Below, piece after piece: positions 1-64,000 of a stretch of 64,000 bases of DNA. The position numbers were made by a program, and so were the translations under genes. The stretch lies in NCBI RefSeq assembly GCF_016863295.1, contig NZ_BOOP01000049.1, forward strand, positions 1-64,000. Direction: 5' to 3'. Source of the DNA: Planotetraspora phitsanulokensis. Its GTDB lineage: Bacteria; Actinomycetota; Actinomycetes; Streptosporangiales; Streptosporangiaceae. Every line of letters begins with the position of its first letter. Within the stretch, counting starts at the first letter, position 1. Under the pieces are notes generated by a model. That model ran no database searches and was not told the origin of the DNA. It worked only from the letters and a program-made list of their open reading frames with translations.

Positions 1-103
1 TTCAGCTCGACCTGATCCACGGCCAGGCGGTGCCCCTCGCCGGGACCACCCCGGAACGGCCCAGGCCGACCCCGTAACGGTCAGGCGCCGGTTTCGCGCG
101 TAA

Positions 104-799
104 ATGATCGTATGCGCGCCACCTCCGCAGTATGCGCCGCGCGGGCTTTACGGTCCTGGCGCGGACGTGGCGAACGTGGACGAGGCGGGCACGCCGCTCG
201 TGCCCGGATACGAGGTGCTCGGTGTCCTCGGCCAGGGCGGGTTCGGCGTCGTCTTCCAGGCGCGGCAGCTGGCCGTCGGCCACCAGGTCGCGCTGAAGGT
301 CGACAACCGGGTGCTGGTCCCCGAGCGTGACCGGCGGCGCTTCAAGCGCGAGGTGACGGCCGCCGGGACCCTTTCCGGGCATCCCCACGCGGCCGACGTC
401 CACGACGCGGGCGTGCTCCCCGGCGGCCGGCCGTACATGGTGCTGGAGCTGTGCCGGGGGGGCTCGCTCGCCGACCGGCTCAAGAAGCACGGGCCGATGG
501 ACGCCCGCGAGGTGCGCGACATCGGGGTCAGGATCGCGGACGCGCGGGCCGCCGCGCACGCGGAGGGGGTGCTGCACCGCGACGTCAAGCTCGCCAACAT
601 TTTGGTCAACTCCTACGGCATGGTCGCGCTGTCGGACTTCGGGCCGGCCACCAGTCCCGGCGCCGCCGGGAATGAGATGTCGGTGACCTGGAGTCGCTCA
701 CGCCCGCCTGCGTCCCGCCGGAGGCGTTCGAGCTGACCGAACCGACCGCCGCCGGGGACGTCTACGCGCTGTCGGCCACATGGTCGAACATCAATGACA
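104..799 (+). pseudogene. Ser/Thr protein kinase remnant, frameshifted and truncated
   Basis: The open frame encodes the N lobe and catalytic loop of a Hanks-type kinase: glycine-rich loop GQGGFGVVF, lysine motif ALKVD, catalytic loop HRDVKLANIL and DFG. The frame is lost shortly after DFG (near 675-690) and stops at 736. The expected continuation, including VPPEAFEL and a GDVYALSAT-like piece, is readable in another frame up to about 795. Homology then ends against the oppositely oriented monooxygenase, so the C lobe, any transmembrane segment and the sensor domain are gone. Family knowledge says such kinases phosphorylate proteins on Ser/Thr; this copy is very unlikely to be active. The exact start among nearby candidates is uncertain. 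Confidence 0.75.
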
Positions 800-803
800 C
801 GAT

Positions 804-2597
804 CTACACCATACTGAGCACTTTCTGGAGCGAGTCGAACAGCACCGCCTCGGGGCTGTCGACCATCGTCAGGCTGCGCCAGGCCACGATCTTGTCGGGA
901 CGCACGAACAGCGCGCCGTCTTCCTCGATCTCGCGCAACCGAGCCCAGTCGAAGTAGAGGTCGGTAACCTCCTGGCCGGGGCCGATGACGACGGCCTTCA
1001 GCGGGATACCGAGCTTGTCGGCGACCGCCGCCGCGGCATCCGCCCACGCCTGCCCTGCGATGCCGGTGAAGAGGGTGAACTGGGTGCTCGGCGCGAGGTC
1101 GAGTGTCGACACCTTCTTCTTCATCGTGCCGACCCACGCGTGCGGCAGCGGTGAGCCGGGCACCGTCGAGGGCGTGTAGTAGAGCTCGGGGTCGCTGGCC
1201 GGGGCGGGCTTGACCGAGCCGTCCGAGATGACCGCGGCCGACTGGTAGAACTGCCCGAGCTCGACGCCGTGGGCGTTGAACTCGTAGTTCTTGAGCTCCA
1301 TGGCGTCCCGCAGGGCCTTGCGCTTGGCACGGCCGACGGGGGTGTTGAGCTTGCGCTCCTCGATCGCGGCGATCATTTCGCCCTCGTTCGCCGCGGTGGT
1401 GACGCCGAGCGCGTCGAAGAAGCCGCCGAACTCACGGCTGGACTTGTTGGCGCGCAGCACGATCTGCTTGGCGACCGGCATGCGCTCCGCCGAGTACGTC
1501 TCCAGCAGCGCCTCGCCCGCCCATCCCTTGAGCACCGCGGCGATCTTCCAGACGAGGTTGTAGGAATCCTGCACCGAGGTGTTCGAGCCGAGGCCGTTGG
1601 ACGGCGGATGCCGGTGGACCGCGTCGCCCGTGCAGAACACACGCCCCTTCTGCAGGTGGGTGGCGTACATCTCGTTGTTGCCCCAGAGCGACGTGCCGGT
1701 GATCTCGGCGTCGAGGTCGGGCATCCCGAGCAGCGAGCGTACGACCTCCAGCGCGGCGGCGTTGTCGACCTCGGGCGGCGGCTGGGAGATGTCGTAGCCC
1801 CAGACGATCAGCCACTCGTTCCACGGGCGGACCATCCGTACGAGGCCCGCGCCGATGCCGCCGACGTTCGCGCCGGGCTGGACGACCCAGTAGAGCACCG
1901 ACGGCCGGTGGCCGACGAACTCCGTGAGATCGGCTTTGAAAGTGATGTTCATCGAACCCGCGACGTCCATCTGACCCTCGAACGGCAGGTCGATGTCCGC
2001 GGCGACCTTCGAGCGTGCACCGTCGGAACCGATCAAGTACTTGGAGCGAATCTCGTAGTGCACGCCGGTGACGCGATCGAGCACGGTGGTCGTGACGCCG
2101 TCGGCGTCCTGCACGTGTGAGACGTACTCGCTGGAGTAGCGGGTCTGGGTGCCACGTTTGGTGGCATTGCTCACAAGCACCGGCTCGAGGTAGTTCTGCG
2201 GCACGTCGCAGTTGAGAGTCGGGGACGCCGCGACATAGTCACCCTTGCGCTGCGGGCCAGTGCCCCATGTGCGGATGCGCCCGAACTCCTCGCCCGCGAT
2301 GGAGGAGCAGAACACCGTGTCGCCCATGAGGTCGTGCGGGGTCGATACGGCTTTGATCTCCTCCTCGATGCCCATGTCGCGGAAGAACTCCATCGCGCGC
2401 TGGTTCGTGATGTGCGATCGGGGGGTGTTCGCCGTCCAGCGGTACTTGGTGATCATGATGTTCGGGATGCCGTACGTCGACAGCGCGAGTGCGGCCGACG
2501 CCCCGCTCGGGCCCGAGCCCACGACGAGCACGTCGGTCTCGGCGATCCCGCCCGACGGCAGTCCGGTTTCCTTGATCCCGTCATCGAATGATTCCAT
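804..2597 (-). CDS. FAD-dependent aromatic monooxygenase (phenol hydroxylase / TfdB type)
   Basis: This 597-residue flavoprotein should hydroxylate an aromatic ring using NAD(P)H, O2 and bound FAD in the cytoplasm. The N-terminal Rossmann motif VVGSGPSGASAA lies at about residues 25-36. The second FAD motif GDAVHRHPPSNGLGSN lies near residue 320 and is typical of the PheA/TfdB branch (2,4-dichlorophenol 6-monooxygenase and relatives), as is the thioredoxin-fold-like C-terminal third. The length is normal. The ATG at 2597 follows a GGAAGG ribosome-binding site. It is transcribed away from a decayed TetR-like gene that probably once controlled it. The substrate cannot be read from the sequence; family assignment is firm. 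Confidence 0.88.
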   Translation of the reverse strand: MESFDDGIKETGLPSGGIAETDVLVVGSGPSGASAALALSTYGIPNIMITKYRWTANTPRSHITNQRAMEFFRDMGIEEEIKAVSTPHDLMGDTVFCSSIAGEEFGRIRTWGTGPQRKGDYVAASPTLNCDVPQNYLEPVLVSNATKRGTQTRYSSEYVSHVQDADGVTTTVLDRVTGVHYEIRSKYLIGSDGARSKVAADIDLPFEGQMDVAGSMNITFKADLTEFVGHRPSVLYWVVQPGANVGGIGAGLVRMVRPWNEWLIVWGYDISQPPPEVDNAAALEVVRSLLGMPDLDAEITGTSLWGNNEMYATHLQKGRVFCTGDAVHRHPPSNGLGSNTSVQDSYNLVWKIAAVLKGWAGEALLETYSAERMPVAKQIVLRANKSSREFGGFFDALGVTTAANEGEMIAAIEERKLNTPVGRAKRKALRDAMELKNYEFNAHGVELGQFYQSAAVISDGSVKPAPASDPELYYTPSTVPGSPLPHAWVGTMKKKVSTLDLAPSTQFTLFTGIAGQAWADAAAAVADKLGIPLKAVVIGPGQEVTDLYFDWARLREIEEDGALFVRPDKIVAWRSLTMVDSPEAVLFDSLQKVLSMV

Positions 2598-2650
2598 CTG
2601 CGCCTTCCACGGCTATTGGATCGAATTGATCTCTGTGACACTAGAGCGTG

Positions 2651-3000
2651 ATCATGAGCACCCGTACGTACCGCATTCGAGCGGCTCTGGAGCTGTTCGG
2701 TAACAAGATGCATCGGGCAACATCGACATGTTGTACGCCGCCATGTCGATGCACGACGACGCCGATACGTTGTGGGGACGGCCGATGGCCGCCTACCGGC
2801 CCGTGCTGCACAACATCGCGGTCCACCTGGCGGCCTGGCCGACGGATTAACGATCGACCGTGCCGTCGACATCCTGTGGTTCTGCTTCGGCACCAGCGCG
2901 TGGCGCACCCTAGTCAAGGAGTACGGCTGGACATGGGACGAAGCCGAGCGATGGCTTGCCGTTAAGGCCGCGATCCTGATCAAGCGTGCGTGCGGCCCGC
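2651..3000 (+). pseudogene. TetR-family regulator remnant
   Basis: Short pieces of a TetR repressor are spread over different frames. A start-like segment contains IRAALELFG. A middle piece contains NIDMLYAAMSMHDDADTLW followed by AYRPVLHNIAVHL. A C-terminal piece contains LTIDRAVDILWFCFG and AWRTLVKEYGW, a pattern common in the ligand-binding half of this family. A stop at about 2850 and at least two frame changes separate them, and the helix-turn-helix is missing. It sits divergently next to the FAD monooxygenase, the usual place for its local repressor. I infer a dead regulator. Confidence 0.6.
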
Positions 3001-3100
3001 CGCGGTCGCGGTCAAATCGGCGCAGGCCCTGGACCGGTTGCCCGGCGTCAGGAACGGCGCAAGCTTCAGGAGACCCTCCGACCACTCCGTACGTCGCGCA

Positions 3101-3127
3101 CTACTCGGCATACAGTGCCGAGCGTAG
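3101..3127. promoter_or_regulatory. Inverted repeat, possible operator or hairpin
   Basis: CTCGGCA and TGCCGAG face each other across TACAG, and outer CTAC/GTAG bases extend the symmetry imperfectly. It lies between the TetR remnant and the 3' end of the DUF427 gene. It could be an orphaned operator or a weak hairpin. There is no T-tract. Confidence 0.3.
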
Positions 3128-3285
3128 GGGTGGCGATCACATCCTGCATGGCGCGAAGAAATCACCTTCATACCGGCCGAACCACTCGGGCACTGCACAC
3201 AGTAGAGGCGGGCGCGGCGGCTCGGATGTGGAAGAGCAGATCACCAGGTCTGTCGCATCTGCTGTTCGGTCATCAGCGTGATTGG

Positions 3286-3591
3286 TCAGATCTCGATCCG
3301 AACCTGGCGCCCATCGAAAGCGACATAGCCACTGAAGTCGCGGCCGACACGGGTCGCCGCCGACTCCTTGATGTCCGGATAGGACCAAGCCCCGTCCCTG
3401 AGCACGGTTCCGCCGACCACGACGTCGTGATACTGCGCCCTCCCCTTCCAGGGACAGGTGTAGGGAGTCGGGCTGTTGCGGAGCACACCGGCCACAACTG
3501 AGTCCGGCGGGAAGTAGGCATTCCCCTCTATCCTGACTACCGCCTCGTTCGCGGCCTCGGCCACGACGGTCTCCCCAACCACTGCCTTCAT
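3286..3591 (-). CDS. DUF427 domain protein
   Basis: A 101-residue protein matching the small DUF427 family, with the characteristic core NSPTPYTCPWKGRAQYHDV near residue 40 and the ending WSYPDIKESA, then a short strand that reads VAFDGRQVRIEI. Members are small cytoplasmic single-domain beta proteins of unknown reaction. The ATG at 3591 is preceded by GAGGGGAAAC, which sets the start; an upstream in-frame extension has no family match. It stands alone, about 300 bases from the redox operon on the same strand, and I see no direct functional link. Confidence 0.8.
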   Translation of the reverse strand: MKAVVGETVVAEAANEAVVRIEGNAYFPPDSVVAGVLRNSPTPYTCPWKGRAQYHDVVVGGTVLRDGAWSYPDIKESAATRVGRDFSGYVAFDGRQVRIEI

Positions 3592-3878
3592 TCCGTTTCC
3601 CCTCATCGATCCTTGGGCTGGCCACATTCGCCCTCGTGACTGGCCGAGTGAGCCCCAGGAACACCCAGTCTGCCCCGTCGATGGCCTCTCCAAGTCGAGA
3701 CCACCGGTTGAGGCGACGGACCGTAGCCAGGCGCTCGAGTTGGTGCAGTCAGAGCCCGCTTGCGCGTTCAGCTAGACGTTGGTTTCGGGAAGAGCTCTCC
3801 TTCTTACCCGTGTCTTGAGAACGCGCAGCCGGACGGATGAGGAGTGAGCTCATCGCGTTGGCCAGCCGGCGGTCGCGG
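3592..3878. other. Intergenic, no gene recognised
   Basis: Open frames on both strands here have no recognisable domain and poor start contexts. The stretch separates the DUF427 gene from the end of the redox operon. No clear terminator hairpin was found. Confidence 0.4.
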
Positions 3879-4199
3879 TTAGGCGGGACCTGGGGTGGGC
3901 GGAAACAACCACGAGCTGGAGCCCGAGATGTCGAGCCACGCGCCCTGTGGTGTCTGGGCCACTCGGGCGACCATCGCCTCACACTCGCGACAGCGCAGCA
4001 CAGTTCCCGGTCCGCCCAGGTAGGCCTGCAGCTGTCCGAATGCTTGTGTGGCGCCGCAGCTACCGCAGCGGACAGTGACGGTGGTCGGGTCGCTTGCGAG
4101 GATCCCGGCAAACTCGCCGGCAGCGGCGTTGCCGTCCAAGACCGCGCCTGACTCGGCTGCGCCGTCGGGCGCGGCCGAGGTCGAGAGATCCGAGGTCAT
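3879..4199 (-). CDS. DUF6510-type zinc-ribbon protein
   Basis: This 106-residue protein has two CxxC knuckles, VRCGSCGAT and LRCREC, about 23 residues apart, which should bind one zinc or iron. That arrangement matches the DUF6510 family, usually found beside flavin reductases and sulfite-oxidase-like enzymes in actinomycetes. Its ATG overlaps the reductase stop by four bases (ATGA), so translation is coupled and it is the last gene of a three-gene operon. The reaction is unknown. I infer an accessory or electron-transfer-linked role from the context alone. Confidence 0.75.
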   Translation of the reverse strand: MTSDLSTSAAPDGAAESGAVLDGNAAAGEFAGILASDPTTVTVRCGSCGATQAFGQLQAYLGGPGTVLRCRECEAMVARVAQTPQGAWLDISGSSSWLFPPTPGPA

Positions 4200-5017
4200 C
4201 GATCAACTCCTGTTGGTCCGAATCGTTCCGTGCGTATGCGATCGTCGGGGTATCCCGCCTCGCGGAGCAGGCCTGTGGCGTGGTCAACGAAGCCAGAGGA
4301 GCCGCACACGTAGACCCGGGCCGCCACAGGCTCCGGCCACGCGGACGGAGGTTGGATGTCCTCGACCGCGAGGTGTGAGGCGGGACGGGGGTGCCCGTCG
4401 GGGACCTTGCGCGTGTAGACGAGGCGCACTTCGGCGGACCCTGGCGCGGACAGATCGGCCGACATCTCTTCCAGTTCAGGCCCGTACATGAGGTCGCGAG
4501 GGCCGCGAAGCGAATACACGAGCATCGTCGGCGTCGAGTCCCCCGCTCGCTTCCGGGCTCTCAGCATGGTGACCAGCGGCACCACCCCTGATCCGCCGGC
4601 GATCAGGAGTACCGGGCCGTCCCCGATGGATGGGTCCCCCGGCTCCCAGACGAACCATCCACCGATGGGCCCGCGCACGTCGAGCGCGTCACCGATCTCC
4701 ATGATCTCCGCCAGGTACGGCGAGACCTCGCCGTGGGGTAGGAGGTCGACGGTGACCGCGACGCGGTTGGGCGTGGCAGGCTCAGCCAGCGAGTAGCTCC
4801 GTTGGGCCGAGTAGCCGTCCGCGGCTGTGAGACGTACGTCTACGTGCTGACCGGGCAGATGTCCGGTCCAGCCGGGGACGCATAGAGAAAGTGTCCGGGA
4901 ATGCCAGGACTGCGAGTGCAGACCGATGAGCGTTGCCTTGCGCCAGTGATTCCCTGCTGGCGGAGTGGCTTCTACGGAGCTGTCGGCCGGGCCCTCGGTC
5001 GTGTTCGTGTCAGTCAC
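4196..5017 (-). CDS. FAD/NAD(P)-binding oxidoreductase (ferredoxin reductase family)
   Basis: A 273-residue reductase of the ferredoxin-NADP reductase superfamily. The FAD-binding beta barrel carries RSYSLAEP near residue 76. The NAD(P)-binding half has LLIAGGSGVVPLVTML near residue 140, then YVCGSSGFV near 240. No 2Fe-2S domain is attached, so it would pass electrons to a separate partner. It starts at GTG 5017, overlaps the upstream molybdoenzyme gene by eight bases and the DUF6510 gene by four. The tight overlaps suggest it supplies electrons to, or accepts them from, the Mo enzyme. Partner and direction of flow are inferred. Confidence 0.85.
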   Translation of the reverse strand: MTDTNTTEGPADSSVEATPPAGNHWRKATLIGLHSQSWHSRTLSLCVPGWTGHLPGQHVDVRLTAADGYSAQRSYSLAEPATPNRVAVTVDLLPHGEVSPYLAEIMEIGDALDVRGPIGGWFVWEPGDPSIGDGPVLLIAGGSGVVPLVTMLRARKRAGDSTPTMLVYSLRGPRDLMYGPELEEMSADLSAPGSAEVRLVYTRKVPDGHPRPASHLAVEDIQPPSAWPEPVAARVYVCGSSGFVDHATGLLREAGYPDDRIRTERFGPTGVDR

Positions 5018-5606
5018 CGGCGTGCCGCTCCTCGCGCCACGGGTCCCCGTAATTGTGATAGCCGAAGCCTTCCCAGAAGCCCGGTTCGTCGAAGCGCTGC
5101 ATCGTGATGCCGTTCACCCACTTCGCGGACTTCCAGAAGTAGAGATGCGGCACCAGTAGCCTGGCCGGACCACCGTGCTCGACGTGAAGCGGCTCTCCCT
5201 CGTACTCGTACACGATCCAGGCCTTGCCCCCAACCAGGTCCTCCAACGGGAGGTTCGTGGTGTAGCCCCCGTACGAATGCACCATCGTGTATTCGTAGTT
5301 GGTCTCGATGTCCTCGAAGAAGGTGTCGAGCGCGACGCCCCGCCACTGGGTCCCGAGTTTCGTCCACCGGGTCACGCAGTGGATATCGACGTTGATCTCC
5401 TCGGACGGCAAGGCCATCATCTCGTCCCAACTCCACCGCCTCGGCTTGCCGCTCTCAGGCGTGATTGTGAAGCTCCATTCCTCCGTCGAGATCAGCTGCG
5501 TTGGCCCAGCCGTCAACACAGGGAATCCGTGGGTCAGATGCTGGCCGGGCGGCAGATCGACGGCACGCGGGTCGTGATGGCCGAAGAAGCCACGCGAGAT
5601 TGTCAC
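5010..5606 (-). CDS. Sulfite-oxidase-like molybdopterin oxidoreductase
   Basis: Encodes about 198 residues of a molybdopterin-binding (sulfite oxidase / YedY-like) domain. The segment VDIHCVTRWTKLGTQW contains the cysteine expected to ligate molybdenum. Downstream MVHSYGGYTTNLPLED and ARLLVPHLYFWKSAKW are typical of the short actinobacterial SO-like family. I place the start at GTG 5606, behind GGAAGAGAG, because homology begins there with TISRGFFG; a TTG at 5702 would add 32 residues that look unlike the family. I see no Tat signal, so it is probably cytoplasmic. It is first in an overlapping operon with the flavin reductase and DUF6510 genes. Substrate unknown; sulfite is only one possibility. 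Confidence 0.8.
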   Translation of the reverse strand: MTISRGFFGHHDPRAVDLPPGQHLTHGFPVLTAGPTQLISTEEWSFTITPESGKPRRWSWDEMMALPSEEINVDIHCVTRWTKLGTQWRGVALDTFFEDIETNYEYTMVHSYGGYTTNLPLEDLVGGKAWIVYEYEGEPLHVEHGGPARLLVPHLYFWKSAKWVNGITMQRFDEPGFWEGFGYHNYGDPWREERHAGD

Positions 5607-5826
5607 CCTGTGCTCTCTTCCAGACCCAACGGTCTCCAGTGGTGGGCGTCTCACGGTCGGGTCGATGGCGGCAGCGACCTTGCGGTGGACTATTTCGTCC
5701 AACGTAGGGTTCCGCTGTAACCGGTGTCAACGCGAACGCAGTCCGTCGCGCGCGCTGCAGTCGCAGTCCCTCGCCCCGATCAACCATTAGGCGGGGCCGT
5801 TGCGACCGTGTCGGATTGCGGAACTT

Positions 5827-5840
5827 GGACTATATAGACC
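5827..5840. promoter_or_regulatory. Palindromic operator, site 1 of 3
   Basis: GGACTATATAGACC is a near-perfect 14-base palindrome in the divergent region between the molybdoenzyme operon and the zinc-finger/sigma-like gene. Matching sites lie before the MmyB-type regulator (10329-10342) and the AhpD-like operon (10631-10644). Its position could affect both divergent promoters. Confidence 0.6.
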
Positions 5841-5935
5841 AGACTCCACGAGGTGGCCGAGAGAAGCGGGCCGTCGATCAACGCCCTGGTCGGCCCTGTC
5901 GTGGTGCGACCAGGCGAACCGAGAAGGTGACCTCC

Positions 5936-6799
5936 ATGGCTGATGGCAGATGTTCCGATGTGGTGCGATTCGGCGGCGACCTCGGACTGGCACCTGAACA
6001 CCTTCAGGATTCGTTGGCCGCCCATCTGGCTGACTGCCCGGCCTGCGCGTCGTATGTCTCGCAGATCGCCACGACCCGCGAGCTCCTTGGACGGCACTCT
6101 GGTCCCGGCGGCGTCCAGAACGACCTGGCCGACGACGCGATGCCGGTGGCAGGAGAGTCCCCGGCGACGGGCGTCGAGGCCTTGCGAAGTGCTCTCCTCA
6201 CGCGTGCCGAACTGCTTGACCCCGCAAACGCCGAGGACCTCGCCCAGCGATCGCTGGAAGTGGGTCTTGCTTTGCAACGCAGAGATTCCCGCCCACGAGG
6301 GATCGTCGAGCTGACCAAAATCATGCACACACTCAGTGATGCCCAAATGCGGCTGGACGGCCGTACAACGCCCGCCGTCGACGTCACCGCGGCTGCCCGA
6401 GCCCGAGCGGACTCACTCGAAGATCTCAACAGCGATGCCGATGAGCCCGAGCTCTTCTACCCAGATCTCTACCCAGGCGAAGACAGGATCGACGGGTGGG
6501 TCGATAGCCCGAACCAGTGGCGCGGCGGCGCACAGATCCTGGGCCCGGAGGAAGTCGACGAGACCGAAGAGGTATACGACCTGCTCGACAAGGCACTCGG
6601 CGAACTGCCCGAGCCACTCGGCGAGCTTCTCGCGCTCGTCGATCTACAGGGCTACGCTCTGGCCGGCTCAGCGCAGGCACTCGGACTCGACGAGCTCTCG
6701 GCAACAGCCGCCTTGGCACGCGCCCGGAACCACGTCCGTGGCCGTCTCGACGAGTACCTGCATGGTGCCGAGTCAACGGCGCAGGGTGTGCCCCGGTGA
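5936..6799 (+). CDS. Zinc-motif / ECF sigma-like fusion protein
   Basis: This 287-residue protein starts at ATG 5936 behind GAGAAGGTG. Near residue 28 it has AHLADCPAC, an H-x3-C-x2-C motif like that of zinc-binding anti-sigma factors. The rest resembles a diverged ECF sigma factor: DPANAEDLAQRSLEVGL recalls region 2, a long acidic linker follows, and the last 65 residues (ALGELPEPLGELLALVDLQ, then LARARNHVRGRL) read as region 4. Having both pieces in one chain is unusual; it could be a self-inhibited redox-sensing sigma factor or a sigma-derived regulator. It is divergent from the redox operon across the 5827 palindrome. Function is inferred from domains only. Confidence 0.55.
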   Translation: MADGRCSDVVRFGGDLGLAPEHLQDSLAAHLADCPACASYVSQIATTRELLGRHSGPGGVQNDLADDAMPVAGESPATGVEALRSALLTRAELLDPANAEDLAQRSLEVGLALQRRDSRPRGIVELTKIMHTLSDAQMRLDGRTTPAVDVTAAARARADSLEDLNSDADEPELFYPDLYPGEDRIDGWVDSPNQWRGGAQILGPEEVDETEEVYDLLDKALGELPEPLGELLALVDLQGYALAGSAQALGLDELSATAALARARNHVRGRLDEYLHGAESTAQGVPR

Positions 6800-6935
6800 G
6801 CCAAGAGAGCCCATCTGGCGGCGACGCCGGCGGCAGCGCCCTCCCCCGTCAGAAGCGCAGCCACACGCACCGGGCCTTGCTCTCCAGATGCAGATCGTCT
6901 GAGCGAGCAGAGCACCATCCGACCCGAGGAGGAAC

Positions 6936-7523
6936 ATGTCGGGAACAGCATCCGACCTTGAGCGTATTCGCTCCGAGATCACCGCGGATCCCGACAATGC
7001 CTGGGCTGCAGCGGCGAACTACCAGCCGATATACGTTGCCGGCGCCGCGGCACGCATAGCGATTGTGGGACAGGCGCCCGGACGCAAGGCACAGGAGTCG
7101 GGCATCCCGTGGAACGACGCAAGTGGAGCCCGTCTCATCGGCTGGCTCGGAGTCGACGAGAGAACGTTCCGCGACCCATCACGCTTCGCTCTCCTGCCGA
7201 TGGACTTCTACTACCCCGGCAAGGGGCCACACGGTGACCTTCCTCCCCGCCAAGACTTCGCCCCCCGATGGCACCCGCGGATCCTCCAGGCGATGCCCCA
7301 CATTCAGCTGACACTGCTCGTCGGCAGCTATGCGCAACAGCACTACCTAGGCACTCGCGAGTCGCTCACGGCGACAGTTCGACGGTTCGCGGACTATCTC
7401 CCGGCAGTCCTGCCGCTAGTGCATCCGTCCCCGCTCAACTTTCGATGGCTCGCGAAGAACCCCTGGTATGAGGCAGAGGTCCTCCCCCAGCTACGTCAGT
7501 GCGTGCGAGCGGCCCTGGCGTAA
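6936..7523 (+). CDS. Uracil-DNA glycosylase family protein
   Basis: A 195-residue member of the uracil-DNA-glycosylase superfamily, which removes deaminated bases from DNA. The motif IVGQAPGRKAQESGIPW near residue 45 matches motif 1 (GQDPY-like) and VHPSPLNFRW near residue 162 matches the motif 2 His-Pro-Ser loop. A family-typical YYPGKG and LLVGSYAQQHYLG lie between. It lacks the four iron-sulfur cysteines of families 4 and 5. The ATG at 6936 follows GAGGAAC. It sits 137 bases after the sigma-like gene on the same strand and may share its transcript. The exact subfamily and base specificity are uncertain. Confidence 0.8.
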   Translation: MSGTASDLERIRSEITADPDNAWAAAANYQPIYVAGAAARIAIVGQAPGRKAQESGIPWNDASGARLIGWLGVDERTFRDPSRFALLPMDFYYPGKGPHGDLPPRQDFAPRWHPRILQAMPHIQLTLLVGSYAQQHYLGTRESLTATVRRFADYLPAVLPLVHPSPLNFRWLAKNPWYEAEVLPQLRQCVRAALA

Positions 7524-7545
7524 CGGGCGACCCAAGACCGCGAGT

Positions 7546-7880
7546 TCAACCGGGCCGTCTCAGACCTGTGCGGTCGAGAGCCGCCGAATGCTCGGCGGTC
7601 TTCAGGTAGCCATGTGCGTGGCCGCGCTCGATGGCCTGGCGCAGCAGGTAGGTCGGCGTGCCGTAGGCGAGGCCCTGGGTGATCGCCGTGGCCGGGGTGA
7701 CGGTTGGGATCTCCTGCCACCATCCGATCTGGGCTGGTTCGAGGTCTTCGTAGTGGATGACATAGTCATCGCCGCCAGTGCGTCGGAACCGTCGCTGCTT
7801 GCCGACGGTGACGTGGATGCGGTTGGGGTTGACGTCGCTGATGCCGTAGGCGGCGGTGTGTCGTGGCCACCACCCGGGCC
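7546..7880 (-). pseudogene. AbiEi-type antitoxin C-terminal remnant
   Basis: The minus strand reads WPRHTAAYGISDVNPNRIHV, then YVIHYEDLEPAQIGWW and TYLLRQAIERGHAHGYLK, ending at a TGA at 7546. This is the C-terminal half of the AbiEi-like antitoxin/regulator of type IV toxin-antitoxin systems. The N-terminal winged helix is absent; sequence upstream changes frame and runs into the DUF417 gene. No AbiEii nucleotidyltransferase toxin is present. I infer a relic of an abortive-infection system. Confidence 0.6.
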
Positions 7881-7923
7881 AGGGCCGAGCGCGGTGGACC
7901 GGTACTCAGCGCCAGGCCCTGAG

Positions 7924-8388
7924 CTACCGGCACTCGGCGGCTTGCAGGGCGTCCGCGGCCGTCAGCAAGGAGGCTCCGAGGAGCACGACGTCCTTCACCA
8001 GGAACTGCCCTGCGAGGGACAGCTTCGGTTCCCCGCGTGTCTCTTGCCACGCCTCGGGTGTCGTAGCCAGGAAGCTGAGGGTGGTGGCGAACATGCCGGC
8101 GGCGGCGAGGCTGCCGAGGGCTGACGCTCTCGGCGCAATCGGCTTTGCTCCGATCAGCGAGCCCAGAACGATTTCAGTGACGCCGATCAACCTAGCGACC
8201 TTCTTCTCTCCCAATCTGGCGATAAGCCACGAGAGCGGGGGGCTTGAGGTTACGAGGGGACGAATATTTTCTACCTCGTAGTCTTCAAATTTTATTCGCC
8301 CGATCTCCAGAAGATTGACCACAAGTCCATACCGAACGGTCGAAATCCCCACATTATGCACTATTTTTCCGATGCGATGCATTTTCAT
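7924..8388 (-). CDS. DUF417 (YkgB-like) membrane protein
   Basis: A 154-residue membrane protein of the DUF417/YkgB family, with family landmarks VRYGLVVNLLEIGRIKF, VRPLVTSSPPLSWL-like text near residue 50 and GQFLVKDVVLLGASLLTAADAL at the C-terminus (in part). Three or four hydrophobic helices are visible. The ATG at 8388 is chosen because AGGCAGGA precedes it; a longer frame from 8490 overlaps IS30 debris. The first 60 codons are strikingly AT-rich for this genome (AAAATAGTGCATAATG, AATAAAATTTGAAG), suggesting a recent foreign origin. YkgB-type proteins are linked to oxidant stress in other bacteria, but the activity is unknown. Confidence 0.75.
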   Translation of the reverse strand: MKMHRIGKIVHNVGISTVRYGLVVNLLEIGRIKFEDYEVENIRPLVTSSPPLSWLIARLGEKKVARLIGVTEIVLGSLIGAKPIAPRASALGSLAAAGMFATTLSFLATTPEAWQETRGEPKLSLAGQFLVKDVVLLGASLLTAADALQAAECR

Positions 8389-8499
8389 GAAATCCTGCCT
8401 AACGCGTCGGTTATATCGCTCAGTGTAGGACTCGAAACGCCTGCCAACGCTGAGCATCAGGTCATGCTTCACCATCGGTGTCGAGGCCACCGCCGATCA

Positions 8500-8780
8500 C
8501 GTCGCCGTCGCAGACGTCCCGATCGTGCGCAAGGGTGTTGCGGCGCAACTCCCGACTGATGGTCGAGGGCGATCGGCCGAGTCGTTCGGCTATCACGCGT
8601 ACTCCCAGACCTTGCGCCCGCAAGGTAGCGATTCTCTGCCGTTCCAGCAGCGATAAGAACCGGCTCGACCGGGCGGACTCAGCCGGCCGCGCCGGAGGGA
8701 GACCGCCGTTCTCCGCCCGCCACCGGTATCCGGTCTTCCAACGACACGACACGCCTCGACCGTCCCTACGCCTGACAGCA
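8500..8780 (-). pseudogene. IS30-family transposase N-terminal remnant
   Basis: The minus strand encodes KTGYRWRAENGGLPP, then FLSLLERQRIATLRAQGLGV and IAERLGRSPSTISRELRRN, which is the N-terminal helix-turn-helix of actinobacterial IS30 transposases. A frameshift lies near 8740 and homology stops near 8510, with no DDE catalytic domain. I could not find terminal inverted repeats. It is a dead fragment next to the AT-rich DUF417 gene. Confidence 0.7.
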
Positions 8781-8789
8781 CCAGCCGTC

Positions 8790-9245
8790 AGTAGTCCGAC
8801 TCCGCATCCAGCCTGCGCTTGAGCCCACGCCTCGCCATCAACACGTCCCTCATGATCAGGTGTGTTCCGACAAGAACGAGAACCCGAGCGACGACAAGGG
8901 GTCGGAATTCAGCCGTCGTTGACACCTCGGCGGTATCCGCGCAGCAACACCCGGGGGCAACTGATGGCTGAGCATGACCTCCAGTTCCCGCCCGGAGGTG
9001 GTCGATCTGCAGCGCACGTCTATGCAGCCGAAGCCCACCTGGCCGCGGTACTGAAGCCGAGGTACTGAAGAAGCAGCCGTCCGGGATGGACATCGCGAAC
9101 GGCAGGCTTGATCAGCGACGAGCAGTACCCCGACGAGCCGGCTCAGCTGCGCCGGCTCGCCAACGCGGTCCGGTATCCGCAACGAAGCAGCTCGTGCGGC
9201 TGGGGTTTGGCTAAGACCTGGCCGCATTGTGAGGTCAACTGAAGG
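8790..9245. other. Non-coding or decayed stretch, no recognisable gene
   Basis: Open frames on both strands have no domain I recognise and no convincing start. The words GTACTGAAG repeat near 9050 and 9062. It is flanked by IS30 and oxidoreductase relics, so it is probably decayed accessory DNA. Confidence 0.4.
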
Positions 9246-9432
9246 TCAGAGCGCGCGGAGGGCCGGCAGCAGTTCCTTTCCGACCAGGCGAAGAAGGCAT
9301 CCTGATGTTCGTGCCCGATCTGGACCAGCGCGATATGGGTGAAGCCGGCTTCCGCGTACGCCCGTACCGTCTCCACCACCGGCTCGATGTCTGGCCCGCA
9401 GGGCACCTTGGCCGCGATGTCCCCGCCTCCAG
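9246..9432 (-). pseudogene. F420-dependent LLM oxidoreductase C-terminal remnant
   Basis: The minus strand reads CGPDIEPVVETVRAYAEAGF, then THIALVQIGHEHQDAFF and, after a one-base frame change, KELLPALRAL and a stop at 9246. This matches the C-terminal end of F420-dependent luciferase-like oxidoreductases. About 60 residues survive, and the catalytic barrel is missing because the XRE regulator gene begins at 9439. Confidence 0.6.
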
Positions 9433-9438
9433 GATCGG

Positions 9439-10269
9439 TTAGAACCTCTTAGGCGGTGCTGATTGCGTTTGATCCAGCTTGGCCAGAGCCTCCTCGGACG
9501 GGCTGCCGGGCTCGGCCTGGTAGACGACGAGCTTTTGGCCAGGGGCACTGTCGATGGTGAGGGCTTCAAAGGAGGCGAACACGTCACCGACTTCGCGGTG
9601 ACGCATGCCAACCGACTCATGGGTCATGGCCCGGACATGATGGCGAGCCCACATCTGACGAAACTCTTCGCTTCCCCGCGACAACTCCTCGACCAGTTCA
9701 AGAAGCGAAGGATCGTCGCAGTCCAACCCCGCCGTGGCACGCAGGTGGGCCACCCTCGCACAAGCCTCCTTCTCCCAGTCCAGGTAGAAATCGCGTGCCG
9801 CAGGGTCGAGAAAGGTCAGGCGCATGATGTTGTCGCTGTATCGCAGCCCCGCGAAGAGAGCAGCCGCCCGCCGGTTCTTGGCCAGCACATCCAACCGATG
9901 GTTGATCACGTAGGCCGGCGCGTGATTCCAGTCTTCCAGGAGTCGAAGCATGCTAGGTGTGACCTGCCCACGTCGATCGACGGGCCTGCGCCTCGTCTCC
10001 CGGGCGTGGGCGAGTTTGTGTAGATGTTCGGTAGCCTCCGGGTCGAGCTGGAGGGCGTGGGCCAGGGCTTCGAGCACTTGATCTGACGGGTTGCGGTCTC
10101 TTCCCTGCTCCAGCCGGGTGTAGTAGTCGAGGCTGACGCCGGCCAGCATGGCCACCTCGTCGCGGCGTAACCCAGGCGTCCGGCGGCGGTCGCCAACGCC
10201 CGTCAGCCCCACCTGGTCAGGGGCCGTGACCTGGCGCCGAGCACGGAGGAATTCACCAATGCCCCCCAT
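9439..10269 (-). CDS. XRE-family regulator with MmyB-like ligand domain
   Basis: A 276-residue transcription factor. Residues 1-75 form an XRE helix-turn-helix (TPGLRRDEVAMLAGVSLDYY, then TRLEQGRDRNPSDQVLEALA). The rest is the MmyB-like PAS-related domain, with APAYVINHRLDVLAKN near residue 105 and a C-terminal KLVVYQAEPGSPSEE. The ATG at 10269 follows GGAG; an upstream in-frame extension is non-homologous. Such regulators usually control an adjacent oxidoreductase operon, and some are proposed to sense fatty acid or hydrophobic ligands. A GGACTATA palindrome lies 60 bases upstream, and a perfect copy precedes the divergent AhpD operon, so I infer autoregulation plus control of that operon. 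Confidence 0.85.
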   Translation of the reverse strand: MGGIGEFLRARRQVTAPDQVGLTGVGDRRRTPGLRRDEVAMLAGVSLDYYTRLEQGRDRNPSDQVLEALAHALQLDPEATEHLHKLAHARETRRRPVDRRGQVTPSMLRLLEDWNHAPAYVINHRLDVLAKNRRAAALFAGLRYSDNIMRLTFLDPAARDFYLDWEKEACARVAHLRATAGLDCDDPSLLELVEELSRGSEEFRQMWARHHVRAMTHESVGMRHREVGDVFASFEALTIDSAPGQKLVVYQAEPGSPSEEALAKLDQTQSAPPKRF

Positions 10270-10328
10270 AAGTAACTCCAAGTTCTTGACATCTCGACTT
10301 GACAAACTTGGACAAGCATAGATCAGGT

Positions 10329-10342
10329 GGACTATACCGTCC
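10329..10342. promoter_or_regulatory. Palindromic operator, site 2 of 3
   Basis: GGACTATACCGTCC shares both GGAC/GTCC arms with the sites at 5827 and 10631. It lies 60 bases upstream of the XRE regulator start, a normal distance for an autoregulatory site overlapping the promoter. Confidence 0.6.
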
Positions 10343-10630
10343 AATCTCGTAAGTGCTAGCGACTGCACGACCAGGCGCGAGCACGCTGCCCGGTGGCCGG
10401 TCGTCATCCCGGTTTCGGCGCATGGCGCTGGCGGACCGCACGGAATCTCCAGGGCTCTGTGGCCGCAGGTGGTGCCCGACCACGAGAGGGACGGCGGCCA
10501 CCCGAAGAGGAACTCCCAGATGGCCGTTCCTGAGCCACTCGGCATCCGGGGTGCACGCCAGGGATCCGGATGGCGTCGCCCCGTGCGACTGGGTCTTTCG
10601 TTACGACAAGTGGTTGTAACCGTAGATTTT

Positions 10631-10644
10631 GGACTATATAGTCC
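10631..10644. promoter_or_regulatory. Palindromic operator, site 3 of 3 (perfect)
   Basis: GGACTATATAGTCC is a perfect 14-base palindrome, about 210 bases before the AhpD-like gene and 360 bases from the divergent XRE gene. The intergenic region 10270-10855 holds sites 2 and 3 and no gene I recognise. A long leader before the AhpD-like gene is therefore likely. Confidence 0.65.
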
Positions 10645-10855
10645 TTCTTGCACGGTTCCCGGTGTGAAGAGATCCGGAACTCGGCGCGACCGAGTCACCC
10701 CTCGCAATGCAGGTCACCGGGCGCCCGGCGCAACCGACGGCACCGGCCAGGTTGCGGCCAGCGCAGGTAAGGCCTGCGGCGGAACTCTGAAGCACTAAGA
10801 GCCCGACTTGGGCTCGACGACGACTACTCACACCGCGACCGGAGGTCGATTCGCT

Positions 10856-11410
10856 GTGTCACGACTGAACGTTCCCGCCCCGGAGGATGTGCCCGCCGGC
10901 GCGCAGCGGGTGCTCGACAACGTTGGTACGCAGCTCGGCTTCGTCCCGAACATGTTCAAGACCATCGCGTCGAACCCGACCGTTCTCGAGGTCGTCACGA
11001 CTCTGCAAGGCACCTTGAGCCGAGTTCTGGACGCGAAGACCCGGCACAGCATCGCGCTGGCCGTGTCGCAAGCCAACGGCTGCAGTTACTGCCTGGCGAT
11101 GCACACCCACGTCGCGACCAAATTCAGCGGCATGTCAGGCGACGACATCGAGCTCGGCCGCGTCGGGAGCTCGGTCGATCCCAAGCGCGCCGCGGCCGCT
11201 CGTTTCGCGCAACGGGTGGTCGACAGCCGCGGGCAGGTCAGCGACGCCGAGCTCGCGGGTGTGCGAGGCGCCGGGTACACCGACCCGCAGATCCTGGCGA
11301 TCGTCGCGTTGGCAGTGCAATTCCTGCTCACCAACTTCATCAACAACGTCAACCAGACCGATCTCGACATCCCCGCCGTCGGCTCGGTCGATACGACCGT
11401 GGCCCAGTAA
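10856..11410 (+). CDS. Carboxymuconolactone decarboxylase / AhpD-like peroxidase-related protein
   Basis: A 184-residue AhpD-fold protein. The redox pair lies in GCSYCLAMHTHV near residue 78, the CxxC-x3-H pattern of alkylhydroperoxidase-like members of this family. The preceding LGFVPNMFKTIASNPTVLEV is typical of the peroxidase-related subfamily. I start it at GTG 10856 behind GGAGG; a TTG at 10808 lacks a ribosome-binding site. Proteins of this type reduce peroxides or act in aromatic ring metabolism. It leads an operon with SnoaL (broken), PEP-mutase-like and nitroreductase genes and follows a perfect palindromic operator, so a stress or detoxification role is the likeliest reading. Confidence 0.82.
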   Translation: MSRLNVPAPEDVPAGAQRVLDNVGTQLGFVPNMFKTIASNPTVLEVVTTLQGTLSRVLDAKTRHSIALAVSQANGCSYCLAMHTHVATKFSGMSGDDIELGRVGSSVDPKRAAAARFAQRVVDSRGQVSDAELAGVRGAGYTDPQILAIVALAVQFLLTNFINNVNQTDLDIPAVGSVDTTVAQ

Positions 11411-11436
11411 ACCCGCACCCGGAGCCGACGGCGCCC

Positions 11437-11876
11437 GACGCGGCGAGCGAGAGCGCGATCGAGCATGTGTTCCGCGCCTGGCACGAAGCCGTGCCGGCCC
11501 AGGACACGGACAAGATCGCCGACCTCTACGCGGCAGGCGACGCCATCGAAACACCCACCGCCGTGCTTTGTCGGGAGACATGGGCTCTGGCGTGGTCCAG
11601 GGCCGCGAGTCGATCCGTGCCTTCCTCGCCGGCAACTTCACCGCCCGTCGCCGCGAAGGAGTCTTCGAGAACTGGGTGGCGTACCGGGGCCTACCTCACC
11701 GACGGGCATCAGTTGATCTGGGAGTACCCGCGCCAGACACCGACGGGCGAACAGACCCACCTCGTCGAGCGCATGGACATCGTCGACGGACTCATCGCGC
11801 GTCATCTCGTCTGTTGGGGCCGGGTCGGCTTAAGAAGCTCCACGCAGGCGCCAACAACACCCCACCAACCGGTTGA
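11437..11876 (+). pseudogene. SnoaL-like (NTF2 fold) protein, two frameshifts
   Basis: Three consecutive pieces of one SnoaL-like domain alternate between frames: FRAWHEAVPAQDTDKIADLY (11465-11560), then VVQGRESIRAFLAGNF and VFENWVAYR (about 11590-11690), then LTDGHQLIWEYPRQTPTGEQ with RMDIVDGLIARH (about 11695-11815). Two compensating single-base shifts would restore one reading frame of about 130 residues. SnoaL-fold proteins act as small isomerases, hydrolases or binding proteins. It could be a real pseudogene or two sequencing errors. Confidence 0.6.
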
Positions 11877-11957
11877 TCGCGGGAACCCTGGACGCGGTCC
11901 GCGCACCCAGCCGGCAAACCCCTCACCGACTCAATGATCATTCAGGAAAGGATCGAC

Positions 11958-12785
11958 ATGCCGGGCTCCGAACTCTATGAGAAATTCATGGCGCTGCACA
12001 CCCGCGACGGTGGCCTCGTCATGCCGAACGCCTGGGACGGCCTCTCGGCGTTGATGCTGGCCGATGCCGGCTTCGAGGCGATCGCGACATCGTCGGCGGC
12101 GCTCGCCGCCACGCTCGGCCGGTCCGACGGACGTCACGAAGTCACCCGCGACGAGCATCTCGAGCATGCGCGACTGCTCGGCCGACTCACCGGGCTGCCC
12201 GTCAACGGAGACTTCGAGGACGGTTACGGCGACACGCTTGAAGACGTCGCCGCGACCGTTGAGGCCGCCGTCGAGTCTGGCTTGGCCGGTATCGGGGTCG
12301 AGGACACCTCGGGCAATCCCGATCAACCGATCCGCGACTTCGACGAGGCAGTCAATCGCATACGTAGCGCCGTCGATGCGGCCAAGGGGCGCATCGTCGT
12401 CACCGGCCGCACCGACAACTTCATCCAGGGGCGGCCCGATCTCGACGACACCATCCGGCGTCTGACGGCCTTCGCTGAGGTCGGCGCGGATGTGCTCTAC
12501 GCCCCATTCCCACCCGACCTCGACGCCCTTGTCGCGATCGTCACCGCGGTCGCGCCGACACCGGTCAACGTCCTCGTGTCACCGTCGGACAAGGTGCTGA
12601 CCGTGGCCGAACTGCGGAAGGCCGGGGTCAAGCGCATCAGCTTGGGCCCATTGCTCTACACCCAAGCGATGGGCGCACTCGAACAAGCCACGAAGGCGCT
12701 CGTCGCGGGCGACCTCGCCTCGGCGACGACAGGTGGTATGAGCTTCGACCGCATCAACGAACTGCTCGCCCGCACCACGAACTAG
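11958..12785 (+). CDS. Isocitrate lyase / PEP mutase family protein
   Basis: A 275-residue (beta/alpha)8 enzyme of the isocitrate lyase/phosphoenolpyruvate mutase superfamily. PNAWDGLSALMLADAGFEAI near residue 21, the metal-binding loop NGDFEDGYGD near residue 86 and VTGRTDNFIQG near residue 148 are visible. The KKCGH catalytic loop of true isocitrate lyase is absent, so it is a small oxaloacetate-decarboxylase-like or C-C lyase member of unknown substrate. ATG 11958 is preferred over 11934 because GGAAAGGA lies just before it. It is third in the operon behind the 10631 palindrome and 60 bases before the nitroreductase gene. Confidence 0.82.
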   Translation: MPGSELYEKFMALHTRDGGLVMPNAWDGLSALMLADAGFEAIATSSAALAATLGRSDGRHEVTRDEHLEHARLLGRLTGLPVNGDFEDGYGDTLEDVAATVEAAVESGLAGIGVEDTSGNPDQPIRDFDEAVNRIRSAVDAAKGRIVVTGRTDNFIQGRPDLDDTIRRLTAFAEVGADVLYAPFPPDLDALVAIVTAVAPTPVNVLVSPSDKVLTVAELRKAGVKRISLGPLLYTQAMGALEQATKALVAGDLASATTGGMSFDRINELLARTTN

Positions 12786-12845
12786 CCCAAACCCCACGAT
12801 TCACCGGCTCCTCACCCACTGATCGCAAGAAGAAGGCAGGTTGAC

Positions 12846-13493
12846 ATGGATCTCGACAAGCTCATGAACAAGCACCTCACCAGGTACTTCGACGCCGGCA
12901 AGACCATCCCGGAGGAGACACTTCAGCAGCTGCTGAGGTTCCTGCGCTCGACGCCGTCGTCGACGAACGTACAGGCCAACCACTTCTACGTCCTCGCCAC
13001 GCCCGAAGGCAAGGAGCGGCTGGCGGCCAACCTGGGCGAACGATTCCAGGACAACAGCGAGAAGATCCTGAACGCCTCACACACCATTATCCTCACCACC
13101 CGGGCAGATCTACCCGAGAGCCACATCGAAGAGGTGTTCACCAAGGAGAGGGCCGACGGGCGGTTCCCCGACCAGGCAAAGCACGAGCTGTGGGAGTTCA
13201 TGACCCGCGACTTCCTCAACCTGCGCAACTACGGCTACAAGGACATGAACCACTGGATGGAAAAGCAGACCTACCTGGCAATGGGTCTGACCATGATGGC
13301 GGCTGCTGAGCTCGGCGTCGAAGCCATGCCGCTCGAAGGGTTCGACCCGACCAGTGTCGACAAGGCCTTCAAGATCCGCGAGACCGGCCACACCACGACA
13401 GTGCTGCTGGCCCTCGGCTACCCTGACCCCGCGAAGGTGTACGCCACCCCGATTTCGCGCTTCGAAGCCGACCAACTGTTCACCTTCGTCTAA
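12846..13493 (+). CDS. Oxygen-insensitive NAD(P)H nitroreductase (NfsB-like)
   Basis: A 215-residue flavin reductase of the nitroreductase family. RSTPSSTNVQANHFYVLATP near residue 34 binds FMN phosphate. NHWMEKQTYLAMGLTMMAAA and GVEAMPLEGFDP near residues 135-165, and LLALGYPDPAK near residue 188, match the NfsB branch, as does the length. The reaction is two-electron reduction of nitro groups or quinones with NAD(P)H. AAGAAGGCAGG precedes the ATG. It is the last gene of the AhpD-like operon; a peroxidase-like protein, a nitroreductase and an MmyB regulator together suggest defence against electrophiles. Confidence 0.85.
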   Translation: MDLDKLMNKHLTRYFDAGKTIPEETLQQLLRFLRSTPSSTNVQANHFYVLATPEGKERLAANLGERFQDNSEKILNASHTIILTTRADLPESHIEEVFTKERADGRFPDQAKHELWEFMTRDFLNLRNYGYKDMNHWMEKQTYLAMGLTMMAAAELGVEAMPLEGFDPTSVDKAFKIRETGHTTTVLLALGYPDPAKVYATPISRFEADQLFTFV

Positions 13494-13980
13494 ACATCCC
13501 GGCATCGGAACGACTGTGGCCGAAGTACAAGGACCGCGGACACCTCGGTCCTCGATGTCGGCCCACCCCGGACAACCAGCCCGGCGGCAGGCGCCGCCGG
13601 TCATCACGGCCCGCGCGATGTCGGTCGCGGGTCGCCGGTCGGCTCCCCAAATCGTTGGTGGCCAGGATGCCCCAGCGGCGTCCGCGGTCGCCCGACATCG
13701 GGTTCTCGACCTGCACTGTCCGATGCGAGAGGACTGTTTTCCCTCTCCCCGTAACACCAGCCGCGATGTCGAGTTGGCGTCCAGGTCTCGGGAAAGTGGG
13801 CCGCAGAGTGTGCCTGGAGGCCCCAGGGCGACCGCGTTCTCGGATGGTGAGACGCGGGGATTGGGTCACAGAGTGATCGCGGAGGGGGGTCGCGGCCCTT
13901 ACGTGCAGCAAGGCCCATAGAACGGGTGATTGTCGAAGATCATCTCGTTCGCTGGAGCCTCGTTGTCGTTGCAGTCTGTC
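13494..13980. other. Intergenic / decayed, no recognisable gene
   Basis: Long open frames exist on both strands because of GC content, but none has a recognisable domain or a good start. The stretch lies between the nitroreductase operon and insertion-sequence debris. Confidence 0.4.
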
Positions 13981-14200
13981 ATGCCCGCGGCCGTCTCGGC
14001 CATCGCCACTGTCCTGGCCGAGCAGGACGGCCCTGTGGCCCAGTGCCCGGAAGCCGATCTTCGGCAGGTGTGGGCGCAGATCACCGATCCGCGGGATCGG
14101 CGGGGCGGCGTCATTCGCTGGTGGTGATCCTGGCGCTGGTGCAGGCCGCGGTGGTGGCCGGTCCGACGAGCGCCGCGATCAGACGCTTCCGTCACTGTTG
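13981..14200 (+). mobile_element. ISAs1-family transposase N-terminal remnant
   Basis: Starting at ATG 13981 the sequence encodes an N-terminal ISAs1/H-repeat-type segment with LRQVWAQITDPRDRRGG. A frame change near 14105 is followed by HSLVVILALVQAAVVAGPTS, the hydrophobic segment that comes next in these transposases. Homology ends by about 14195 and the DDE core is absent. It abuts the first YjbR-like gene. No terminal repeats were recognised. Confidence 0.65.
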
Positions 14201-14303
14201 CCGGCGTGCGGGCGCCGCCGTTCGTGGCGGCCATGCGGGAGACGCCACCTTGGGCCTTGGCCGGGCGGTCAGGGCACTCGAATCGATAGAGGAGTTGATC
14301 ACC

Positions 14304-14687
14304 TTGGACGGACAGGAGCTGCAGAAGATCGCGGGCGACTGCACCGTGGAACTGCCCGGCGCCGACCTGGAGCGTCGTTTCGGCCCCGACTGGGAGCTCT
14401 ACAAGGTGCGCGGCAAGGTCTTCATGCTCATGACCGACATGCCAGGGCGCCCCGTCGTGATCCTGAAAGCTGATCCGGACGACGCCGCAGCCCTGCGTGA
14501 GCGGTACACAGACATTACCCCCGGCTATCACATGAACAAGAGGCACTGGATCACGGTGGAAGGCGGGGGCACCATCGACGAGAAGCTAGTGAAGGAGCTC
14601 GTGATCGACTCCTACCGTCTCGTGGTCGGCGGGCTTCCCAAGTCCGAGCAGCCCGTGGATCCGCGCACCTACGGCCGACGCGCCTGA
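14304..14687 (+). CDS. MmcQ/YjbR-family protein
   Basis: A 127-residue MmcQ/YjbR-like protein, the family with a CyaY-like fold and suggested DNA-binding. Landmarks are VELPGADLERRFGPDWELYK, GKVFMLMTDMPGRPVVILKA, then TDITPGYHMNKRHWITV. Homology starts at TTG 14304, preceded by GAGGAG, so I take that rather than upstream in-frame codons that belong to the ISAs1 remnant. Nine bases separate it from a second, truncated YjbR-like gene. The biological role of the family is not settled. Confidence 0.72.
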   Translation: MDGQELQKIAGDCTVELPGADLERRFGPDWELYKVRGKVFMLMTDMPGRPVVILKADPDDAAALRERYTDITPGYHMNKRHWITVEGGGTIDEKLVKELVIDSYRLVVGGLPKSEQPVDPRTYGRRA

Positions 14688-14695
14688 CCTTCGTC

Positions 14696-14930
14696 ATGCC
14701 CATCAGCGGCAAGAAGCTCGAGGACAGAGCGCGCGACACGGCACTGGCGCTGCCCGGGGTCAGCCACGGGCGTCCGTTCACCGAGCAGCTGGACGTCTAC
14801 AAGGTCCCGGGCAAGGTCTTCCTGATCGTCACGGACGACCCGGACCTACGCATCGTCACCCTCAAGGCAGAACCGGAGTACGGGCGGCTGCTGCAACACG
14901 AACACCCATCGATCACCCCGGGCCTACCAA
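14696..14930 (+). pseudogene. Second YjbR-family gene, 3' truncated
   Basis: The first 75 codons from ATG 14696 encode a YjbR-like domain: LALPGVSHGRPFTEQLDVYK, GKVFLIVTDDPDLRIVTLKA, then HPSITPG. The conserved NKRHW segment and C-terminal helices that should follow ITPG are missing, and the frame runs into unrelated sequence with mobilisation-gene-like text on the other strand. It is a paralogue of the preceding gene, cut by a rearrangement at about 14925. Confidence 0.6.
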
Positions 14931-15094
14931 CCAAACCTTCGTTACCCAGCACTTGGCGGAGTGAGCTCGTGGCGAGCCAACGCGAACTCGATGGGCCCGG
15001 CGATTGGGAACGAAGTACGCGACCTTCGCCCCCAATCCGCGCCGAGGCCCAGCCCTCGGTTCCTCGTCAGGCCCACCCGGACCGCGGCCGACGG

Positions 15095-15300
15095 CATGAG
15101 CGCCGCAACCGCCTGATTGAGATTGACCCCGACCCGCCGCACCTGACCGGAGGCATACATCAACTCGATCAGCCTCGTGGTCGACGGCCGCTCGACGGCC
15201 GCTCCCAGGAGACGGCCGAGGAGCATGCCGAGCCGCTCCAGGACCGGCCGATTCCTCACAGCACGGTCGTGGCCAGGCATGTGACACCAGCGCCGGCGGC
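15095..15300 (-). pseudogene. MobC-like mobilisation protein fragment
   Basis: The minus strand encodes RLIELMYASGQVRRVGVNLN followed by QAVAAL, which closely resembles the conserved segment of relaxosome accessory proteins (MobC: arginine-rich stretch, then N-x-NQ-x-A). Text either side is not clearly related, and no start or relaxase gene is present. Read as a small relic of an integrative or mobilisable element next to the YjbR truncation point; the assignment rests on one motif. Confidence 0.35.
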
Positions 15301-15387
15301 CGTTCCACCGGCAGCCTCCGCTGCCACGCCGCCAGGAAGAGCCATGACCTGATGGGCCAGGCCTCCCGAAGTCCGCTGTCGGCGGCG

Positions 15388-16194
15388 CTACCTCCGCAGC
15401 CCGCGGCGTAGGCCCGCCTGGTTGGCCCAGAGCACCGCGACGATCAGGATCGCCGCGAGGCACGCCATGACGACGGGCACCACCCGCCACGCCGGTCGCC
15501 ACGGGACGGCAAGGAGGAAGGGGACGAAGAATCCGGCCGCTATGAGGGGGAACCCGATCAGGCCCAGGCGGTCGAACGCGGACCAGGAAAGGCGCGCGCG
15601 CACCAGCAGCGAGCCGCCCATCAGCACCACCCCGACCCACCCGACGGCGCAAGAGAAGGCGAAACCCATCGGGATCCATCCGACGCTGCGGGAACCGCCG
15701 ATGGACAGCCTCAGCACGTGACCGCGCCACATGTCGGCCATCCCGTGCGCGCCAGGCCGGGCCTCGTCGTACAGCTGCTTGTCCACCGGGACCGTGTACC
15801 GGCGGTGGGACGTCCCGACGACCTCGACGACCACCTCGTAATCGACGTCCGCAGCGGCGACGACGCCCACTGCGGCCACCCTGAAGATGGGCGGCTGGGG
15901 CGGCGGGAGGGGAGGCGGGTTCGGGAGCGGGTTCACCGGAGGCTGATGGTCCGGGGTCGTGGAGATCGAGCGCGAGACGACGGTCACCGCCACTGTGGTG
16001 ATGCAGTCCATCTGCCGGTCGGCTGGCAGGGTGTCGCATCGCGAGGCGTCTGCGAAGTCGTACGCGTCGGCGTAGGTGGAGGAGCCCGCAGCTACGGCCG
16101 CGCAGGCAAGGCCGGCGCCGACCACGAAGAAGATGAACCGGCCGGTACTCCATCGCCTTACCAGGCGGCTCAACACCGGGGGTATGAGGCTCAT
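15388..16194 (-). CDS. Hypothetical multi-pass membrane protein
   Basis: I do not recognise a family. The 268 residues start with a basic tail, then a hydrophobic segment (FIFFVVGAGLACAAVAAG) and a stretch containing two cysteines and a proline-rich linker (PLPNPPPLPPPQPP), then a beta-rich domain containing YEVVVEVVGTS, and three further membrane segments in the last 100 residues (about 175-195, 212-230, 237-255). That architecture suggests an extracytoplasmic domain between helix 1 and helix 2. The ATG at 16194 is the first in frame. Codon use fits the genome. It lies downstream of the GH39-like gene on the same strand but beyond a strong terminator, so it is probably a separate unit. Confidence 0.6.
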   Translation of the reverse strand: MSLIPPVLSRLVRRWSTGRFIFFVVGAGLACAAVAAGSSTYADAYDFADASRCDTLPADRQMDCITTVAVTVVSRSISTTPDHQPPVNPLPNPPPLPPPQPPIFRVAAVGVVAAADVDYEVVVEVVGTSHRRYTVPVDKQLYDEARPGAHGMADMWRGHVLRLSIGGSRSVGWIPMGFAFSCAVGWVGVVLMGGSLLVRARLSWSAFDRLGLIGFPLIAAGFFVPFLLAVPWRPAWRVVPVVMACLAAILIVAVLWANQAGLRRGLRR

Positions 16195-16269
16195 AAACCA
16201 TGATCTACGGCCGGTCCGGCAGGGGTCAAGAAGGGCGGCCGGGACTCCGCTGGCGCAGGAAGGAAGGAG

Positions 16270-16297
16270 GGCCGGGCGCCTGCGAAGGCGCCCGGCC
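16270..16297 (-). terminator. Strong stem-loop terminator after the GH39-like gene
   Basis: A perfect 12-base-pair stem (GGCCGGGCGCCT / AGGCGCCCGGCC) with a GCGA loop lies 22 bases after the GH39-like stop codon. No U-tract follows, as is usual in high-GC actinomycetes. Confidence 0.75.
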
Positions 16298-16318
16298 CGT
16301 CACATCAACCGGTCGGTG

Positions 16319-19300
16319 TCATCCGATTCGCTTCCAGGGTCCGTTGGGGTCGCCGGGTGCCTGGTTACGAGTCCACCATTGGGCCTGGTAGACGGCGCCC
16401 TGATATTCCGCCTTGTCACCCGCGACGAAGATCCGTGACGGAGTCCACACCGGGTTGCCGTCCGCCGTGACCACGATCTGTTCCCACGGCCCGTTCGGGT
16501 CGCCGGGGGTCTGATTCTGCGTCCACCAAAGGGCGCGCCAGACCGATCCACGGTAGGACGCCTGGTCGCCGGTGTTGTACACCTTGCCGGCGGTCCAAGC
16601 CGGCGGGTTGTCGATCACGATGGAGACGGTCTGCTCGGTGGTCAGGCCGTTCGTGCCGACTGCGTCGATCTTGAGCTGGTAGGTGCCGTTCGGGTATGCG
16701 GTGGTGTCCACGACGAGGTTGGGGTGGAGACCGTCGTTGTGGCTCCCCGGCGCCTTGGTGTTGTCGGTCAGCCAGACGCCGTCGCGGTTGAGTTCGATGT
16801 AGGTGTAGGACACGTCGGACGCGGCTCCGCCGAGGTCGACGGTGAAGGTCGGTGTGCCGGAGACCGATGCGCCGTCGGCGACTGAGACGCTCTTGATCGC
16901 CAGGTAGGGGGTCAGGGTCCAGAAATGGTCCGCGATGGACGCGTCGCTGGTCGCGGACGCCGGGCTCGCGATGACGGTCGCGTTGCGTCCGTTGCCCGAC
17001 GAGTCGGCGACGGCCGTCCCCGCGGTTTCATCGAACGTGTAATGCAGAACGTCGCCCGCGCCGGCCTGCCCGGTCGCGAGGGTGGACACCTCGGACGCGG
17101 TCAGTGCCCGGCCGTACACGTTGAAGTCGTCGACCGCTGCGGCCAGGTACGGGTCGCCCGAGTACTGCGAACGGCCGATCCAGTTCTGGGTCGTGCTGCC
17201 GAGGTTGGACGGGTGCAGAGTGAGGTTGGTGTTGGTGCCCGCAACCTGGCCGTTGACGTAGAGGGTGCCGGTGGTGCCGGACACGGTCACCGTCACGAGC
17301 GACCACGTGTTGAGCGGGAGCGACGTGGTGGAGCTGATCTGCTGCTCTCCGCCGGCGCCGTTGGTCGTGATGGCGAATCTGAGCCCCGTGCTCTTGTTGA
17401 GCGTCAGGAACATGTAGTTCGACGCGCCGGTGCCGAAGTCGAACACGCGCGACCACGTCGAGTTCTTGGTCGGGTTGACCCATGTCGAGATCGTGAAGTC
17501 GCCCGTGACACCGCTCACCGCGCCCCGCGGGACGTTGACGTACTGGTTGGATCCCGACAGCGCGACCGCATTGCCGAGCTTGCCGGCAACCCGGGTGCCA
17601 CTGGTACCGGATGAGGTGACGGTGGTGTCGCTCCACTGCACGACCGGGGCGCCCGAGTTCTTACTCATGCCGTCGACAGCGAGCACGAAGCCGGTGCCGT
17701 AGTTCACGAGCTTGTTGTGGCCCTTCCCGTCAGGGACCACCTGCCAGAGCTGGGTGTTGCTGTCGGCGTCGGTCTCCACCACTGCGGAGGCCCCGTTGCC
17801 GGTCGGGGCGTCCTTGACCCCGAGCACCAGATCGTCGGCCGCGTTGACCATCTTGTACAGATCCGGGCCGGCGGAGACCAGCTTCCATTTCTGGGTGGGA
17901 CCGCCCGCGACGGTGGCCTGGTTGACGGGCGTCCCTGCCGACGTACCCGCGTCCTTGGTGTCGAGTGCGAGACCGCTGTTGAGGTTGGTGATCCGGTAGG
18001 TGTTCTCGAGGTCGGTCGCAGTACCGGCGCCGCTGATCACCAGGTGGTAGGCGTTGGTGGAGTTCATCGCCACCGGCACGGTGATGGAGCCGTCGGTCAC
18101 CTGGTAAACGGTGTCGGAGACGGTGATCGGGCCGGCGACGGGGTTGGTCCGCCCGTACGACGGGGTGTACTCGAGCTTGGCGTGGACGGTGCCGCCCAGG
18201 TCGAGCTTGTCCAGTCCGTCGACCCGGACGGCGGTTGAGCCGCTGCCGCCGCCGAAGATCACGCTGACCTGCTTCTTGTCGCCGGGCACGGCGGCGGCGC
18301 CGTCGAGGCCGGTCGTGGCGTTGGGCGGGGTGGTCACGACCATGTCCCCGCTCATGTCGGCGTACCACTTGTAGAGCCAGTAGGCGCCGTTCGGGCTCCC
18401 GCCGGTGCCGGTCAGCAGGTCGCCGAGCGCGCCGTAGCCGTTCCAGAACGCGAGCTCCGCGTCGTGGATGCCGTATCGCTCGAACTTCGCGATGTACCCG
18501 ACCAGGGAGCCCGGGATGCCGACCTCGGAGGGCGCCGCGTACTCCTCGATCGAGATCGGGCGGGGGCTGATGCCGAGTTTCTTCATGATGGCGTTGACCT
18601 TGTCGAGGTCACCCACGATCTTGCCCGAGTTGATCAACTCGTGCCAGGAGATGATGTCGGGGACCGTGTCGGTCGCGACCGCGTTCTCCAGGAAGTTCTC
18701 CATGTCGTTGATGTTGTCGGAGAAGCTCGGGCCCTGGATCGGCGTGGTCGGGTCGAGCGATCGCACCTGACGGAAGGTCTTCGTCCAGAAGTCCTCGTAG
18801 GTGCCGTTGGACGCGAGCCACGTGTTGTCCGACTCGTTCCACAGTTCGTAGGCGGCCATGTTCGTCGCTCCGGACGCCTGGACGGCCTTGACCTGCTGCT
18901 CCACGACGCCCGGCCACGTGGTCCAACTGAACTGGTACGGCCAGCCCGCGTAGTAGTCCGAGAGGCGGTTGACGACCTTCGCGCCTGCTCTGGCCGCCTT
19001 GTCGGCGACCACCAGCACGTCGCCCTTCGCCTGCTGCCTGCCGCCTACAGCCATCTGAACGAACGTGTTCGGCTTGATGGCCTTGACCAGGGCGTCGGAG
19101 GGCGTCGAGTCGTCGGCGAGGCCGTACAGGGACCCTGTCGCAACGTACGTGACCGGGCGGAAGGGCTTGTCGGCACTCACCACAAGTGTGGATGCGGGTG
19201 CGGGGGCGGCGGACGCGGGCGAAGCCGTGATCGCGGTTCCTGCGGCCGCGATCGTGAGCGCGGCGACCAGGGCCGCTGTGCGGCGGGAGCGACCTCGGAG

Positions 19301-19360
19301 CCGGTTCATGCTGAGGCGAAGGGCTGATGCCCTCCCCTGGGGTAACGCTGTTCGAGACAT
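16319..19360 (-). CDS. Secreted multidomain glycosidase (GH39-like + ricin-type lectin + LamG + two CBM5/12)
   Basis: A secreted 1013-residue enzyme. A signal peptide ends near ASPASA-AP (residue 52). The catalytic part (about 55-430) looks like a clan A barrel of GH39 type: YELWNESDN supplies the likely acid/base Glu (about 176) and ISIEEYA the likely nucleophile (about 272). A ricin-type lectin domain follows (LVLGVKDAPTGNG, NTQLWQVVPDG), then a LamG/concanavalin-like domain (VTGDFTISTWVNPT to about 800), an Ig-like domain, and two chitin-binding-type repeats ending GDPNGPWEQI and GDPNGPWKRI. ATG 19360 follows AAAGGAG. A LacI-type palindrome lies upstream. Context suggests action on arabinose-containing glycans; GH family and substrate are inferred. 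Confidence 0.72.
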   Translation of the reverse strand: MSRTALPQGRASALRLSMNRLRGRSRRTAALVAALTIAAAGTAITASPASAAPAPASTLVVSADKPFRPVTYVATGSLYGLADDSTPSDALVKAIKPNTFVQMAVGGRQQAKGDVLVVADKAARAGAKVVNRLSDYYAGWPYQFSWTTWPGVVEQQVKAVQASGATNMAAYELWNESDNTWLASNGTYEDFWTKTFRQVRSLDPTTPIQGPSFSDNINDMENFLENAVATDTVPDIISWHELINSGKIVGDLDKVNAIMKKLGISPRPISIEEYAAPSEVGIPGSLVGYIAKFERYGIHDAELAFWNGYGALGDLLTGTGGSPNGAYWLYKWYADMSGDMVVTTPPNATTGLDGAAAVPGDKKQVSVIFGGGSGSTAVRVDGLDKLDLGGTVHAKLEYTPSYGRTNPVAGPITVSDTVYQVTDGSITVPVAMNSTNAYHLVISGAGTATDLENTYRITNLNSGLALDTKDAGTSAGTPVNQATVAGGPTQKWKLVSAGPDLYKMVNAADDLVLGVKDAPTGNGASAVVETDADSNTQLWQVVPDGKGHNKLVNYGTGFVLAVDGMSKNSGAPVVQWSDTTVTSSGTSGTRVAGKLGNAVALSGSNQYVNVPRGAVSGVTGDFTISTWVNPTKNSTWSRVFDFGTGASNYMFLTLNKSTGLRFAITTNGAGGEQQISSTTSLPLNTWSLVTVTVSGTTGTLYVNGQVAGTNTNLTLHPSNLGSTTQNWIGRSQYSGDPYLAAAVDDFNVYGRALTASEVSTLATGQAGAGDVLHYTFDETAGTAVADSSGNGRNATVIASPASATSDASIADHFWTLTPYLAIKSVSVADGASVSGTPTFTVDLGGAASDVSYTYIELNRDGVWLTDNTKAPGSHNDGLHPNLVVDTTAYPNGTYQLKIDAVGTNGLTTEQTVSIVIDNPPAWTAGKVYNTGDQASYRGSVWRALWWTQNQTPGDPNGPWEQIVVTADGNPVWTPSRIFVAGDKAEYQGAVYQAQWWTRNQAPGDPNGPWKRIG

Positions 19361-19467
19361 GCGTGATGCTCCTTTGTGTTCGGTGTGAACGAAGCGGGCG
19401 TTCACGTTCCCGAGTCATGCGTCGCCTCTGAGGGCTGCAGGGTCGGCTGGGCATAGGCAGCGCGGCC

Positions 19468-19481
19468 TGTTAGCGTTAACA
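19468..19481. promoter_or_regulatory. LacI-type operator before the GH39-like gene
   Basis: TGTTAGCGTTAACA is a near-perfect palindrome with the central CG of LacI-family sites, 107 bases upstream of the GH39-like start. The cognate regulator is probably one of the two plus-strand LacI genes at 24.8 or 26.0 kb. Confidence 0.5.
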
Positions 19482-19610
19482 AGCGAGTTCGGCAGGCTGC
19501 GTTCGTCTGTCGTCGGTACAGGTCAGTTCTCCGCTGGGGCGGGGACGGTGGCGGGCCGGCCCGTGAAGCCCTGGCGCGTGGTGCGAGAGCGACGGACGGT
19601 CCGTCGCCGG

Positions 19611-21548
19611 TCACCGGTCCTGTGGTGCGAGCGGGATCCAGACCCTCATCGCTCCGGCGGCCCTGTTGGCCCACAGGAAGTAGGGAATCGCCGGCATGGC
19701 GGTCGGCGGCGTCGCCGCCGGTGTGGCGGCGTCGAGCGGTAGGTACAGCTCGTCGTCGGCACTGGACTGCGCGCGTACCGGGGTCAGCAACATCACAGGC
19801 GCGATCGGGTGAGCGCCGGTGATGACGCCGATCGGCCCCCGGGCGTCCAGTTCCAGATCTTCAAGGACGATGCCGTCCAGTTCACCGGGCAGGTCGGCCT
19901 GTTCCAGGCAGTACACGAGCGGGCCACGGGTGAGTGCGACGCTGCCGCGTACCGCGTCGACGCGGTGATGGGCGGCGAGCAGTCGCGGCGGCATGGCCAG
20001 GACGAGTTCGACGCGGTCACCGGGCAGCCAGGTGCGGGTCAGCCCAAGGTAGCCCTGGTGACGGACGGCGGTGTCGACCGGTTCGCCGTTGACCGTCAGT
20101 TGGGCGTCGGCGCACCAGGCGGGCACACGCAGGGTCAGGGTCCACGGCGCCTCTGTGGTCTCGGTGACAGAGATGGTGACGGTCTCCTCCCACGGATAGG
20201 CGGTGGCGACCTCGATGGTGTGCCCACCGGCCGTCACCGTGCCCGGCGCGTACAGGTGCACCTGAAGGCCGCCGGGGTCGCCAGTGGCCGTGTAGGTGTG
20301 CAGGGATGCCATCAGCCTGGCGAGGTTGGGCGGGCAACATGCGCACGAGTACCAGGACAGCCGCCGGCCGGGGGCGTCCTCGTCGTCGCCGTCGTGGCCG
20401 GTGCGGAGCTGCAACGGGTTGGAATAGAAGAAGGCGGTGCCGTCGAGAGCCGTGCTGGCGGCGATCCCGTTGTAGAGGAGCCGCTCCATCTCGTCGGCGT
20501 AGCGGGACCGCCCGGTCGCCAGGAGCAGCCGCCATGCCCAGTGGAAACCGCCGATGGCGGCGCAGGTCTCGGCGTAGGCACGGTCGGGCGGTAGCTCGTA
20601 TGGGGCGCCGAATGCCTCGTCACGGTGGCGTGAGCCCTGCCCGCCGGTCAGGTAGGTCTTGGCGGCGATCGCCGACTCCCACAGCCGTTCGGCGGCGTTC
20701 AGCAGCGCGGAGTCACCGGTCTCGACGGCCACGTCCACGGCGCCGGCCGCCAGGTAGACCTGGCGCACGACGTGGCCCGTTACCTCGGTGGCGTCACGGA
20801 CAGGCTGGTGGTCCTGGTAGTAGTGGCGCTGCCGGAAGCGGCTGTCGGGGCCGAGCAGGCCGTGTCCGCGCAGGCCTACGAAGCGTGCGGCGAGATCGAG
20901 GTAGGGCCGGTGGCCGGTGACCCGGTAGAGCTCGACGAGCGCGGTCTCGACCTCGGGGTGCCCGTCGAGCGCGTCCACGCCGCCTGTGCCGAACCGCCGT
21001 ACCAGCAGATCGGCGAAGCGGCGCGCCACCGTGAGAATCTGCTGGACCGCCGGGGTGTCCGAGGCGCTGCGTGCGGCGGCTACGGCGGCCTGGATGAGGT
21101 GGCCGGCGGTGTACATCTCGTGACTGGACGGCAGTTCGGCCCACTGCCGGTCGCGATGGTCGACCTGGTAGTACGAATTCAGGTAGCCGTCGAAGTCTTG
21201 GGCCTTCTCCAGCAGTTGGGCGGTGTCGGCGACGAACGCCGAGGATCCGCCGGAGCGGGCGCGTTCCCACAGCGCCGCCTCGAGCGTCTTGTAGACGTCT
21301 GTGTCGGCGAACCACATGCCGGCGAAGTCACCTGCGAAGTCACCGGTGACACGGCGGAGGTTGTCGAGATTGCCCTGCGTGTGAAGCCGGCTGATGCAGT
21401 GCGGCAAGGTGGCATCGGCGTTGCGGATCTGCCAGCCGCCGAGCAGTCCGTCCGCGCTGAGGCGCACGGCGTGGGCGGGCAGCGGCCTGAGCGAGGAGAT
21501 CGCCTGGGAGGTGGGCAGGGTGGGACCGTACGAAACAGAGTGGGGCAT
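19611..21548 (-). CDS. GH127 beta-L-arabinofuranosidase-type enzyme
   Basis: A 645-residue GH127 (DUF1680) enzyme without a signal peptide, so cytoplasmic. Family members remove terminal beta-L-arabinofuranose using a zinc-bound cysteine nucleophile. The cysteine cluster YSCACCPPNLARL lies near residue 400, preceded by EMERLLYNGIAASTALDGTA and, earlier, YLTGGQGSRHRDEAFG. The N-terminal (alpha/alpha)6 barrel contains DTDVYKTLEAALW, and the C-terminal beta domains have APWTLTLRVPAWC. The ATG at 21548 follows AGGAA, 11 bases after the permease stop. It is the last gene of an SBP-permease-permease-GH127 operon, so it should process an imported arabinooligosaccharide. Confidence 0.85.
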   Translation of the reverse strand: MPHSVSYGPTLPTSQAISSLRPLPAHAVRLSADGLLGGWQIRNADATLPHCISRLHTQGNLDNLRRVTGDFAGDFAGMWFADTDVYKTLEAALWERARSGGSSAFVADTAQLLEKAQDFDGYLNSYYQVDHRDRQWAELPSSHEMYTAGHLIQAAVAAARSASDTPAVQQILTVARRFADLLVRRFGTGGVDALDGHPEVETALVELYRVTGHRPYLDLAARFVGLRGHGLLGPDSRFRQRHYYQDHQPVRDATEVTGHVVRQVYLAAGAVDVAVETGDSALLNAAERLWESAIAAKTYLTGGQGSRHRDEAFGAPYELPPDRAYAETCAAIGGFHWAWRLLLATGRSRYADEMERLLYNGIAASTALDGTAFFYSNPLQLRTGHDGDDEDAPGRRLSWYSCACCPPNLARLMASLHTYTATGDPGGLQVHLYAPGTVTAGGHTIEVATAYPWEETVTISVTETTEAPWTLTLRVPAWCADAQLTVNGEPVDTAVRHQGYLGLTRTWLPGDRVELVLAMPPRLLAAHHRVDAVRGSVALTRGPLVYCLEQADLPGELDGIVLEDLELDARGPIGVITGAHPIAPVMLLTPVRAQSSADDELYLPLDAATPAATPPTAMPAIPYFLWANRAAGAMRVWIPLAPQDR

Positions 21549-21559
21549 GCAGGGGTTCC

Positions 21560-22369
21560 TCAGTCCTTGACGGCACCGGCGGTCACGCCGGCGGCCACAT
21601 ACCGCTGAGCCACGATGAGCAGCAGCGTCGCGGGGATGGACGCGACCACGGCGGTCGCCATGATGGCGTTCCATTCCTGGTTGTTGTTGCCGATGTAGCG
21701 GTAGATGCCGAGCGTGATCGGCTGCTGGGCTCCGCCGCCGTCGAGGGTCGTGGCGAAGACGAAATCCGACCACGCCCACAGGAAGGCGAACAGGCTGACG
21801 GTCACGACGGCGTTGCGGCTCACCGGGAGGATCACCGACCAGAACGTACGGAACGCTCCGGCTCCGTCGATCTTCGCCGCCGCGGCCAATTCCGCTGGGA
21901 TTCCGGACATGAACGCCGTGAAGATGAGCACACCGAACGGGACCGCGATGGTGGAGTCGGCCAGTACCAGGCCCGCGGAGCTGTTGAGCACCCCGAGCTT
22001 GAGGTAGATGGCGTAGAAGCCCATCGCCATGATGACACCGGGGATCATCTGGGCGACCAGCAGCACGAAGCTCAGCGTGCCTGCCCCGCGCGGGCGTAGC
22101 TTGGCCAGGGAGTAGCCGGCCGGCGCCGACACGATGACGGTGAGCGCGACGGTGCCGAGCCCGATGAGCAGGCTGTTGCCCAGGAAGGGCAGTTGCTGAT
22201 CGAGCACCGCGCGGTAGCCGTCGAAGGTTCCGCGCAGCGGGAAGAGGTGTGGCGGGTCCGCACGCATGTCGGTGTCCTTGGTGAAGGACACGTTGATCAT
22301 CCAGTAGACCGGAAACAACATGATCGCGGTCAGCCCGACGCCGACGGCCGTCTTCAGGGAGCGCTTCAT
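21560..22369 (-). CDS. Carbohydrate ABC transporter permease, MalG type (operon 1)
   Basis: A 269-residue inner-membrane permease of the CUT1 family with six hydrophobic segments, starting with a single helix and MINVSFTKDTDM. The EAA-like cytoplasmic loop reads AAAAKIDGAGAFRTFWSVIL near residue 170 and is where the ATPase docks. It overlaps the upstream permease stop by four bases. No ATPase gene is in the operon; actinomycete CUT1 importers commonly share a distant MsiK-type ATPase. Its closest relative in the window is the permease at 29952-30758, which shares whole segments such as FAFLWAWSDFVFA and the same C-terminus. Confidence 0.88.
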   Translation of the reverse strand: MKRSLKTAVGVGLTAIMLFPVYWMINVSFTKDTDMRADPPHLFPLRGTFDGYRAVLDQQLPFLGNSLLIGLGTVALTVIVSAPAGYSLAKLRPRGAGTLSFVLLVAQMIPGVIMAMGFYAIYLKLGVLNSSAGLVLADSTIAVPFGVLIFTAFMSGIPAELAAAAKIDGAGAFRTFWSVILPVSRNAVVTVSLFAFLWAWSDFVFATTLDGGGAQQPITLGIYRYIGNNNQEWNAIMATAVVASIPATLLLIVAQRYVAAGVTAGAVKD

Positions 22370-23325
22370 CGCAGAGTCCTCCGCTGCATGCGGATGTAGA
22401 GCAACCCGAAGACCATGGCGAGGATGATCAGCAGGTTGCCGACCGCGGCACCCGGGCCGAAGGACGGCAACAGGTTGCCGAAACCGAGCCGGTACGACCA
22501 GGTGGCGAGGGTCGTGGAGCCATCGGCCGGGCCGCCCCTCGTCATGATCCAGATGATGTCGAAGACCTTGAGCGTATAGATCAGACCGAGCAACAGCGTG
22601 ATCGCCGACACCGGGCGCAGCAGGGGGAAGGTCACCCGCCAGAACGTGCTCCAGTGCGTGGCACCGTCGAGCGCCGCGGCCTCGTAGATCTCCGACGGGA
22701 TGGACTGCAGGCCGCTGTAGAGCACGACCAGGTTGAACGGGATGCCGATCCAGATGTTGGCGATGGTGACCGACGCCAGCGACCAGTCCGGCGAGGTCAG
22801 CCAGTTGACGGGGCCGATGCCGAACACGCCCAGGGCGGTGTTGACGATCCCGGAGTCGCTGTTGAGCATCCAGGACCACGTCGAAGCCGAGACGATGAGG
22901 GGCAGCAGCCACGGGACGAGGAACAGCGCGCGCAGCGTGGCCGACAGACGGAAGTGCTGGTGAAAGAAGATCGCCAGAGCCATGCCGATGGAGAACTGGA
23001 AGACCAGCGAGACTCCCGTGAACACCGCGGTGTGGGTCAACGCCGGCCAGAAGGTCGGGCTGTCGAACACGGTGCGGTAGTTGTCCAGTCCGCTGAACGG
23101 CGCGCCACCCTGCACGAAGGAGCGGACCGTGTACCGGTGCAGGCTCAGGTCGAGGTTGCGGTAAAGCGGATAGGCGTAGAACGCGATCAGGTAGACGACG
23201 ACCGGGGCGAGGAAGGCCCAAGCGGTCCACTGCCCGCTCGACCGGGCTCGGGATGTTCGCCCGAAACCGGCCTCCGTCTCCGGCACGGCCGGAACGGAGG
23301 CACGGGTTGTGACGTGGGGCGCCAT
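22366..23325 (-). CDS. Carbohydrate ABC transporter permease, MalF type (operon 1)
   Basis: A 319-residue CUT1 permease with about six transmembrane helices and a large periplasmic-side loop after helix 1. The cytoplasmic docking loop reads YEAAALDGATHWSTFWRVTF near residue 215. The start at ATG 23325 lies two bases after the solute-binding-protein stop, so translation is likely coupled. It forms the heterodimeric channel with the downstream permease and is paralogous to 30755-31720. Confidence 0.88.
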   Translation of the reverse strand: MAPHVTTRASVPAVPETEAGFGRTSRARSSGQWTAWAFLAPVVVYLIAFYAYPLYRNLDLSLHRYTVRSFVQGGAPFSGLDNYRTVFDSPTFWPALTHTAVFTGVSLVFQFSIGMALAIFFHQHFRLSATLRALFLVPWLLPLIVSASTWSWMLNSDSGIVNTALGVFGIGPVNWLTSPDWSLASVTIANIWIGIPFNLVVLYSGLQSIPSEIYEAAALDGATHWSTFWRVTFPLLRPVSAITLLLGLIYTLKVFDIIWIMTRGGPADGSTTLATWSYRLGFGNLLPSFGPGAAVGNLLIILAMVFGLLYIRMQRRTLR

Positions 23326-23327
23326 GG

Positions 23328-24599
23328 TCACTTGGTCGCAGCGGCGGCCGTGGCTTGGGCGGCGCCGAACGCGTCCTGCGGGGACTTCGCTCCGCTCAAA
23401 GCCGCCTGGAAACCGGTCCACATCGGCTCGGAGATCTTCGGGTACTTGGTGCCGAGGTTGTCGCTGGTGCGGCCCTTGGCCGCCTTGACGGCCTCGACCC
23501 AGACCTTCAGTTCGGAGTTGTCCGCCACCTGCTTGGCCTGCACGGTGTCGGTCGCCGCGATGTAGGACAGGGTCGTGTCCGTGGTGTAGGCGTTGTCGGC
23601 GTTGGTCAGACAGGCGATCAGCTTTTGGCTGGTGGCGTAGCGGCCGGTGTCGGTCTGCACCGGCGCGGTGACGAACTCACCGCCCGTGGGCGCCGGCGCG
23701 GTGCCGCCGGAGGAGGACGGAATCGGGATGATGCCGTACTCGAAGCCGGCCTTCTTCGCGTTCGCCAGTTGCCACGTACCGTTCTCGGCGAACGCGAACT
23801 GCCCGGTGGCGAACTCCTGCCAGCTCGTGGTCTGGGTGTTGTTGATGACCGAGTTCGGCGCGTAGCCGTTCTTGAGCCAGTCCGTCCACAGCTGCAACGC
23901 GGAGACGCCCTGCGCCGAGTCGAGCTGGGTCAGGTTCGCGCCGGCGCCCCAGAACCAGGGCAGGAACTGGAAGCTCCCCTCCTCGGTGCCGATCGCCGAG
24001 AAGGTGATGCCCTTCTTGCCGGCGGCCTTGACCTTCGCCAGCGCGGCGGTGAGCGACGTCCAGTCCTTGATTTCCGCCGGGTCGACTCCTGCCGTGGTCA
24101 GCACAGCCTTGTTGTAGTAGAGGGCGAGGGTGTTGGCGCCGATCGGGATGCCGTACGTCTTGCCGTCGAGCTGGCCGGCAGCGAGCAGGTTCGGTTCCAC
24201 CGCAGAGGTGTCGATCTTCATCTCGTCGGTGGTCGTGAGCACCCCCGCGTCGGCGAGGGTGGACACCACGGGGTTGTCGACGATGAGCACGTCCGGCGAG
24301 TTGCCCTGCTGGGCGGCGAGGAGAGCCTTGTTGGTCAGATCCGTGGTGTCGTAGCCGGTGCGCTTGATCGTGACGCCGACGTCGGTGCCGCACTTCTGCA
24401 GCAACTTCACCCAATCGGCGCTGTCGTCGAACTGCGGGTACGGGTCCCAGATCGCGTAGGTGCCGCTCGAACCCGAGGAGCCGGAGCCCGACCCTGTGGG
24501 CGACCCCGTGCCCGTAGAGCACGCGGCGGCGAGGCAGGCCGACAGTGCGATGGCCGCACCCGTGTAGGTGCGGCGACGCGTGGCATTCCAGGAAGTCAT
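23328..24599 (-). CDS. Sugar-binding lipoprotein of ABC transporter (operon 1)
   Basis: A 423-residue extracellular solute-binding protein (family 1). The lipobox LAAACS near residue 22 predicts a lipid-anchored cysteine, followed by a Gly/Ser-rich tether. TYAIWDPYPQFDDSADWVKL begins the mature lobe, and NSPDVLIVDNPVVSTLADAG and FLPWFWGAGANLTQLDS are characteristic stretches. The protein captures an oligosaccharide at the cell surface for the two permeases. It is roughly 70 percent identical by eye to the SBP of the GH63 operon and exactly the same length, so the two operons arose by duplication. The ligand is inferred to be an arabinose-containing oligosaccharide. Confidence 0.88.
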   Translation of the reverse strand: MTSWNATRRRTYTGAAIALSACLAAACSTGTGSPTGSGSGSSGSSGTYAIWDPYPQFDDSADWVKLLQKCGTDVGVTIKRTGYDTTDLTNKALLAAQQGNSPDVLIVDNPVVSTLADAGVLTTTDEMKIDTSAVEPNLLAAGQLDGKTYGIPIGANTLALYYNKAVLTTAGVDPAEIKDWTSLTAALAKVKAAGKKGITFSAIGTEEGSFQFLPWFWGAGANLTQLDSAQGVSALQLWTDWLKNGYAPNSVINNTQTTSWQEFATGQFAFAENGTWQLANAKKAGFEYGIIPIPSSSGGTAPAPTGGEFVTAPVQTDTGRYATSQKLIACLTNADNAYTTDTTLSYIAATDTVQAKQVADNSELKVWVEAVKAAKGRTSDNLGTKYPKISEPMWTGFQAALSGAKSPQDAFGAAQATAAAATK

Positions 24600-24828
24600 G
24601 GCGATCCCTTTGAACGGGGGGTTAGCTATTGGGATTGCGGATCGAGGGTCGTGGTGCCCGGCCCTTCGCGGCGGACGACTTCGGCCTGAACGGAGGTCTG
24701 GGGGAACCATCGGTCGTAGATCGGAAAATCAGGAAAACGGTTGCCCTGACGCTAGGCAGCACCTTGCGTGCATGTCAATACCTAGTTACAGTCCCATTAA
24801 CTGGAAGCTTGAGTGCCATCAGGAAACT

Positions 24829-25872
24829 ATGGAGGAAACACTGGGCAACAACGTTCGCCCCTCCACGATCAGCGAGGTGGCCGCACTGGCCGGGGTCTCC
24901 ACAGGAACCGCGTCCAAGGCGCTCAACGGTCGCGGCAGCCTGCGGCCCGAGACCCGTCTGCGCGTGCAGCAGGCCGCCGAGCAGCTCGGGTTCGTCGCCA
25001 ACGCGGCCGCACGCAGCCTGCACAGCGGGCGCACCTACACGGTGGGCATGATCACGACCGACAGCATCGGGCGGTTCAGCATCCCGCTGATGATCGGCGC
25101 CGAGGATGCACTCGGCGCCGGGCAGATGTCGGTTTTTCTGTGCGACGCCAGAGACGACCCGATCCGCGAGCAGTACTACGTCCGGACCCTCCTCAGCCGG
25201 AAAGTCGACGGGATCATCGTGACGGGCCGGCGTACCCAGGCCCGCACGCCGATCAGCGCGGACCTCCCGGTGCCTGTGGTGTACGCATTCATCAGTTCCT
25301 CGGACCCGCAGGACTGCTCGGTCGTCCCGGACGAAGCCGATGGCGCACGCCGCGCCATACAGCACCTCCTCGCAATCGGTCGCCGCCGAATCGTCCACGT
25401 CACCGGCCCCGAACACCACCATTCGGTAACGGTCCGCGCCACCGCGGCCGCGGAGACTCTGGCCGCAGAGGGGCTCGAGCCTGCGTCCACGACCCTGTAC
25501 GGCGAGTGGAGCGAGGCTTGGGGTCGCCAGGCGGCAGGAATCCTGCTTTCCACTGGAGCCGACATCGACGCCGTTTTCTGCGGTAGTGACCAGATCGCCC
25601 GCGGCGTGGCAGAGGGCCTGCGCGAGGCCGGCCGGGACATCCCCCGCGACGTCGCCCTGGTCGGCTTCGACAACTGGGACGTCATGGTTCAGGGCAGCAG
25701 ACCCGCGCTGACCAGCATCGACATGGACCTGGAAGGAATCGGCCGTACGGCCGCCGAGCTACTCCTGGCGGCCGTGAACGGTGACCCGGTACACGGCCAA
25801 CGGGCCCTTCCCTGCCGTCTCGTCCCGCGCGCCTCCACCGCTGTGCCGGCCGATCCAGGTCCCCGCAAGTGA
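24829..25872 (+). CDS. LacI-family transcriptional regulator (A)
   Basis: A 347-residue LacI-family regulator. The helix-turn-helix and hinge read TISEVAALAGVSTGTASKAL, then ANAAARSLHSGRT, and the sugar-binding core has the usual DAVFCGSDQIARGVAEGL near residue 250 and VALVGFDNWD. ATG 24829 is the first codon giving a complete HTH. It is divergent from the GH127 operon across 229 bases, the normal place for its repressor. That gap contains AGTTA/TAACT arms nine bases apart (about 24784-24802), a weak operator candidate. A second LacI gene follows 104 bases later on the same strand. Confidence 0.87.
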   Translation: MEETLGNNVRPSTISEVAALAGVSTGTASKALNGRGSLRPETRLRVQQAAEQLGFVANAAARSLHSGRTYTVGMITTDSIGRFSIPLMIGAEDALGAGQMSVFLCDARDDPIREQYYVRTLLSRKVDGIIVTGRRTQARTPISADLPVPVVYAFISSSDPQDCSVVPDEADGARRAIQHLLAIGRRRIVHVTGPEHHHSVTVRATAAAETLAAEGLEPASTTLYGEWSEAWGRQAAGILLSTGADIDAVFCGSDQIARGVAEGLREAGRDIPRDVALVGFDNWDVMVQGSRPALTSIDMDLEGIGRTAAELLLAAVNGDPVHGQRALPCRLVPRASTAVPADPGPRK

Positions 25873-25976
25873 ACTTCACGATGCTGTTGGAACAGGCACT
25901 GCCGTCCGGCGCCCGTCGACCGCCGACTTGCCGAAGCCCCGCTGGATAGCACCGACCGTTGAAATGGAGAACTGCC

Positions 25977-27011
25977 ATGGCAGTTGCGGGAAACGGCCGG
26001 GCGGTGGTGATGACCGACGTCGCCCGGTTGGCCGGCGTGTCATCCCAGACGGTGTCGCGGGTGCTCAACGAACATCCACGCGTGAGCCCCGCCACCCGGG
26101 AGCGTGTGTTGGCGGCGGTTCGCCAGCTCAACTACCACCCCAACGCGCTGGCGCGGGGCCTGGCCGGGGGCCGCTCGCGGGTCGTCGGCGTGATCAGCTT
26201 CAACGCGGACCTGTACGGCCCGGCGGCGACCCTACTGGGCATCGAGCGCGCTGCCCATGCCGCCGGCTACGGGTTGAGCATCGCCACGGTGGAGCGCGTC
26301 GATTACCACGGCGTACTGTCGGCATGCGGAAGGCTGGCCGACCAGTCAGTCGACGGGGTGATCGTCATCACACCACAGACAACGGCCACCGCAGCACTAC
26401 ACCGATTACCTCGGGGCATGGCCGCCGTCGCAGTCTCTCCAGACCCCCGCACACCGATACCGGCGATCTCGGTGGACCAGGTCGCCGGCGCCCGGCTGGC
26501 GGTCACACACCTGCTGGAACTGGGGCACCGCAACGTGTGGCACGTCACCGGAACCGACGACTCGCTCGAGGCGCAAGGACGAGTCGAAGGTTGGCGTGCC
26601 ACCCTCGAGCAGGCTGGCATCACCTCACCGCCTCTGATTCGCGGAGACTGGAGCGCGCGTTCCGGTTACCAGGCCGGCCTGCGACTTGCCGGACGCAAGG
26701 ACGTGACAGCGGTCTTCGCGGGCAACGACCAGTTGGCGCTGGGCATGTTGCGCGCCTTCGCCGAGCGCGGAGTTCGCGTACCCGAGGATGTCAGCGTCGT
26801 CGGGTTCGACGACATCCCCGAGGCTGAATACCTCGTACCTCCCCTGACCACCATCCGGCAGGACTTCGGCGAGGTCGGCCGCCGCTGCATGGCCGCACTC
26901 TTGCCACGCATGCGGGCCGATCTTCCGGCAGGCACAACGCACCCGGCACAGGACCCGACCATTCAGCCCACCCTCATCGTGCGCCGCACTTCCACGACGC
27001 CGCCCAGATAG
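25977..27011 (+). CDS. LacI-family transcriptional regulator (B)
   Basis: A 344-residue LacI-family protein with HTH text VMTDVARLAGVSSQTVSRVL and hinge PNALARGLAGGRS, then a periplasmic-binding-type core with AVFAGNDQLALGMLRAFAE and VSVVGFDDIPEAEYL. The start at ATG 25977 is set by TGGAG before it. It follows regulator A in the same direction and converges on regulator C. Its DNA-reading residues differ from A and C, so it should recognise a different operator; the TGTTAGCGTTAACA site before the first GH39-like gene is one candidate, but this is inference. Confidence 0.87.
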   Translation: MAVAGNGRAVVMTDVARLAGVSSQTVSRVLNEHPRVSPATRERVLAAVRQLNYHPNALARGLAGGRSRVVGVISFNADLYGPAATLLGIERAAHAAGYGLSIATVERVDYHGVLSACGRLADQSVDGVIVITPQTTATAALHRLPRGMAAVAVSPDPRTPIPAISVDQVAGARLAVTHLLELGHRNVWHVTGTDDSLEAQGRVEGWRATLEQAGITSPPLIRGDWSARSGYQAGLRLAGRKDVTAVFAGNDQLALGMLRAFAERGVRVPEDVSVVGFDDIPEAEYLVPPLTTIRQDFGEVGRRCMAALLPRMRADLPAGTTHPAQDPTIQPTLIVRRTSTTPPR

Positions 27012-27076
27012 GACCACAAGACGAAACGTCCGCGAGAGGGCGCCGGCGTGATGTGGCGCCCGCAGCTCCCGGCGCT

Positions 27077-28147
27077 TCAGCTGGTCGAACACTCAGCATG
27101 GCTGCCCTGGGAAGGCAAGGCTGGATCACTCTCGGCTCGTTGGACCGGAGGAGCCGTGCTGGAGCGTAAGGAGATCGGTGGCGCCAGGAGGACGTGGCGC
27201 TCCGGCGCGGCGGGCGAGGAGATTCGCTCGGCAAGAAGTTCCACAGCGCGGTCGGCCATGTCGGAGATGGGGACGTCGGCCGCGGTCAGGGGTGGGTGGA
27301 ACTCCTCGGCCCAGTGCCGTCCGACCACCCCGGTGATGGAGATCTGGCCGGGTACTGCCCGGCCGAGGCGGCGTAGCGCGCGTTCCATGCCGGGCAATGC
27401 GGCCTCGTTGGCGGTGACGATACCTGTGATCGCGGGGTGGGCGGCGAGGAGGTTCTCCACGCAGGCCTCGCCGGCCATCGCGTCATCGGAGCAGCAGATC
27501 GCCGTCGCGGTGAGGGAGCGCGCGGCTGCGGCGGCGGTGAATCCGTCCAGGGCGCGGCGGGCCGGGCCGTAGCCGGAGTCCAGGAACTCCTGCGGTCGGT
27601 TGATGAGGGCGATCGCGCGGTGCCCGAGGTCTGCCAGGTGGTGCACGCAGTTCCCGACGAGCCCCTCATAGTCCAGGTCCACCCAGCAGCCGGTCCCGGC
27701 GTCGGCGGTGTGGCCGATCGCCACGAACGGTAGGCCGGACTCACGCAGCCTGGCTGCCCGCGCGTCTTGCAATCGGACCTCCATGAGGATCACTCCGTCG
27801 ACGCGGCGGCCGCTGATGATCCGCTCGAACGAGCGGTCGTGCTCACCGCCGCTGGGAGACAGCAGCACATCCAATTCGTGAAGACTGGCTGCCGCGACGA
27901 CGCCGGCGACGAACCCCAGCTGGATGGGGGTGAGGGAACGTCCCGCAGGGGGGATCACCAGGGCGATGGTACGGGTACGCCCCTCGGCCAGGGCTCGGGC
28001 GCTGGCGTTGGGGCGATAACCGGCCTCGTCGATGACCCGCAGAATGCGCCGACGCGTTGCTTCGGAGACCGTGCGCTTGCCACTGAGGGCGTACGACACG
28101 GTGCTGCGCGACACACCCGCCCGCTTGGCGATCTCCCCGATGTTCAC
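27077..28147 (-). CDS. LacI-family transcriptional regulator (C), sister of the 33.3 kb regulator
   Basis: A 356-residue LacI-type repressor starting at GTG 28147. The HTH reads MNIGEIAKRAGVSRSTVSYA followed by LSGKRTVSE, almost the same as the regulator at 33253-34269, as are RTIALVIPPAGR, DVLLSPSGGEHDRSFERI and CVHHLADLGHR in the core. The copy of CGAACCGATTCG at 28187-28200, 40 bases upstream, argues for autoregulation. It follows the GH63-like gene on the same strand. Two repressors with near-identical reading heads but diverged ligand pockets probably integrate different sugars at shared operators. Confidence 0.87.
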   Translation of the reverse strand: MNIGEIAKRAGVSRSTVSYALSGKRTVSEATRRRILRVIDEAGYRPNASARALAEGRTRTIALVIPPAGRSLTPIQLGFVAGVVAAASLHELDVLLSPSGGEHDRSFERIISGRRVDGVILMEVRLQDARAARLRESGLPFVAIGHTADAGTGCWVDLDYEGLVGNCVHHLADLGHRAIALINRPQEFLDSGYGPARRALDGFTAAAAARSLTATAICCSDDAMAGEACVENLLAAHPAITGIVTANEAALPGMERALRRLGRAVPGQISITGVVGRHWAEEFHPPLTAADVPISDMADRAVELLAERISSPAAPERHVLLAPPISLRSSTAPPVQRAESDPALPSQGSHAECSTS

Positions 28148-28186
28148 TCATTCCCCCGTGCAACCGGCCCATCGTCGCAGGCGCGC

Positions 28187-28200
28187 TCGAACCGATTCGA
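28187..28200. promoter_or_regulatory. LacI-type operator, CGAACCGATTCG family, site 1 of 4
   Basis: TCGAACCGATTCGA lies between the GH63-like stop and the start of LacI regulator C. It matches the single site at 33197 and the halves of the double sites at 33046 and 34432. Confidence 0.65.
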
Positions 28201-28230
28201 CACCAGGCTAGGCGGGCCTGACCTCTCGTG

Positions 28231-29925
28231 TCAAAGCCCCTGTCGGCGCCGCCCCTCCTGGGCGGCGGAGAGCACGAGATAGGCGCTGGCCGTCCAGGTG
28301 TAGGCACGGTCGCGTAATCCTTCTCCCGTGCGGGCGTCGAAGTTCTCCGCGAAACCGGAGCTCTCGCACAACGCGCGGAAGCGCGCACTGATCTCGTCGG
28401 CCAGGTCGGTGTACCCAGCACGCCGAAGGCCGTCCTCGATCAGAACGGTCGAGGGTGCCCAGATCGGCCCGCGCCAGTAGCCGTCGTCCTGGTACTGCTC
28501 AGAGGTGGGCGACTCGGTGGCGGGCCCGAACGCGGTCAGATGCTTCTCGATCTTTGCGGCCAACGTCGCACGAATCGATTCGGGGAGTTCCTCCCCCAGA
28601 ACGATCGGCATGAGGTCGAGCAGGCTGGAACTGGACCAGGTTCGTCCCGAACGTGCGCCCCGGGCGACGAATCGGTCCCCCGCCCACAGCTCAGCGAGCA
28701 GCGCGTCTCGCATCCGGTCGGCCGCGGCCGACCAGCCGGCCGCCGCATCAGGATTGGAGAGTCCGGTGGCCAGACGGGCGAGCGCGCGCATCTGGAGCAC
28801 GAGAAAGGCGGCCAGGTCAGCGGTCTCGACGACGCGCTCAGGGTCGAAGGTGGTGGCGTTGTCCCAACCACTGTCGTTGCCGTGCTGGTAATGCGCCAGT
28901 TCCCTGCCGGGAGCGCGCCGGGCGGTCAGCCAGAACATGGTCCAGCGCTCCAGCAGCCGGTATGTCTCGGCCAGCTCGCCCTTCGGCACCGGGGGCATGT
29001 GCCGGAGGGCCCAGCCATGGATCGGCGGCTTGACGAAGTTGTAGAGGATCTCGGAATGGGTGACGGAGTCAGGCAGCGCCCCGGCGACGTCTTGGTGGTC
29101 GAAGGGCAGCCGAAATTGGTCCCAGGCCAGATCGGGCAGGCCGCCGGACAGGGCGATGGCGTTGAAGCAGTGGTCCCAGCTCCAGACCTTGTCCATCCAG
29201 TGCTTGGACATGAGCACGGCGGGCCGGGTGACGAACCCGGCTGGGCGGACCGTGGCCGACCACAGCACGTAGGCGGCCAACTCGGCGGCAGGCGTACGAT
29301 CGCTGCGCCAGGGCGCCACCGCCGCGGCGAACGCGTCGAATTCGGCCCGCGCCGCCTTGGCCACCTGCTCGAAGGTATCTGCACTGGCGTAGGGGTCGCG
29401 GGCGGCCTCGTATTCCTCGATGGCGATCTCCCAATCGCCGCTCAGGACGACGCCGCGCTCGGCGGCGCCAAGCGTCTGCGCGTTGAGCTGCTCGGTGATC
29501 TGCCCGTAGATCAGGGTGATGCGGTAGCGGCGCCCGGTCTGGTAAACGGTGAAGACGAATGATCCGTCGGCGGGATCCTGGTAAAAGTAGGGGCCGCTGA
29601 ACGGGGTCAGGATGGGATCAGCGGCTAGCAGACGGAGGCCGAGGCGGTGGCCGCGCAGCCGTACGGTGTCGGGGGTTTCGTAGGCGAGATCGATCCGGCC
29701 GCCCTCGCAGCTCCAGGTGAGCTGGTGCGGTGTGGCGGTGATGTCGGTCTCCGCGGTGGGGATCAGCCGCAGAATCGGGTGCATGCCGGTTTGGTGTGAG
29801 ACCAGGTGCACGTCCTGGGCGTAGGTCTTCTCGGCCACCACGGGTGAGAAGTCGAACCAGGATCCGTGGAAGCTGAACGGGATTTCCCGCAGAGAGAACA
29901 CCGGGCCTGACGCGGCGACGGTCAT
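28231..29925 (-). CDS. GH63-like (MGH1-type) glycoside hydrolase
   Basis: A 564-residue cytoplasmic enzyme with an (alpha/alpha)6 catalytic barrel. Text typical of GH63/MGH1-like inverting glycosidases includes SKHWMDKVWSWDHCFNAI near residue 245, NDSGWDNATTFDPERV near 355 and DDGYWRGPIWAPSTVLIEDG near 480, with the acidic residues expected to act as acid and base. The N-terminal 180 residues form a beta-sandwich. It has no signal peptide and is last in the SBP-permease-permease operon, 26 bases after the permease. GH63-like enzymes usually act on alpha-glycosidic bonds; the exact sugar here is not readable. The ribosome-binding site is weak. Confidence 0.75.
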   Translation of the reverse strand: MTVAASGPVFSLREIPFSFHGSWFDFSPVVAEKTYAQDVHLVSHQTGMHPILRLIPTAETDITATPHQLTWSCEGGRIDLAYETPDTVRLRGHRLGLRLLAADPILTPFSGPYFYQDPADGSFVFTVYQTGRRYRITLIYGQITEQLNAQTLGAAERGVVLSGDWEIAIEEYEAARDPYASADTFEQVAKAARAEFDAFAAAVAPWRSDRTPAAELAAYVLWSATVRPAGFVTRPAVLMSKHWMDKVWSWDHCFNAIALSGGLPDLAWDQFRLPFDHQDVAGALPDSVTHSEILYNFVKPPIHGWALRHMPPVPKGELAETYRLLERWTMFWLTARRAPGRELAHYQHGNDSGWDNATTFDPERVVETADLAAFLVLQMRALARLATGLSNPDAAAGWSAAADRMRDALLAELWAGDRFVARGARSGRTWSSSSLLDLMPIVLGEELPESIRATLAAKIEKHLTAFGPATESPTSEQYQDDGYWRGPIWAPSTVLIEDGLRRAGYTDLADEISARFRALCESSGFAENFDARTGEGLRDRAYTWTASAYLVLSAAQEGRRRQGL

Positions 29926-29951
29926 GAAAGTGAGGGTCCCTTCTCGGAAGG

Positions 29952-30758
29952 TCAGTCCTTGACGGCGCCCGCGGTGACACCGGCGGCCACGTAGCGCTGG
30001 GCGATGATGAGCAGAATGGTGGCCGGGACGGAGGCGATCACGGCGGTGGCCATGATGGCGTTCCACTGCTGGTTGTTGTTGCCGATGTAGTGGTAGATGC
30101 CGAGTGTGATCGGCTGGTGGTCACCGCCCTGGTCGAGAGTGCTGGCGAAGACGAAGTCCGACCAGGCCCACAGGAACGCGAACAGCGACACAGTGATGAT
30201 CGAGTTGCGGCTGACGGGCAGCACGATGGACCAGAAGGTGCGGAAAGTGCCGGCGCCGTCGGTGCGGGCGGCCTGGAGCAGCTCCTCGGGAATGCCGGAC
30301 ATGAACGCGGTGAAGATCAGCACCGCGAACGGCACGGCGAGCGTGGAGTCCGCCACTATCAGCCCGGGGATCGTGTTGAGCACCCCTGTGCTGAGGAAGA
30401 TGGCGTAGAACCCCATCGCCATGATGATCCCGGGGATCATCTGTGCGATCAGCAGCACGAAGCTCAGCACCCCACCGCCGCGCGGGCGCAGCTTGGCCAG
30501 GGAGTACGCGGCCGGTGCCGATACCAGCAGGGTCAGCGCCACCGTGCCCAGCCCGACGACCAAGCTCGCGCCCAGGTAGGGCAGTTGCTGGTCCAGGACC
30601 GCCCGGTATCCCTCCAGCGTGCCGTTGACAGGAAACCAGCTCGGCGGGCTCTTGCGCATGTCGGTTTCCCGGGTGAACGACACGTTGATCATCCAGTAGA
30701 CCGGGAACAGCATCACGCCGGTCAGCACCAACCCGATCGCGGTCTTCCAGTACCTCAT
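29952..30758 (-). CDS. Carbohydrate ABC transporter permease, MalG type (operon 2)
   Basis: A 268-residue six-helix CUT1 permease, paralogue of the operon 1 protein at 21560-22369. Shared stretches include MLFPVYWMINVSFT, FAFLWAWSDFVFAS and the closing RYVAAGVTAGAVKD. The docking loop reads LLQAARTDGAGTFRTFWSIV. Four-base overlap with the upstream permease gene indicates coupled translation. It should form the import channel with that protein. Confidence 0.88.
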   Translation of the reverse strand: MRYWKTAIGLVLTGVMLFPVYWMINVSFTRETDMRKSPPSWFPVNGTLEGYRAVLDQQLPYLGASLVVGLGTVALTLLVSAPAAYSLAKLRPRGGGVLSFVLLIAQMIPGIIMAMGFYAIFLSTGVLNTIPGLIVADSTLAVPFAVLIFTAFMSGIPEELLQAARTDGAGTFRTFWSIVLPVSRNSIITVSLFAFLWAWSDFVFASTLDQGGDHQPITLGIYHYIGNNNQQWNAIMATAVIASVPATILLIIAQRYVAAGVTAGAVKD

Positions 30759-31720
30759 GTATGGGCCTGCCTTCGCTGCACGCGGATGTAGATCAGCCCG
30801 AAGATCAGGGCCATCACGATCAGCAGGTTGCCCACCGCCGCGCCGGGCCCGAAGGAGGGCACCAGGTTCCCGAAGCCCAATCGGTAAGACCAGGTGGCGA
30901 ACGTGGTGGAGGAGCCGCTCGGGCCACCCTTCGTCATGATCCAGATGAGGTCGAAGACCTTCAGCGTGTAGACCAGCCCGAGCAGCAGCGTGATCGCCGA
31001 CACCGGCCGCAGGAGCGGGAAGGTGACCTTCCAGAACCGCTGCCAGCCACCTGCCCCGTCCAGCGCGGCGGCTTCGTAGATGGCCGGTGAGATCCCCTGC
31101 AGGCCGGAGTACAGCACCACCAGGTTGAACGGGATGCCGATCCAGATGTTGGCGATGGTCACCGACCACAACGACCAGTCCGGCGAGGTCAGCCAGTTCA
31201 CCGGGTCGATCCCGAACGCGCCCAGCACCACGTTGATGACGCCGGAGTCGCTGTTGAGCATCCACGACCAGGTCGAGGCCGACACGATCAACGGCAACAG
31301 CCAGGGCACCAGGAACAGCGCCCGCAACGTGGCCGACAGCCGGAAGTTCCGGCTGAAGAACACCGCCAGAGCGAGCCCGATCCCGAACTGGAAGGCCAGT
31401 GACACCACCGTGAACACCACCGTGTGCCACAGGGCGGGCCCGAACGTCGCATCGCCGAAGATCTTGACGTAGTTGGCGAACCCGGTGAACGGCGCATCGC
31501 CCTGCACGAACGAACGCACCGTGTAGTTGCGCAGGCTCAGTTCGACGTTGCGATACAGCGGATAGGCGTAGAACACCAGCAAGTAGACGGCGACCGGGGC
31601 CAGAAACGCCCACGCCGCCCACTGCCCGGACCGGGTTCGCGCCGCCACTCGGTGGCCTCGCCCCTCCAAGGGGGCGAGACCACCGGCGGGACGGACCTTC
31701 GTCTGTGTTACTCGACTCAT
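30755..31720 (-). CDS. Carbohydrate ABC transporter permease, MalF type (operon 2)
   Basis: A 321-residue CUT1 permease closely related to 22366-23325, sharing LFLVPWLLPLIVSASTWSWM and NIWIGIPFNLVVLYSGLQ. The docking loop is YEAAALDGAGGWQRFWKVTF. ATG 31720 lies five bases after the SBP stop. Together with the following MalG-type protein it makes the membrane channel; the ATPase must come from elsewhere in the genome. Confidence 0.88.
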   Translation of the reverse strand: MSRVTQTKVRPAGGLAPLEGRGHRVAARTRSGQWAAWAFLAPVAVYLLVFYAYPLYRNVELSLRNYTVRSFVQGDAPFTGFANYVKIFGDATFGPALWHTVVFTVVSLAFQFGIGLALAVFFSRNFRLSATLRALFLVPWLLPLIVSASTWSWMLNSDSGVINVVLGAFGIDPVNWLTSPDWSLWSVTIANIWIGIPFNLVVLYSGLQGISPAIYEAAALDGAGGWQRFWKVTFPLLRPVSAITLLLGLVYTLKVFDLIWIMTKGGPSGSSTTFATWSYRLGFGNLVPSFGPGAAVGNLLIVMALIFGLIYIRVQRRQAHT

Positions 31721-31725
31721 GCTTC

Positions 31726-32997
31726 CTACTGGATGGCGCTCGCCGCCGCGGACTGCGCGGCCGCCATCGCCTCCTGCGGCGACTTCGATCCGCTCAGCGC
31801 CGCCTGCACCCCACCCCACATCGGTTCAGAGATCTTCGGGTACTTGGTGCCGAGGTCGTCGCTGGTGCGGCCCTTGGCCGCCTTCACCGCGTCCACCCAC
31901 ACCTTCAGGTCGGGAGTGGCCGCCACCTGCTTGGCCTGCACCGCCTCAGTGGGCGCGATGTAGGAGAGGGTGGTCGTGGTGGTGAGAGAGTTGTCGGGGC
32001 TGGTCAGACACGTCACGAGCTTCTGGGAGGTCGCGTAGCGGGCGGCGTCCTGCTGGACGGGGATGCTGACGAACTCACCACCGGTGGGAGCCGGCGCGGT
32101 CCCGCCACCTTTGCCAGGCACCGGAATGATCCCGTACTCGAAGCCGGCCTTCTTGGCGTTGGCCAGCTGCCACGTGCCGTTCTCAGCGAAGGCGAAATCG
32201 CCGCTGGCGAACTCCTGCCAGCTGGTCGTCTGCGTATTGTTGATCACAGAGTTGGGGGCGTACCCCTTTTCCAGCCAGTCGCTCCACAGCGCCACGGCCG
32301 ACACGCCCTCGGCCGAGTCGAGCTTGGTGAGCTGCGCGCCGGAACCCCAGAACCAGGGCAGGAACTGGAAGCTGCCCTCCTCGGTGCCGATCGCCGAGAA
32401 CGTGATTCCCTTCTTGCCCGCGCCCTTGACCTTCTCCAGGGCCGCGGTCAGCGACGTCCAGTCCTTGACCGACGCGATGTCCACTCCGGCCTTCTCCAGG
32501 ACCCCCTTGTTGTAGTACAGGGCCAGGGTGTTGGCGCCGATCGGGACGCCGTACGTCTTACCGCCGCTCTGTCCCGCGGCCAGAAGGTTCGGTGCGATCG
32601 CCGAGATGTCGAGCTTGTTCTCCTCGGTCGTTGTCAAGACGCCGGCCTCGGCCAGCGTCGAGACCACCGGATTGTCCACTATGAGCACATCCGGCGAGTT
32701 GCCCTGCTGGGCCGCAAGCAAGGCCTTATTCGTCAGATCGCTCGTGTCATAGCTGGTGCGCTCGACCTTCACCCCGGCCTGAGTGCCGCATGCCTCCAGC
32801 AGCTTCACCCATTCAGAGCTCTTGTCATACTGCGGGTACGGGTCCCAGATGGCATAGGTCCCACCCCCCGCGGCCTGGCTCGCGCTCGACGAGCTCCCAC
32901 TGCCGGACGTTGACGAGCAGGCGACCAGACCGCCCGCGGTCGCCAGAACCGCCAGACTCACACCGGCCACGCGCCGGCTCCTTGCCGCTGATCTCAC
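31726..32997 (-). CDS. Sugar-binding lipoprotein of ABC transporter (operon 2)
   Basis: A 423-residue solute-binding lipoprotein. The start is GTG 32997, chosen because GGAGG lies nine bases upstream; longer frames read through the operator. The lipobox is LVACSS near residue 27. The mature part (TYAIWDPYPQYDKSSEWVKL) parallels the operon 1 SBP along its whole length. Differences cluster in the C-terminal third and in charged residues, so the preferred oligosaccharide probably differs. The 29-base double palindrome 49 bases upstream puts the operon under LacI control. Confidence 0.88.
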   Translation of the reverse strand: MRSAARSRRVAGVSLAVLATAGGLVACSSTSGSGSSSSASQAAGGGTYAIWDPYPQYDKSSEWVKLLEACGTQAGVKVERTSYDTSDLTNKALLAAQQGNSPDVLIVDNPVVSTLAEAGVLTTTEENKLDISAIAPNLLAAGQSGGKTYGVPIGANTLALYYNKGVLEKAGVDIASVKDWTSLTAALEKVKGAGKKGITFSAIGTEEGSFQFLPWFWGSGAQLTKLDSAEGVSAVALWSDWLEKGYAPNSVINNTQTTSWQEFASGDFAFAENGTWQLANAKKAGFEYGIIPVPGKGGGTAPAPTGGEFVSIPVQQDAARYATSQKLVTCLTSPDNSLTTTTTLSYIAPTEAVQAKQVAATPDLKVWVDAVKAAKGRTSDDLGTKYPKISEPMWGGVQAALSGSKSPQEAMAAAQSAAASAIQ

Positions 32998-33045
32998 TGG
33001 GTCTGACCTCCGCTGACAGGCGTTACGCGGCTGTTTTCGATCTAG

Positions 33046-33074
33046 GTCGAACCGATTCGGCGAACCGGTTCGAC
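33046..33074. promoter_or_regulatory. Double LacI operator, site 2 of 4
   Basis: A 29-base near-perfect palindrome with outer arms GTCGAACCG and CGGTTCGAC around a central TTCGGCGAA. It contains two overlapping copies of the CGAACCGATTCG element. It lies 49 bases upstream of the SBP start of the GH63 operon. Confidence 0.7.
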
Positions 33075-33196
33075 CGAACATAGGCCTGGTTCGTCGCACG
33101 AGTCAATGGGAAGGGACTTCCGGTTGCCGAAATGTCGCCGCAGGCGTGCACCCCGCGACACATCCTCGTTACGGAATCCAGTGCCGCGGCGTGCCC

Positions 33197-33210
33197 TGAA
33201 CCGATTCGAC
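33197..33210. promoter_or_regulatory. LacI-type operator, site 3 of 4
   Basis: TGAACCGATTCGAC, a single copy of the element, lies 43 bases before the GTG start of LacI regulator D and supports autoregulation. Confidence 0.6.
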
Positions 33211-33252
33211 CTACGATGGTCGCGGACCGGCGGATTCGGATGGGGAGTGCGG

Positions 33253-34269
33253 GTGAACATCGGGGAGATCGCCAGGCGGGCGGGTGTGGCGCGTAGCACC
33301 GTCTCCTACGCCCTGACCGGCAAGCGCCCGGTGTCGGAGGAGACCCGACAGCGCATCCAGGCGGTCATCGAGGAGCTGAACTACCGGCCCAATGCCGCCG
33401 CTCGGGCACTGAAGGAGGGCAGGACCCGCACGATCGGCCTGGTCATCCCTCCGGCCAGCCGGCGCCTGACCGACATGCAGCTGGGCTTCGTGGCCACGGT
33501 CGTCGACGCCGCCGCCCGCGCCGACCTGGACGTTCTGCTGTCACCGTCGGGTGGTGAGCACGAGCGCTCATTCGAGCGCGTCGTCACGGGCCGACGCGTG
33601 GACGGCGTCATTCTCATGGAGATCAGGCTGGAGGACGATCGCGTCACCCGCCTACGGCAGAGTGGGCTGCCGTTCGTCGGAATCGGCCGCACCAGCCATC
33701 CCGAGGACATGACGTGGGTGGACGTCGACTACGAGACGCTCATCTCCCAGTGCGTGCACCACCTGGCCGACCTCGGCCATCGCAACATCGCGCTCGTCAA
33801 CCGCTCCGCCGAGCTGGTCGCCGCGGGCTATGGTCCCGGCCATCGCGCCCAGGCCGGCTTCACGCGAGCCGTCGCCCAACGTGACCTGCACGGCGTCCAC
33901 GCCTGCTGTGCCGACGACGCCCAGGCCGGGCTGTCCTGCGTCGAACGGCTCCTCGCCGAACATCCCGAACTGACGGCCATCGCCACCATCAACGAGACCG
34001 CCATCACCGGCATGTACCGCGCACTGGCCCAGGCGGGCCTAGCCGTCCCCAAGGACTTCTCCATCGCCGGCGTCGCCGCGCAAAACTTGGCCGAGAACCT
34101 GGACCCACCGCTCACCTCCGCCGACGTTCCCACCATCGAGCTCGGCGCTCGCGCCGTCGAGTTGCTCATCCAGCGCATCGCCGATCCCGGCAGTCCGCAC
34201 CGCCACCTCCTGGCCGCCCCGCCCATCTCCCTTCGCGGCACCACAGGACCGGCGAGACCCCGCGCCTGA
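33253..34269 (+). CDS. LacI-family transcriptional regulator (D), sister of the 28.1 kb regulator
   Basis: A 338-residue LacI-type repressor starting at GTG 33253, with MNIGEIARRAGVARSTVSYA and LTGKRPVSEETRQ in the HTH. It is divergent from the GH63 operon across 255 bases that contain the double operator and its own single operator. The ligand-binding half differs from regulator C in the pocket region (NRSAELVAAGYGPGHR against NRPQEFLDSGYGPARR). I infer it represses the GH63 operon, its own gene and the secreted GH39-like gene at 34.6 kb. Confidence 0.87.
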   Translation: MNIGEIARRAGVARSTVSYALTGKRPVSEETRQRIQAVIEELNYRPNAAARALKEGRTRTIGLVIPPASRRLTDMQLGFVATVVDAAARADLDVLLSPSGGEHERSFERVVTGRRVDGVILMEIRLEDDRVTRLRQSGLPFVGIGRTSHPEDMTWVDVDYETLISQCVHHLADLGHRNIALVNRSAELVAAGYGPGHRAQAGFTRAVAQRDLHGVHACCADDAQAGLSCVERLLAEHPELTAIATINETAITGMYRALAQAGLAVPKDFSIAGVAAQNLAENLDPPLTSADVPTIELGARAVELLIQRIADPGSPHRHLLAAPPISLRGTTGPARPRA

Positions 34270-34431
34270 CCCCGGCTCCTCCCCCGTCGAGCCCTCCTCG
34301 AACAACAGCACTGGATCTCCAGGCCCTGCACGGCTTCTGGGTCCACGGTGTCGCATGACGGCTGCATGGCGAGGACGTATCGCGGACATTTCCGGCTCTT
34401 GACCATCCCGTCGGCACGCGCTTATGGTCCA

Positions 34432-34460
34432 GTCGAACCGATTCGCCGAATCGATTCGAC
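34432..34460. promoter_or_regulatory. Double LacI operator, site 4 of 4
   Basis: A 29-base palindrome nearly identical to 33046-33074, with arms GTCGAACCG and CGATTCGAC around TTCGCCGAA. It precedes the second GH39-like gene, 30 bases before one candidate start (34490) and 156 before the preferred one (34616). Confidence 0.7.
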
Positions 34461-34615
34461 CTAACCGCACCCCCGAACGGGAAAGGCGCATGGTCACACC
34501 CTTGTCTCGGCGGGCACGCAGGATCGTGCCGCACGCCGTCCTCGCCTCCGCACTCGCGCTGACCGTGACCCCGCCGGCCGCGATGTGGGTTGGCCCCTCC
34601 ACGAAAGAAGGAAGA

Positions 34616-36856
34616 ATGTCAGCTCATCCAAAACGCTTAGTCACAATTAGGCGTCCCGACGGCACAGCCGCGGTACACGGCCAGGGCCGAGGCCTGAACG
34701 GCAGAAAGCTGCTCGCAGCCCTTGGGGCGCTGTTCGCTAGCGCTGCCTTGCTGGTCAGCGGCCAGCAGCCCGCCACGGCAGACTCGAACGTCAGCTCTGC
34801 CAGCGTGAAAGAACTGACCGTCGATCTGTCCGCAAAGACGAAGCGGTCCGAAGGGGTGGGTCTTGGCATTCTCTATGGCATCACGCAGGACGGGTTACAA
34901 CCGTCCGACGAATACCTCGACCCGCTGACGATTAACGCCTACCGCAGCGGCGGCTGGTATGCGGGCGGCTGGATCAAGGACAAGTACACCTTCGGACCGG
35001 GCACCCAAGCCAACATCGATGCGGTCATCGCCGAGGCGAAGCGATTGCAGCGCCCGCCCCGTCACAAGGTCGAGTACCAGGTCTTGCTCAGTGATGTGTT
35101 CGGTTCGACCGGCGGGGCTCCGGCGAACACCCTGTGGCCGTGCACCGACGGCGACTGCAGCAACTGGATCACGTTCATCGACGCGACCGTGGCCCGGCTC
35201 CAGGCTTCCCGCCAGGACTTCACCTACGAGATCTGGAACGAGCCCGACCTCAGCATCTTCTGGAAACCGGGCGTCAACACGGCACAGTACTTCCAAATGT
35301 GGGACAGCGCCTACCGCGAGATCCGGCGCATCGCCCCGGCTGCGAAAATCGCCGGTCCTTCGTTCGCCTACACCCCTGAGCGACGGCCCGCGCAATGGCA
35401 GGCCTTCCTGGCCCACGTCAAGGCCGCGAACACTGTCCCGGACGAGATCACCAACCACGATGAGGGGACCGTGGACGACCCGGTCACCGTCGGCCAGTCC
35501 CTGGCGGACGCACTCGACGCCAACGGGATCCCCCAACGGCCCCTGTCGGCTAACGAGTACCAGCCCGCGGATCGGCAGACCGCCGGAGATACCGCCTGGT
35601 ACAACGCCCGGCTGGCTCAGTCGAACTATGCCAACGCCATGCGCGGAAACTGGAGTTGCTGCACCATTCCGAACCTGACCGGGCTGCTCACCAAGACCCC
35701 GAGCGGATGGGCGCCCAACGGAAACTGGTGGGCGATGCGAACCTATGCCGACCTGACCGGGACGCTGGTCTCCACCTCCGAACAAGTCGGGTCGACCGCG
35801 ATTTCCGCGTCCGCGGACCCCGCGAAGAAGCGCGCTGTGGCGCTGCTCGGTGACATTCAGGGCGCATACGTCGGGCCGATGGCCGTAACGTTCAAGGGGC
35901 TGTCCTCGACGCCGTGGCTGGTCCGCGATGGCCTCGTGCACGCCACTGTCTACAGAATCCCTGACAAGGCGCCCCTGTACACGCGCCAGGTTGCCTTCAG
36001 CCAAGACGTCAAGGTCCAGAACGATGCCATCACAGTGCCTTTCGACCTCGAGTCGCAGCACGACGCCTACGGCGTCTATCTGTCCTGGACCGAACCACAG
36101 GCGATCTCCCTCGACGCCCCGACCGCCGTGCAGCCTGGGAGCACCTACACAGTCCCGGTGACGTTCACCAACGGCGGTGCCCAGATGGATCGCGACGTCC
36201 GAACGAGTCTTGCCGCCTACACCCCGCCCGGCGAGCCGGCCCCCGGATTCACCATCACCTGCGCGGACAATGGCGCGCCGGCGTGCCCAAGCGTGCCCAA
36301 GTTGGCCTCCGGCCAGAGCACTGTTGTGCAGTACACGATGACGACCTCTGCCGATCTACCCAAAGGCAACTACCGGTTCACGGCGGCCGCGACGACGAAG
36401 TCAGAAGGGCAGGACATCTCCGTGAAGAACTCTGTTGACGCGTTGCTGCAATGTGGGGTCGGGGACGTCTGCGAGGCTGAGGACGGAGCTCTATCCGGCG
36501 GAGCGTGCCTGGCCACGGACCATCCCGGGTATACGGGATCGGGCTTCGTCGCATGCTTCACCTCACGAGGGCCGAGCGTGACTCAGCGGATCGTGGCCCA
36601 GGATGCGGGCACATACTCACTGGACCTCCGCTACGCGGCCGGCCCTGACGGTCCGGCCAGCACCCGGAGCGCGTCGGTGTCGGTGAACGGCGGAGATTCT
36701 CACCAAATTCCACTCCCGCTCACTGGCAGCTGGAATACCTGGAGCGACGCGACCATTCCGGTGCAGTTGGTGGCAGGCGTCAACACGATTAGCGTCAGCT
36801 ACGGTTCTGGTGACGCCGGGTGGTTCAACCTCGACCACATGGTCGCCAACAAGTAG
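34616..36856 (+). CDS. Secreted GH39-like glycosidase with C-terminal CBM35-like domain
   Basis: A secreted enzyme of 746 residues from ATG 34616 (788 if ATG 34490 is used). A basic N-terminus is followed by a hydrophobic stretch ending ATADS (about residue 55). The catalytic barrel carries YEIWNEPDLSIFW (acid/base Glu about 207) and PLSANEYQPADR (nucleophile Glu about 313), a clan A pattern most like GH39. A beta domain follows, then a NEW3/Ig-like domain (YTVPVTFTNGGAQMDRDV), then a CBM35/6-type module (EAEDGALSGGA to FNLDHM). Operator site 4 puts it in the GH63-operon regulon. The substrate is inferred to be an arabinose-rich polysaccharide or glycoprotein glycan. Confidence 0.72.
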   Translation: MSAHPKRLVTIRRPDGTAAVHGQGRGLNGRKLLAALGALFASAALLVSGQQPATADSNVSSASVKELTVDLSAKTKRSEGVGLGILYGITQDGLQPSDEYLDPLTINAYRSGGWYAGGWIKDKYTFGPGTQANIDAVIAEAKRLQRPPRHKVEYQVLLSDVFGSTGGAPANTLWPCTDGDCSNWITFIDATVARLQASRQDFTYEIWNEPDLSIFWKPGVNTAQYFQMWDSAYREIRRIAPAAKIAGPSFAYTPERRPAQWQAFLAHVKAANTVPDEITNHDEGTVDDPVTVGQSLADALDANGIPQRPLSANEYQPADRQTAGDTAWYNARLAQSNYANAMRGNWSCCTIPNLTGLLTKTPSGWAPNGNWWAMRTYADLTGTLVSTSEQVGSTAISASADPAKKRAVALLGDIQGAYVGPMAVTFKGLSSTPWLVRDGLVHATVYRIPDKAPLYTRQVAFSQDVKVQNDAITVPFDLESQHDAYGVYLSWTEPQAISLDAPTAVQPGSTYTVPVTFTNGGAQMDRDVRTSLAAYTPPGEPAPGFTITCADNGAPACPSVPKLASGQSTVVQYTMTTSADLPKGNYRFTAAATTKSEGQDISVKNSVDALLQCGVGDVCEAEDGALSGGACLATDHPGYTGSGFVACFTSRGPSVTQRIVAQDAGTYSLDLRYAAGPDGPASTRSASVSVNGGDSHQIPLPLTGSWNTWSDATIPVQLVAGVNTISVSYGSGDAGWFNLDHMVANK

Positions 36857-36937
36857 CGCGGTGACCGCATTCTTGGTCATATCTTGAGGCAGCCTCATCC
36901 GGCAACCAGTTACATCGGTGGCGGATGGGGCTGTCCT

Positions 36938-37159
36938 TCACCGATGCGATCCTGCGATGAAGGCGGCCAGCCGTGCGCGCAGCCGCTGCAGTGGCGGCAG
37001 CAGCCCGTAGACGACGATCGGCACCACCAGCGTGGCAATGATCAGCGGCCGCAGGTACGGCGGAACACCCTCCAAGAAGCGGCCGAGCACGAGCTGTAGG
37101 ACGGTGAGGGTGGGCAGAACGGCGATCCAGACCATCAGCGCCTGGTGGTGACGGGACAT
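36938..37159 (-). CDS. Small two-helix membrane protein (ABM C-terminal-like)
   Basis: A 73-residue protein made almost entirely of two transmembrane helices (ALMVWIAVLPTLTVLQLVLG and LIIATLVVPIVVYGLLPPLQ). The pattern resembles the membrane tail found after antibiotic-biosynthesis-monooxygenase domains, but here it stands alone. ATG 37159 follows GAAGGAG. It is divergent from a LysR gene, so it is probably its regulatory target. Function unknown. Confidence 0.6.
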   Translation of the reverse strand: MSRHHQALMVWIAVLPTLTVLQLVLGRFLEGVPPYLRPLIIATLVVPIVVYGLLPPLQRLRARLAAFIAGSHR

Positions 37160-37264
37160 GAGCTGTCTCCTTCGGAGGTGCATCTTGCGTGCGTCTCAAA
37201 GCCTGCCTCCCGACGAATTAGAAGTCCAAGATATGATTCATAGGCGTCTCGATAAGGAGAGCTT

Positions 37265-38161
37265 ATGGAGCTTCGCCAGCTGAGGTACGTCGTGGCCGTG
37301 GCGGAGGAAGGCAGCTTCACCCGCGCCGCGGCCCGCGTCCACGTCGCCCAGCCCGCCATCAGCCAGCAGATCGCCCAGCTCGAACGCGAGCTCGGTGAGC
37401 GGCTCTTCGACCGGACCGAGCGCAAGGTCAGCCTCACTCCGGCCGGGGAGGCCTTCCTCCCCCACGCCCGCGCCGCGCTCCAGTCGACCGCCGCCGGCCG
37501 CGACGCGGTCACCTTGCTGCGGGGCGTCCTGGCCGGACGCCTGGCCGTGGGCACCGTCCCCGCTCCCCCCGCGACGCTGCTCGACCAACTCGCGCGGTTC
37601 CAGCGCCACTACCCTCAGGTACGCCTCACCCTGCGCACCGGCGACCCCGAGAAACTCGTCGAGCAGGTGATCGCCGGCAACCTCGACACCGCTCTCATCG
37701 GCACCTCAGGCCCCCGCCTGCCGGCCGGGCCGGCCGGGCAGCGGCTACCCACCACACTGGGCGCCCGCGAATTCGGCGAGGAGCCCCTTGTGGTCGCGAC
37801 CGCCCCCGGCCACCCGCTGGCGGCCAACGCCGAAGTCACCCTCGCCGACCTGCGCGAGGAGGCGCTCGTCACGCTCACCCCCGGCACCGGACTGCGCGCG
37901 GCGTTGGAGAACGCATGCGCCGAGGCGGGTCTCGCTCCCGACATACGGGCCGAGACCGACGACCTCTCGCTGCTGGCCCCGTTGGTCGAGCACGGCTTCG
38001 GCATCGCCCTCATGCCCCGGTCGGCCGCTTGGCGCCTCGGCCTGGGGCTGGTCACGCTCCCCCTACGCCACGCCGCACTGGGCCGCGCTCTGACGCTGGT
38101 CTGGCGGCGTGACGGCGTCACCGCGCAGGCCCGGGCGTTCCTCGAAATGGACCTTGAATAG
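37265..38161 (+). CDS. LysR-family transcriptional regulator
   Basis: A 298-residue LysR regulator. The N-terminal winged helix reads MELRQLRYVVAVAEEGSFTR, AQPAISQQIAQLERELG and RKVSLTPAGEAFLPHA; a dimerisation helix and a two-lobe effector domain follow (GRLAVGTVPAPPATLLDQLA onward). ATG 37265 follows AAGGAGAG. The 105-base divergent region contains TATGATTCATA, compatible with a LysR site. It most likely controls the small membrane gene. The inducer is unknown. Confidence 0.87.
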   Translation: MELRQLRYVVAVAEEGSFTRAAARVHVAQPAISQQIAQLERELGERLFDRTERKVSLTPAGEAFLPHARAALQSTAAGRDAVTLLRGVLAGRLAVGTVPAPPATLLDQLARFQRHYPQVRLTLRTGDPEKLVEQVIAGNLDTALIGTSGPRLPAGPAGQRLPTTLGAREFGEEPLVVATAPGHPLAANAEVTLADLREEALVTLTPGTGLRAALENACAEAGLAPDIRAETDDLSLLAPLVEHGFGIALMPRSAAWRLGLGLVTLPLRHAALGRALTLVWRRDGVTAQARAFLEMDLE

Positions 38162-38270
38162 GTTGATGGGCGCACCGTCGCAGCGCGGCGGGCGATCCGG
38201 CACTGCGGCTCCGTCTGGTGCATGAACATGTTCTTTTCGTGCACTTACGGCCGCGCATAAGGTGACGAGC

Positions 38271-41200
38271 ATGCGCTTTGGGGTGCTGGGACCGCTGGCC
38301 GTGTGGACCAGCGACGGAGATGCCGTCACCATCCCCGGCCTCAAGGTCAGGGCCCTCCTCGTGGACCTGCTCGTCCACGAGGGCCATCCGGTGTCCATGG
38401 ACCGGCTGGTCGACGACCTATGGGGGAACGAGCCGCCGGGCAATCCCGCGGGTGCGCTCCAGGTGCGCGTCTCACAACTGCGCAAGGCGCTGGAGGACGC
38501 CGAACCCGGCGGGAAGAACCTGGTCGTCTCCCGCGCCCCGGGCTAGCTGCTGCGCCCCGACGACGGGGCCGTGGACGCCACACACTTCACCGCGCTGCTG
38601 GCGCGGGCCGAGGCAGCCGGCAGCCCCAGCACCAAGGCGGGGCTTCTGGGCGACGCGCTGGCGTTGTGGCGCGGGCCGGCGTTCGCGGACTTCGCGGACG
38701 AGGAGTACACCAGGTCGGCGATCCTCCGGCTGGAGGAACAGCGGTTGTCGGCGCTGGAGCAGCACGCCGAGGCGCGGCTGGAGCTGGGCGAGCACGGGCT
38801 GCTCGTGGGCGAGCTGGGCGATCTGGTGGCCAGGCATCCGCTCAGGGAGCGACTGCGGGCCGTGCACATGCGGGCCCTGTACCGGGCCGGTCGCCAGAGC
38901 GAGGCCCTGGCCGGATACAGCGAGCTGCGCGACCGGCTGGCCGACGAGCTCGGCCTCGACCCAGGACCGGAGCTGGTCGCGCTCCATCAGGCGATACTCG
39001 GGCAAGACCCGGCGCTGAGTGTGCCCGCCGAACGTCCTGTGACGAACCTGCCCGCCTCCGTCAGCAAGCTGATCGGCAGACAGGAGGCCCTGGCCGATGT
39101 GTGCGCGCTGGTCGGGGACGAGCGACTGGTGACGCTCACCGGCAGCGGCGGGGTCGGCAAGACCCGGCTGGCGCTAGAGGCCGCGAACCGGCTGGTTAGC
39201 GGGTTCGCGGACGGGGCCTGGTTCGTCGCCCTGGACCAGGGGTCCCGTTCCCCGGCCGAGGCCGTCATGGCAGCCTTGGACATCCGTGAGGACGCCGCTC
39301 CCAAGACCACGGGCATAGGGGACGAGGCCGACAGCGCGCTGGCGCGTCAGCTGGCCGCCGCGCTCAAGCCCCGTCGGATGTTGCTGGTGCTGGACAACTG
39401 CGAGCACGTGGTCGACCAGGTCGCCGAGCTGGCCGAGTTGCTTCTGCGGTCCTGCCCTGACCTGCGGATCCTGGCGACGAGCAGGGAGCCGGTGGCCGTG
39501 GCCGGCGAGGTGTTGTGGAGCGTGCCGCCGCTCGACGTGCCCACCGCCGCCGACCTGGCGACCATGGCCAGGTCCGACGCCGTCAAGTTGTTCGTGATCC
39601 GGGCCGCCGCCTCCGTCCGTGGCTTCGCTCTGGACGCATCCAACGCCCTGGCCATCGCGCAGTTGTGCAGGCGGCTCGACGGCATCCCGCTGGCGCTGGA
39701 GCTGGCCGCGACGCGGGTGAGGGCGCTCGGCGTGCAGGGCGTGGTGGGCAGGCTGGACGACAGGTTCCGGCTGCTGGCCGCCGGTCAGCGCGGCGCCCCG
39801 GCCCGACAGCAGACGCTGACCGCGGTGATCGACTGGAGCTGGGACCTGCTGTCCGACGACGAACGCCGCGTCCTGCGCCGCCTGGCCGTCCACGTCGACG
39901 GGTGCACGCTGGAGGCCGCGGAATCCGTCTGCGCGGAAGCCGGTCTCGACGTGCTCGACCTGCTCGTACGTCTGGTCGACCGCTCGCTCGTGGTCGTCGC
40001 TGACGCCCCGGCCGGAGTCAGGTACCGGCTACTTGAATCGGTGTCGGAGTACTGCGTGGCCAGGTTGTCCGACGCCGGCGAACTCGGTCGGGTACGCCTC
40101 GCACACCTGCGCCACTACCTGGCCCTGGCCGTACAGGCCGAACCGGGACTGTACGGACACGAGCAGCGCGACTGGCTGCTGCGCCTGGACGCGGAGGTCG
40201 CGAACATGCGGGCGGCACTCGACACGGCGGCCTCTCACCGGGACGGCGAGAGCGCGGCGCGGCTGGCGAATGCGCTGGCCTGGTGGTGGGTCCTGCGCGG
40301 CAGGCTGGCCGAGGGCAGGCGGTTCCTGGCGACGGCGCTGGCCATTGAGGGGGAGACCACTTCCGCCCGGGCCAGGGCGGCGGCATGGGAGGCCGGGTTC
40401 GCGCTCATGCTGGGCGAGGACGTCGAGTGGGCGGCGGCGGTCGAAGCGATCGAGGACCCGGGTGAGAGGGCCAGGGCCCAGTTGTTCGTTGCCCTGAACA
40501 TCAGGGACATGGGGACCGGGCAGGAGCTGGCCGACAAGGCGCTGGCGACGTTCAGGGCCGTCGGGGACCGGTGGGGCGTTGCCGTCGTGCTCAGCAGGCA
40601 GGCCAGGGACGCGTTCACGCAGCGGGACGTCGTGGCGCTGGAGCGGGACGGTGAGGAGAGCGCGCGGCTGTTCACCGAGTTGGGCGACCGCTGGGGACTG
40701 CTGCGGGCCACGGAGTGGCTCGCAGGGCTGGCCGAGATGGCCGGCGACTCCGAGCGGGCCAAGCGGCTGTTCGGCGAGGGACTGCGAATGGCCGAGGACC
40801 TGGGGTTGTGGCCGGAGGTCGCCAAACGAATCGCCTGGCTGGGCTGGATGGCGATGCAGACCACCGACTACGACCGTGCCATTGAGTTCTGCGAGCGCGC
40901 CATGAAGCTGGCCATCGGGCAGGGTTACAAAGAAGGCGAAACCATGGCCGAGATGGGCCTCGCCTTCTCCGCGCGCCGGGCCGGGCGGCTGGACCTGGCC
41001 GAGAAGCACCTGAGCCACCTGCTCGAAGGGGTGCCGCGCGGCCCGGACATCGAGCCGGCCCTGCACCTGCCGTCCATACTCATCGAATTGGGACACCTCA
41101 CCGAGCTGCGCGGCGACCCCGCCGCGGCCATGGACTTGCACAGGGAGGCGCTGGCCGCCGCCAGGAAGATCGGCGACCCCAGGACGGCGGCGTGGGCCGT

Positions 41201-41435
41201 TGAGGCCGCGGCCGCCGCCTCGGGTCCGACCGAGCAGGCCGCCAGGCTGCTGGGGCTGGCGGCCACGGCCAGGGAACACAACCAGACTCCCGGGAGCCCG
41301 TCGGAGCTGAGCGAGATGGAGCGCGTGACAGCCCTGGTGCGCGACGCGCTCGGGGAGGAGGCGTTCAAGGCGGCATACGGGGAGGGTGCCACCCACAAGC
41401 TCGACGAGGCGCGCGAGCTGATGACGTGTCCTTAG
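38271..41435 (+). pseudogene. AfsR/SARP-type STAND regulator interrupted by one amber codon
   Basis: Together the two parts encode about 1054 residues. Codons 1-91 give the winged-helix DNA-binding domain (MRFGVLGPLAVWTSDGDAVT). A single TAG at 38544-38546 replaces the residue that follows RAPG (Tyr in most relatives); the same frame then continues open to 41435. The second part holds the bacterial transcriptional activation domain, an NB-ARC ATPase (GSGGVGKTRLALEAA, LLVLDNCEHVVDQVA, DGIPLALELAATRVRA) and TPR-like repeats. GTG 38571 could start the second part. It may be inactive, split into two proteins, read through, or a sequencing error. Family members activate secondary-metabolite genes. 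Confidence 0.8.
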
Positions 41436-41881
41436 TTCACCTGCTCGGCCAGGCGGTCGAAGAACTCGATCCAACCCGCCCTGGCCTGCTCGGCGTGCTC
41501 CTCGTCGGTGTTGACGCCGTACTGATGGAAGCGCATCTCCGTCCGGTCGCCGCCGTCCACCGGCGTGAAGTCGATCGTCACCACGGACGCCGGCCCCTCG
41601 CCGGGACTGTCGGGGTCGCCGGTGGTGAAGACGAGCCGCCCAGGCCCCTCCACCTCCCGGTACGTCCCGCCGAGCGTCACTTCGAACCCCTCCTCTCCCA
41701 CCAGAACGACCTGCCAGATCCCGCCAGGCCGGGTGTCCAGAGTGATCCGGCCCACCGGGGTAGCCAGCATCCGGGGCCCGAACCACCGCGAGAAGCGCTC
41801 GGGCTCGGTCCAGGCGGCCCAGACCAGCTCGCGGCGGGCGTTGAAAACGCGGGTGATGTCATATTCGGCGGTCTGGGTCAT
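41432..41881 (-). CDS. SRPBCC (AHSA1-like) domain protein
   Basis: A 149-residue START/SRPBCC protein of the AHSA1 type: ITRVFNARRELVWAAWTEPE, FSRWFGPRMLATPV, then an internal GGTYREVEGPGRLVFTT and the C-terminal helix ARAGWIEFFDRLAEQV. The fold makes a hydrophobic ligand cavity. ATG 41881 follows AAAGGCAG. It converges on the AfsR-like gene with a four-base tail overlap. These genes are often paired with an ArsR regulator, absent here. Ligand unknown. Confidence 0.82.
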   Translation of the reverse strand: MTQTAEYDITRVFNARRELVWAAWTEPERFSRWFGPRMLATPVGRITLDTRPGGIWQVVLVGEEGFEVTLGGTYREVEGPGRLVFTTGDPDSPGEGPASVVTIDFTPVDGGDRTEMRFHQYGVNTDEEHAEQARAGWIEFFDRLAEQVN

Positions 41882-42136
41882 CGTTCTGCCTTTCGTGCTC
41901 GGGTTCGATGACTCCAAGGTGCCGGGCCGCACTTAAGACTTCCTTCTTGTGGCCTTACGGCCCGTGCAGGCTGTGCTTATAGGGGGCCAGACCACGTAAG
42001 CGCGAAAACGGCACCGGGCTGGCGGTCCTTGCGGCGCATCTCCTGCGCGACCTCACGTGATGCGAAGCCGAGGACACCTCCATTGACCGGCGCGTGAGGT
42101 TCAGTCGACCGCTGATGGGGTGTTGACACTGGGCTG

Positions 42137-42187
42137 TTGATCGATAAGGTTGGCTCACTTTATCGATCAATGGATCGATAAAGTGAG
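42137..42187. promoter_or_regulatory. Triple ATCGATAA operator before the GH51 gene
   Basis: TTGATCGATAA (42137-42147) and TTATCGATCAA (42160-42170) are exact reverse complements. A third, TGGATCGATAA, follows at 42171. The second and third lie within a perfect 15-base inverted repeat (CTCACTTTATCGATC, then AATG, then the reverse complement, 42154-42187). The array ends 70 bases before the GH51 start and has no open frame of note, so it looks like a multi-site LacI operator. Confidence 0.65.
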
Positions 42188-42257
42188 GTACATCACATCT
42201 TCGTCGAAGCGTGGGCAGCGGCATGAGGGCTCTCCACTGAACGCAAGGTATGCATAG

Positions 42258-43787
42258 ATGACCGATCAGGCTGTGCCCGCCATCATCAACCTCGACGTCC
42301 CGGGCCCGGTGATCAGCCGGCATCTGTACGGGCATTTCGCCGAGCACCTGGGCCGCTGCATCTACGACGGCTTCTACGTCGGCGAGGACAGCGACATCCC
42401 CAACGCGGGCGGCATCCGACTGGATGTCGTGGAGGCGCTGCGAGCTCTGAACATCCCGAACCTGCGCTGGCCCGGCGGCTGCTTCGCCGACGAGTACCAC
42501 TGGATGGACGGCATCGGTCCCAGAGACCGGCGCCCGGCCATGGTCAACACCCACTGGGGCAACGTCGAGGAGAACAACCACTTCGGCACGCATGAGTTCA
42601 TGGCACTGTGCGAGCTACTCGGCGCGGAGCCGTACATCAGCGGAAACGTCGGCTCCGGCACGGTCAGGGAGATGAGCGACTGGGTGGAGTACCTCACCCG
42701 CGAAGGCGACTCGCCGATGGTACGCCTGCGCAAGGCCAACGGCCGGGAGGAGCCGTGGCGGGTGCGTTTCTGGGGGTTGGGCAACGAGGCGTGGGGCTGC
42801 GGCGGTCACATGTCGGCGGAGCAGTACGCGGCCGAGGCACGCAGATTCGGCACCTACTGCCGCGACCACGGCGAAAACAAGCTCTACCGCATCGCCGCCG
42901 GCGCCAACTCCGACGACTACGCCTGGACGGAGACGCTGATGAAGCAGCTCGGCGGCCTGGGCTGCGCGTACCGGCCCGCCGCGTTCATGCAGGCGCTTTC
43001 GATGCACTACTACACGATCCCCGGCACCTGGCAGGACAAGGGCGACGCCACGGTGTTCGACACCGGCGACTACTACCGCACCATGGTCCAGGCCGCGCGT
43101 GTCGACGAGCTGATCACCGGCCACTCCGCCGTCATGGACTGCTACGACCCCGGCAGGAACGTGGGTCTGGTGCTGGACGAGTGGGGTACCTGGTGGAACG
43201 TCGAGCCGGGCACCAACCCCGGCTTCCTCTACCAACAGAACACGCTCCGCGACGCGCTGGTCGCGAGCGTGCACTTCGACGTCTTCCACCGGCACGCGGA
43301 CCGCCTCGTGATGGCCAACATCGCCCAGACCGTGAACGTGCTCCAGGCCATGATCCTCACCGACCCAGGCTCCGGCGCGCTCGTCCTGACCCCCACCTAC
43401 CACGTGTTCGAGATGAACAAGGGACACCAGGACGCCGCCTTGCTGCGGATCGACCTCCCGGCTGGAGTCCCCGACCGAGCAGTCGAGTCGGTACGGCTGC
43501 CGACCGTCTCGATGTCGGCCAGCCGCAAGGACGGCCGAGTGCTCATCTCGCTGTCCAACCTGGACGCGGCCGAGACCGCCGACATCGAGCTGGACCTGCG
43601 CGGCGGTGCCCTGACCGATGTCCGTTCCCGGATCCTCACTTCCGGCGGGCTGCAGGACCACAACACCCCCGAGGTGCCGGGCATCGTCGCTCCACGCGTC
43701 CACGAGCAGGTCAAGGAGACCGCCTCCGGGCTGCGGGTGCACCTGCCCGTCCACTCCTTCGTGACAGTGGAGGGACGGCTGGCGTGA
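42258..43787 (+). CDS. abfA: GH51 alpha-L-arabinofuranosidase
   Basis: A 509-residue GH51 retaining enzyme that cleaves terminal alpha-L-arabinofuranose from arabino-oligosaccharides. There is no signal peptide, so it is intracellular. Family landmarks: [20 protein letters not shown] near residue 20, [20 protein letters not shown] near 70, acid/base Glu in [13 protein letters not shown] (about 177) and nucleophile Glu in [13 protein letters not shown] (about 308). The C-terminal beta domain ends with [12 protein letters not shown]. The start ATG 42258 lies 70 bases after the ATCGATAA operator array. A LacI gene follows 110 bases later. This is the firmest evidence that the locus deals with arabinosides. 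Confidence 0.93.
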
Positions 43788-43897
43788 TCGCGGTGCCGCC
43801 CGCGCAGGTCGGGCCGCGATAAACTCGGCGCGGCGACGGCCCCGGACAGCTTCGGCCGGCCGGAGTCACGTCCTACCAGCAGAACGCGGGGCACGGC

Positions 43898-44896
43898 ATG
43901 GTGACCATGGAAGACGTCGCCCGGCTGGCCGGGGTGTCGAAGATGACCGTCTCCAATGTGGTCAACAACCGTGACGGCGTCGGCGACCTCGTCCGTCAGC
44001 GGGTGCTGGAGGCCATCCGCCAATCGGGCTACCGCGTCAACGTCTCCGCCCGCACCCTGAGGTCTGGACGGACCGGTGTCATCGGCTTGGCCGTACCTGA
44101 CATCGAACTCCCCTACTTCGGCCACCTCGCCGCCCATGTGATCGAAGCGGCCGGGCGGCAGGGGTTCCACGTCGCGATCGAACAGACCGGCGCGGCGGCA
44201 GCCGGGGAAGCCGACGCGATAGCCCACTCCCGCACGCTGCACTTCGACGGCCTGATCCTCAGCGCCGTCGAACTGGACCGGCTGGACGAACATCCCGCCG
44301 AAGCCGGCTATCCCCTCGTCATGCTCGGCGAGCAGGACTTCGGCGGCCGCTTCGACCACGTCGCCATGCCCAACGAGGAAGGCACCAAAGCCGCGACCAC
44401 CCACCTGGCCGACCGAGGGTGCCGCCGGATCGCGATCGTCACCGGCAGAGCGTCCGATGACGTCAACATGGTGACACGCCGCCACTACGGCTATCTCGCC
44501 GCGCTCGCCGAGCGAGGCATAGGCGTCGATCCGGCTCTGGTCTTCTCCCTGGACGACGCGAGCATGGAAGCCGGCCGCGAGGCGGCCTGCCGCTTGGTCG
44601 ACTCCGGCCACGAGATCGACGGTGTGGTCGCGGTGACCGACACCGTCGCGCTCGGCGTCCTCCGCGGCTTGGCCGACCGCGGTCTACGCGTTCCCGAGGA
44701 CGTCCGTCTCATCGGGTTCGACGACATCCCCGAATCCGGATTCACCGTGCCCTCACTGTCCACGGTGGCACCTGATCATCGATGGATGGCGGAACGGGCG
44801 GTCGAGCTGGTGGCTCAGCGCATCCGCGCCCCCCTTCGCCCGACCGCCCAGTACGTCGCCCCCTTCGAGCTCGTGATTCGTGAATCGACGCGCTGA
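43898..44896 (+). CDS. LacI-family transcriptional regulator (E)
   Basis: A 332-residue LacI-type regulator with HTH MEDVARLAGVSKMTVSNVVN and hinge VNVSARTLRSGRTG, and a core with VAVTDTVALGVLRGLADRGL and LIGFDDIPESGFTVPSLS. ATG 43898 and the in-frame ATG at 43907 are both possible starts. It follows the GH51 gene and converges on the third ABC operon. It is a candidate repressor of GH51, of that operon (site at 48391), or of both. Confidence 0.87.
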   Translation: MVTMEDVARLAGVSKMTVSNVVNNRDGVGDLVRQRVLEAIRQSGYRVNVSARTLRSGRTGVIGLAVPDIELPYFGHLAAHVIEAAGRQGFHVAIEQTGAAAAGEADAIAHSRTLHFDGLILSAVELDRLDEHPAEAGYPLVMLGEQDFGGRFDHVAMPNEEGTKAATTHLADRGCRRIAIVTGRASDDVNMVTRRHYGYLAALAERGIGVDPALVFSLDDASMEAGREAACRLVDSGHEIDGVVAVTDTVALGVLRGLADRGLRVPEDVRLIGFDDIPESGFTVPSLSTVAPDHRWMAERAVELVAQRIRAPLRPTAQYVAPFELVIRESTR

Positions 44897-44979
44897 ACAG
44901 CGCCGTGCGCGTCCGTCCGTCAGTGTCGGGTCATCGTCGGCGTGCGGGGACGTGCTCGATGTACGGCCGTACCCGCGTC

Positions 44980-45861
44980 CTATCTCAGGCCTCCGAGGGA
45001 CAGTCCACCGCGCCAGTGTCGCTGGAGGGTGAAGAAGGCGATGACGAGCGGGATCACCGACACGAGCGCGCCCAGGATGATGAGGCTCCAAAGAGAGGTG
45101 CTGCCCGAGTTGTTCGCCGAGGCGATTCCCTGCCAGAGGCCGAGCCCGACGGTGACGGGGAAAAGGCGGTTGTCGGAGAGCATGGCGAGCGGCAGGAAGT
45201 AGTTGTTCCAGGACGCCACGGCGGACAGGAGCAGCACCGTGACCACCGCCGGCCGCATCAGCGGGAGGGCGACCCGGACGAATGTCCGCAGTTCGCCCGC
45301 ACCGTCGGCCCGCGCCGCGTCCAGGATCTCGTCGGGAACCGCGTCGCGCGCGTACACGTGCATCAGATAGACGCCGAACGGGTTGAGCAGCGACGGAAGG
45401 ATCACCGCCCAGATCGTGTTCGTCAGGCCGAGCCCGGAGAACATCATGAAGGTGGGGATCACCAGGGCGGTCGCGGGCACCATCAACGCACCCAGCAGGA
45501 CCGAGAAGCTGAAGCGCCTGCCGGCGAACCGGTATTTGGCGAATCCGTAGCCGGCCATGACGGCCAGGATCGTGGCGCCGATCCCGCCCGCGAACGCGTA
45601 CAGCGTGGAGTTGAGGATCCACCTGCCGTAGATGCCGCCGTCGTAGGTGAACAGCCGCTCGAGGTTGCCGAAGTAGTCGACCTGGTCGGCGAACCACAGG
45701 GTGTTGCTGCCGCTGAACAGGCCGGGGGCGTCCTTGGAACTGTTGACGAAGACCCACCAGAACGGAATCAGGAAGTACACGACCAGGAAGCCGAGGAGCA
45801 CCTGCAGGGGGAGGTGGCGTTGCGGCCTTTGGCGTCCGGCGGTGCGGGAGCGGGCGGTCAT
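44980..45861 (-). CDS. Carbohydrate ABC transporter permease, MalG type (operon 3)
   Basis: A 293-residue CUT1 permease with six helices: LLGFLVVYFLIPFWWVFVNS opens helix 1, and the docking loop is LDAARADGAGELRTFVRVAL. It differs clearly from the operon 1 and 2 permeases and belongs to the arabino/xylo-oligosaccharide-like CUT1 branch only by context. Its ATG shares one base with the stop of the MalF-type gene (TAATG), giving coupled translation. No ATPase gene is linked. Confidence 0.87.
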   Translation of the reverse strand: MTARSRTAGRQRPQRHLPLQVLLGFLVVYFLIPFWWVFVNSSKDAPGLFSGSNTLWFADQVDYFGNLERLFTYDGGIYGRWILNSTLYAFAGGIGATILAVMAGYGFAKYRFAGRRFSFSVLLGALMVPATALVIPTFMMFSGLGLTNTIWAVILPSLLNPFGVYLMHVYARDAVPDEILDAARADGAGELRTFVRVALPLMRPAVVTVLLLSAVASWNNYFLPLAMLSDNRLFPVTVGLGLWQGIASANNSGSTSLWSLIILGALVSVIPLVIAFFTLQRHWRGGLSLGGLR

Positions 45862-46802
45862 TAGAAGAAGCTCCTCCGCTTGCGGGTGAAGAACAGGAAG
45901 GCGTAGACGCAGACGAACACGATCCCGCCGAGGGCGAAGGAGATCGCCGATCCGTAGTTGAAGTTCGCGAGCCCGAACGCCTGCTGGTACGCGTACATGT
46001 TGGGAGTGAATCCCGGTGCGATCGTGCCGGCCGCGAGGTATCGCAGAATCTGTGGTTCGTTGAAGAACTGCAGGGTGCCGATGAGCGAGAAGACCAGGAT
46101 CAGGAGCAGCGCGGGGGCGATCAGCGGGATTTTGATCCGAAGCGCGATCTGCCATTTCCCGGCGCCGTCCATACGGGCGGCCTCGTAGAGCGTCGGGTCG
46201 ATGCCCTGGAGCGCCGCGTACAGAATGATCATGTAGTAACCGGCCCATTGCCAGGTGACGACGTTGATCAGGCCATAGAAGATCAGATTCTTGCTGAAGA
46301 AGTCGGGCGCGGTGGCGCCGAACAGTCCGAAGATGTCGGTGAGCGGCCCGAAGCTCTTGCTGTACAGGAATCCCCACATGACCGCCCCGATGACCGTGGG
46401 AATGGCATAAGGGAGGAAGATCATGAGGCGGGAGAACCGGGTGAACAGCGAGGTCACGGCGTCCACGATGAGGGCCATCGCGAGCGCGATGACGATCTGC
46501 ACCGGGATGGCGACCACGGAGAAGCGGACGACGAACCACACCCCGGAAAGGAAGGTCGGGTCGGTGAACGCCTTCACGTAGTTGCCGAGGAAGACGAAGC
46601 TGGTGCCGCCGATCAGCTTCTTCTGCCAGAGGCTGAGATACAGCGCGTACGCGAGCGGCGCGATGAGAAACGCCAGGAAGACGAGCCCGAACGGCCCGAC
46701 GAAGACCCACCCCATCAGGTGCTCACGCAGTCGCACCTTGCCGCGGGACTTGGGTGTTTTCTCTTGAGTGCTCGTTGCACTCTCCTCGATCAGGAGGGTC
46801 AT
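45861..46802 (-). CDS. Carbohydrate ABC transporter permease, MalF type (operon 3)
   Basis: A 313-residue CUT1 permease. Helix 1 lies in GWVFVGPFGLVFLAFLIAPL, and the docking loop is LYEAARMDGAGKWQIALRIK. ATG 46802 follows a ribosome-binding GGAG. It is separated from the upstream SBP gene by a stem-loop at 46841, a common arrangement that lets the SBP mRNA outnumber the permease mRNA. Confidence 0.87.
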   Translation of the reverse strand: MTLLIEESATSTQEKTPKSRGKVRLREHLMGWVFVGPFGLVFLAFLIAPLAYALYLSLWQKKLIGGTSFVFLGNYVKAFTDPTFLSGVWFVVRFSVVAIPVQIVIALAMALIVDAVTSLFTRFSRLMIFLPYAIPTVIGAVMWGFLYSKSFGPLTDIFGLFGATAPDFFSKNLIFYGLINVVTWQWAGYYMIILYAALQGIDPTLYEAARMDGAGKWQIALRIKIPLIAPALLLILVFSLIGTLQFFNEPQILRYLAAGTIAPGFTPNMYAYQQAFGLANFNYGSAISFALGGIVFVCVYAFLFFTRKRRSFF

Positions 46803-46840
46803 TGTGGGCTCCGGGAAGGTCGATGCCGGGGGTAACGGAT

Positions 46841-46868
46841 GGGTGGGCCGGAGACGTCCGGCCCACCC
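46841..46868 (-). terminator. Intra-operon stem-loop after SBP 3
   Basis: A perfect 12-base-pair stem (GGGTGGGCCGGA / TCCGGCCCACCC) with loop GACG sits seven bases after the SBP stop and 39 bases before the permease start. It probably acts as a partial terminator or 3' stabiliser. Confidence 0.65.
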
Positions 46869-46875
46869 GCGTTTG

Positions 46876-48264
46876 TCACTGGACGGTGAAGCCTTGCTCC
46901 TTGGCGTAGTTCGCCACGTCCTCCTGGACCCGGTCGGCGGCCTGCGCGCCGGTGATGGAGCCGTCGATGACCGCACCGATCTGCTTCGTCATGGAATCGA
47001 AGTAGTACTGGCCGAACGGGCTGTAGGTCATGCCCGTGTAGGCATTCGCCGCGGGGACGTAGACCTCCTTGTTCGCCTGCTGGCCGTCGAAGAACGCCAC
47101 CTTCAGGTCCACGAATGCGGGATCGTTGAGCGCCTTCAGGTTCAGCGGGAAGATGATCTGGTTGGTCCAGCCGTCGGTGAGCGACTCATCGTCGGCGTAG
47201 AGGCCGTACGCCACCTTCGCCGCGAGCGCGGGGTTCTTCGCCTGGCTCGTCACCGAGAAGGCCGACCCGCCCCAGTTCACCTGCACGGGGTTGCTGGAAT
47301 CCCACTGCGGAAGCGGCGCCACCGCGAACTTGCCGGTGTCCTTGCCCTTGCCGACGCCGGCGCCGGTGAGGTATCCGGGCGCCCAGGCCGCCGAGATGTA
47401 CGTCGCGTACTTACCGTTGACCACACCGGCGATGTACTCCGGCGTGAACTGGTCCTGCGTCCCGACCAGGCCATTCTTGGCGAGGCGCCCCCAGTAGTCG
47501 AGCACGTCCTTGGAGGCCTGGTCGTTCAGCTTGATGCCGATCGACTCCGGCCGCGCCGGATCGTAGGTGTACGGATTGGCGCCCTTCTGGATCTGCAGCG
47601 CCATCATGACGGCCGGCACGTTCGCGCCCAGGTCGCCGAACTGCGGGCCCCCCGCGTCCTTCACCTTCTGCGCCGCCTGCTCGTACTCTGCCCACGTCTT
47701 CGGTGGCGTGATCTTGTACTTCTCGAAGACGTCCTTCCGGTAGATCATCGCCATCGGGCCGCCGTCGACCGGCGCGCCGTAGACCGCGCCACCGATCGAG
47801 ACGTCCTTCCACGCGCCCGGGCCGTAGTTGTCCTTGACGGCGTCATAGCCGTACTGCTTGATGTCGACGAGGGCCTTCTGGATCTGGAAGGTCGGGATCC
47901 GGTCCGCCTCGATCATGATCACGTCGGGGGCTCCGGTCCCCGCCGAGATGGCCGTCTGGAACTTGTCGTACTCGTCACCGCCCTGGCCGACGTTGGTCCA
48001 GCAGACCTGCACCTCGTTGTTCTGCTTGTTGAAGTTGTCGACGACGAGCTGCATGTTGGGGTACCAGCCCCAGAAGGTCACGACCGGCAGGTCCTTCTTG
48101 CTGATCGTGTTCGTGCAGTTGCTCGCGTTGTTTCCGCCCGCGTCGTTCGCGGCCGGGGCGCTTCCACCCGCGGCGCTTCCCCCTCCTGCGTCGGGGGCGC
48201 AGGCGGCGAGCGCACTCGCGGCAGCGAGCAGGGCCGCCGCGGTTATCAGGCTCTTTCTCTTCAT
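46876..48264 (-). CDS. Sugar-binding lipoprotein of ABC transporter (operon 3)
   Basis: A 462-residue family 1 solute-binding lipoprotein. The lipobox ASALAAC lies near residue 22, followed by a Gly/Ser/Asn-rich tether. The mature part contains DLPVVTFWGWYPNMQLVVDN and GTGAPDVIMIEADRIPTFQI, and ends with VQEDVANYAKEQGFTVQ. ATG 48264 has GGGAG at a better spacing than ATG 48270. The TGTGAGCGTTCACA palindrome lies about 130 bases upstream. It delivers an oligosaccharide to permeases 45861 and 44980; given the GH51 neighbour, arabino-oligosaccharides are likely. Confidence 0.88.
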   Translation of the reverse strand: MKRKSLITAAALLAAASALAACAPDAGGGSAAGGSAPAANDAGGNNASNCTNTISKKDLPVVTFWGWYPNMQLVVDNFNKQNNEVQVCWTNVGQGGDEYDKFQTAISAGTGAPDVIMIEADRIPTFQIQKALVDIKQYGYDAVKDNYGPGAWKDVSIGGAVYGAPVDGGPMAMIYRKDVFEKYKITPPKTWAEYEQAAQKVKDAGGPQFGDLGANVPAVMMALQIQKGANPYTYDPARPESIGIKLNDQASKDVLDYWGRLAKNGLVGTQDQFTPEYIAGVVNGKYATYISAAWAPGYLTGAGVGKGKDTGKFAVAPLPQWDSSNPVQVNWGGSAFSVTSQAKNPALAAKVAYGLYADDESLTDGWTNQIIFPLNLKALNDPAFVDLKVAFFDGQQANKEVYVPAANAYTGMTYSPFGQYYFDSMTKQIGAVIDGSITGAQAADRVQEDVANYAKEQGFTVQ

Positions 48265-48390
48265 GGACATGATCTCCCTTGGGGGGTCGCAGCGCACAAA
48301 GGCCCGTGCGCTACCGCTGAGGCCGAGCGATCGGCCGGGACGGGGCGCGGATGCCACGATCCGCGCCCTTTCCCTCGTGCCGATCTCTGT

Positions 48391-48404
48391 TGTGAGCGTT
48401 CACA
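48391..48404. promoter_or_regulatory. LacI-type operator before SBP 3
   Basis: TGTGAGCGTTCACA is a near-perfect palindrome with the central CG of LacI-family sites, between the esterase 3' end and the SBP 3 start. The regulator could be E (43.9 kb) or F (50.8 kb). Confidence 0.6.
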
Positions 48405-48473
48405 CGCCCACGTGCTTGGCGAGCATCACCGGGGCCCCCGATGCTCCGATGGTGCCGCCTCGGACAGGCTTAC

Positions 48474-50654
48474 CTAGCGCTTGAACAGACGCGGTGCGAG
48501 GTCGATGAGGTTCTTCTGCCACACGTCCCAGCCGTGGGGCCCCTGGGTGACCCCTGCGAACTCGTAGTGGATGCCCAGGTTGTCCATTGTGGGCAGGGAC
48601 GCCATGACCGACGGATACACGAAGTCGGTCTGGTCGCCGACGTACAGGCGCAGCAGCTTGGTCCCGTTGTTGATGGCCGCCACGTCGACGCCGGTGCTGC
48701 TGCCGAACCCGGCCGAGAACGCCGCGACGTACGCGAACTGGCCCGGGTACGCCTTGAGGACCCCGAACGCCTGTCCACCGCCCATCGAGAGGCCGGCGAG
48801 GGCCTGCTGCGACGGGTCGCTGGAGATGTTGTAGCGGGCACGCGCCGCCGGAACGATGTTCTCCAGCAGTTCCCTGTTGAAGTTGGACACGTTGCCGTTG
48901 CCCATCACGACCACCATCGGCACCAGGTCCCCGTCGAGGAACTCATGGTCGAGGATCTGCTTGGCGCGGCCCATCTCGGCCCAGTCCGTGTAGCTCTGGC
49001 CGCTACCGTGCTGGAGGTAGAGGACGGGGTAGCGCTCTGCGCGGTTCGGGTCGTATCCGGGCGGGGTCCACACCAACGCGGTCCGGTCCTGATTCGCCAC
49101 GGTGCTTCGGTACGTCAGGCTCTCGACCTTTCCGCCCTGGCCGGCGGGAACGTCCGAGAGCAGGCGCGCCCTGTCTCCGGGGATGAAGAAGCCGCTCCAG
49201 GTCGGCTCGGAGGTCACCTTCGTCGGGTTCGACGGGTCCTTGATCGAAACCCTGTCCACGATGAACTTGTAGTAGTAGAACCACGGGTCGAGCGGACCGA
49301 CGGTCACCCGCCACCGGTCGCCGTCACGGGTCATCGGAACACGCAGCCAGCTTCCGCCGGGAGCGTCGTTCGCCCACACCGTCACGTGCTGAGCGTCTTT
49401 GAATTCCGTCGTGGTCTCGAAGGTGACGAAGCCGTCCTCGGACACGAACGGCGTCGGCGTGGTGCCGGCCGCCGGTGGGGTGAACTCGCCCTCCAGCTGC
49501 CCGTGACCGGCGCTCGGACCGTGATCCGGCACCGTGCGGAACAGCCGCGGCACGAAATCGATCAGGTTCTCCTGCCAGGCGTTCCAGTTCGCCCCGGCGT
49601 CGGGGTTGACCCCGTCGAACTCGTACCTGACACGGGCGCGGTCCAGCGCCTTTGTCAGACGGTTGGTCGCGTTGTACGCGGGATCGGTCACGTTCCCCGT
49701 GTACAGACGCACCAGCTTGACGTGGCGGTTGATCGCTTCCGCGTTCGCCCGGCCGACGCTCTCACTCAGCAATCCCGAGAACGAGCCGACGTAGGCGAAC
49801 TGACCCGGGTGGGAGAGAGCGGCACGCAGCGCCTGCGTGCCCCCCTCGGACACACCGCCGATCGCCTGGTCCGCCGAGCCACGGAGGACGCGGAACTTGT
49901 CGGCGACCGCCTTACGGAGGTCCTTCAACTCCTTGTCTTCCGGCCCGCTACCGCCGCTGATCACAACCACCATCGGCTTCATCGCACCCTGGGCCGACAA
50001 GTTGTCGAAGATCTGCTTGGCACGACCGAGGTCGAGCCAGTCGGTGGCGCTGCCTCCGTCACCGGACTGCAGGAACAGCACCGGGTAGGCCTTGGCGCCC
50101 TTGGCCGAGTACGCCGGCGGCGTCCATACCAGAGCCGACCGCTCGTCGCCCTTCGCCCGGTAGGTCAGGGTCTCGACCTTGCCGCCCTGCCCCTGAGGCG
50201 CATCCGCCAGCAGGCGCGCCGAGTCGCCCGGAACGAAGAAGGTACTCCAGCGCGGCTTGGACGCCACGCCGGCGCTGTTCGTAGGATCCTTGAGACTCTT
50301 GGTGTCATCGCCGGTGACCTGGTAGGAGTACAGCCCCGGCTTGAGCGGGCCGAGGACCCCCGACCAGGCGTCGCCCCGGCGGGTCAGACCGAACTCCGCC
50401 CAACTGAAGGATGGGCCGAAGTTCCCCTCGATGACGACCTGCGACACCTGGCCCGCGTTGGCCTGGACGTAGGCCGCGGGGACACTGAACGACACGTAGC
50501 CGTCCTCGGAAACATTCAGCCACGGCGTGTCCGCCGCGGCCGGCCGCGGCGCGAGCAACACGGCCGAGATCGCCATGACACCGGCGGCGACCGCCGCCAA
50601 GAGCCGGCGCACGCCCTTAGGGCGTAAAGCTCCGTGGAACAGTGACAACGTCAT
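48474..50654 (-). CDS. Secreted tandem CE1-like esterase, first catalytic domain degenerate
   Basis: A secreted 726-residue protein with a signal peptide ending near PRPAAAD and two copies of an Ig/CBM48-like module plus an alpha/beta-hydrolase domain of the enterochelin-esterase (CE1) type. In domain 2 the oxyanion motif LYLQHGSG, nucleophile GLSMGGG (Ser about 622) and terminal His in QGPHGWDVW (about 707) are all present. In domain 1 the Ser motif GGVSEGG (about 268) is kept, but the matching oxyanion region reads LFLQSGDG and the His position reads PDAGANWNAW, so the triad is broken. The start ATG 50654 follows GAGGAG. Context suggests removal of feruloyl or acetyl groups from arabinose-bearing glycans. 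Confidence 0.78.
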   Translation of the reverse strand: MTLSLFHGALRPKGVRRLLAAVAAGVMAISAVLLAPRPAAADTPWLNVSEDGYVSFSVPAAYVQANAGQVSQVVIEGNFGPSFSWAEFGLTRRGDAWSGVLGPLKPGLYSYQVTGDDTKSLKDPTNSAGVASKPRWSTFFVPGDSARLLADAPQGQGGKVETLTYRAKGDERSALVWTPPAYSAKGAKAYPVLFLQSGDGGSATDWLDLGRAKQIFDNLSAQGAMKPMVVVISGGSGPEDKELKDLRKAVADKFRVLRGSADQAIGGVSEGGTQALRAALSHPGQFAYVGSFSGLLSESVGRANAEAINRHVKLVRLYTGNVTDPAYNATNRLTKALDRARVRYEFDGVNPDAGANWNAWQENLIDFVPRLFRTVPDHGPSAGHGQLEGEFTPPAAGTTPTPFVSEDGFVTFETTTEFKDAQHVTVWANDAPGGSWLRVPMTRDGDRWRVTVGPLDPWFYYYKFIVDRVSIKDPSNPTKVTSEPTWSGFFIPGDRARLLSDVPAGQGGKVESLTYRSTVANQDRTALVWTPPGYDPNRAERYPVLYLQHGSGQSYTDWAEMGRAKQILDHEFLDGDLVPMVVVMGNGNVSNFNRELLENIVPAARARYNISSDPSQQALAGLSMGGGQAFGVLKAYPGQFAYVAAFSAGFGSSTGVDVAAINNGTKLLRLYVGDQTDFVYPSVMASLPTMDNLGIHYEFAGVTQGPHGWDVWQKNLIDLAPRLFKR

Positions 50655-50826
50655 ACCGAACTCCTCAATGACCGGCAGCGGATTGGGCCCGACTGGCCGG
50701 CCTGACTTATCGGTCGATGTACCGTCGGTTTCTGTTCCCCGCACCTCCGTCCATCACGGGTCTGTTTCGTTCACCTGCTGTCAGGTGGGTCTGGGTGGTG
50801 CACGCACCTGCGAGTGCGTGCGTGTG

Positions 50827-51849
50827 TCACAAGCTCGTATTGGTCCTTGGTGGTGCGGTGGAGCCACGAACCATCAAGCGGGTTGGGAGCACTATTTGGC
50901 CGGGCCCTTTCCACTCACCGGTCACCAGCCCCTTCAGCATGCGCGCGGCCTCGTACCCGAGTCGGTACATCGACTGGTCCACCGTGGTCAGCCCCGGCTC
51001 GGCCAATACGGCCTCCGGAATGTTGTCGAACCCGACCACGGACAGGTCGCCAGGAACGCTGAGTCCCAGTTCCTTCGCGACCTGCAGAGCCTTCAGGGCC
51101 ATCCCGTCACTCGCCGCGAAGATCGCCGTCGGGCGGTCCGCCCTATCCAGCAACGCCCACGCCAGCGGGACCGCGGAGTCGGGATTGAAGTCGCCTCTGC
51201 CGATCAACGTCGGATCGACCGGAACACCGGCCGCGGCCAGCGCCCTCCGGTATCCCTCCTCGCGCGACCATGCGGCCGCGAGGCTGGAACGGCCCGCGAT
51301 GAATCCGATGCGCCGATGCCCCAGGCCCAGTAGGTGCTCGACCATTGTGGTGGCACCCGCGAGGTTGTCCGCCGTCACCGACGGCACCGTCGAGTCCCGC
51401 ACCGGATCGATGACCACGACCGGAGTGTTGCTCCGCACCTCGCCCCAGGGCGTCACCACAATGCACCCGTCCGTGAGGGTGCCGGACAAGCGGGCCAGAT
51501 GACGCTGCTCCCAGCCCTCCGCGTACGTCCCGTAGAGATCGCTGTTGGCGTAGACGATCAGGTCTAAGCCCGATTGACTCAACGCTTCCATCACGCCTTT
51601 GAGCACCTCGGCGGTATAGGAATGGAAGCTGTGGGTCACCAGACCCAGGACATTGGTGCGGCTGCGTCGCAGGCTCGCCGCCCCCAGACTCGACTCGTAG
51701 CCGAGCCGCTCGATGGCCGAACGCACCTGCGCGATGGTACGGGCGCTGACCCCGTAACGCCTGTTGACCACCCGCGACACAGTCGCGGTGGAGACGCCCG
51801 CCAGGCGCGCCACATCACTCATCGTCACCGGCGCACCGCCGTCGGCCAT
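50827..51849 (-). CDS. LacI-family transcriptional regulator (F)
   Basis: A 340-residue LacI-type regulator, HTH TMSDVARLAGVSTATVSRVV and hinge SSLGAASLRRSRTN, core with AIFAASDGMALKALQVAKEL and LSVVGFDNIPEAVLAEPGLT. ATG 51849 follows GGAGAG. It lies upstream of the esterase on the same strand with 172 bases between. CGTTATCGATCACG sits 23 bases upstream of its start and shares TTATCGATCA with the GH51 operator array, so autoregulation plus control of GH51 is possible. Confidence 0.87.
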   Translation of the reverse strand: MADGGAPVTMSDVARLAGVSTATVSRVVNRRYGVSARTIAQVRSAIERLGYESSLGAASLRRSRTNVLGLVTHSFHSYTAEVLKGVMEALSQSGLDLIVYANSDLYGTYAEGWEQRHLARLSGTLTDGCIVVTPWGEVRSNTPVVVIDPVRDSTVPSVTADNLAGATTMVEHLLGLGHRRIGFIAGRSSLAAAWSREEGYRRALAAAGVPVDPTLIGRGDFNPDSAVPLAWALLDRADRPTAIFAASDGMALKALQVAKELGLSVPGDLSVVGFDNIPEAVLAEPGLTTVDQSMYRLGYEAARMLKGLVTGEWKGPGQIVLPTRLMVRGSTAPPRTNTSL

Positions 51850-51871
51850 GCCGCTCTCTCCATATTGCAAT

Positions 51872-51885
51872 CGTTATCGATCACG
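51872..51885. promoter_or_regulatory. Possible LacI operator before regulator F
   Basis: CGTTATCGATCACG is an imperfect palindrome, 23 bases upstream of the start, sharing TTATCGATCA with 42160-42170. Confidence 0.4.
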
Positions 51886-52129
51886 TTTTCAGCGCTTAAC
51901 GTAAGCGACATCGTTTGGGAACACAAGACCCTTATCGGCCTCTCAGTACGCCGACCGCACGTCCAAAAAGCACATGCACAGAATGCGCAGCCAGGGGAGG
52001 TTTGCTGCCTGCGTCAACGAGCTCGTAGGTGTTTATCGTCCGCCGGCCGTCGGCGCTGGGCGGCCGGTTTTCGGCGGGTGACGCGGACGGCGTCGTGCCG
52101 TTCCTCCGCCACCGCCCGGAACCCCCGGC

Positions 52130-52225
52130 TAAGCCGATCACCCGGCGGAACGTGATGTCGATGACGGCGGCCAGATATGGCAGCCACCTAGAGCCCGCCG
52201 ACCGGCCGGAGCGTTCGAAACACAT
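52130..52225 (-). mobile_element. IS3-like integrase-core fragment
   Basis: The minus strand reads WLPYLAAVIDITFRRVIGLA, matching the start of the rve integrase core in IS3-group transposases (usually WLYLAAVIDLxSRRVVGWA). Flanking text is unrelated. Only about 25 codons survive; the rest of the 51.9-52.6 kb stretch has no gene I can defend. Confidence 0.35.
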
Positions 52226-52392
52226 CATCTGATGGCGTCGTGTGAGAGCCCGTCGAGTATCCCTTGACCGAGATATACGAGGTGATGACGTGGCAAATTC
52301 GATTTTGGCGAGCCCTGTTCGCCGCCGCGATTCTCTTGCCGCTCTGTGGATGCGGCGGCTCCACGCCGCCCGGGCTGACACCCGCGCCCCGC

Positions 52393-52462
52393 GTACGCCA
52401 AACTCGGCATCAACCGCCGCGACGACCTGGCTCTGTTCCTGCCGCTGAATGACAGGCCGTAA
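52393..52462 (+). pseudogene. Possible LuxR-type helix-turn-helix C-terminal scrap
   Basis: One frame reads AYAKLGINRRDDLALFLPLN followed by DRP and a stop, like the recognition helix and tail at the end of LuxR-type response regulators (usually YxKLGVRxRxELA). Nothing upstream matches, so this is at most a 3' relic. Confidence 0.3.
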
Positions 52463-52677
52463 GCGTGTTCCTCGGTTAGCCAGTGGAGTACTCCACACGG
52501 CTCGATCGGTGGCGCCACCATTGCCTGATCTTGAAGCGTGCATGGCATTCAGCGTGGTGGCTTCGACGGAGCTTTGCCGCGGCAGACGGTGGATGGCCGC
52601 TAGCGGTACCGACAACGATCACTCAAGGAGAGAGGGTGGTATACGAAATACGGTACTCGGTATATCAGGAGCGCATC

Positions 52678-53361
52678 ATGAGTACTCTGTCTCGAGCGGC
52701 GATCTTGGACCGGCAACAGCAGTTTGTCGCCGACGCCTCCCACGAGCTGCGCACCCCGCTCGCCGGCCTCCGCGCGCAACTGGAGGACGGCAGGCTGCAC
52801 CCCGAAGACACCGACATGGGCTCCCTCCTGGAAGGTGCCTTACTGGACGTCGACCGGCTGGAGTCGATCATCACCGACCTGCTCCTGCTGGCCCGGGTAG
52901 GAGCTTCTGGTGTCACGGAGAAGATGCCTCTGTCGCTGTCCGAACTGGCCCGCTGTGAGGTCTCCCAGCGCACCGACCGGGTGCCGACCCGGATGCGGAT
53001 CGACACGGGCGTGCTGGTCACTGTCGTGCGATCCCAGATCGTCCGCCTGCTCAAGAACCTCCTCGACAACGCTCAGCGACACAGCAGGAGAGTCGTGGAG
53101 GTCAGCGTGCGGCCCGTTGGGGGCTTGGCCGAGCTGGCCGTCGGGGACGATGGAGCCGGCATCCCCGAGTGCGACCGGGAGCGCGTCTTCGAGCGGTTCT
53201 CCAGACTGGACACCGCGCGGGACCGCGACCACGGCGGCACCGGGCTAGGCCTGGCGATCGCCCGCACGATCGCCCACGCCCATGAGGGCACCCTGAAAGC
53301 CACGGAGTCCCACTTGGGCGGCGCGCTGTTCGTCCTTCGAATCCCCCTCGCGGAATCCTGA
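52678..53361 (+). CDS. Short histidine kinase lacking a sensor domain
   Basis: A 227-residue protein containing only the kinase core: H-box FVADASHELRTPLAGLRAQL near residue 16, N-box RLLKNLLDNAQRH near 122, then G-boxes VGDDGAGIP and HGGTGLGLAIARTIAHAHEG. It begins right before the H-box at ATG 52678 (AGGAGC upstream), so the membrane helices, HAMP and sensor are missing. It may be the tail of a broken kinase or a small soluble kinase. No response regulator is adjacent. The region around it holds IS and LuxR scraps, which favours a truncation. Confidence 0.65.
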   Translation: MSTLSRAAILDRQQQFVADASHELRTPLAGLRAQLEDGRLHPEDTDMGSLLEGALLDVDRLESIITDLLLLARVGASGVTEKMPLSLSELARCEVSQRTDRVPTRMRIDTGVLVTVVRSQIVRLLKNLLDNAQRHSRRVVEVSVRPVGGLAELAVGDDGAGIPECDRERVFERFSRLDTARDRDHGGTGLGLAIARTIAHAHEGTLKATESHLGGALFVLRIPLAES

Positions 53362-53665
53362 GGCACCAGTACTGGCGGACCGCGCGGCTAAGGGCGGCAA
53401 AGAGCGCTCGCCACCCCGGCACGGCCAAGGCGCCCGTGTGATCAGCGGGTTGGTCGCCTCTTGGACCGGGTGACCCAGGCGGCCCTGGGGACGGGATCAT
53501 GGCACAGCCCTGGTCGCTTCGCCGGTACCGATCTCCGGGTAGATATCAGGACGGTCCCGGGTTCTCTCCCTCCGCACACGCCGATGACGGCGCAGCTCGG
53601 GACGCTGCCCGAGCCTTCAGCGGAATATGCCGCTGAATGTTGACCGATGTGGGCGGGACCCATGG
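53362..53665. other. Intergenic with one hairpin
   Basis: No gene recognised. TCAGCGG and CCGCTGA face each other around AATATG at 53617-53636, between two convergent kinase genes, and could serve as a bidirectional terminator. Confidence 0.4.
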
Positions 53666-55459
53666 TCAGCAGGGAATTGTGATGAGCAGTGTCGTCCCGT
53701 TTCCCGTCAGGCTGGTGATCTCCATGTCGCCGCCGATCACCGCGACACGGTCCTTGAGGCCGATCAGCCCGGAGCCGTTGCAGGGGTCGGCTCCTCCGAT
53801 TCCGTCGTCCCGGATGCAGAGCCGCAGGGCCGTGTCGTCAACAGTGAGGTCGATGTCGACCACTGAGGCCTGTGCATGCTTGGCCACGTTGGTCAGTGCT
53901 TCCGAAACGATGTAATAGACAGCGGTTTCGACCCGTTCGGGCTGCGATGCGATATCGCTCATCTTCAGCTTGACCGGCACGGAGGAGCGGTGCGCGAGTG
54001 TCTTGAGGGCGGGGCAGAGGCCCCCCTTGGACAGCATCCCCGGATGCAGGCCGCGGGAGAGTTCCTGCAGGTCCTCGACGGCACAGGCCAGACCCTCGAC
54101 CACGTGGGACAGGTGGGACTTGAGATGGGGCGGCGCCATGGCTTCGGCCGCCCGCAGTTCCAGCCCGAGCGTGACAAGACGTTGCTGTGCCCCATCGTGC
54201 AGGTCGCGCTCAATACGGCGACGGGATTCATCGGCGGCCGCGATGATGCGGGCACGGGAGGCGGTGAGTTCGGCTCGGCTCTGCGCATTGGCGATCGCGG
54301 TCCCGAGGAGTTCGGTGAACTTCATCATGCGCTCCTCGATCGCCTCGGGTTGCGGGTCCTCCGCCCGCGAAAATGCGATCATCACGCCCCACAGCCGGTT
54401 CTCGACCATGATCGGGCTGCCGACCACCGAACCGAGCGCCCACTCGCGGGCACGCCTGAGGAACTCGCCGGCGGCGTCGTCGTCGTCCGTACTGCGCCGC
54501 GCCGGTTTCCCGGTCTGCCACACCAGCTTCGCCACAGGCATGTCGTGGATCGCCCGACGCGAGCCCAGCGGCACGAACTGGTCCCAGCCGCCATGATCAT
54601 CCCAGTGGCTGAGCACGGTCAACGTGCCATCGGGCTCAAACCGATTCATGTCGGCGTATCGCGTGCCCATGATGCGGCCCATCTCACGGGTGACCGCGTT
54701 GAACACCTCGGCCGGGTCCGCTCCCCCGGCTACCAGCGTCGCAACTCGCCGCAGCGCGGCCTGTTCCTCCGCGACGGCCTCGCGGTCGCATGCCGCGGCC
54801 AGCAGGGCCTGCAACGACGGCACGACCTGCCGGCGCAGTCGCAGCAGCGTCGACTCCGGCAGGTCGGCGGGGATCAGAAGGGTGGCGACCTGAGCGGCGC
54901 CGTCGCGCAGCGGGAGCGCCGCGTATGGCCCGCCCGCGGCGACGACCTCGGGCTCGATCGCCACGTGGCGCAGTTCCAGGGCCTGGGCCAGGCGCTGTGC
55001 GGCTGCCGGCAGCGTGGTTCGCAGGTCCTGGGAGCGCAGCAGCAGGTGGGCGAGGTCGGCGGCGAGGTCCGCCGTGCGGCGCTGTTCTTCGGCCTCCATC
55101 GCCCGTGACCGGGCCAGGTCCGCGACGAAGCCGGCCAGCAGCGCGGTGGCGAGGAAGACCAGGGTTGTCACCAATTCCCCATCGCCGGTCAGCGTCCACC
55201 CGTAGAAGGGCGGCAGATGGAAGTACTCATAGGCGACTGCGCTGGCCACCGCGGTCGCCAGTCCGGGCCACAGGCCGAACGCTGTCGAGATCAGCAGCAC
55301 GCCGAGCAGGTAAACGACACCGAGCGAATGTGGAGGGACAAACTGCCGGAACGGGAAGAGTAACAGCGTCACCACGGCAGCGCATGCGGCGCCGGCCAAG
55401 ACACCGACCGTCAGGGAAGGAGTCTGGCGCAGCAGCAGCGACGGCAGCCTCGCATGCAC
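53666..55459 (-). CDS. DUF4118-GAF sensor histidine kinase (HisKA_3, NarL/DesK type)
   Basis: A sensor kinase of about 597 residues. Residues 10-120 have four membrane helices of the KdpD-like DUF4118 type (SLGVVYLLGVLLISTAFGLW is one). A coiled-coil follows (AMEAEEQRRTADLAADLAHL), then a GAF domain (about 230-385), the HisKA_3 dimerisation segment with phosphorylated His in RRIERDLHDGAQQRLVTLGL (about 421) and an ATPase domain (IRDDGIGGAD, GLIGLKDRVAVIGGD). It should phosphorylate a NarL-type response regulator, but none is next to it. I use GTG 55459 because homology starts there; upstream in-frame codons give no family match and the ribosome-binding site is poor. Confidence 0.8.
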   Translation of the reverse strand: MHARLPSLLLRQTPSLTVGVLAGAACAAVVTLLLFPFRQFVPPHSLGVVYLLGVLLISTAFGLWPGLATAVASAVAYEYFHLPPFYGWTLTGDGELVTTLVFLATALLAGFVADLARSRAMEAEEQRRTADLAADLAHLLLRSQDLRTTLPAAAQRLAQALELRHVAIEPEVVAAGGPYAALPLRDGAAQVATLLIPADLPESTLLRLRRQVVPSLQALLAAACDREAVAEEQAALRRVATLVAGGADPAEVFNAVTREMGRIMGTRYADMNRFEPDGTLTVLSHWDDHGGWDQFVPLGSRRAIHDMPVAKLVWQTGKPARRSTDDDDAAGEFLRRAREWALGSVVGSPIMVENRLWGVMIAFSRAEDPQPEAIEERMMKFTELLGTAIANAQSRAELTASRARIIAAADESRRRIERDLHDGAQQRLVTLGLELRAAEAMAPPHLKSHLSHVVEGLACAVEDLQELSRGLHPGMLSKGGLCPALKTLAHRSSVPVKLKMSDIASQPERVETAVYYIVSEALTNVAKHAQASVVDIDLTVDDTALRLCIRDDGIGGADPCNGSGLIGLKDRVAVIGGDMEITSLTGNGTTLLITIPC

Positions 55460-55566
55460 TGACTTATTGTACTTCTGCGTGCGCGCAGCGACATTTCCTG
55501 GTCGCCGGTAAGCGGATGGCCATTGGCCAAGGGCCAACTCACCTGTAAGCACCCAGAGCAGCTCAC

Positions 55567-56376
55567 CTATGCTGCGTCGGCCATGCCGGTGAGCGCCTGC
55601 TCCGATGGGGAGCCGAGCTCGGCCTGGGCCACGAAAAGGAGACAGCCGGGAGCATTCTCGATGGGAAATTTCTGGCGCCAGAGATTCAGGTCGCCGAATC
55701 TCCTGTGGCGCAAGGGCCACGACCCGCGCATTGTGACTCCCGCATCATGGCGCGCCCACAGTCTGCGGAAGTCCTCGCTGATGTCCGCCAGTTCCTCGAT
55801 GAGATCGCGCACAGAGGGATCCGGGACCACTACAGTCATGGTCCGCAAATGCGCGACCTTGAAGGCGGCCTCCCCCTCCCAGTTCACAAAGAACTCACGG
55901 GATTGCGGATTGAGGAAGGTGAACCGAATCAGGTTGTCGATGTACTCGTATCCTCTCCATAGGGCAGTGGACAGCCGGTTGCGGACAAGGACATCCAAGC
56001 GGTGGTTCACCACCAATGCCGGTGCGTGCGTCCAATGTTCCATCAGCCGCACTATGTCCGGGGCGACGGGCCGAAGAATGCGCTCTTGATGGCACGTTCG
56101 AGGGCGTGCGAGATCGTGGAGATGCGCGGTGGCGGCCACATCGAGACGGAAGACCCGTGCCAGAGCGTCGATGACCTGCTCCGAGGGGTTGCGCTGTCTA
56201 CCCTGCTCCAATCGCGTGTAGTAATCACTGCTGACTCCGGCCAACGTCGCCACCTCCTCCCGGCGCAAGCCAGGCGTCCGACGCTGGGAATTCATTCGGG
56301 ACAGCCCTGCTTCGGCCGGGGTCATGAGTCGTCGTCTCGCCCTGAGGAACTCTCCAAGGGGACTCTTTCTGCACAT
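55567..56376 (-). CDS. XRE-family regulator with MmyB-like domain (second copy)
   Basis: A 269-residue paralogue of the 9.4 kb regulator. HTH: TPGLRREEVATLAGVSSDYY, then TRLEQGRQRNPSEQVIDALA; MmyB-like part: APALVVNHRLDVLVRNRLST and LLFVAQAELGSPSEQALTGM. ATG 56376 follows AGGAGG. I do not find the GGACTATATAGTCC palindrome near it, and no oxidoreductase gene is adjacent, so its target is unknown. Confidence 0.85.
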   Translation of the reverse strand: MCRKSPLGEFLRARRRLMTPAEAGLSRMNSQRRTPGLRREEVATLAGVSSDYYTRLEQGRQRNPSEQVIDALARVFRLDVAATAHLHDLARPRTCHQERILRPVAPDIVRLMEHWTHAPALVVNHRLDVLVRNRLSTALWRGYEYIDNLIRFTFLNPQSREFFVNWEGEAAFKVAHLRTMTVVVPDPSVRDLIEELADISEDFRRLWARHDAGVTMRGSWPLRHRRFGDLNLWRQKFPIENAPGCLLFVAQAELGSPSEQALTGMADAA

Positions 56377-57256
56377 GTCGTCCTCCTGACGTGCCCACCA
56401 CGATCGACTTCGTGCGGCCCGACCACAAGCCGAGCTCATACAGCGCTCGGCCGCAGGGAAGGAAGGGACCTTGACTTAACTTCCGGATACTCTCGCCACC
56501 ACACCTGGAACCGTCGGGAAGATCAGGAGTGACCCGTGATCTCGGCTCACCGACAGAAGGCCCAGCGCGGGCGTCTCCGCCCGCTCCCTGCGGCTATGTC
56601 ACTTTCCAGGATTTCGCCTGAGCAGGATTCTGTCGTCGGGGCCAGCACGTAATCATGCTGTGAAGGCAGCCACTCCTCACCGCCCCTGCAGACCTGCCCT
56701 CCGTCACCCTGCTAGCCGGGAAGACCGGTACTCCGATCAACCACTACGCGGGCTGGATAGACGGCCTTGTGGCTATCGTCTGAACGATGTGAGGGCGAGC
56801 GACGAGGAGGACGTCGGGCTGTACGGCGCGCATCAGTATCCGTTCGGCGATGGCGGCGAAGCCGACCAAATCATCGTGCCCCCAGCCCTGTAACTGGTCG
56901 GGCAGCGACCGGCCGAGGACGTCGCATAACGATCCTCAGCCATCCACCGGTGTATGCAGCCGTCCACGGCGATAGTCACCCAGCCCGAGGCGATCCGGAG
57001 ATAGCTGACGTGGCCTCGGTCGTTCTCGTGAGCACAGGGCGTGCCGCGCGAAAGGATGCGGGCGCAGTTGGCGAACTTCACTGCCAGAGTCCTGAACTCT
57101 GGCCTCCTGTAGGGGTCCATTGCCGAGGACAATCGAGGATCGGGCGCGCCCCTGATGGGCGGTTTCTCACGTGCCGCCAGCCTGATCTTTCGTGGTCGGT
57201 CCGGCGGGCAGCACGTTCTCCCGTACTTGGTCCACCTCCCCCTCGGAGGCTGCGGA
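56377..57256. other. Gene-poor stretch between XRE and DUF4097 genes
   Basis: About 880 bases without a gene I can defend, apart from a low-confidence minus-strand frame (56833-57120) listed separately. No tRNA or repeat was found. Confidence 0.4.
56833..57120 (-). CDS. Hypothetical 95-residue protein, possibly a frameshifted remnant
   Basis: Not recognised. The frame from ATG 57120 starts MDPYRRPEFRTLAVKFANCA and includes YLRIASGWVTIAVDG. Near 56915 a second frame becomes more protein-like (DVLGRSLPDQLQGWGHDDLV, then AAIAERILMRAVQPDVLLVA), which hints that a longer gene was broken by a frameshift. There is no ribosome-binding site. Confidence 0.25.
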   Translation of the reverse strand: MDPYRRPEFRTLAVKFANCARILSRGTPCAHENDRGHVSYLRIASGWVTIAVDGCIHRWMAEDRYATSSAGRCPTSYRAGGTMIWSASPPSPNGY

Positions 57257-57934
57257 TCACAGGCTGCGGGCGGTGATGTCACCGTTGGAGGTGGTGGCGT
57301 GAATGTCGAGTCCGGCGGTGCCGTTGTTCTTGAGAGCGTTGTGGATGCGGCCATGGCCGGTACCGGCATCCAGCGCGGCCGAAACCCCACCGGCGGCGCC
57401 GACCGAGATGTCACCGGACTGGGTCCGGAGCACGACCGTGCCGCCCGCGGCCTCGCCGATCCGGATGTCACCCCTTGCGGTACTGATCGCGGTGCTGATC
57501 CCCGCGAGGCCGCCCACCCGGCCGACCTCGACGTCCCCGTCGACCGCCGTGAGCCGGACGCTCGCAGCCTCATCGATCTTGATCTGGCTGTAGGCACCTT
57601 CGAAGGCCACATCACCGAGACGGCCCACGGTCCGCAGTTCCGCGCTGCCCGCCCTGGCCTCGACCCGGGACCCGGCCGGCAACTCGACCCTCACCTCGAT
57701 GCACCCAGAAGGACCGAAGTACTGGTTCTTCACCGGAGTCTCGATCCGCAGAACGCCATCGGCGTATGCGACCGTGGTCTGCTCCGCCGCCTGCACGTCA
57801 CGGCTCTTCGAGGTGTTCACGGCCACGACCTCGACCGCGGTGTCGGCCCGGTCGGCGGCGATGAACCGGACGCGCCCCGCGGGGATGTCCAGGACGGCGG
57901 AGATCGGGGCCGGGGTGTCGAACTTCTGCATCAT
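57257..57934 (-). CDS. DUF4097-type beta-repeat protein
   Basis: A 225-residue protein of the DUF4097 (putative adhesin-like) family, made of short beta-strand repeats: VRLTAVDGDVEVGRVGGL, ISTARGDIRIGEAAGG, LRTQSGDISVGAAGG, then TTSNGDITARSL. The repeat D-x-V/I at regular spacing suggests a beta-helix. No signal peptide is visible. AAGGAG precedes two consecutive ATGs (57934 and 57931). In actinomycetes such genes often accompany a small regulator or ABC genes, absent here. Role unknown. Confidence 0.8.
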   Translation of the reverse strand: MMQKFDTPAPISAVLDIPAGRVRFIAADRADTAVEVVAVNTSKSRDVQAAEQTTVAYADGVLRIETPVKNQYFGPSGCIEVRVELPAGSRVEARAGSAELRTVGRLGDVAFEGAYSQIKIDEAASVRLTAVDGDVEVGRVGGLAGISTAISTARGDIRIGEAAGGTVVLRTQSGDISVGAAGGVSAALDAGTGHGRIHNALKNNGTAGLDIHATTSNGDITARSL

Positions 57935-58427
57935 CTGCTCCTTGTGCTCGCGTGGCCCAGTCCGCGACCCCGAGGCCGCAATCGCTGAACCCTTCATGAC
58001 GCCAACCATCCCCGACCGCTCTGATACCGACCTGCCACCGTCCTGACGCCACCGCTGACATACGGCGGGAAGTGGGCTCGACGGGGAAGGTGAACAGCTG
58101 GTTGTGGAGCTTGTCTCCGCGAATCGTGGACCCATCGAGGTAAGCACCTACCGTCATAAGGCTGAGGTGCAACCCAGCGGCCAGTGAATCCGCGTAGACC
58201 AGAAGCTTCCCGGGTGCCTCTCCCGGCTGCAGGTCGTACCCGTCGGCTGCTATCGATACTTCATCTCGATCCTTCCCTTAACCCGACCAAGGTGCGCCAC
58301 CAGTTTCGGCGGCTCATCGATCGCCGACCTGTTGCAGGAGCCAGATCGGGCTAGGTAGGGACTATCAGCTCGCCGTTCGAACAGCGGCCCATCGCCGAAA
58401 GACGGGCGTCTTCATGCCCCTATCGAA
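57935..58427. other. Intergenic, no gene recognised
   Basis: Nearly 500 bases upstream of the DUF4097 gene hold its promoter but no recognisable coding region or repeat. Confidence 0.4.
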
Positions 58428-58722
58428 CTATGGGACAAGTTCTTCGGCCCCGGCACAAGGCTCAGGAGGAGTCGAGTCAGGCGGCGCGGCCTTCCGAAGT
58501 TCGACGCTGGCGTCATACCGGTTGTCGACCTCGTCCGTGTCCCACCACTTGTGGCGATGCATCCTCAGCACGGCGTCCATCTGGGCGGCCAACTCCTGCT
58601 CGAGATCCCCCGGGACCACCGCCTCCTGGTTGGCGATGTCGATCGAGGAAGGCATGCGGGTGTCGTCGACGATCTGCTTGATGCGAGCCTCCGCGGAGAG
58701 GAAGTCACGCTGCGAAAAGATG
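58428..58722 (-). pseudogene. C-terminal fragment of an unidentified protein
   Basis: The minus strand reads coherently as FSQRDFLSAEARIKQIVDDT, RMPSSIDIANQEAVVPGDLE, MDAVLRMHRHKWWDTDEVDN and RYDASVELRKAAP before a stop at 58428. An in-frame stop precedes it at about 58731 and no start codon lies in between, so the 5' part is missing. Codon bias is that of a real gene. I do not recognise the family. Confidence 0.45.
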
Positions 58723-58902
58723 ACGTTATGTCACCGCGTGGAGCGAGGCGGGGTTGTGGCTGTTGTGGCCGTGGCCGGCCTGGTGGGCGCGCAGCCGTGC
58801 ACCAGGCCTGGGAATGGGCGGTTCCCATTAAGGCGTAGCCGACAATTCCGATACCCAGGGTGGGGCAGAGAACTCGTCGTCATGTGAAAGAAAGGCCCGT
58901 CA

Positions 58903-60138
58903 CTATCTCTGCTCCGGAGCCAGGACGTGTCGGGTCCGGTCCCCGATCCAGGCCGCTTCGAGGATCGCGGTCAGGCTGGCGGTGTCGGTCGGGCCTGGAT
59001 GGTTCTGGATCAAGCGGGTGACGCCACTGGCCATCTCCGCGAAGCGCGGGAGGTCGGCGCGTGCCACGCCGATGTCCGCCAAGGTGGTAGGGATGCCGAT
59101 GTCGGCGAGGAGCCCGTCGAGCCAGGTGAGGAACGTATCTGCGGCCTCGGCTTCCGAGGCGTCGGTCACGTCGAGCCCGCACACCCGGGCGAGGATGGTC
59201 AACCGGTCGCCGATGGCATCCCTGGCCGCGTCCAGCGCGTAGGGCAGCAGCAGCCCGACACCCAGGCCGTGCGGTGTGTGGGTGGCTGCGCCGATGGGGT
59301 ACTGGAGGGCGTGCGGAGCCGCGTTGCCTGCGTGGGAAAATGCGAGCCCGGCCAGCATGGACCCATAGGACATGTCCGCGCGCGCGTCCTTGTCGCCTCC
59401 GTCCCTGACGACACGGGGCAAGCTGCGGGCGATCCGCTCCGCGGCCAGGAGCGCGTAGTGATCGGTGATCGGGTTGCGGCCGAGGAAGACCTGCTCCACC
59501 GGGTCGCGCGGTCCGTGGGCCCGGGGTCGCGCGGTGTAGCTCTCCACCGCGTGACAAAACGCGTCGATGCCGGAGTGGGCAGTGACGGTCGCAGGGCAGG
59601 TGTAGGTGAGCTCGGGGTCGACGATGGCGAAGTCGGGCACGATGTGGACGCTGGAGACCCCCACCTTCAGTTCGCGGTCCGGGTCGGTCAACACCGAGAC
59701 GGGCGTGAGCTCGGAGCCGGTGCCTGACGTCGTCGGGACCGCGACGAGAGGAATCGTCGGCCCCGGCACCTTCGACTCGCCGTAGAAGTCGCGCGGCGTC
59801 CCACCGTGGCGCCGGATGACGCCGACGATTTTGGCGAGGTCGATCACCGTGCCACCTCCGATGGCGAGGATTACGTCGGCGTCCACCTCTGCGGCGACCG
59901 AGACGGCCAGGGCGACATCGGCGAGTGGCACGTCCGGAGTCGCGTCGGCGAACACCCCGACGACTTGGACCTTCTCCCGCACGGCGGCCACGATCTCGGC
60001 CACGCCCGGCTGCCCCAGAAGAACTCGGTCGGTCACGATGAGGACTCGCGAGCCACACTCGGCCACCACTCGTGGGATGTTCTGCGCGACCCCTTCGCCC
60101 ACTATCAGCTGGCGTGGTCCGCGGACGGTCTCAAGCAT
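58903..60138 (-). CDS. Iron-containing alcohol dehydrogenase
   Basis: A 411-residue type III (iron-dependent) alcohol dehydrogenase. NAD(P) binding: VILAIGGGTVIDLAKIVGVI near residue 90 and VPTTSGTGSELTPVSVL near 140. Metal ligands are expected in the segment around HSGIDAFCHAVESY (about 198-211) and in SHAGNAAPHAL (about 263) and GAATHTPHGLGVG (about 277). Such enzymes interconvert primary alcohols or diols and aldehydes. It is the last intact gene in a minus-strand series with an aldehyde dehydrogenase and two ABC ATPases, suggesting uptake and stepwise oxidation of an alcohol or polyol. The start ATG 60138 is the first in frame. Confidence 0.88.
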   Translation of the reverse strand: MLETVRGPRQLIVGEGVAQNIPRVVAECGSRVLIVTDRVLLGQPGVAEIVAAVREKVQVVGVFADATPDVPLADVALAVSVAAEVDADVILAIGGGTVIDLAKIVGVIRRHGGTPRDFYGESKVPGPTIPLVAVPTTSGTGSELTPVSVLTDPDRELKVGVSSVHIVPDFAIVDPELTYTCPATVTAHSGIDAFCHAVESYTARPRAHGPRDPVEQVFLGRNPITDHYALLAAERIARSLPRVVRDGGDKDARADMSYGSMLAGLAFSHAGNAAPHALQYPIGAATHTPHGLGVGLLLPYALDAARDAIGDRLTILARVCGLDVTDASEAEAADTFLTWLDGLLADIGIPTTLADIGVARADLPRFAEMASGVTRLIQNHPGPTDTASLTAILEAAWIGDRTRHVLAPEQR

Positions 60139-60269
60139 GTCAGTGCCTCTCTGGAACGTCGGCGGTGATTTGCTGGGCGGACGTCCAGGTCACCTGCGAG
60201 ACCGGGACGGCGTCGGCAAGGTTGGCTGCCGGGTGGCGCGTCTGTGGCGCGCATACCGGCGGAGTCGAC

Positions 60270-60401
60270 GGCGTCCCCGGGTGCCAGCGGATTCGTGCCG
60301 ACCATGGCCCGGGTCCCGCCCCACGGGTGGAGGCCGGTCAGGTCATGTGTGCACAGGGCGCGGTGATCCTCGGCGGGCACCCGGAGCAGCAGGCCGGTCA
60401 C
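60270..60401 (-). pseudogene. Malate/L-lactate dehydrogenase (Ldh2 family) fragment
   Basis: The minus strand contains HDLTGLHPWGGTRAMVGTNP followed by LAP, close to the conserved glycine-rich segment of Ldh2-type dehydrogenases (usually NTxxxVxPxGGxxxxLGTNPLA). Flanking sequence is not homologous and there is no complete frame. It lies directly after the aldehyde dehydrogenase stop. Confidence 0.4.
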
Positions 60402-61858
60402 GGTAGGTCGATCGCCGCGTAGGTGACGTCGAGGTACTCAAGGATGCCCTCGTGCGACCCCTCCTTGCCGATCCCGGACTGCTTTACGCCTCCGAACGGA
60501 GCTGACGGGTCCGAGATCAGACCACGGTTGATGCCGACCATCCCCGTCTCTAGCCCCTCGGTGAACCGGAGCGCCCGCTGGAGGTCACGGGTGAAGACGT
60601 ATCCGACCAGGCCGTGCTCGGTGTCGTTGGCCTTCGCCATTACCTCGTCGTCGGACGTGAACGAGATGATCGGCGCCACCGGGCCGAAGATTTCCGCCTC
60701 CAGCATCCGCGCGTCTTCGGGCACGTCGACGAGGACCGTAGGCGGGTAGAAGTGGCCCGGCCCATCCGGACGCTCGCCGCCCACCAAGACACGGGCGCCG
60801 CGATTGACCGCGTCGGCGACGAGCTCGTCGATCTTGGTGACCGAGGCCTCGTCGATCAACGCCCCGACGTCCACGCCGTCGTCGAGACCATGGCCCACCG
60901 AGAGCGCGCCCATCCGCTTGGCGAAGCGCGCCGTGAACTCCTCGCGCACCGGCTCCTCGACGTAGATTCGGTTGGCCGCGATGCAGGACTCCCCGATGTT
61001 GCGCATCTTGGCCACCATGGCACCGTCGAGCGCGACGTCCAGGTCCGCGTCGGCACACACGATCAAGGCCGCGTTGCCGCCCAGTTCCATGGAGGTGCGC
61101 AGCACGTTGTCCGCCGCCTGGCGTAGCAGCACGCGCCCGACCTCGGTCGACCCGGTGAACGAAAGCTTGCGGGTCCGACGGTCGGCTAGCAGTGCTGAGA
61201 CCACCTCGCCGGCACGCTCGGTTGTCACGACGTTGACGACGCCCGGGGGAACGCCGACCTCCTCCATGATGCGGGCCAGGAACAGCATGGTGAGTGGCGT
61301 TTGGGCTGCCGGCTTGGTGATCGTCGTGCAGCCCGCCGCCAGCGCAGGAGCGATCTTGCGGGCACCCATGGCCAATGGAAAGTTCCAGGGCGTCACGAAG
61401 ACGCACGGTCCGACCGGCTTCGGCACGGTGAGGATGCGATATCCACCAGCGGGAGCGGTGTTGTAGCGCCCCTCGACGCGCACCGCCTCCTCGGCGAACC
61501 AACGGAAGAACTCGGCGCCGTAGGCCACCTCTCCCCGAGCCTCGGCGAGCGGCTTGCCCATCTCGAGCGTTATCAGCCGGGCGACCTCCTCGGATCGCTC
61601 GGTCAGTGCCCGGTACGTCGCGGTCAACAACTCTGACCGTTTTCGCGGCGGGGTCGCCGCCCACTCCGCCATTGCCTTGCTCGCCGCGTCCAGAGCGGCG
61701 AGCCCGTCAACGACGTCGGCGTCCGCCACCTCGGCGATGGTCTTGCCGGTGGCCGGGTCCTCGACGACAAAGGTGGCTCCGCTGGCGGCGTCGCGCCAGG
61801 CGTCGCCAATCCGGAGCCGCCGGTGCTCGGGGGCCAGGACGTTCATCGGGTCACTCAT
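60398..61858 (-). CDS. NAD(P)-dependent aldehyde dehydrogenase (succinate-semialdehyde dehydrogenase-like)
   Basis: A 486-residue ALDH that oxidises an aldehyde to its acid with NAD(P)+. VFVTPWNFPLAMGARKIAPA near residue 150 and FTGSTEVGRVLL near 228 bind the cofactor. Catalytic Glu lies in SMELGGNAALIV (about 256) and catalytic Cys in IGESCIAANRIYVE (about 291); many SSADH relatives have GQxC here, so the ES before Cys is a variant. The end PFGGVKQSGIGKEGSHEGIL is SSADH/lactaldehyde-like. ATG 61858 follows AGGAGG. It is followed by an Ldh2 fragment and the iron alcohol dehydrogenase, a natural alcohol-aldehyde-acid pair. The true substrate is unknown. Confidence 0.9.
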   Translation of the reverse strand: MSDPMNVLAPEHRRLRIGDAWRDAASGATFVVEDPATGKTIAEVADADVVDGLAALDAASKAMAEWAATPPRKRSELLTATYRALTERSEEVARLITLEMGKPLAEARGEVAYGAEFFRWFAEEAVRVEGRYNTAPAGGYRILTVPKPVGPCVFVTPWNFPLAMGARKIAPALAAGCTTITKPAAQTPLTMLFLARIMEEVGVPPGVVNVVTTERAGEVVSALLADRRTRKLSFTGSTEVGRVLLRQAADNVLRTSMELGGNAALIVCADADLDVALDGAMVAKMRNIGESCIAANRIYVEEPVREEFTARFAKRMGALSVGHGLDDGVDVGALIDEASVTKIDELVADAVNRGARVLVGGERPDGPGHFYPPTVLVDVPEDARMLEAEIFGPVAPIISFTSDDEVMAKANDTEHGLVGYVFTRDLQRALRFTEGLETGMVGINRGLISDPSAPFGGVKQSGIGKEGSHEGILEYLDVTYAAIDLP

Positions 61859-61934
61859 CGCGTCGCCTCCTGTGATGTTCTTGGTGATGTCCAGCGTGAC
61901 CTCAGCGATCGCGCCACGCGCGTTGACGAACGGG

Positions 61935-62105
61935 TCACACGGCCTCGTCGGCGTCGAGGTTGCCGAGCGGGTCGAACGTGGCCTTGGCCCTGGCTGCAGG
62001 GTGACGCCCCGCGCCACCGATCGCCTTCTCGGGCCATGGCTGCTTCAGCGTCGTCAGGCCGTGCTCACCGGTGACGGTCCGCCGAGGCTCGATTGCCACG
62101 TGCGG
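61935..62105 (-). pseudogene. FAD-linked oxidase (GlcD / D-lactate dehydrogenase type) C-terminal fragment
   Basis: The minus strand reads TVTGEHGLTTLKQPWPEKAI, then AARAKATFDPLGNLDADEAV and a stop. This is the conserved C-terminal GEHG motif and tail of FAD-linked 2-hydroxyacid oxidases. A frame break occurs just before TVTGEHG, and the rest of the gene is missing. It sits between the ABC ATPase and the aldehyde dehydrogenase genes, as if a complete oxidase gene was deleted from the operon. Confidence 0.6.
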
Positions 62106-62134
62106 GCGCATGTTGACGTCGCCACCCTGCGCGG

Positions 62135-63211
62135 TTACCTCCCGGCCTCGGACAGCGCCAGCCCGGTGCCCGCATCGAACAGGTGCGCACGGTCCAGGTC
62201 GACCGTGACATGCAGCCGCTCGCCCGGCGTACCGGTGACGGTGGGTCGTGCCTTGACCTTGAGGATCTCCGTCCCCACTCGGACGTCGACCACCGTTCGG
62301 TCACCGAGCGGCTCAAGCCCGTAGAGCTCACCCGACAACGACGCGTCCCCACGCTGCTCGACGGACAGGTCCTCCGCGCGCAGGCCCAGCAGCAGCGGAC
62401 GACCGTCCTCGGCCGTGGTCCAGCGGGGCCGCGGCAGCGTCCAGCCTTCCGCCCCGACCAGACGATCTCCCTCGGCGTGGCAGGCGAGCAGGCTGATCGG
62501 CGGGCTCCCGACGAAGCCTGCGACCCACTGGTTGGCTGGACGCTCGTACACCTCGGTCGGCGTTCCGACCTGTTGCACCTTCCCCTCCTTGAGGACCGCG
62601 ACCTGGTCGGCCATGGACAGGGCCTCGACCTGGTCGTTGGTCACGTAGACGAAGGTTCCCCCGAGGCTCCGGTGGATGCGGGTGAGCTCGGTGCGCATCT
62701 CGACGCGAAGCTTGAGGTCGAGGTTCGTCAGCGGCTCGTCCATGAGAAACGCGCGCGGGCGACGGACCAGCGCCCGGGCCAGGGCGACACGCTGCATCTC
62801 ACCGCCCGACAACTGCGCGGGACGACGCTGCAGCAGACGTTCGATGTGCAGCAGGCTCGACATCTGCTCGACGGCAGCGGCGACCTCGCTCGAAGAACAG
62901 CGGCGTGCCCGCAGCGGCGAAGCGATGTTTTCGTACGCCGTGTGTCGCGGGTAGAGGGCGTAGCTCTGGAAGACCATGGCCAGGTCGCGTGCGGCCGGGG
63001 CGTCACCGGTCGCGTCCCTCCCGTCCAGATGCACCGACCCGGCGTCAAGCTTCTCAAGGCCGGCGATCGCTCGCAGGGTCGTCGTCTTGCCTGCCCCGGA
63101 GGGTCCGAGCACGACGAAGAACGAGCCGTCCGGCACGTCCAGGGTCACCCCGTCCAGGGCCTGGACTTTACCGAAGGACTTGCACAGCCCGTGCACTGCC
63201 ACGGTTCCCAT
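62135..63211 (-). CDS. ABC transporter ATPase (UgpC/MalK type) with altered switch histidine
   Basis: A 358-residue MalK-like ATPase with TOBE-type C-terminal domain. Walker A GPSGAGKTT (about 35-43), Q-loop MVFQSYALYPR, signature LSGGEMQRVALARAL, Walker B AFLMDEPL and D-loop TNLD are intact. The H-loop, however, reads YVTNDQVEAL: Asn (codon AAC) takes the place of the switch His that is YVTHDQVEAM in the neighbouring ATPase. It overlaps that gene by one base (TGATG), so the two probably work as a heterodimer in one importer, as in glycerol-type ABC systems with two ATPases. The permeases should lie beyond the window. Confidence 0.88.
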   Translation of the reverse strand: MGTVAVHGLCKSFGKVQALDGVTLDVPDGSFFVVLGPSGAGKTTTLRAIAGLEKLDAGSVHLDGRDATGDAPAARDLAMVFQSYALYPRHTAYENIASPLRARRCSSSEVAAAVEQMSSLLHIERLLQRRPAQLSGGEMQRVALARALVRRPRAFLMDEPLTNLDLKLRVEMRTELTRIHRSLGGTFVYVTNDQVEALSMADQVAVLKEGKVQQVGTPTEVYERPANQWVAGFVGSPPISLLACHAEGDRLVGAEGWTLPRPRWTTAEDGRPLLLGLRAEDLSVEQRGDASLSGELYGLEPLGDRTVVDVRVGTEILKVKARPTVTGTPGERLHVTVDLDRAHLFDAGTGLALSEAGR

Positions 63212-64000
63212 CAGGCCACCAGCTCTTCCGTGCTCACGTCGTAGACCGCCGGGGTCCCGCCGGTGTGCCGCAGCCCGACCGGTGCGTCAGCGGCGAAACG
63301 GACAGTCGGTGGCATCCGAACCCGTACGTCGCGCTGGCCGCCGTGGTCAACCACGTAGATGATTTCGTCGCCCAGCCACTCCGCCGAGACCACGCGGGCC
63401 GGGACCGAACGTTCCGCCCCTGGTTCTGTGACTTCCAGCGCCTCCGGCCGGACGCCTGCGACCAGGCAACGGTCGCGCGGCAGGCCTGGCGGTGGCGTGA
63501 GTACCAGTCCGCCCTTACTGCGCAGCTTCCCGTCGGCCACCTCCACCTCAATCAGGTTCATCGGCGGGGAGCCGATGAATGCGGCGCAGAAAAGACTCGC
63601 CGGACGGTCGTAGACTTCCAGCGGCGTGCCGATCTGCTCGACGCGGCCCTTGTTGAGGATGGCGATTCTGTGACCGAGCGACATCGCCTCGACCTGGTCG
63701 TGGGTGACGTAGACCATCGTCGTCCCCAGCTCCCCCTGCAGGTGCTTGATCTCCGTGCGCATGTCCGCCCTCAGCTCCGCGTCCAGATTGGTGAGAGGTT
63801 CGTCCATGAGGAATGCGCGCGGTCGTCGCACCAGGGCGCGAGCAAGCGCGACGCGCTGCTGCTCCCCGCCGGACAGCCGGCGCGGTCGCCGGTCCAGGAG
63901 CGGACCGAGCCGCATCAGCCGGGCTGCCTCGTCGACCCGCTCGCGCACCTCCGCCTTGGGCAGTCCCTCGGCCCGCAGTGGGAACGCCAGGTTGTCGCGG
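63211..64000 (-). CDS. ABC transporter ATPase (UgpC/MalK type), 5' end outside the window
   Basis: The C-terminal 263 codons of a MalK-like ATPase, open through the right edge, where the frame reads RDNLAFPLRAEGLPKAEVRE. Signature LSGGEQQRVALARAL, Walker B AFLMDEPLTNLD and an intact H-loop VYVTHDQVEAMS are present, followed by the TOBE region (EWLGDEIIYVVDHGGQRDV). Walker A lies outside the window. It is paired with the following ATPase through a one-base overlap. Context suggests a polyol or alcohol importer. Confidence 0.9.
   Translation of the reverse strand, partial: RDNLAFPLRAEGLPKAEVRERVDEAARLMRLGPLLDRRPRRLSGGEQQRVALARALVRRPRAFLMDEPLTNLDAELRADMRTEIKHLQGELGTTMVYVTHDQVEAMSLGHRIAILNKGRVEQIGTPLEVYDRPASLFCAAFIGSPPMNLIEVEVADGKLRSKGGLVLTPPPGLPRDRCLVAGVRPEALEVTEPGAERSVPARVVSAEWLGDEIIYVVDHGGQRDVRVRMPPTVRFAADAPVGLRHTGGTPAVYDVSTEELVA

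Follow-up and report, generated by a model that had tools for sequence, protein, structure and literature searches.

NemR of E. coli is a TetR-family protein that senses electrophiles and HOCl, the operator of YxaF/LmrA of Bacillus subtilis has a shorter spacing, and AcuI is an enzyme of the MDR-type reductase class. AcuI is controlled by AcuR of Rhodobacter sphaeroides, a TetR encoded in the acuR-acuI-dddL operon, whose operator, TAATAGAC-n6-GTCTATTA, lies over its promoter, as described in the available part of PMC3017554.

Here we analyse a palindrome found in a 64,000-nucleotide stretch of DNA from the soil actinomycete Planotetraspora phitsanulokensis (contig NZ_BOOP01000049.1; henceforth the window). 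We predict, with a probability of about 0.9, that this palindrome, TGGACTATATAGTCCA, serves as operator for a TetR-family repressor belonging to the TetR_C_13 (AcuR/YxaF-like) clade. The layout is that of the AcuR operator: GAC/GTC half-sites stand 6 bp apart in both (TAGAC-N6-GTCTA in AcuR, TGGAC-N6-GTCCA here), and our position weight matrix (PWM), set against the operator given in the accessible text of PMC3017554, has the same half-site pattern, T(A/G)GAC-N6-GTC(C/T)A. TetR proteins of the clade match the AcuR NCBIfam model nearly end to end; for the protein of locus L049 AcuR is the second NCBIfam match (1.2e-18), and the AcuR equivalog cut-off of 247 is reached neither by this protein (67.1 bits) nor by that of L057 (51.6). 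AcuR differs in its half-site, TAGAC rather than TGGAC, and, as far as the available text of the same source goes, in being acrylate-responsive and tied to the DMSP pathway. NemR shares the TetR fold and a clade protein has structural and profile matches to its structure 4yze, but the two are distant in sequence. Clade proteins also match PF21993, a family named for LmrA/YxaF, as well as the YxaF structure 1sgm, while YxaF has no cysteine at the clade's conserved position in the alignment.

Four copies of the palindrome in the window

A sequence-only reading of the window had noticed three copies of the palindrome, and all three are where it had placed them: GGACTATATAGACC at 5827-5840, GGACTATACCGTCC at 10329-10342 and GGACTATATAGTCC at 10631-10644. 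It had overlooked a fourth, GGACTATTTCGTCC at 5687-5700. The palindrome is real: with up to three mismatches it matches four times in the 64 kb against 0.63 expected by chance, a count attained in none of 100 dinucleotide shuffles of the window. The complete operator unit is 16 bp long, and its four candidate copies are named O1 to O4 (Table 1). When the window is scored with a PWM trained on 71 sites upstream of TetR genes at 76 loci, all outside the genus, O4, O2, O3 and O1 take the top four places, with the following score at 16.2; the training sites were pre-selected with the same consensus, so this ranking is only partly independent.

Hexamers resembling -10 elements, recognized by their match to the promoter consensus only, are found inside or adjoining the sites: O1 borders the -10 element of the candidate promoter of the molybdoenzyme, O2 includes TATAGA, oriented toward the sigma-like gene, and O4 overlies TATAGT. 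The real start of the molybdoenzyme is probably near 5606, downstream of O1, because the gene calls of its homologues begin at VTISRG. The sites are conserved. GGAC-N6-GTCC is retained in O1 in 6/6 genomes and in O3 in all four Planotetraspora rows of the alignment, O2 is invariant in 6/6 genomes, and O4 is identical (TTTTGGACTATATAGTCC) across five of five, Microbispora oryzae included; the TGGTTGTAACC block at the O4 promoter candidate is likewise kept in 5/5 alignment rows.

Table 1. Predicted operators, promoter candidates and genes in the window
Feature	Position	Strand	Basis and remarks
DUF427 protein	3286..3591	-	PF04248; gene order same in L189 and L205; probably the final gene of the O1 operon
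FAD/NAD oxidoreductase	4196..5017	-	PF00970, PF00175
Sulfite-oxidase-fold molybdoenzyme, MsrP-like	5010..5702	-	PF00174 (1.8e-34); MsrP is the top NCBIfam match, yet at 38.1 against a cut-off of 207
O1, operator candidate, TGGACTATTTCGTCCA	5686..5701	.	PWM 18.8 bits, rank 4 in window
Promoter-like TTGACA-18-TACGTT, molybdoenzyme operon	5701..5730	-	consensus match only
O2, operator candidate, TGGACTATATAGACCA	5826..5841	.	PWM 24.0
Sigma-70-like protein, behind O2	5936..6799	+	weak NCBIfam sigma matches, best 25.7 bits against 190; Pfam scan without match
Uracil-DNA glycosylase (UDG) family protein	6936..7523	+	PF03167; possibly co-transcribed with the sigma-like gene
MmyB-type XRE regulator (mmyB)	9439..10275	-	PF17765, PF13560; probably a target through O3, or a bystander
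O3, operator candidate, TGGACTATACCGTCCA	10328..10343	.	PWM 23.5
Promoter-like TTGTAA-17-TATAGT, overlaps O4	10614..10642	+	consensus match
O4, operator candidate, TGGACTATATAGTCCT	10630..10645	.	PWM 29.8, top score in window
CMD/AhpD-like protein	10808..11410	+	PF02627; start probably GTG 10856; homologue downstream of TetR in L194
PEP-mutase/isocitrate-lyase family enzyme	11934..12785	+	PF13714
NfsB-like nitroreductase	12846..13493	+	PF00881; PRK11053 191 bits against a cut-off of 227
YjbR-domain protein	13926..14687	+	PF04237; gene order same in L194; probably closes the O4 operon

Across genomes, the signal comes from sites that match the 16-mer closely (at most one mismatch) and not from the loose pattern. 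When up to three mismatches were allowed, the window's genome gave 13 matches against 17 for a reversed control, a deficit rather than an excess, and TGGACTNNNNAGTCCA with at most one mismatch occurred 17, 15, 9, 14 and 12 times in five genomes of the genus against 34, 34, 34, 23 and 32 for the control. Close 16-mer matches, on the other hand, numbered two against none in the window's genome and nine against none summed over the five. In a class-level set they occurred in 7/296 genomes, with control columns at zero, and in a family-level set matches were found in 9 of 150 genomes, control matches in 4 of 150. Random occurrence at equal density, which would have counted against the sequence-only reading, is thus not what the close matches display, though it would seem to describe the loose pattern. 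In a set of 99 loci, 353 of the 357 predicted sites lie outside coding DNA, an upper figure since the crude gene caller misses genes such as mmyB. Eight pairs in this set are the same stretch taken twice (L057/L132 and L049/L200, for example), and its single-linkage clusters give inflated family counts; the TetR cluster also contains genes of partners that lack the helix-turn-helix (HTH).

The predicted operator accompanies a clade of TetR genes

Among 80 TetR homologues spread over many actinobacterial genera, 53 have the site at most 600 bp upstream, whereas 50 shuffles gave a mean of 1.14 and a maximum of 3; at 300 bp or less the count is 40/80 against at most 5 in shuffles. Distances 'upstream' refer here to where the tblastn match begins, not to a proven start codon. 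The remaining 27 homologues are without a site at up to two mismatches. All 12 out-of-genus places found with at most one mismatch adjoin a TetR gene or fragment: ten lie no more than 3.1 kb from a full-length TetR of the TetR_C_13 clade, one is by a C-terminal TetR fragment and one by a different TetR. The same observation bears on an Rrf2/IscR-type regulator as the binder. GACT...AGTC does resemble IscR type 1 half-sites; the out-of-genus sites examined nevertheless adjoin TetR genes, and we regard this alternative as highly improbable.

Gene content gives a further correspondence. The molybdoenzyme/sigma locus adjoins a clade TetR in Microbispora rosea (L189) and M. bryophytorum (L205), and in M. 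oryzae (L194) the CMD-PEP-mutase-nitroreductase operon adjoins a clade TetR with the operator between them. Other genera thus have the window's gene families behind the same operator, which upholds the earlier proposal that one operator joins the window's promoters in a redox regulon.

Among six TetR proteins scanned, five (L049, L057, L058, L053 and L007) have PF00440, PF16925 and PF21993 above cut-off; in the sixth (L059) PF00440 is present and PF16925 falls below it. The structure of a clade TetR is confidently modelled as a TetR fold (pLDDT 90.8), with 3bru and 3qbm as best PDB matches and the NemR structure lower down.

The MmyB-type regulator as an alternative binder

The window itself suggests another candidate, the MmyB-type XRE protein, which would bind the palindrome and control the adjoining redox operons, as the sequence-only reading had proposed. 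Dimers of XRE proteins often recognise A/T-centred palindromes of 14 bp, O3 is 53-68 bp 5' of the mmyB start, and O4 lies ~370 bp upstream of the gene. Within the genus, seven of the nine close matches have MmyB or its fragment nearby and three have TetR or its remnants, with no TetR within 6 kb of the operator near the CMD-nitroreductase locus; it is because MmyB is the commoner neighbour here that the window alone points to it. MltR, of the same family (PF17765), is itself expected to bind a palindrome, according to the available text of PMC3406030. However, these genomes contain 37-54 MmyB matches each, so nearness to an MmyB says little.

Enrichment upstream of MmyB-type genes was not borne out. 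We examined 600 bp upstream of 30 of the 237 homologue matches, and the site is absent from 28, the two exceptions being the window gene and its direct orthologue. One homologue without a site (L108) nonetheless has the helix stretch AGVSLDYYTRLEQGR in common with the window protein; a 16-residue segment compared across MmyB proteins is identical solely in the window gene and its orthologue. MmyB paralogues near regulon sites (L022, L028) have no site in front, no MmyB gene was seen near any of the 12 out-of-genus places within the flanks retrieved, and O3 and O4 are kept where mmyB is reduced to a fragment (G001, residues 1-38 matched; G003, residues 48-139 matched). The 30 promoters have no widely shared palindrome of their own, the best common motif being a 4-bp half-site repeat in 8/30, and CAGGTCAA is present in 10/30. 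With paralogue, adjacency and gene-loss tests all against it, we reject MmyB as the binder, a role that we consider very unlikely; the operator follows the TetR clade instead. Proximity to MmyB, easily misread as evidence of regulation, is a poor guide here.

Comparison with published operators

An exact-sequence literature search found GGACTATATAGTCC in none of the papers and only GGACTATAC in the matches listed, among them a paper on the Streptomyces regulator DasR (PMC4398421). The main text of a survey of XRE palindromes (PMC12565409), in its available portion, does not contain 'GGAC'. Several regulators were considered from excerpts of their papers and set aside: the operators of CssR (TAA(G)TG-N13; PMC8176726) and SCO7222 (TGGAACG-N-CGTTCCA; PMC3511530) are different from the palindrome here, that of EilR, GTTGGACAC-GTGTCCAAC (PMC6127294), has the TTGGAC half in common at a different spacing, and MsrR (PMC7532634) is another XRE type. 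The present analysis offers a prediction of the operator and target genes of a widespread TetR clade, for which the open-licence papers that our searches listed gave no description of an operator.

Where the TetR gene may be

In the window we found no TetR_C_13-type gene; tblastn gave two short collinear matches (3643-3793, minus strand, E about 8), too weak to be claimed as a TetR remnant. The TetR orthologue, 93-100% identical in four sister species, was not found in the window's assembly either, the best match being a 45% paralogue at C3:490892. Searching the assembly at the DNA level with a 4.9 kb piece of the tetR cluster yielded nothing more than short stretches on contig C70 and, outside it, weaker matches. 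Draft contig C3 ends ~31 bp short of where TetR should start and still carries the partner gene upstream and the operator pair, so that the break looks like an assembly gap.

A gap of this kind weakens the idea that the operators are orphans, their cognate TetR lost and either the paralogue or nothing acting on them. No closer TetR was found in the assembly, and our PWM gives scores of 21.7 and 22.5 to the operators of the paralogue itself, TGGACGACATCGTCCA and TGGACGAAATCGTCCA; yet all four window sites are conserved, and we think the orphan state unlikely. It is a variant of the TetR explanation and compatible with it.

A predicted redox regulon

Most likely, the window's redox genes are jointly switched off by a TetR-type repressor encoded outside the window. 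The site, its conservation and its association with TetR genes are sequence observations; in the mechanism that we infer, binding, repression, operon limits and ligand included, the sites, overlying or adjoining promoter candidates, would serve four transcription units: molybdoenzyme-FAD reductase-DUF427, sigma-like-UDG, mmyB, and CMD-PEP-mutase-nitroreductase-YjbR. The regulator would act in trans, since we found no gene for it in the window, and mmyB would be no more than one of its targets. With a TetR dimer bound, RNA polymerase would be kept from these promoters, as the overlap with -10/-35-like hexamers suggests; the dimer would come off in response to an inducer, for which the regulon content and one conserved cysteine make an oxidant or a reactive electrophile the likeliest candidate. 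The regulon would serve oxidant and electrophile repair.

A broader picture can be sketched tentatively, and it may well prove wrong: a thiol-sensing TetR would run a mobile actinobacterial oxidant-repair regulon of methionine sulfoxide reductases, the molybdoenzyme, OsmC, AhpD-like proteins, quinone reductase, UDG and a sigma factor. The activity of this repressor would be adjusted by a TetR ligand domain devoid of an HTH, the product of an upstream gene coupled to it in translation, which would pair with it as a non-DNA-binding subunit; the window's strain would have scattered operons unlinked to the regulator and an MmyB-type gene captured as a new target. The coupled partner gene would make a simple system for hetero-dimer control of a TetR repressor. 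Acrylyl-CoA reductase is a weak reading of the MDR protein, which matches a PIG3-type quinone reductase model best (139.9 bits against a cut-off of 296.8). The targets that recur suggest roles in repairing oxidised methionine and detoxifying electrophiles, so the inducer could be tested with a few oxidants. UDG genes begin no more than 400 bp from high-scoring sites in six loci, a family count inflated by the make-up of the locus set.

A palindrome at two loci

The three palindromes that the sequence-only reading had noticed in intergenic regions are present where it placed them, and a fourth, TGGACTATTTCGTCCA (O1), had been overlooked. The repeat unit is the 16-bp palindrome TGGACTATATAGTCCA; at ≤3 mismatches the window holds four matches against 0.63 expected, a number reached in 0/100 shuffles. 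The genome scan proposed by that reading gives a divided result across the whole 9.17-Mb genome: neither the loose palindrome count (13 vs 17 for the reversed control) nor the degenerate pattern (17 vs 34) shows an excess, while close matches at ≤1 mismatch exceed the control (2 vs 0), both lying inside the window.

Comparison of five Planotetraspora genomes shows that the window sites belong to two loci, not one. Locus A (molybdoenzyme, sigma and UDG genes; O1 and O2) and locus B (mmyB, CMD, PEP-mutase, nitroreductase and YjbR genes; O3 and O4) lie on different contigs in P. kaengkrachanensis and P. silvatica, each keeping its own site. O2 is invariant in 6/6 genomes, the GGAC-N6-GTCC of O1 is kept in 6/6, P. 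silvatica included, and TTTTGGACTATATAGTCC, that is O4 with its flank, is identical in 5/5 aligned genomes, Microbispora oryzae among them. Between the two loci lies a DUF417 protein gene, a 70% relative of which is found near locus A in P. thailandica.

Predicted operators and associated features. Promoter elements are consensus matches only; HTH-less partners occur at other loci as well.
Feature	Sequence	Coordinates	Relation to promoter candidate
O1	window	5686-5701	abuts -10 of TTGACA-18-TACGTT, minus strand
O2	window	5826-5841	contains TATAGA
O3	window	10328-10343	overlaps -35 or -10 of mmyB promoter candidates
O4	window	10630-10645	covers -10 of TTGTAA-17-TATAGT
DUF417 protein gene	window	7924-8490	
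HTH-less partner	L003	1646-2086	
HTH-less partner	L061	2127-2597	
HTH-less partner	L064	1025-1498	
HTH-less partner	L189	4516-4983	
TetR remnant, residues 152-208 of L049 TetR	L022	8116-8292	
TetR remnant, residues 152-204	L025	3600-3758	
TetR paralogue region	L058	3690-3900	

MmyB or TetR as the binder

The MmyB-type XRE protein had been proposed as the regulator acting through these sites. Among 30 homologues sampled from 237 matches in the genus, a site lies ≤600 bp upstream in only two, the window mmyB and its P. mira orthologue, which speaks against this assignment. Apart from a few exceptions the helix hardly varies in this region ([VIL]SxDYYxRLEQGR), and one homologue (locus L108) lacks the site although it has AGVSLDYYTRLEQGR in common with the window protein. 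In P. kaengkrachanensis and P. silvatica mmyB is a fragment (aa 1-38 and 48-139 matched, respectively), and O3 and O4 are retained. The family is a large paralogous expansion: at E ≤ 1e-40 the five genomes yield 54, 48, 54, 44 and 37 matches.

We favour a TetR_C_13 (AcuR/YxaF-like) repressor. The same palindrome is clustered around its gene in the four other Planotetraspora genomes, P. kaengkrachanensis (G001:C40), P. mira (G002:C40), P. silvatica (G003:C46) and P. thailandica (G004:C106), together with MDR reductase, GNAT, DUF4440/NTF2-like, MFS and sigma genes. The protein carries PF00440, PF16925 and PF21993, and its model (pLDDT 90.8) matches 3bru, 3qbm, 3dpj, 4l62 and NemR (4yze). The open-licence literature yielded no description of the palindrome operator or of the TetR clade among the matches listed.

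An alignment of six such TetRs, used to scan named genomes, retrieved 347 relatives; the best 80 belong to Nonomuraea, Herbidospora, Kribbella, Micromonospora, Amycolatopsis, Streptomyces, Microbispora, Arthrobacter and others. For 53 of these best 80, TGGACTNNNNAGTCCA occurs at ≤2 mismatches between 600 bp upstream and 60 bp inside (1.14 on average in 50 shuffles, max 3); 40/80 have it within 300 bp (shuffles mean 0.64, max 5), and strict TGGAC-N6-GTCCA is found for 16/80 (20 shuffles, mean 0.05, max 1). Even at the looser threshold of ≤2 mismatches, 27 of the best 80 have no site. A PWM built from 71 sites upstream of TetR genes, drawn from 76 loci of other genera, has a strong GGAC-N6-GTCC and an A/T-preferring centre. 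It ranks the window sites 1-4 (O4 29.8, O2 24.0, O3 23.5, O1 18.8), the next score being 16.2 at 19864 within a GH127 gene; this ranking is supportive, not independent, because the training sites were chosen with the same consensus.

Neighbourhoods in other genera

A ≤1-mismatch search of 150 family and 296 class genomes (26 common to both lists) returned 12 places outside the genus, in eight genomes. Ten lie ≤3.1 kb from a full-length TetR of the AcuR/YxaF-like clade; of the others, one (L221) is beside a C-terminal TetR fragment and one (L059) ~100 bp from a different TetR. An MmyB gene is near 0/12 in the fetched flanks (shorter side 1.3 to 5.7 kb). Within the genus, MmyB or a fragment is near seven of nine places and TetR or a remnant near three; with 37-54 MmyB matches per genome, we read this nearness as a lineage-specific neighbourhood. 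In P. kaengkrachanensis and P. silvatica, where TetR C-terminal remnants were seen (L022 and L025), these adjoin an MmyB paralogue in the vicinity of locus A.

In Microbispora rosea (L189) an operator and an HTH-less partner (a gene for a TetR ligand domain) come first, followed by TetR, GNAT, a pair of operators, DUF427, FAD reductase, molybdoenzyme, a second pair of operators, one of them with the sequence of O2, and a sigma-like gene; M. bryophytorum (L205) is arranged similarly but lacks the middle pair. The M. oryzae locus (L194) starts with operator, HTH-less partner and TetR, after which come operator TGGACTATATAGTCCC, CMD, PEP-mutase, nitroreductase and YjbR. Each window locus therefore directly adjoins the same TetR in some relative.

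The missing tetR and its partner

The orthologue (93-100% in the four other Planotetraspora genomes) was not found in the window's assembly, where the best match is 45% (C3:490892), a paralogue with two operators of its own scoring 21.7 and 22.5. Contig C3, which carries the operator pair and the partner gene, ends ~31 bp short of the aligned TetR start, and the 3.7-kb contig C70 carries other cluster genes (MFS, DUF4440-like, GNAT). An assembly gap is the likely explanation; gene loss is possible.

The HTH-less gene (~150 aa) lies between operator and tetR, its stop overlapping the tetR start as TGATG in P. kaengkrachanensis and P. thailandica. Against the TetR profile hhalign gives probability 98 (E 1e-13, columns 75-202); a fold search gives weak TetR matches only (best E 0.07).

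Predicted repression and function

Since the predicted operators overlap or abut promoter candidates, simple repression would fit, a layout like that reported for AcuR. There, the operator TAATAGAC-n6-GTCTATTA overlaps the AcuR promoter, and its mutation leads to constitutive expression (PMC3017554).

Among genes starting ≤400 bp from high-scoring sites (99 loci, eight pairs being the same stretch), TetRs with HTH-less partners are found at 58 loci and MDR quinone-reductase-like genes at 40, followed by GNAT (24 and 10), molybdoenzyme (15), MsrB-like (13), OsmC (13), CMD/AhpD (11), sigma (9), DUF4440 (8), MsrA (8) and UDG (6); the MsrB label is based on sequence and a partial SelR match in a neighbouring gene of L049. 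The combination of methionine sulfoxide reductases, OsmC, AhpD-like proteins and quinone/nitro reductases suggests a repair function following exposure to oxidants or electrophiles. One TetR cysteine, at position 115, is shared by 79 of the 80 best homologues (out of 347); a thiol switch is a hypothesis only, as 3/5 related TetRs compared also have that cysteine.

In Nonomuraea maritima (L058), a TetR paralogue is divergent from CMD, nitroreductase, MDR and YjbR genes; the repeats there are TGGGCT-N4-AGCCCA-like, the half-site changed and the layout the same.
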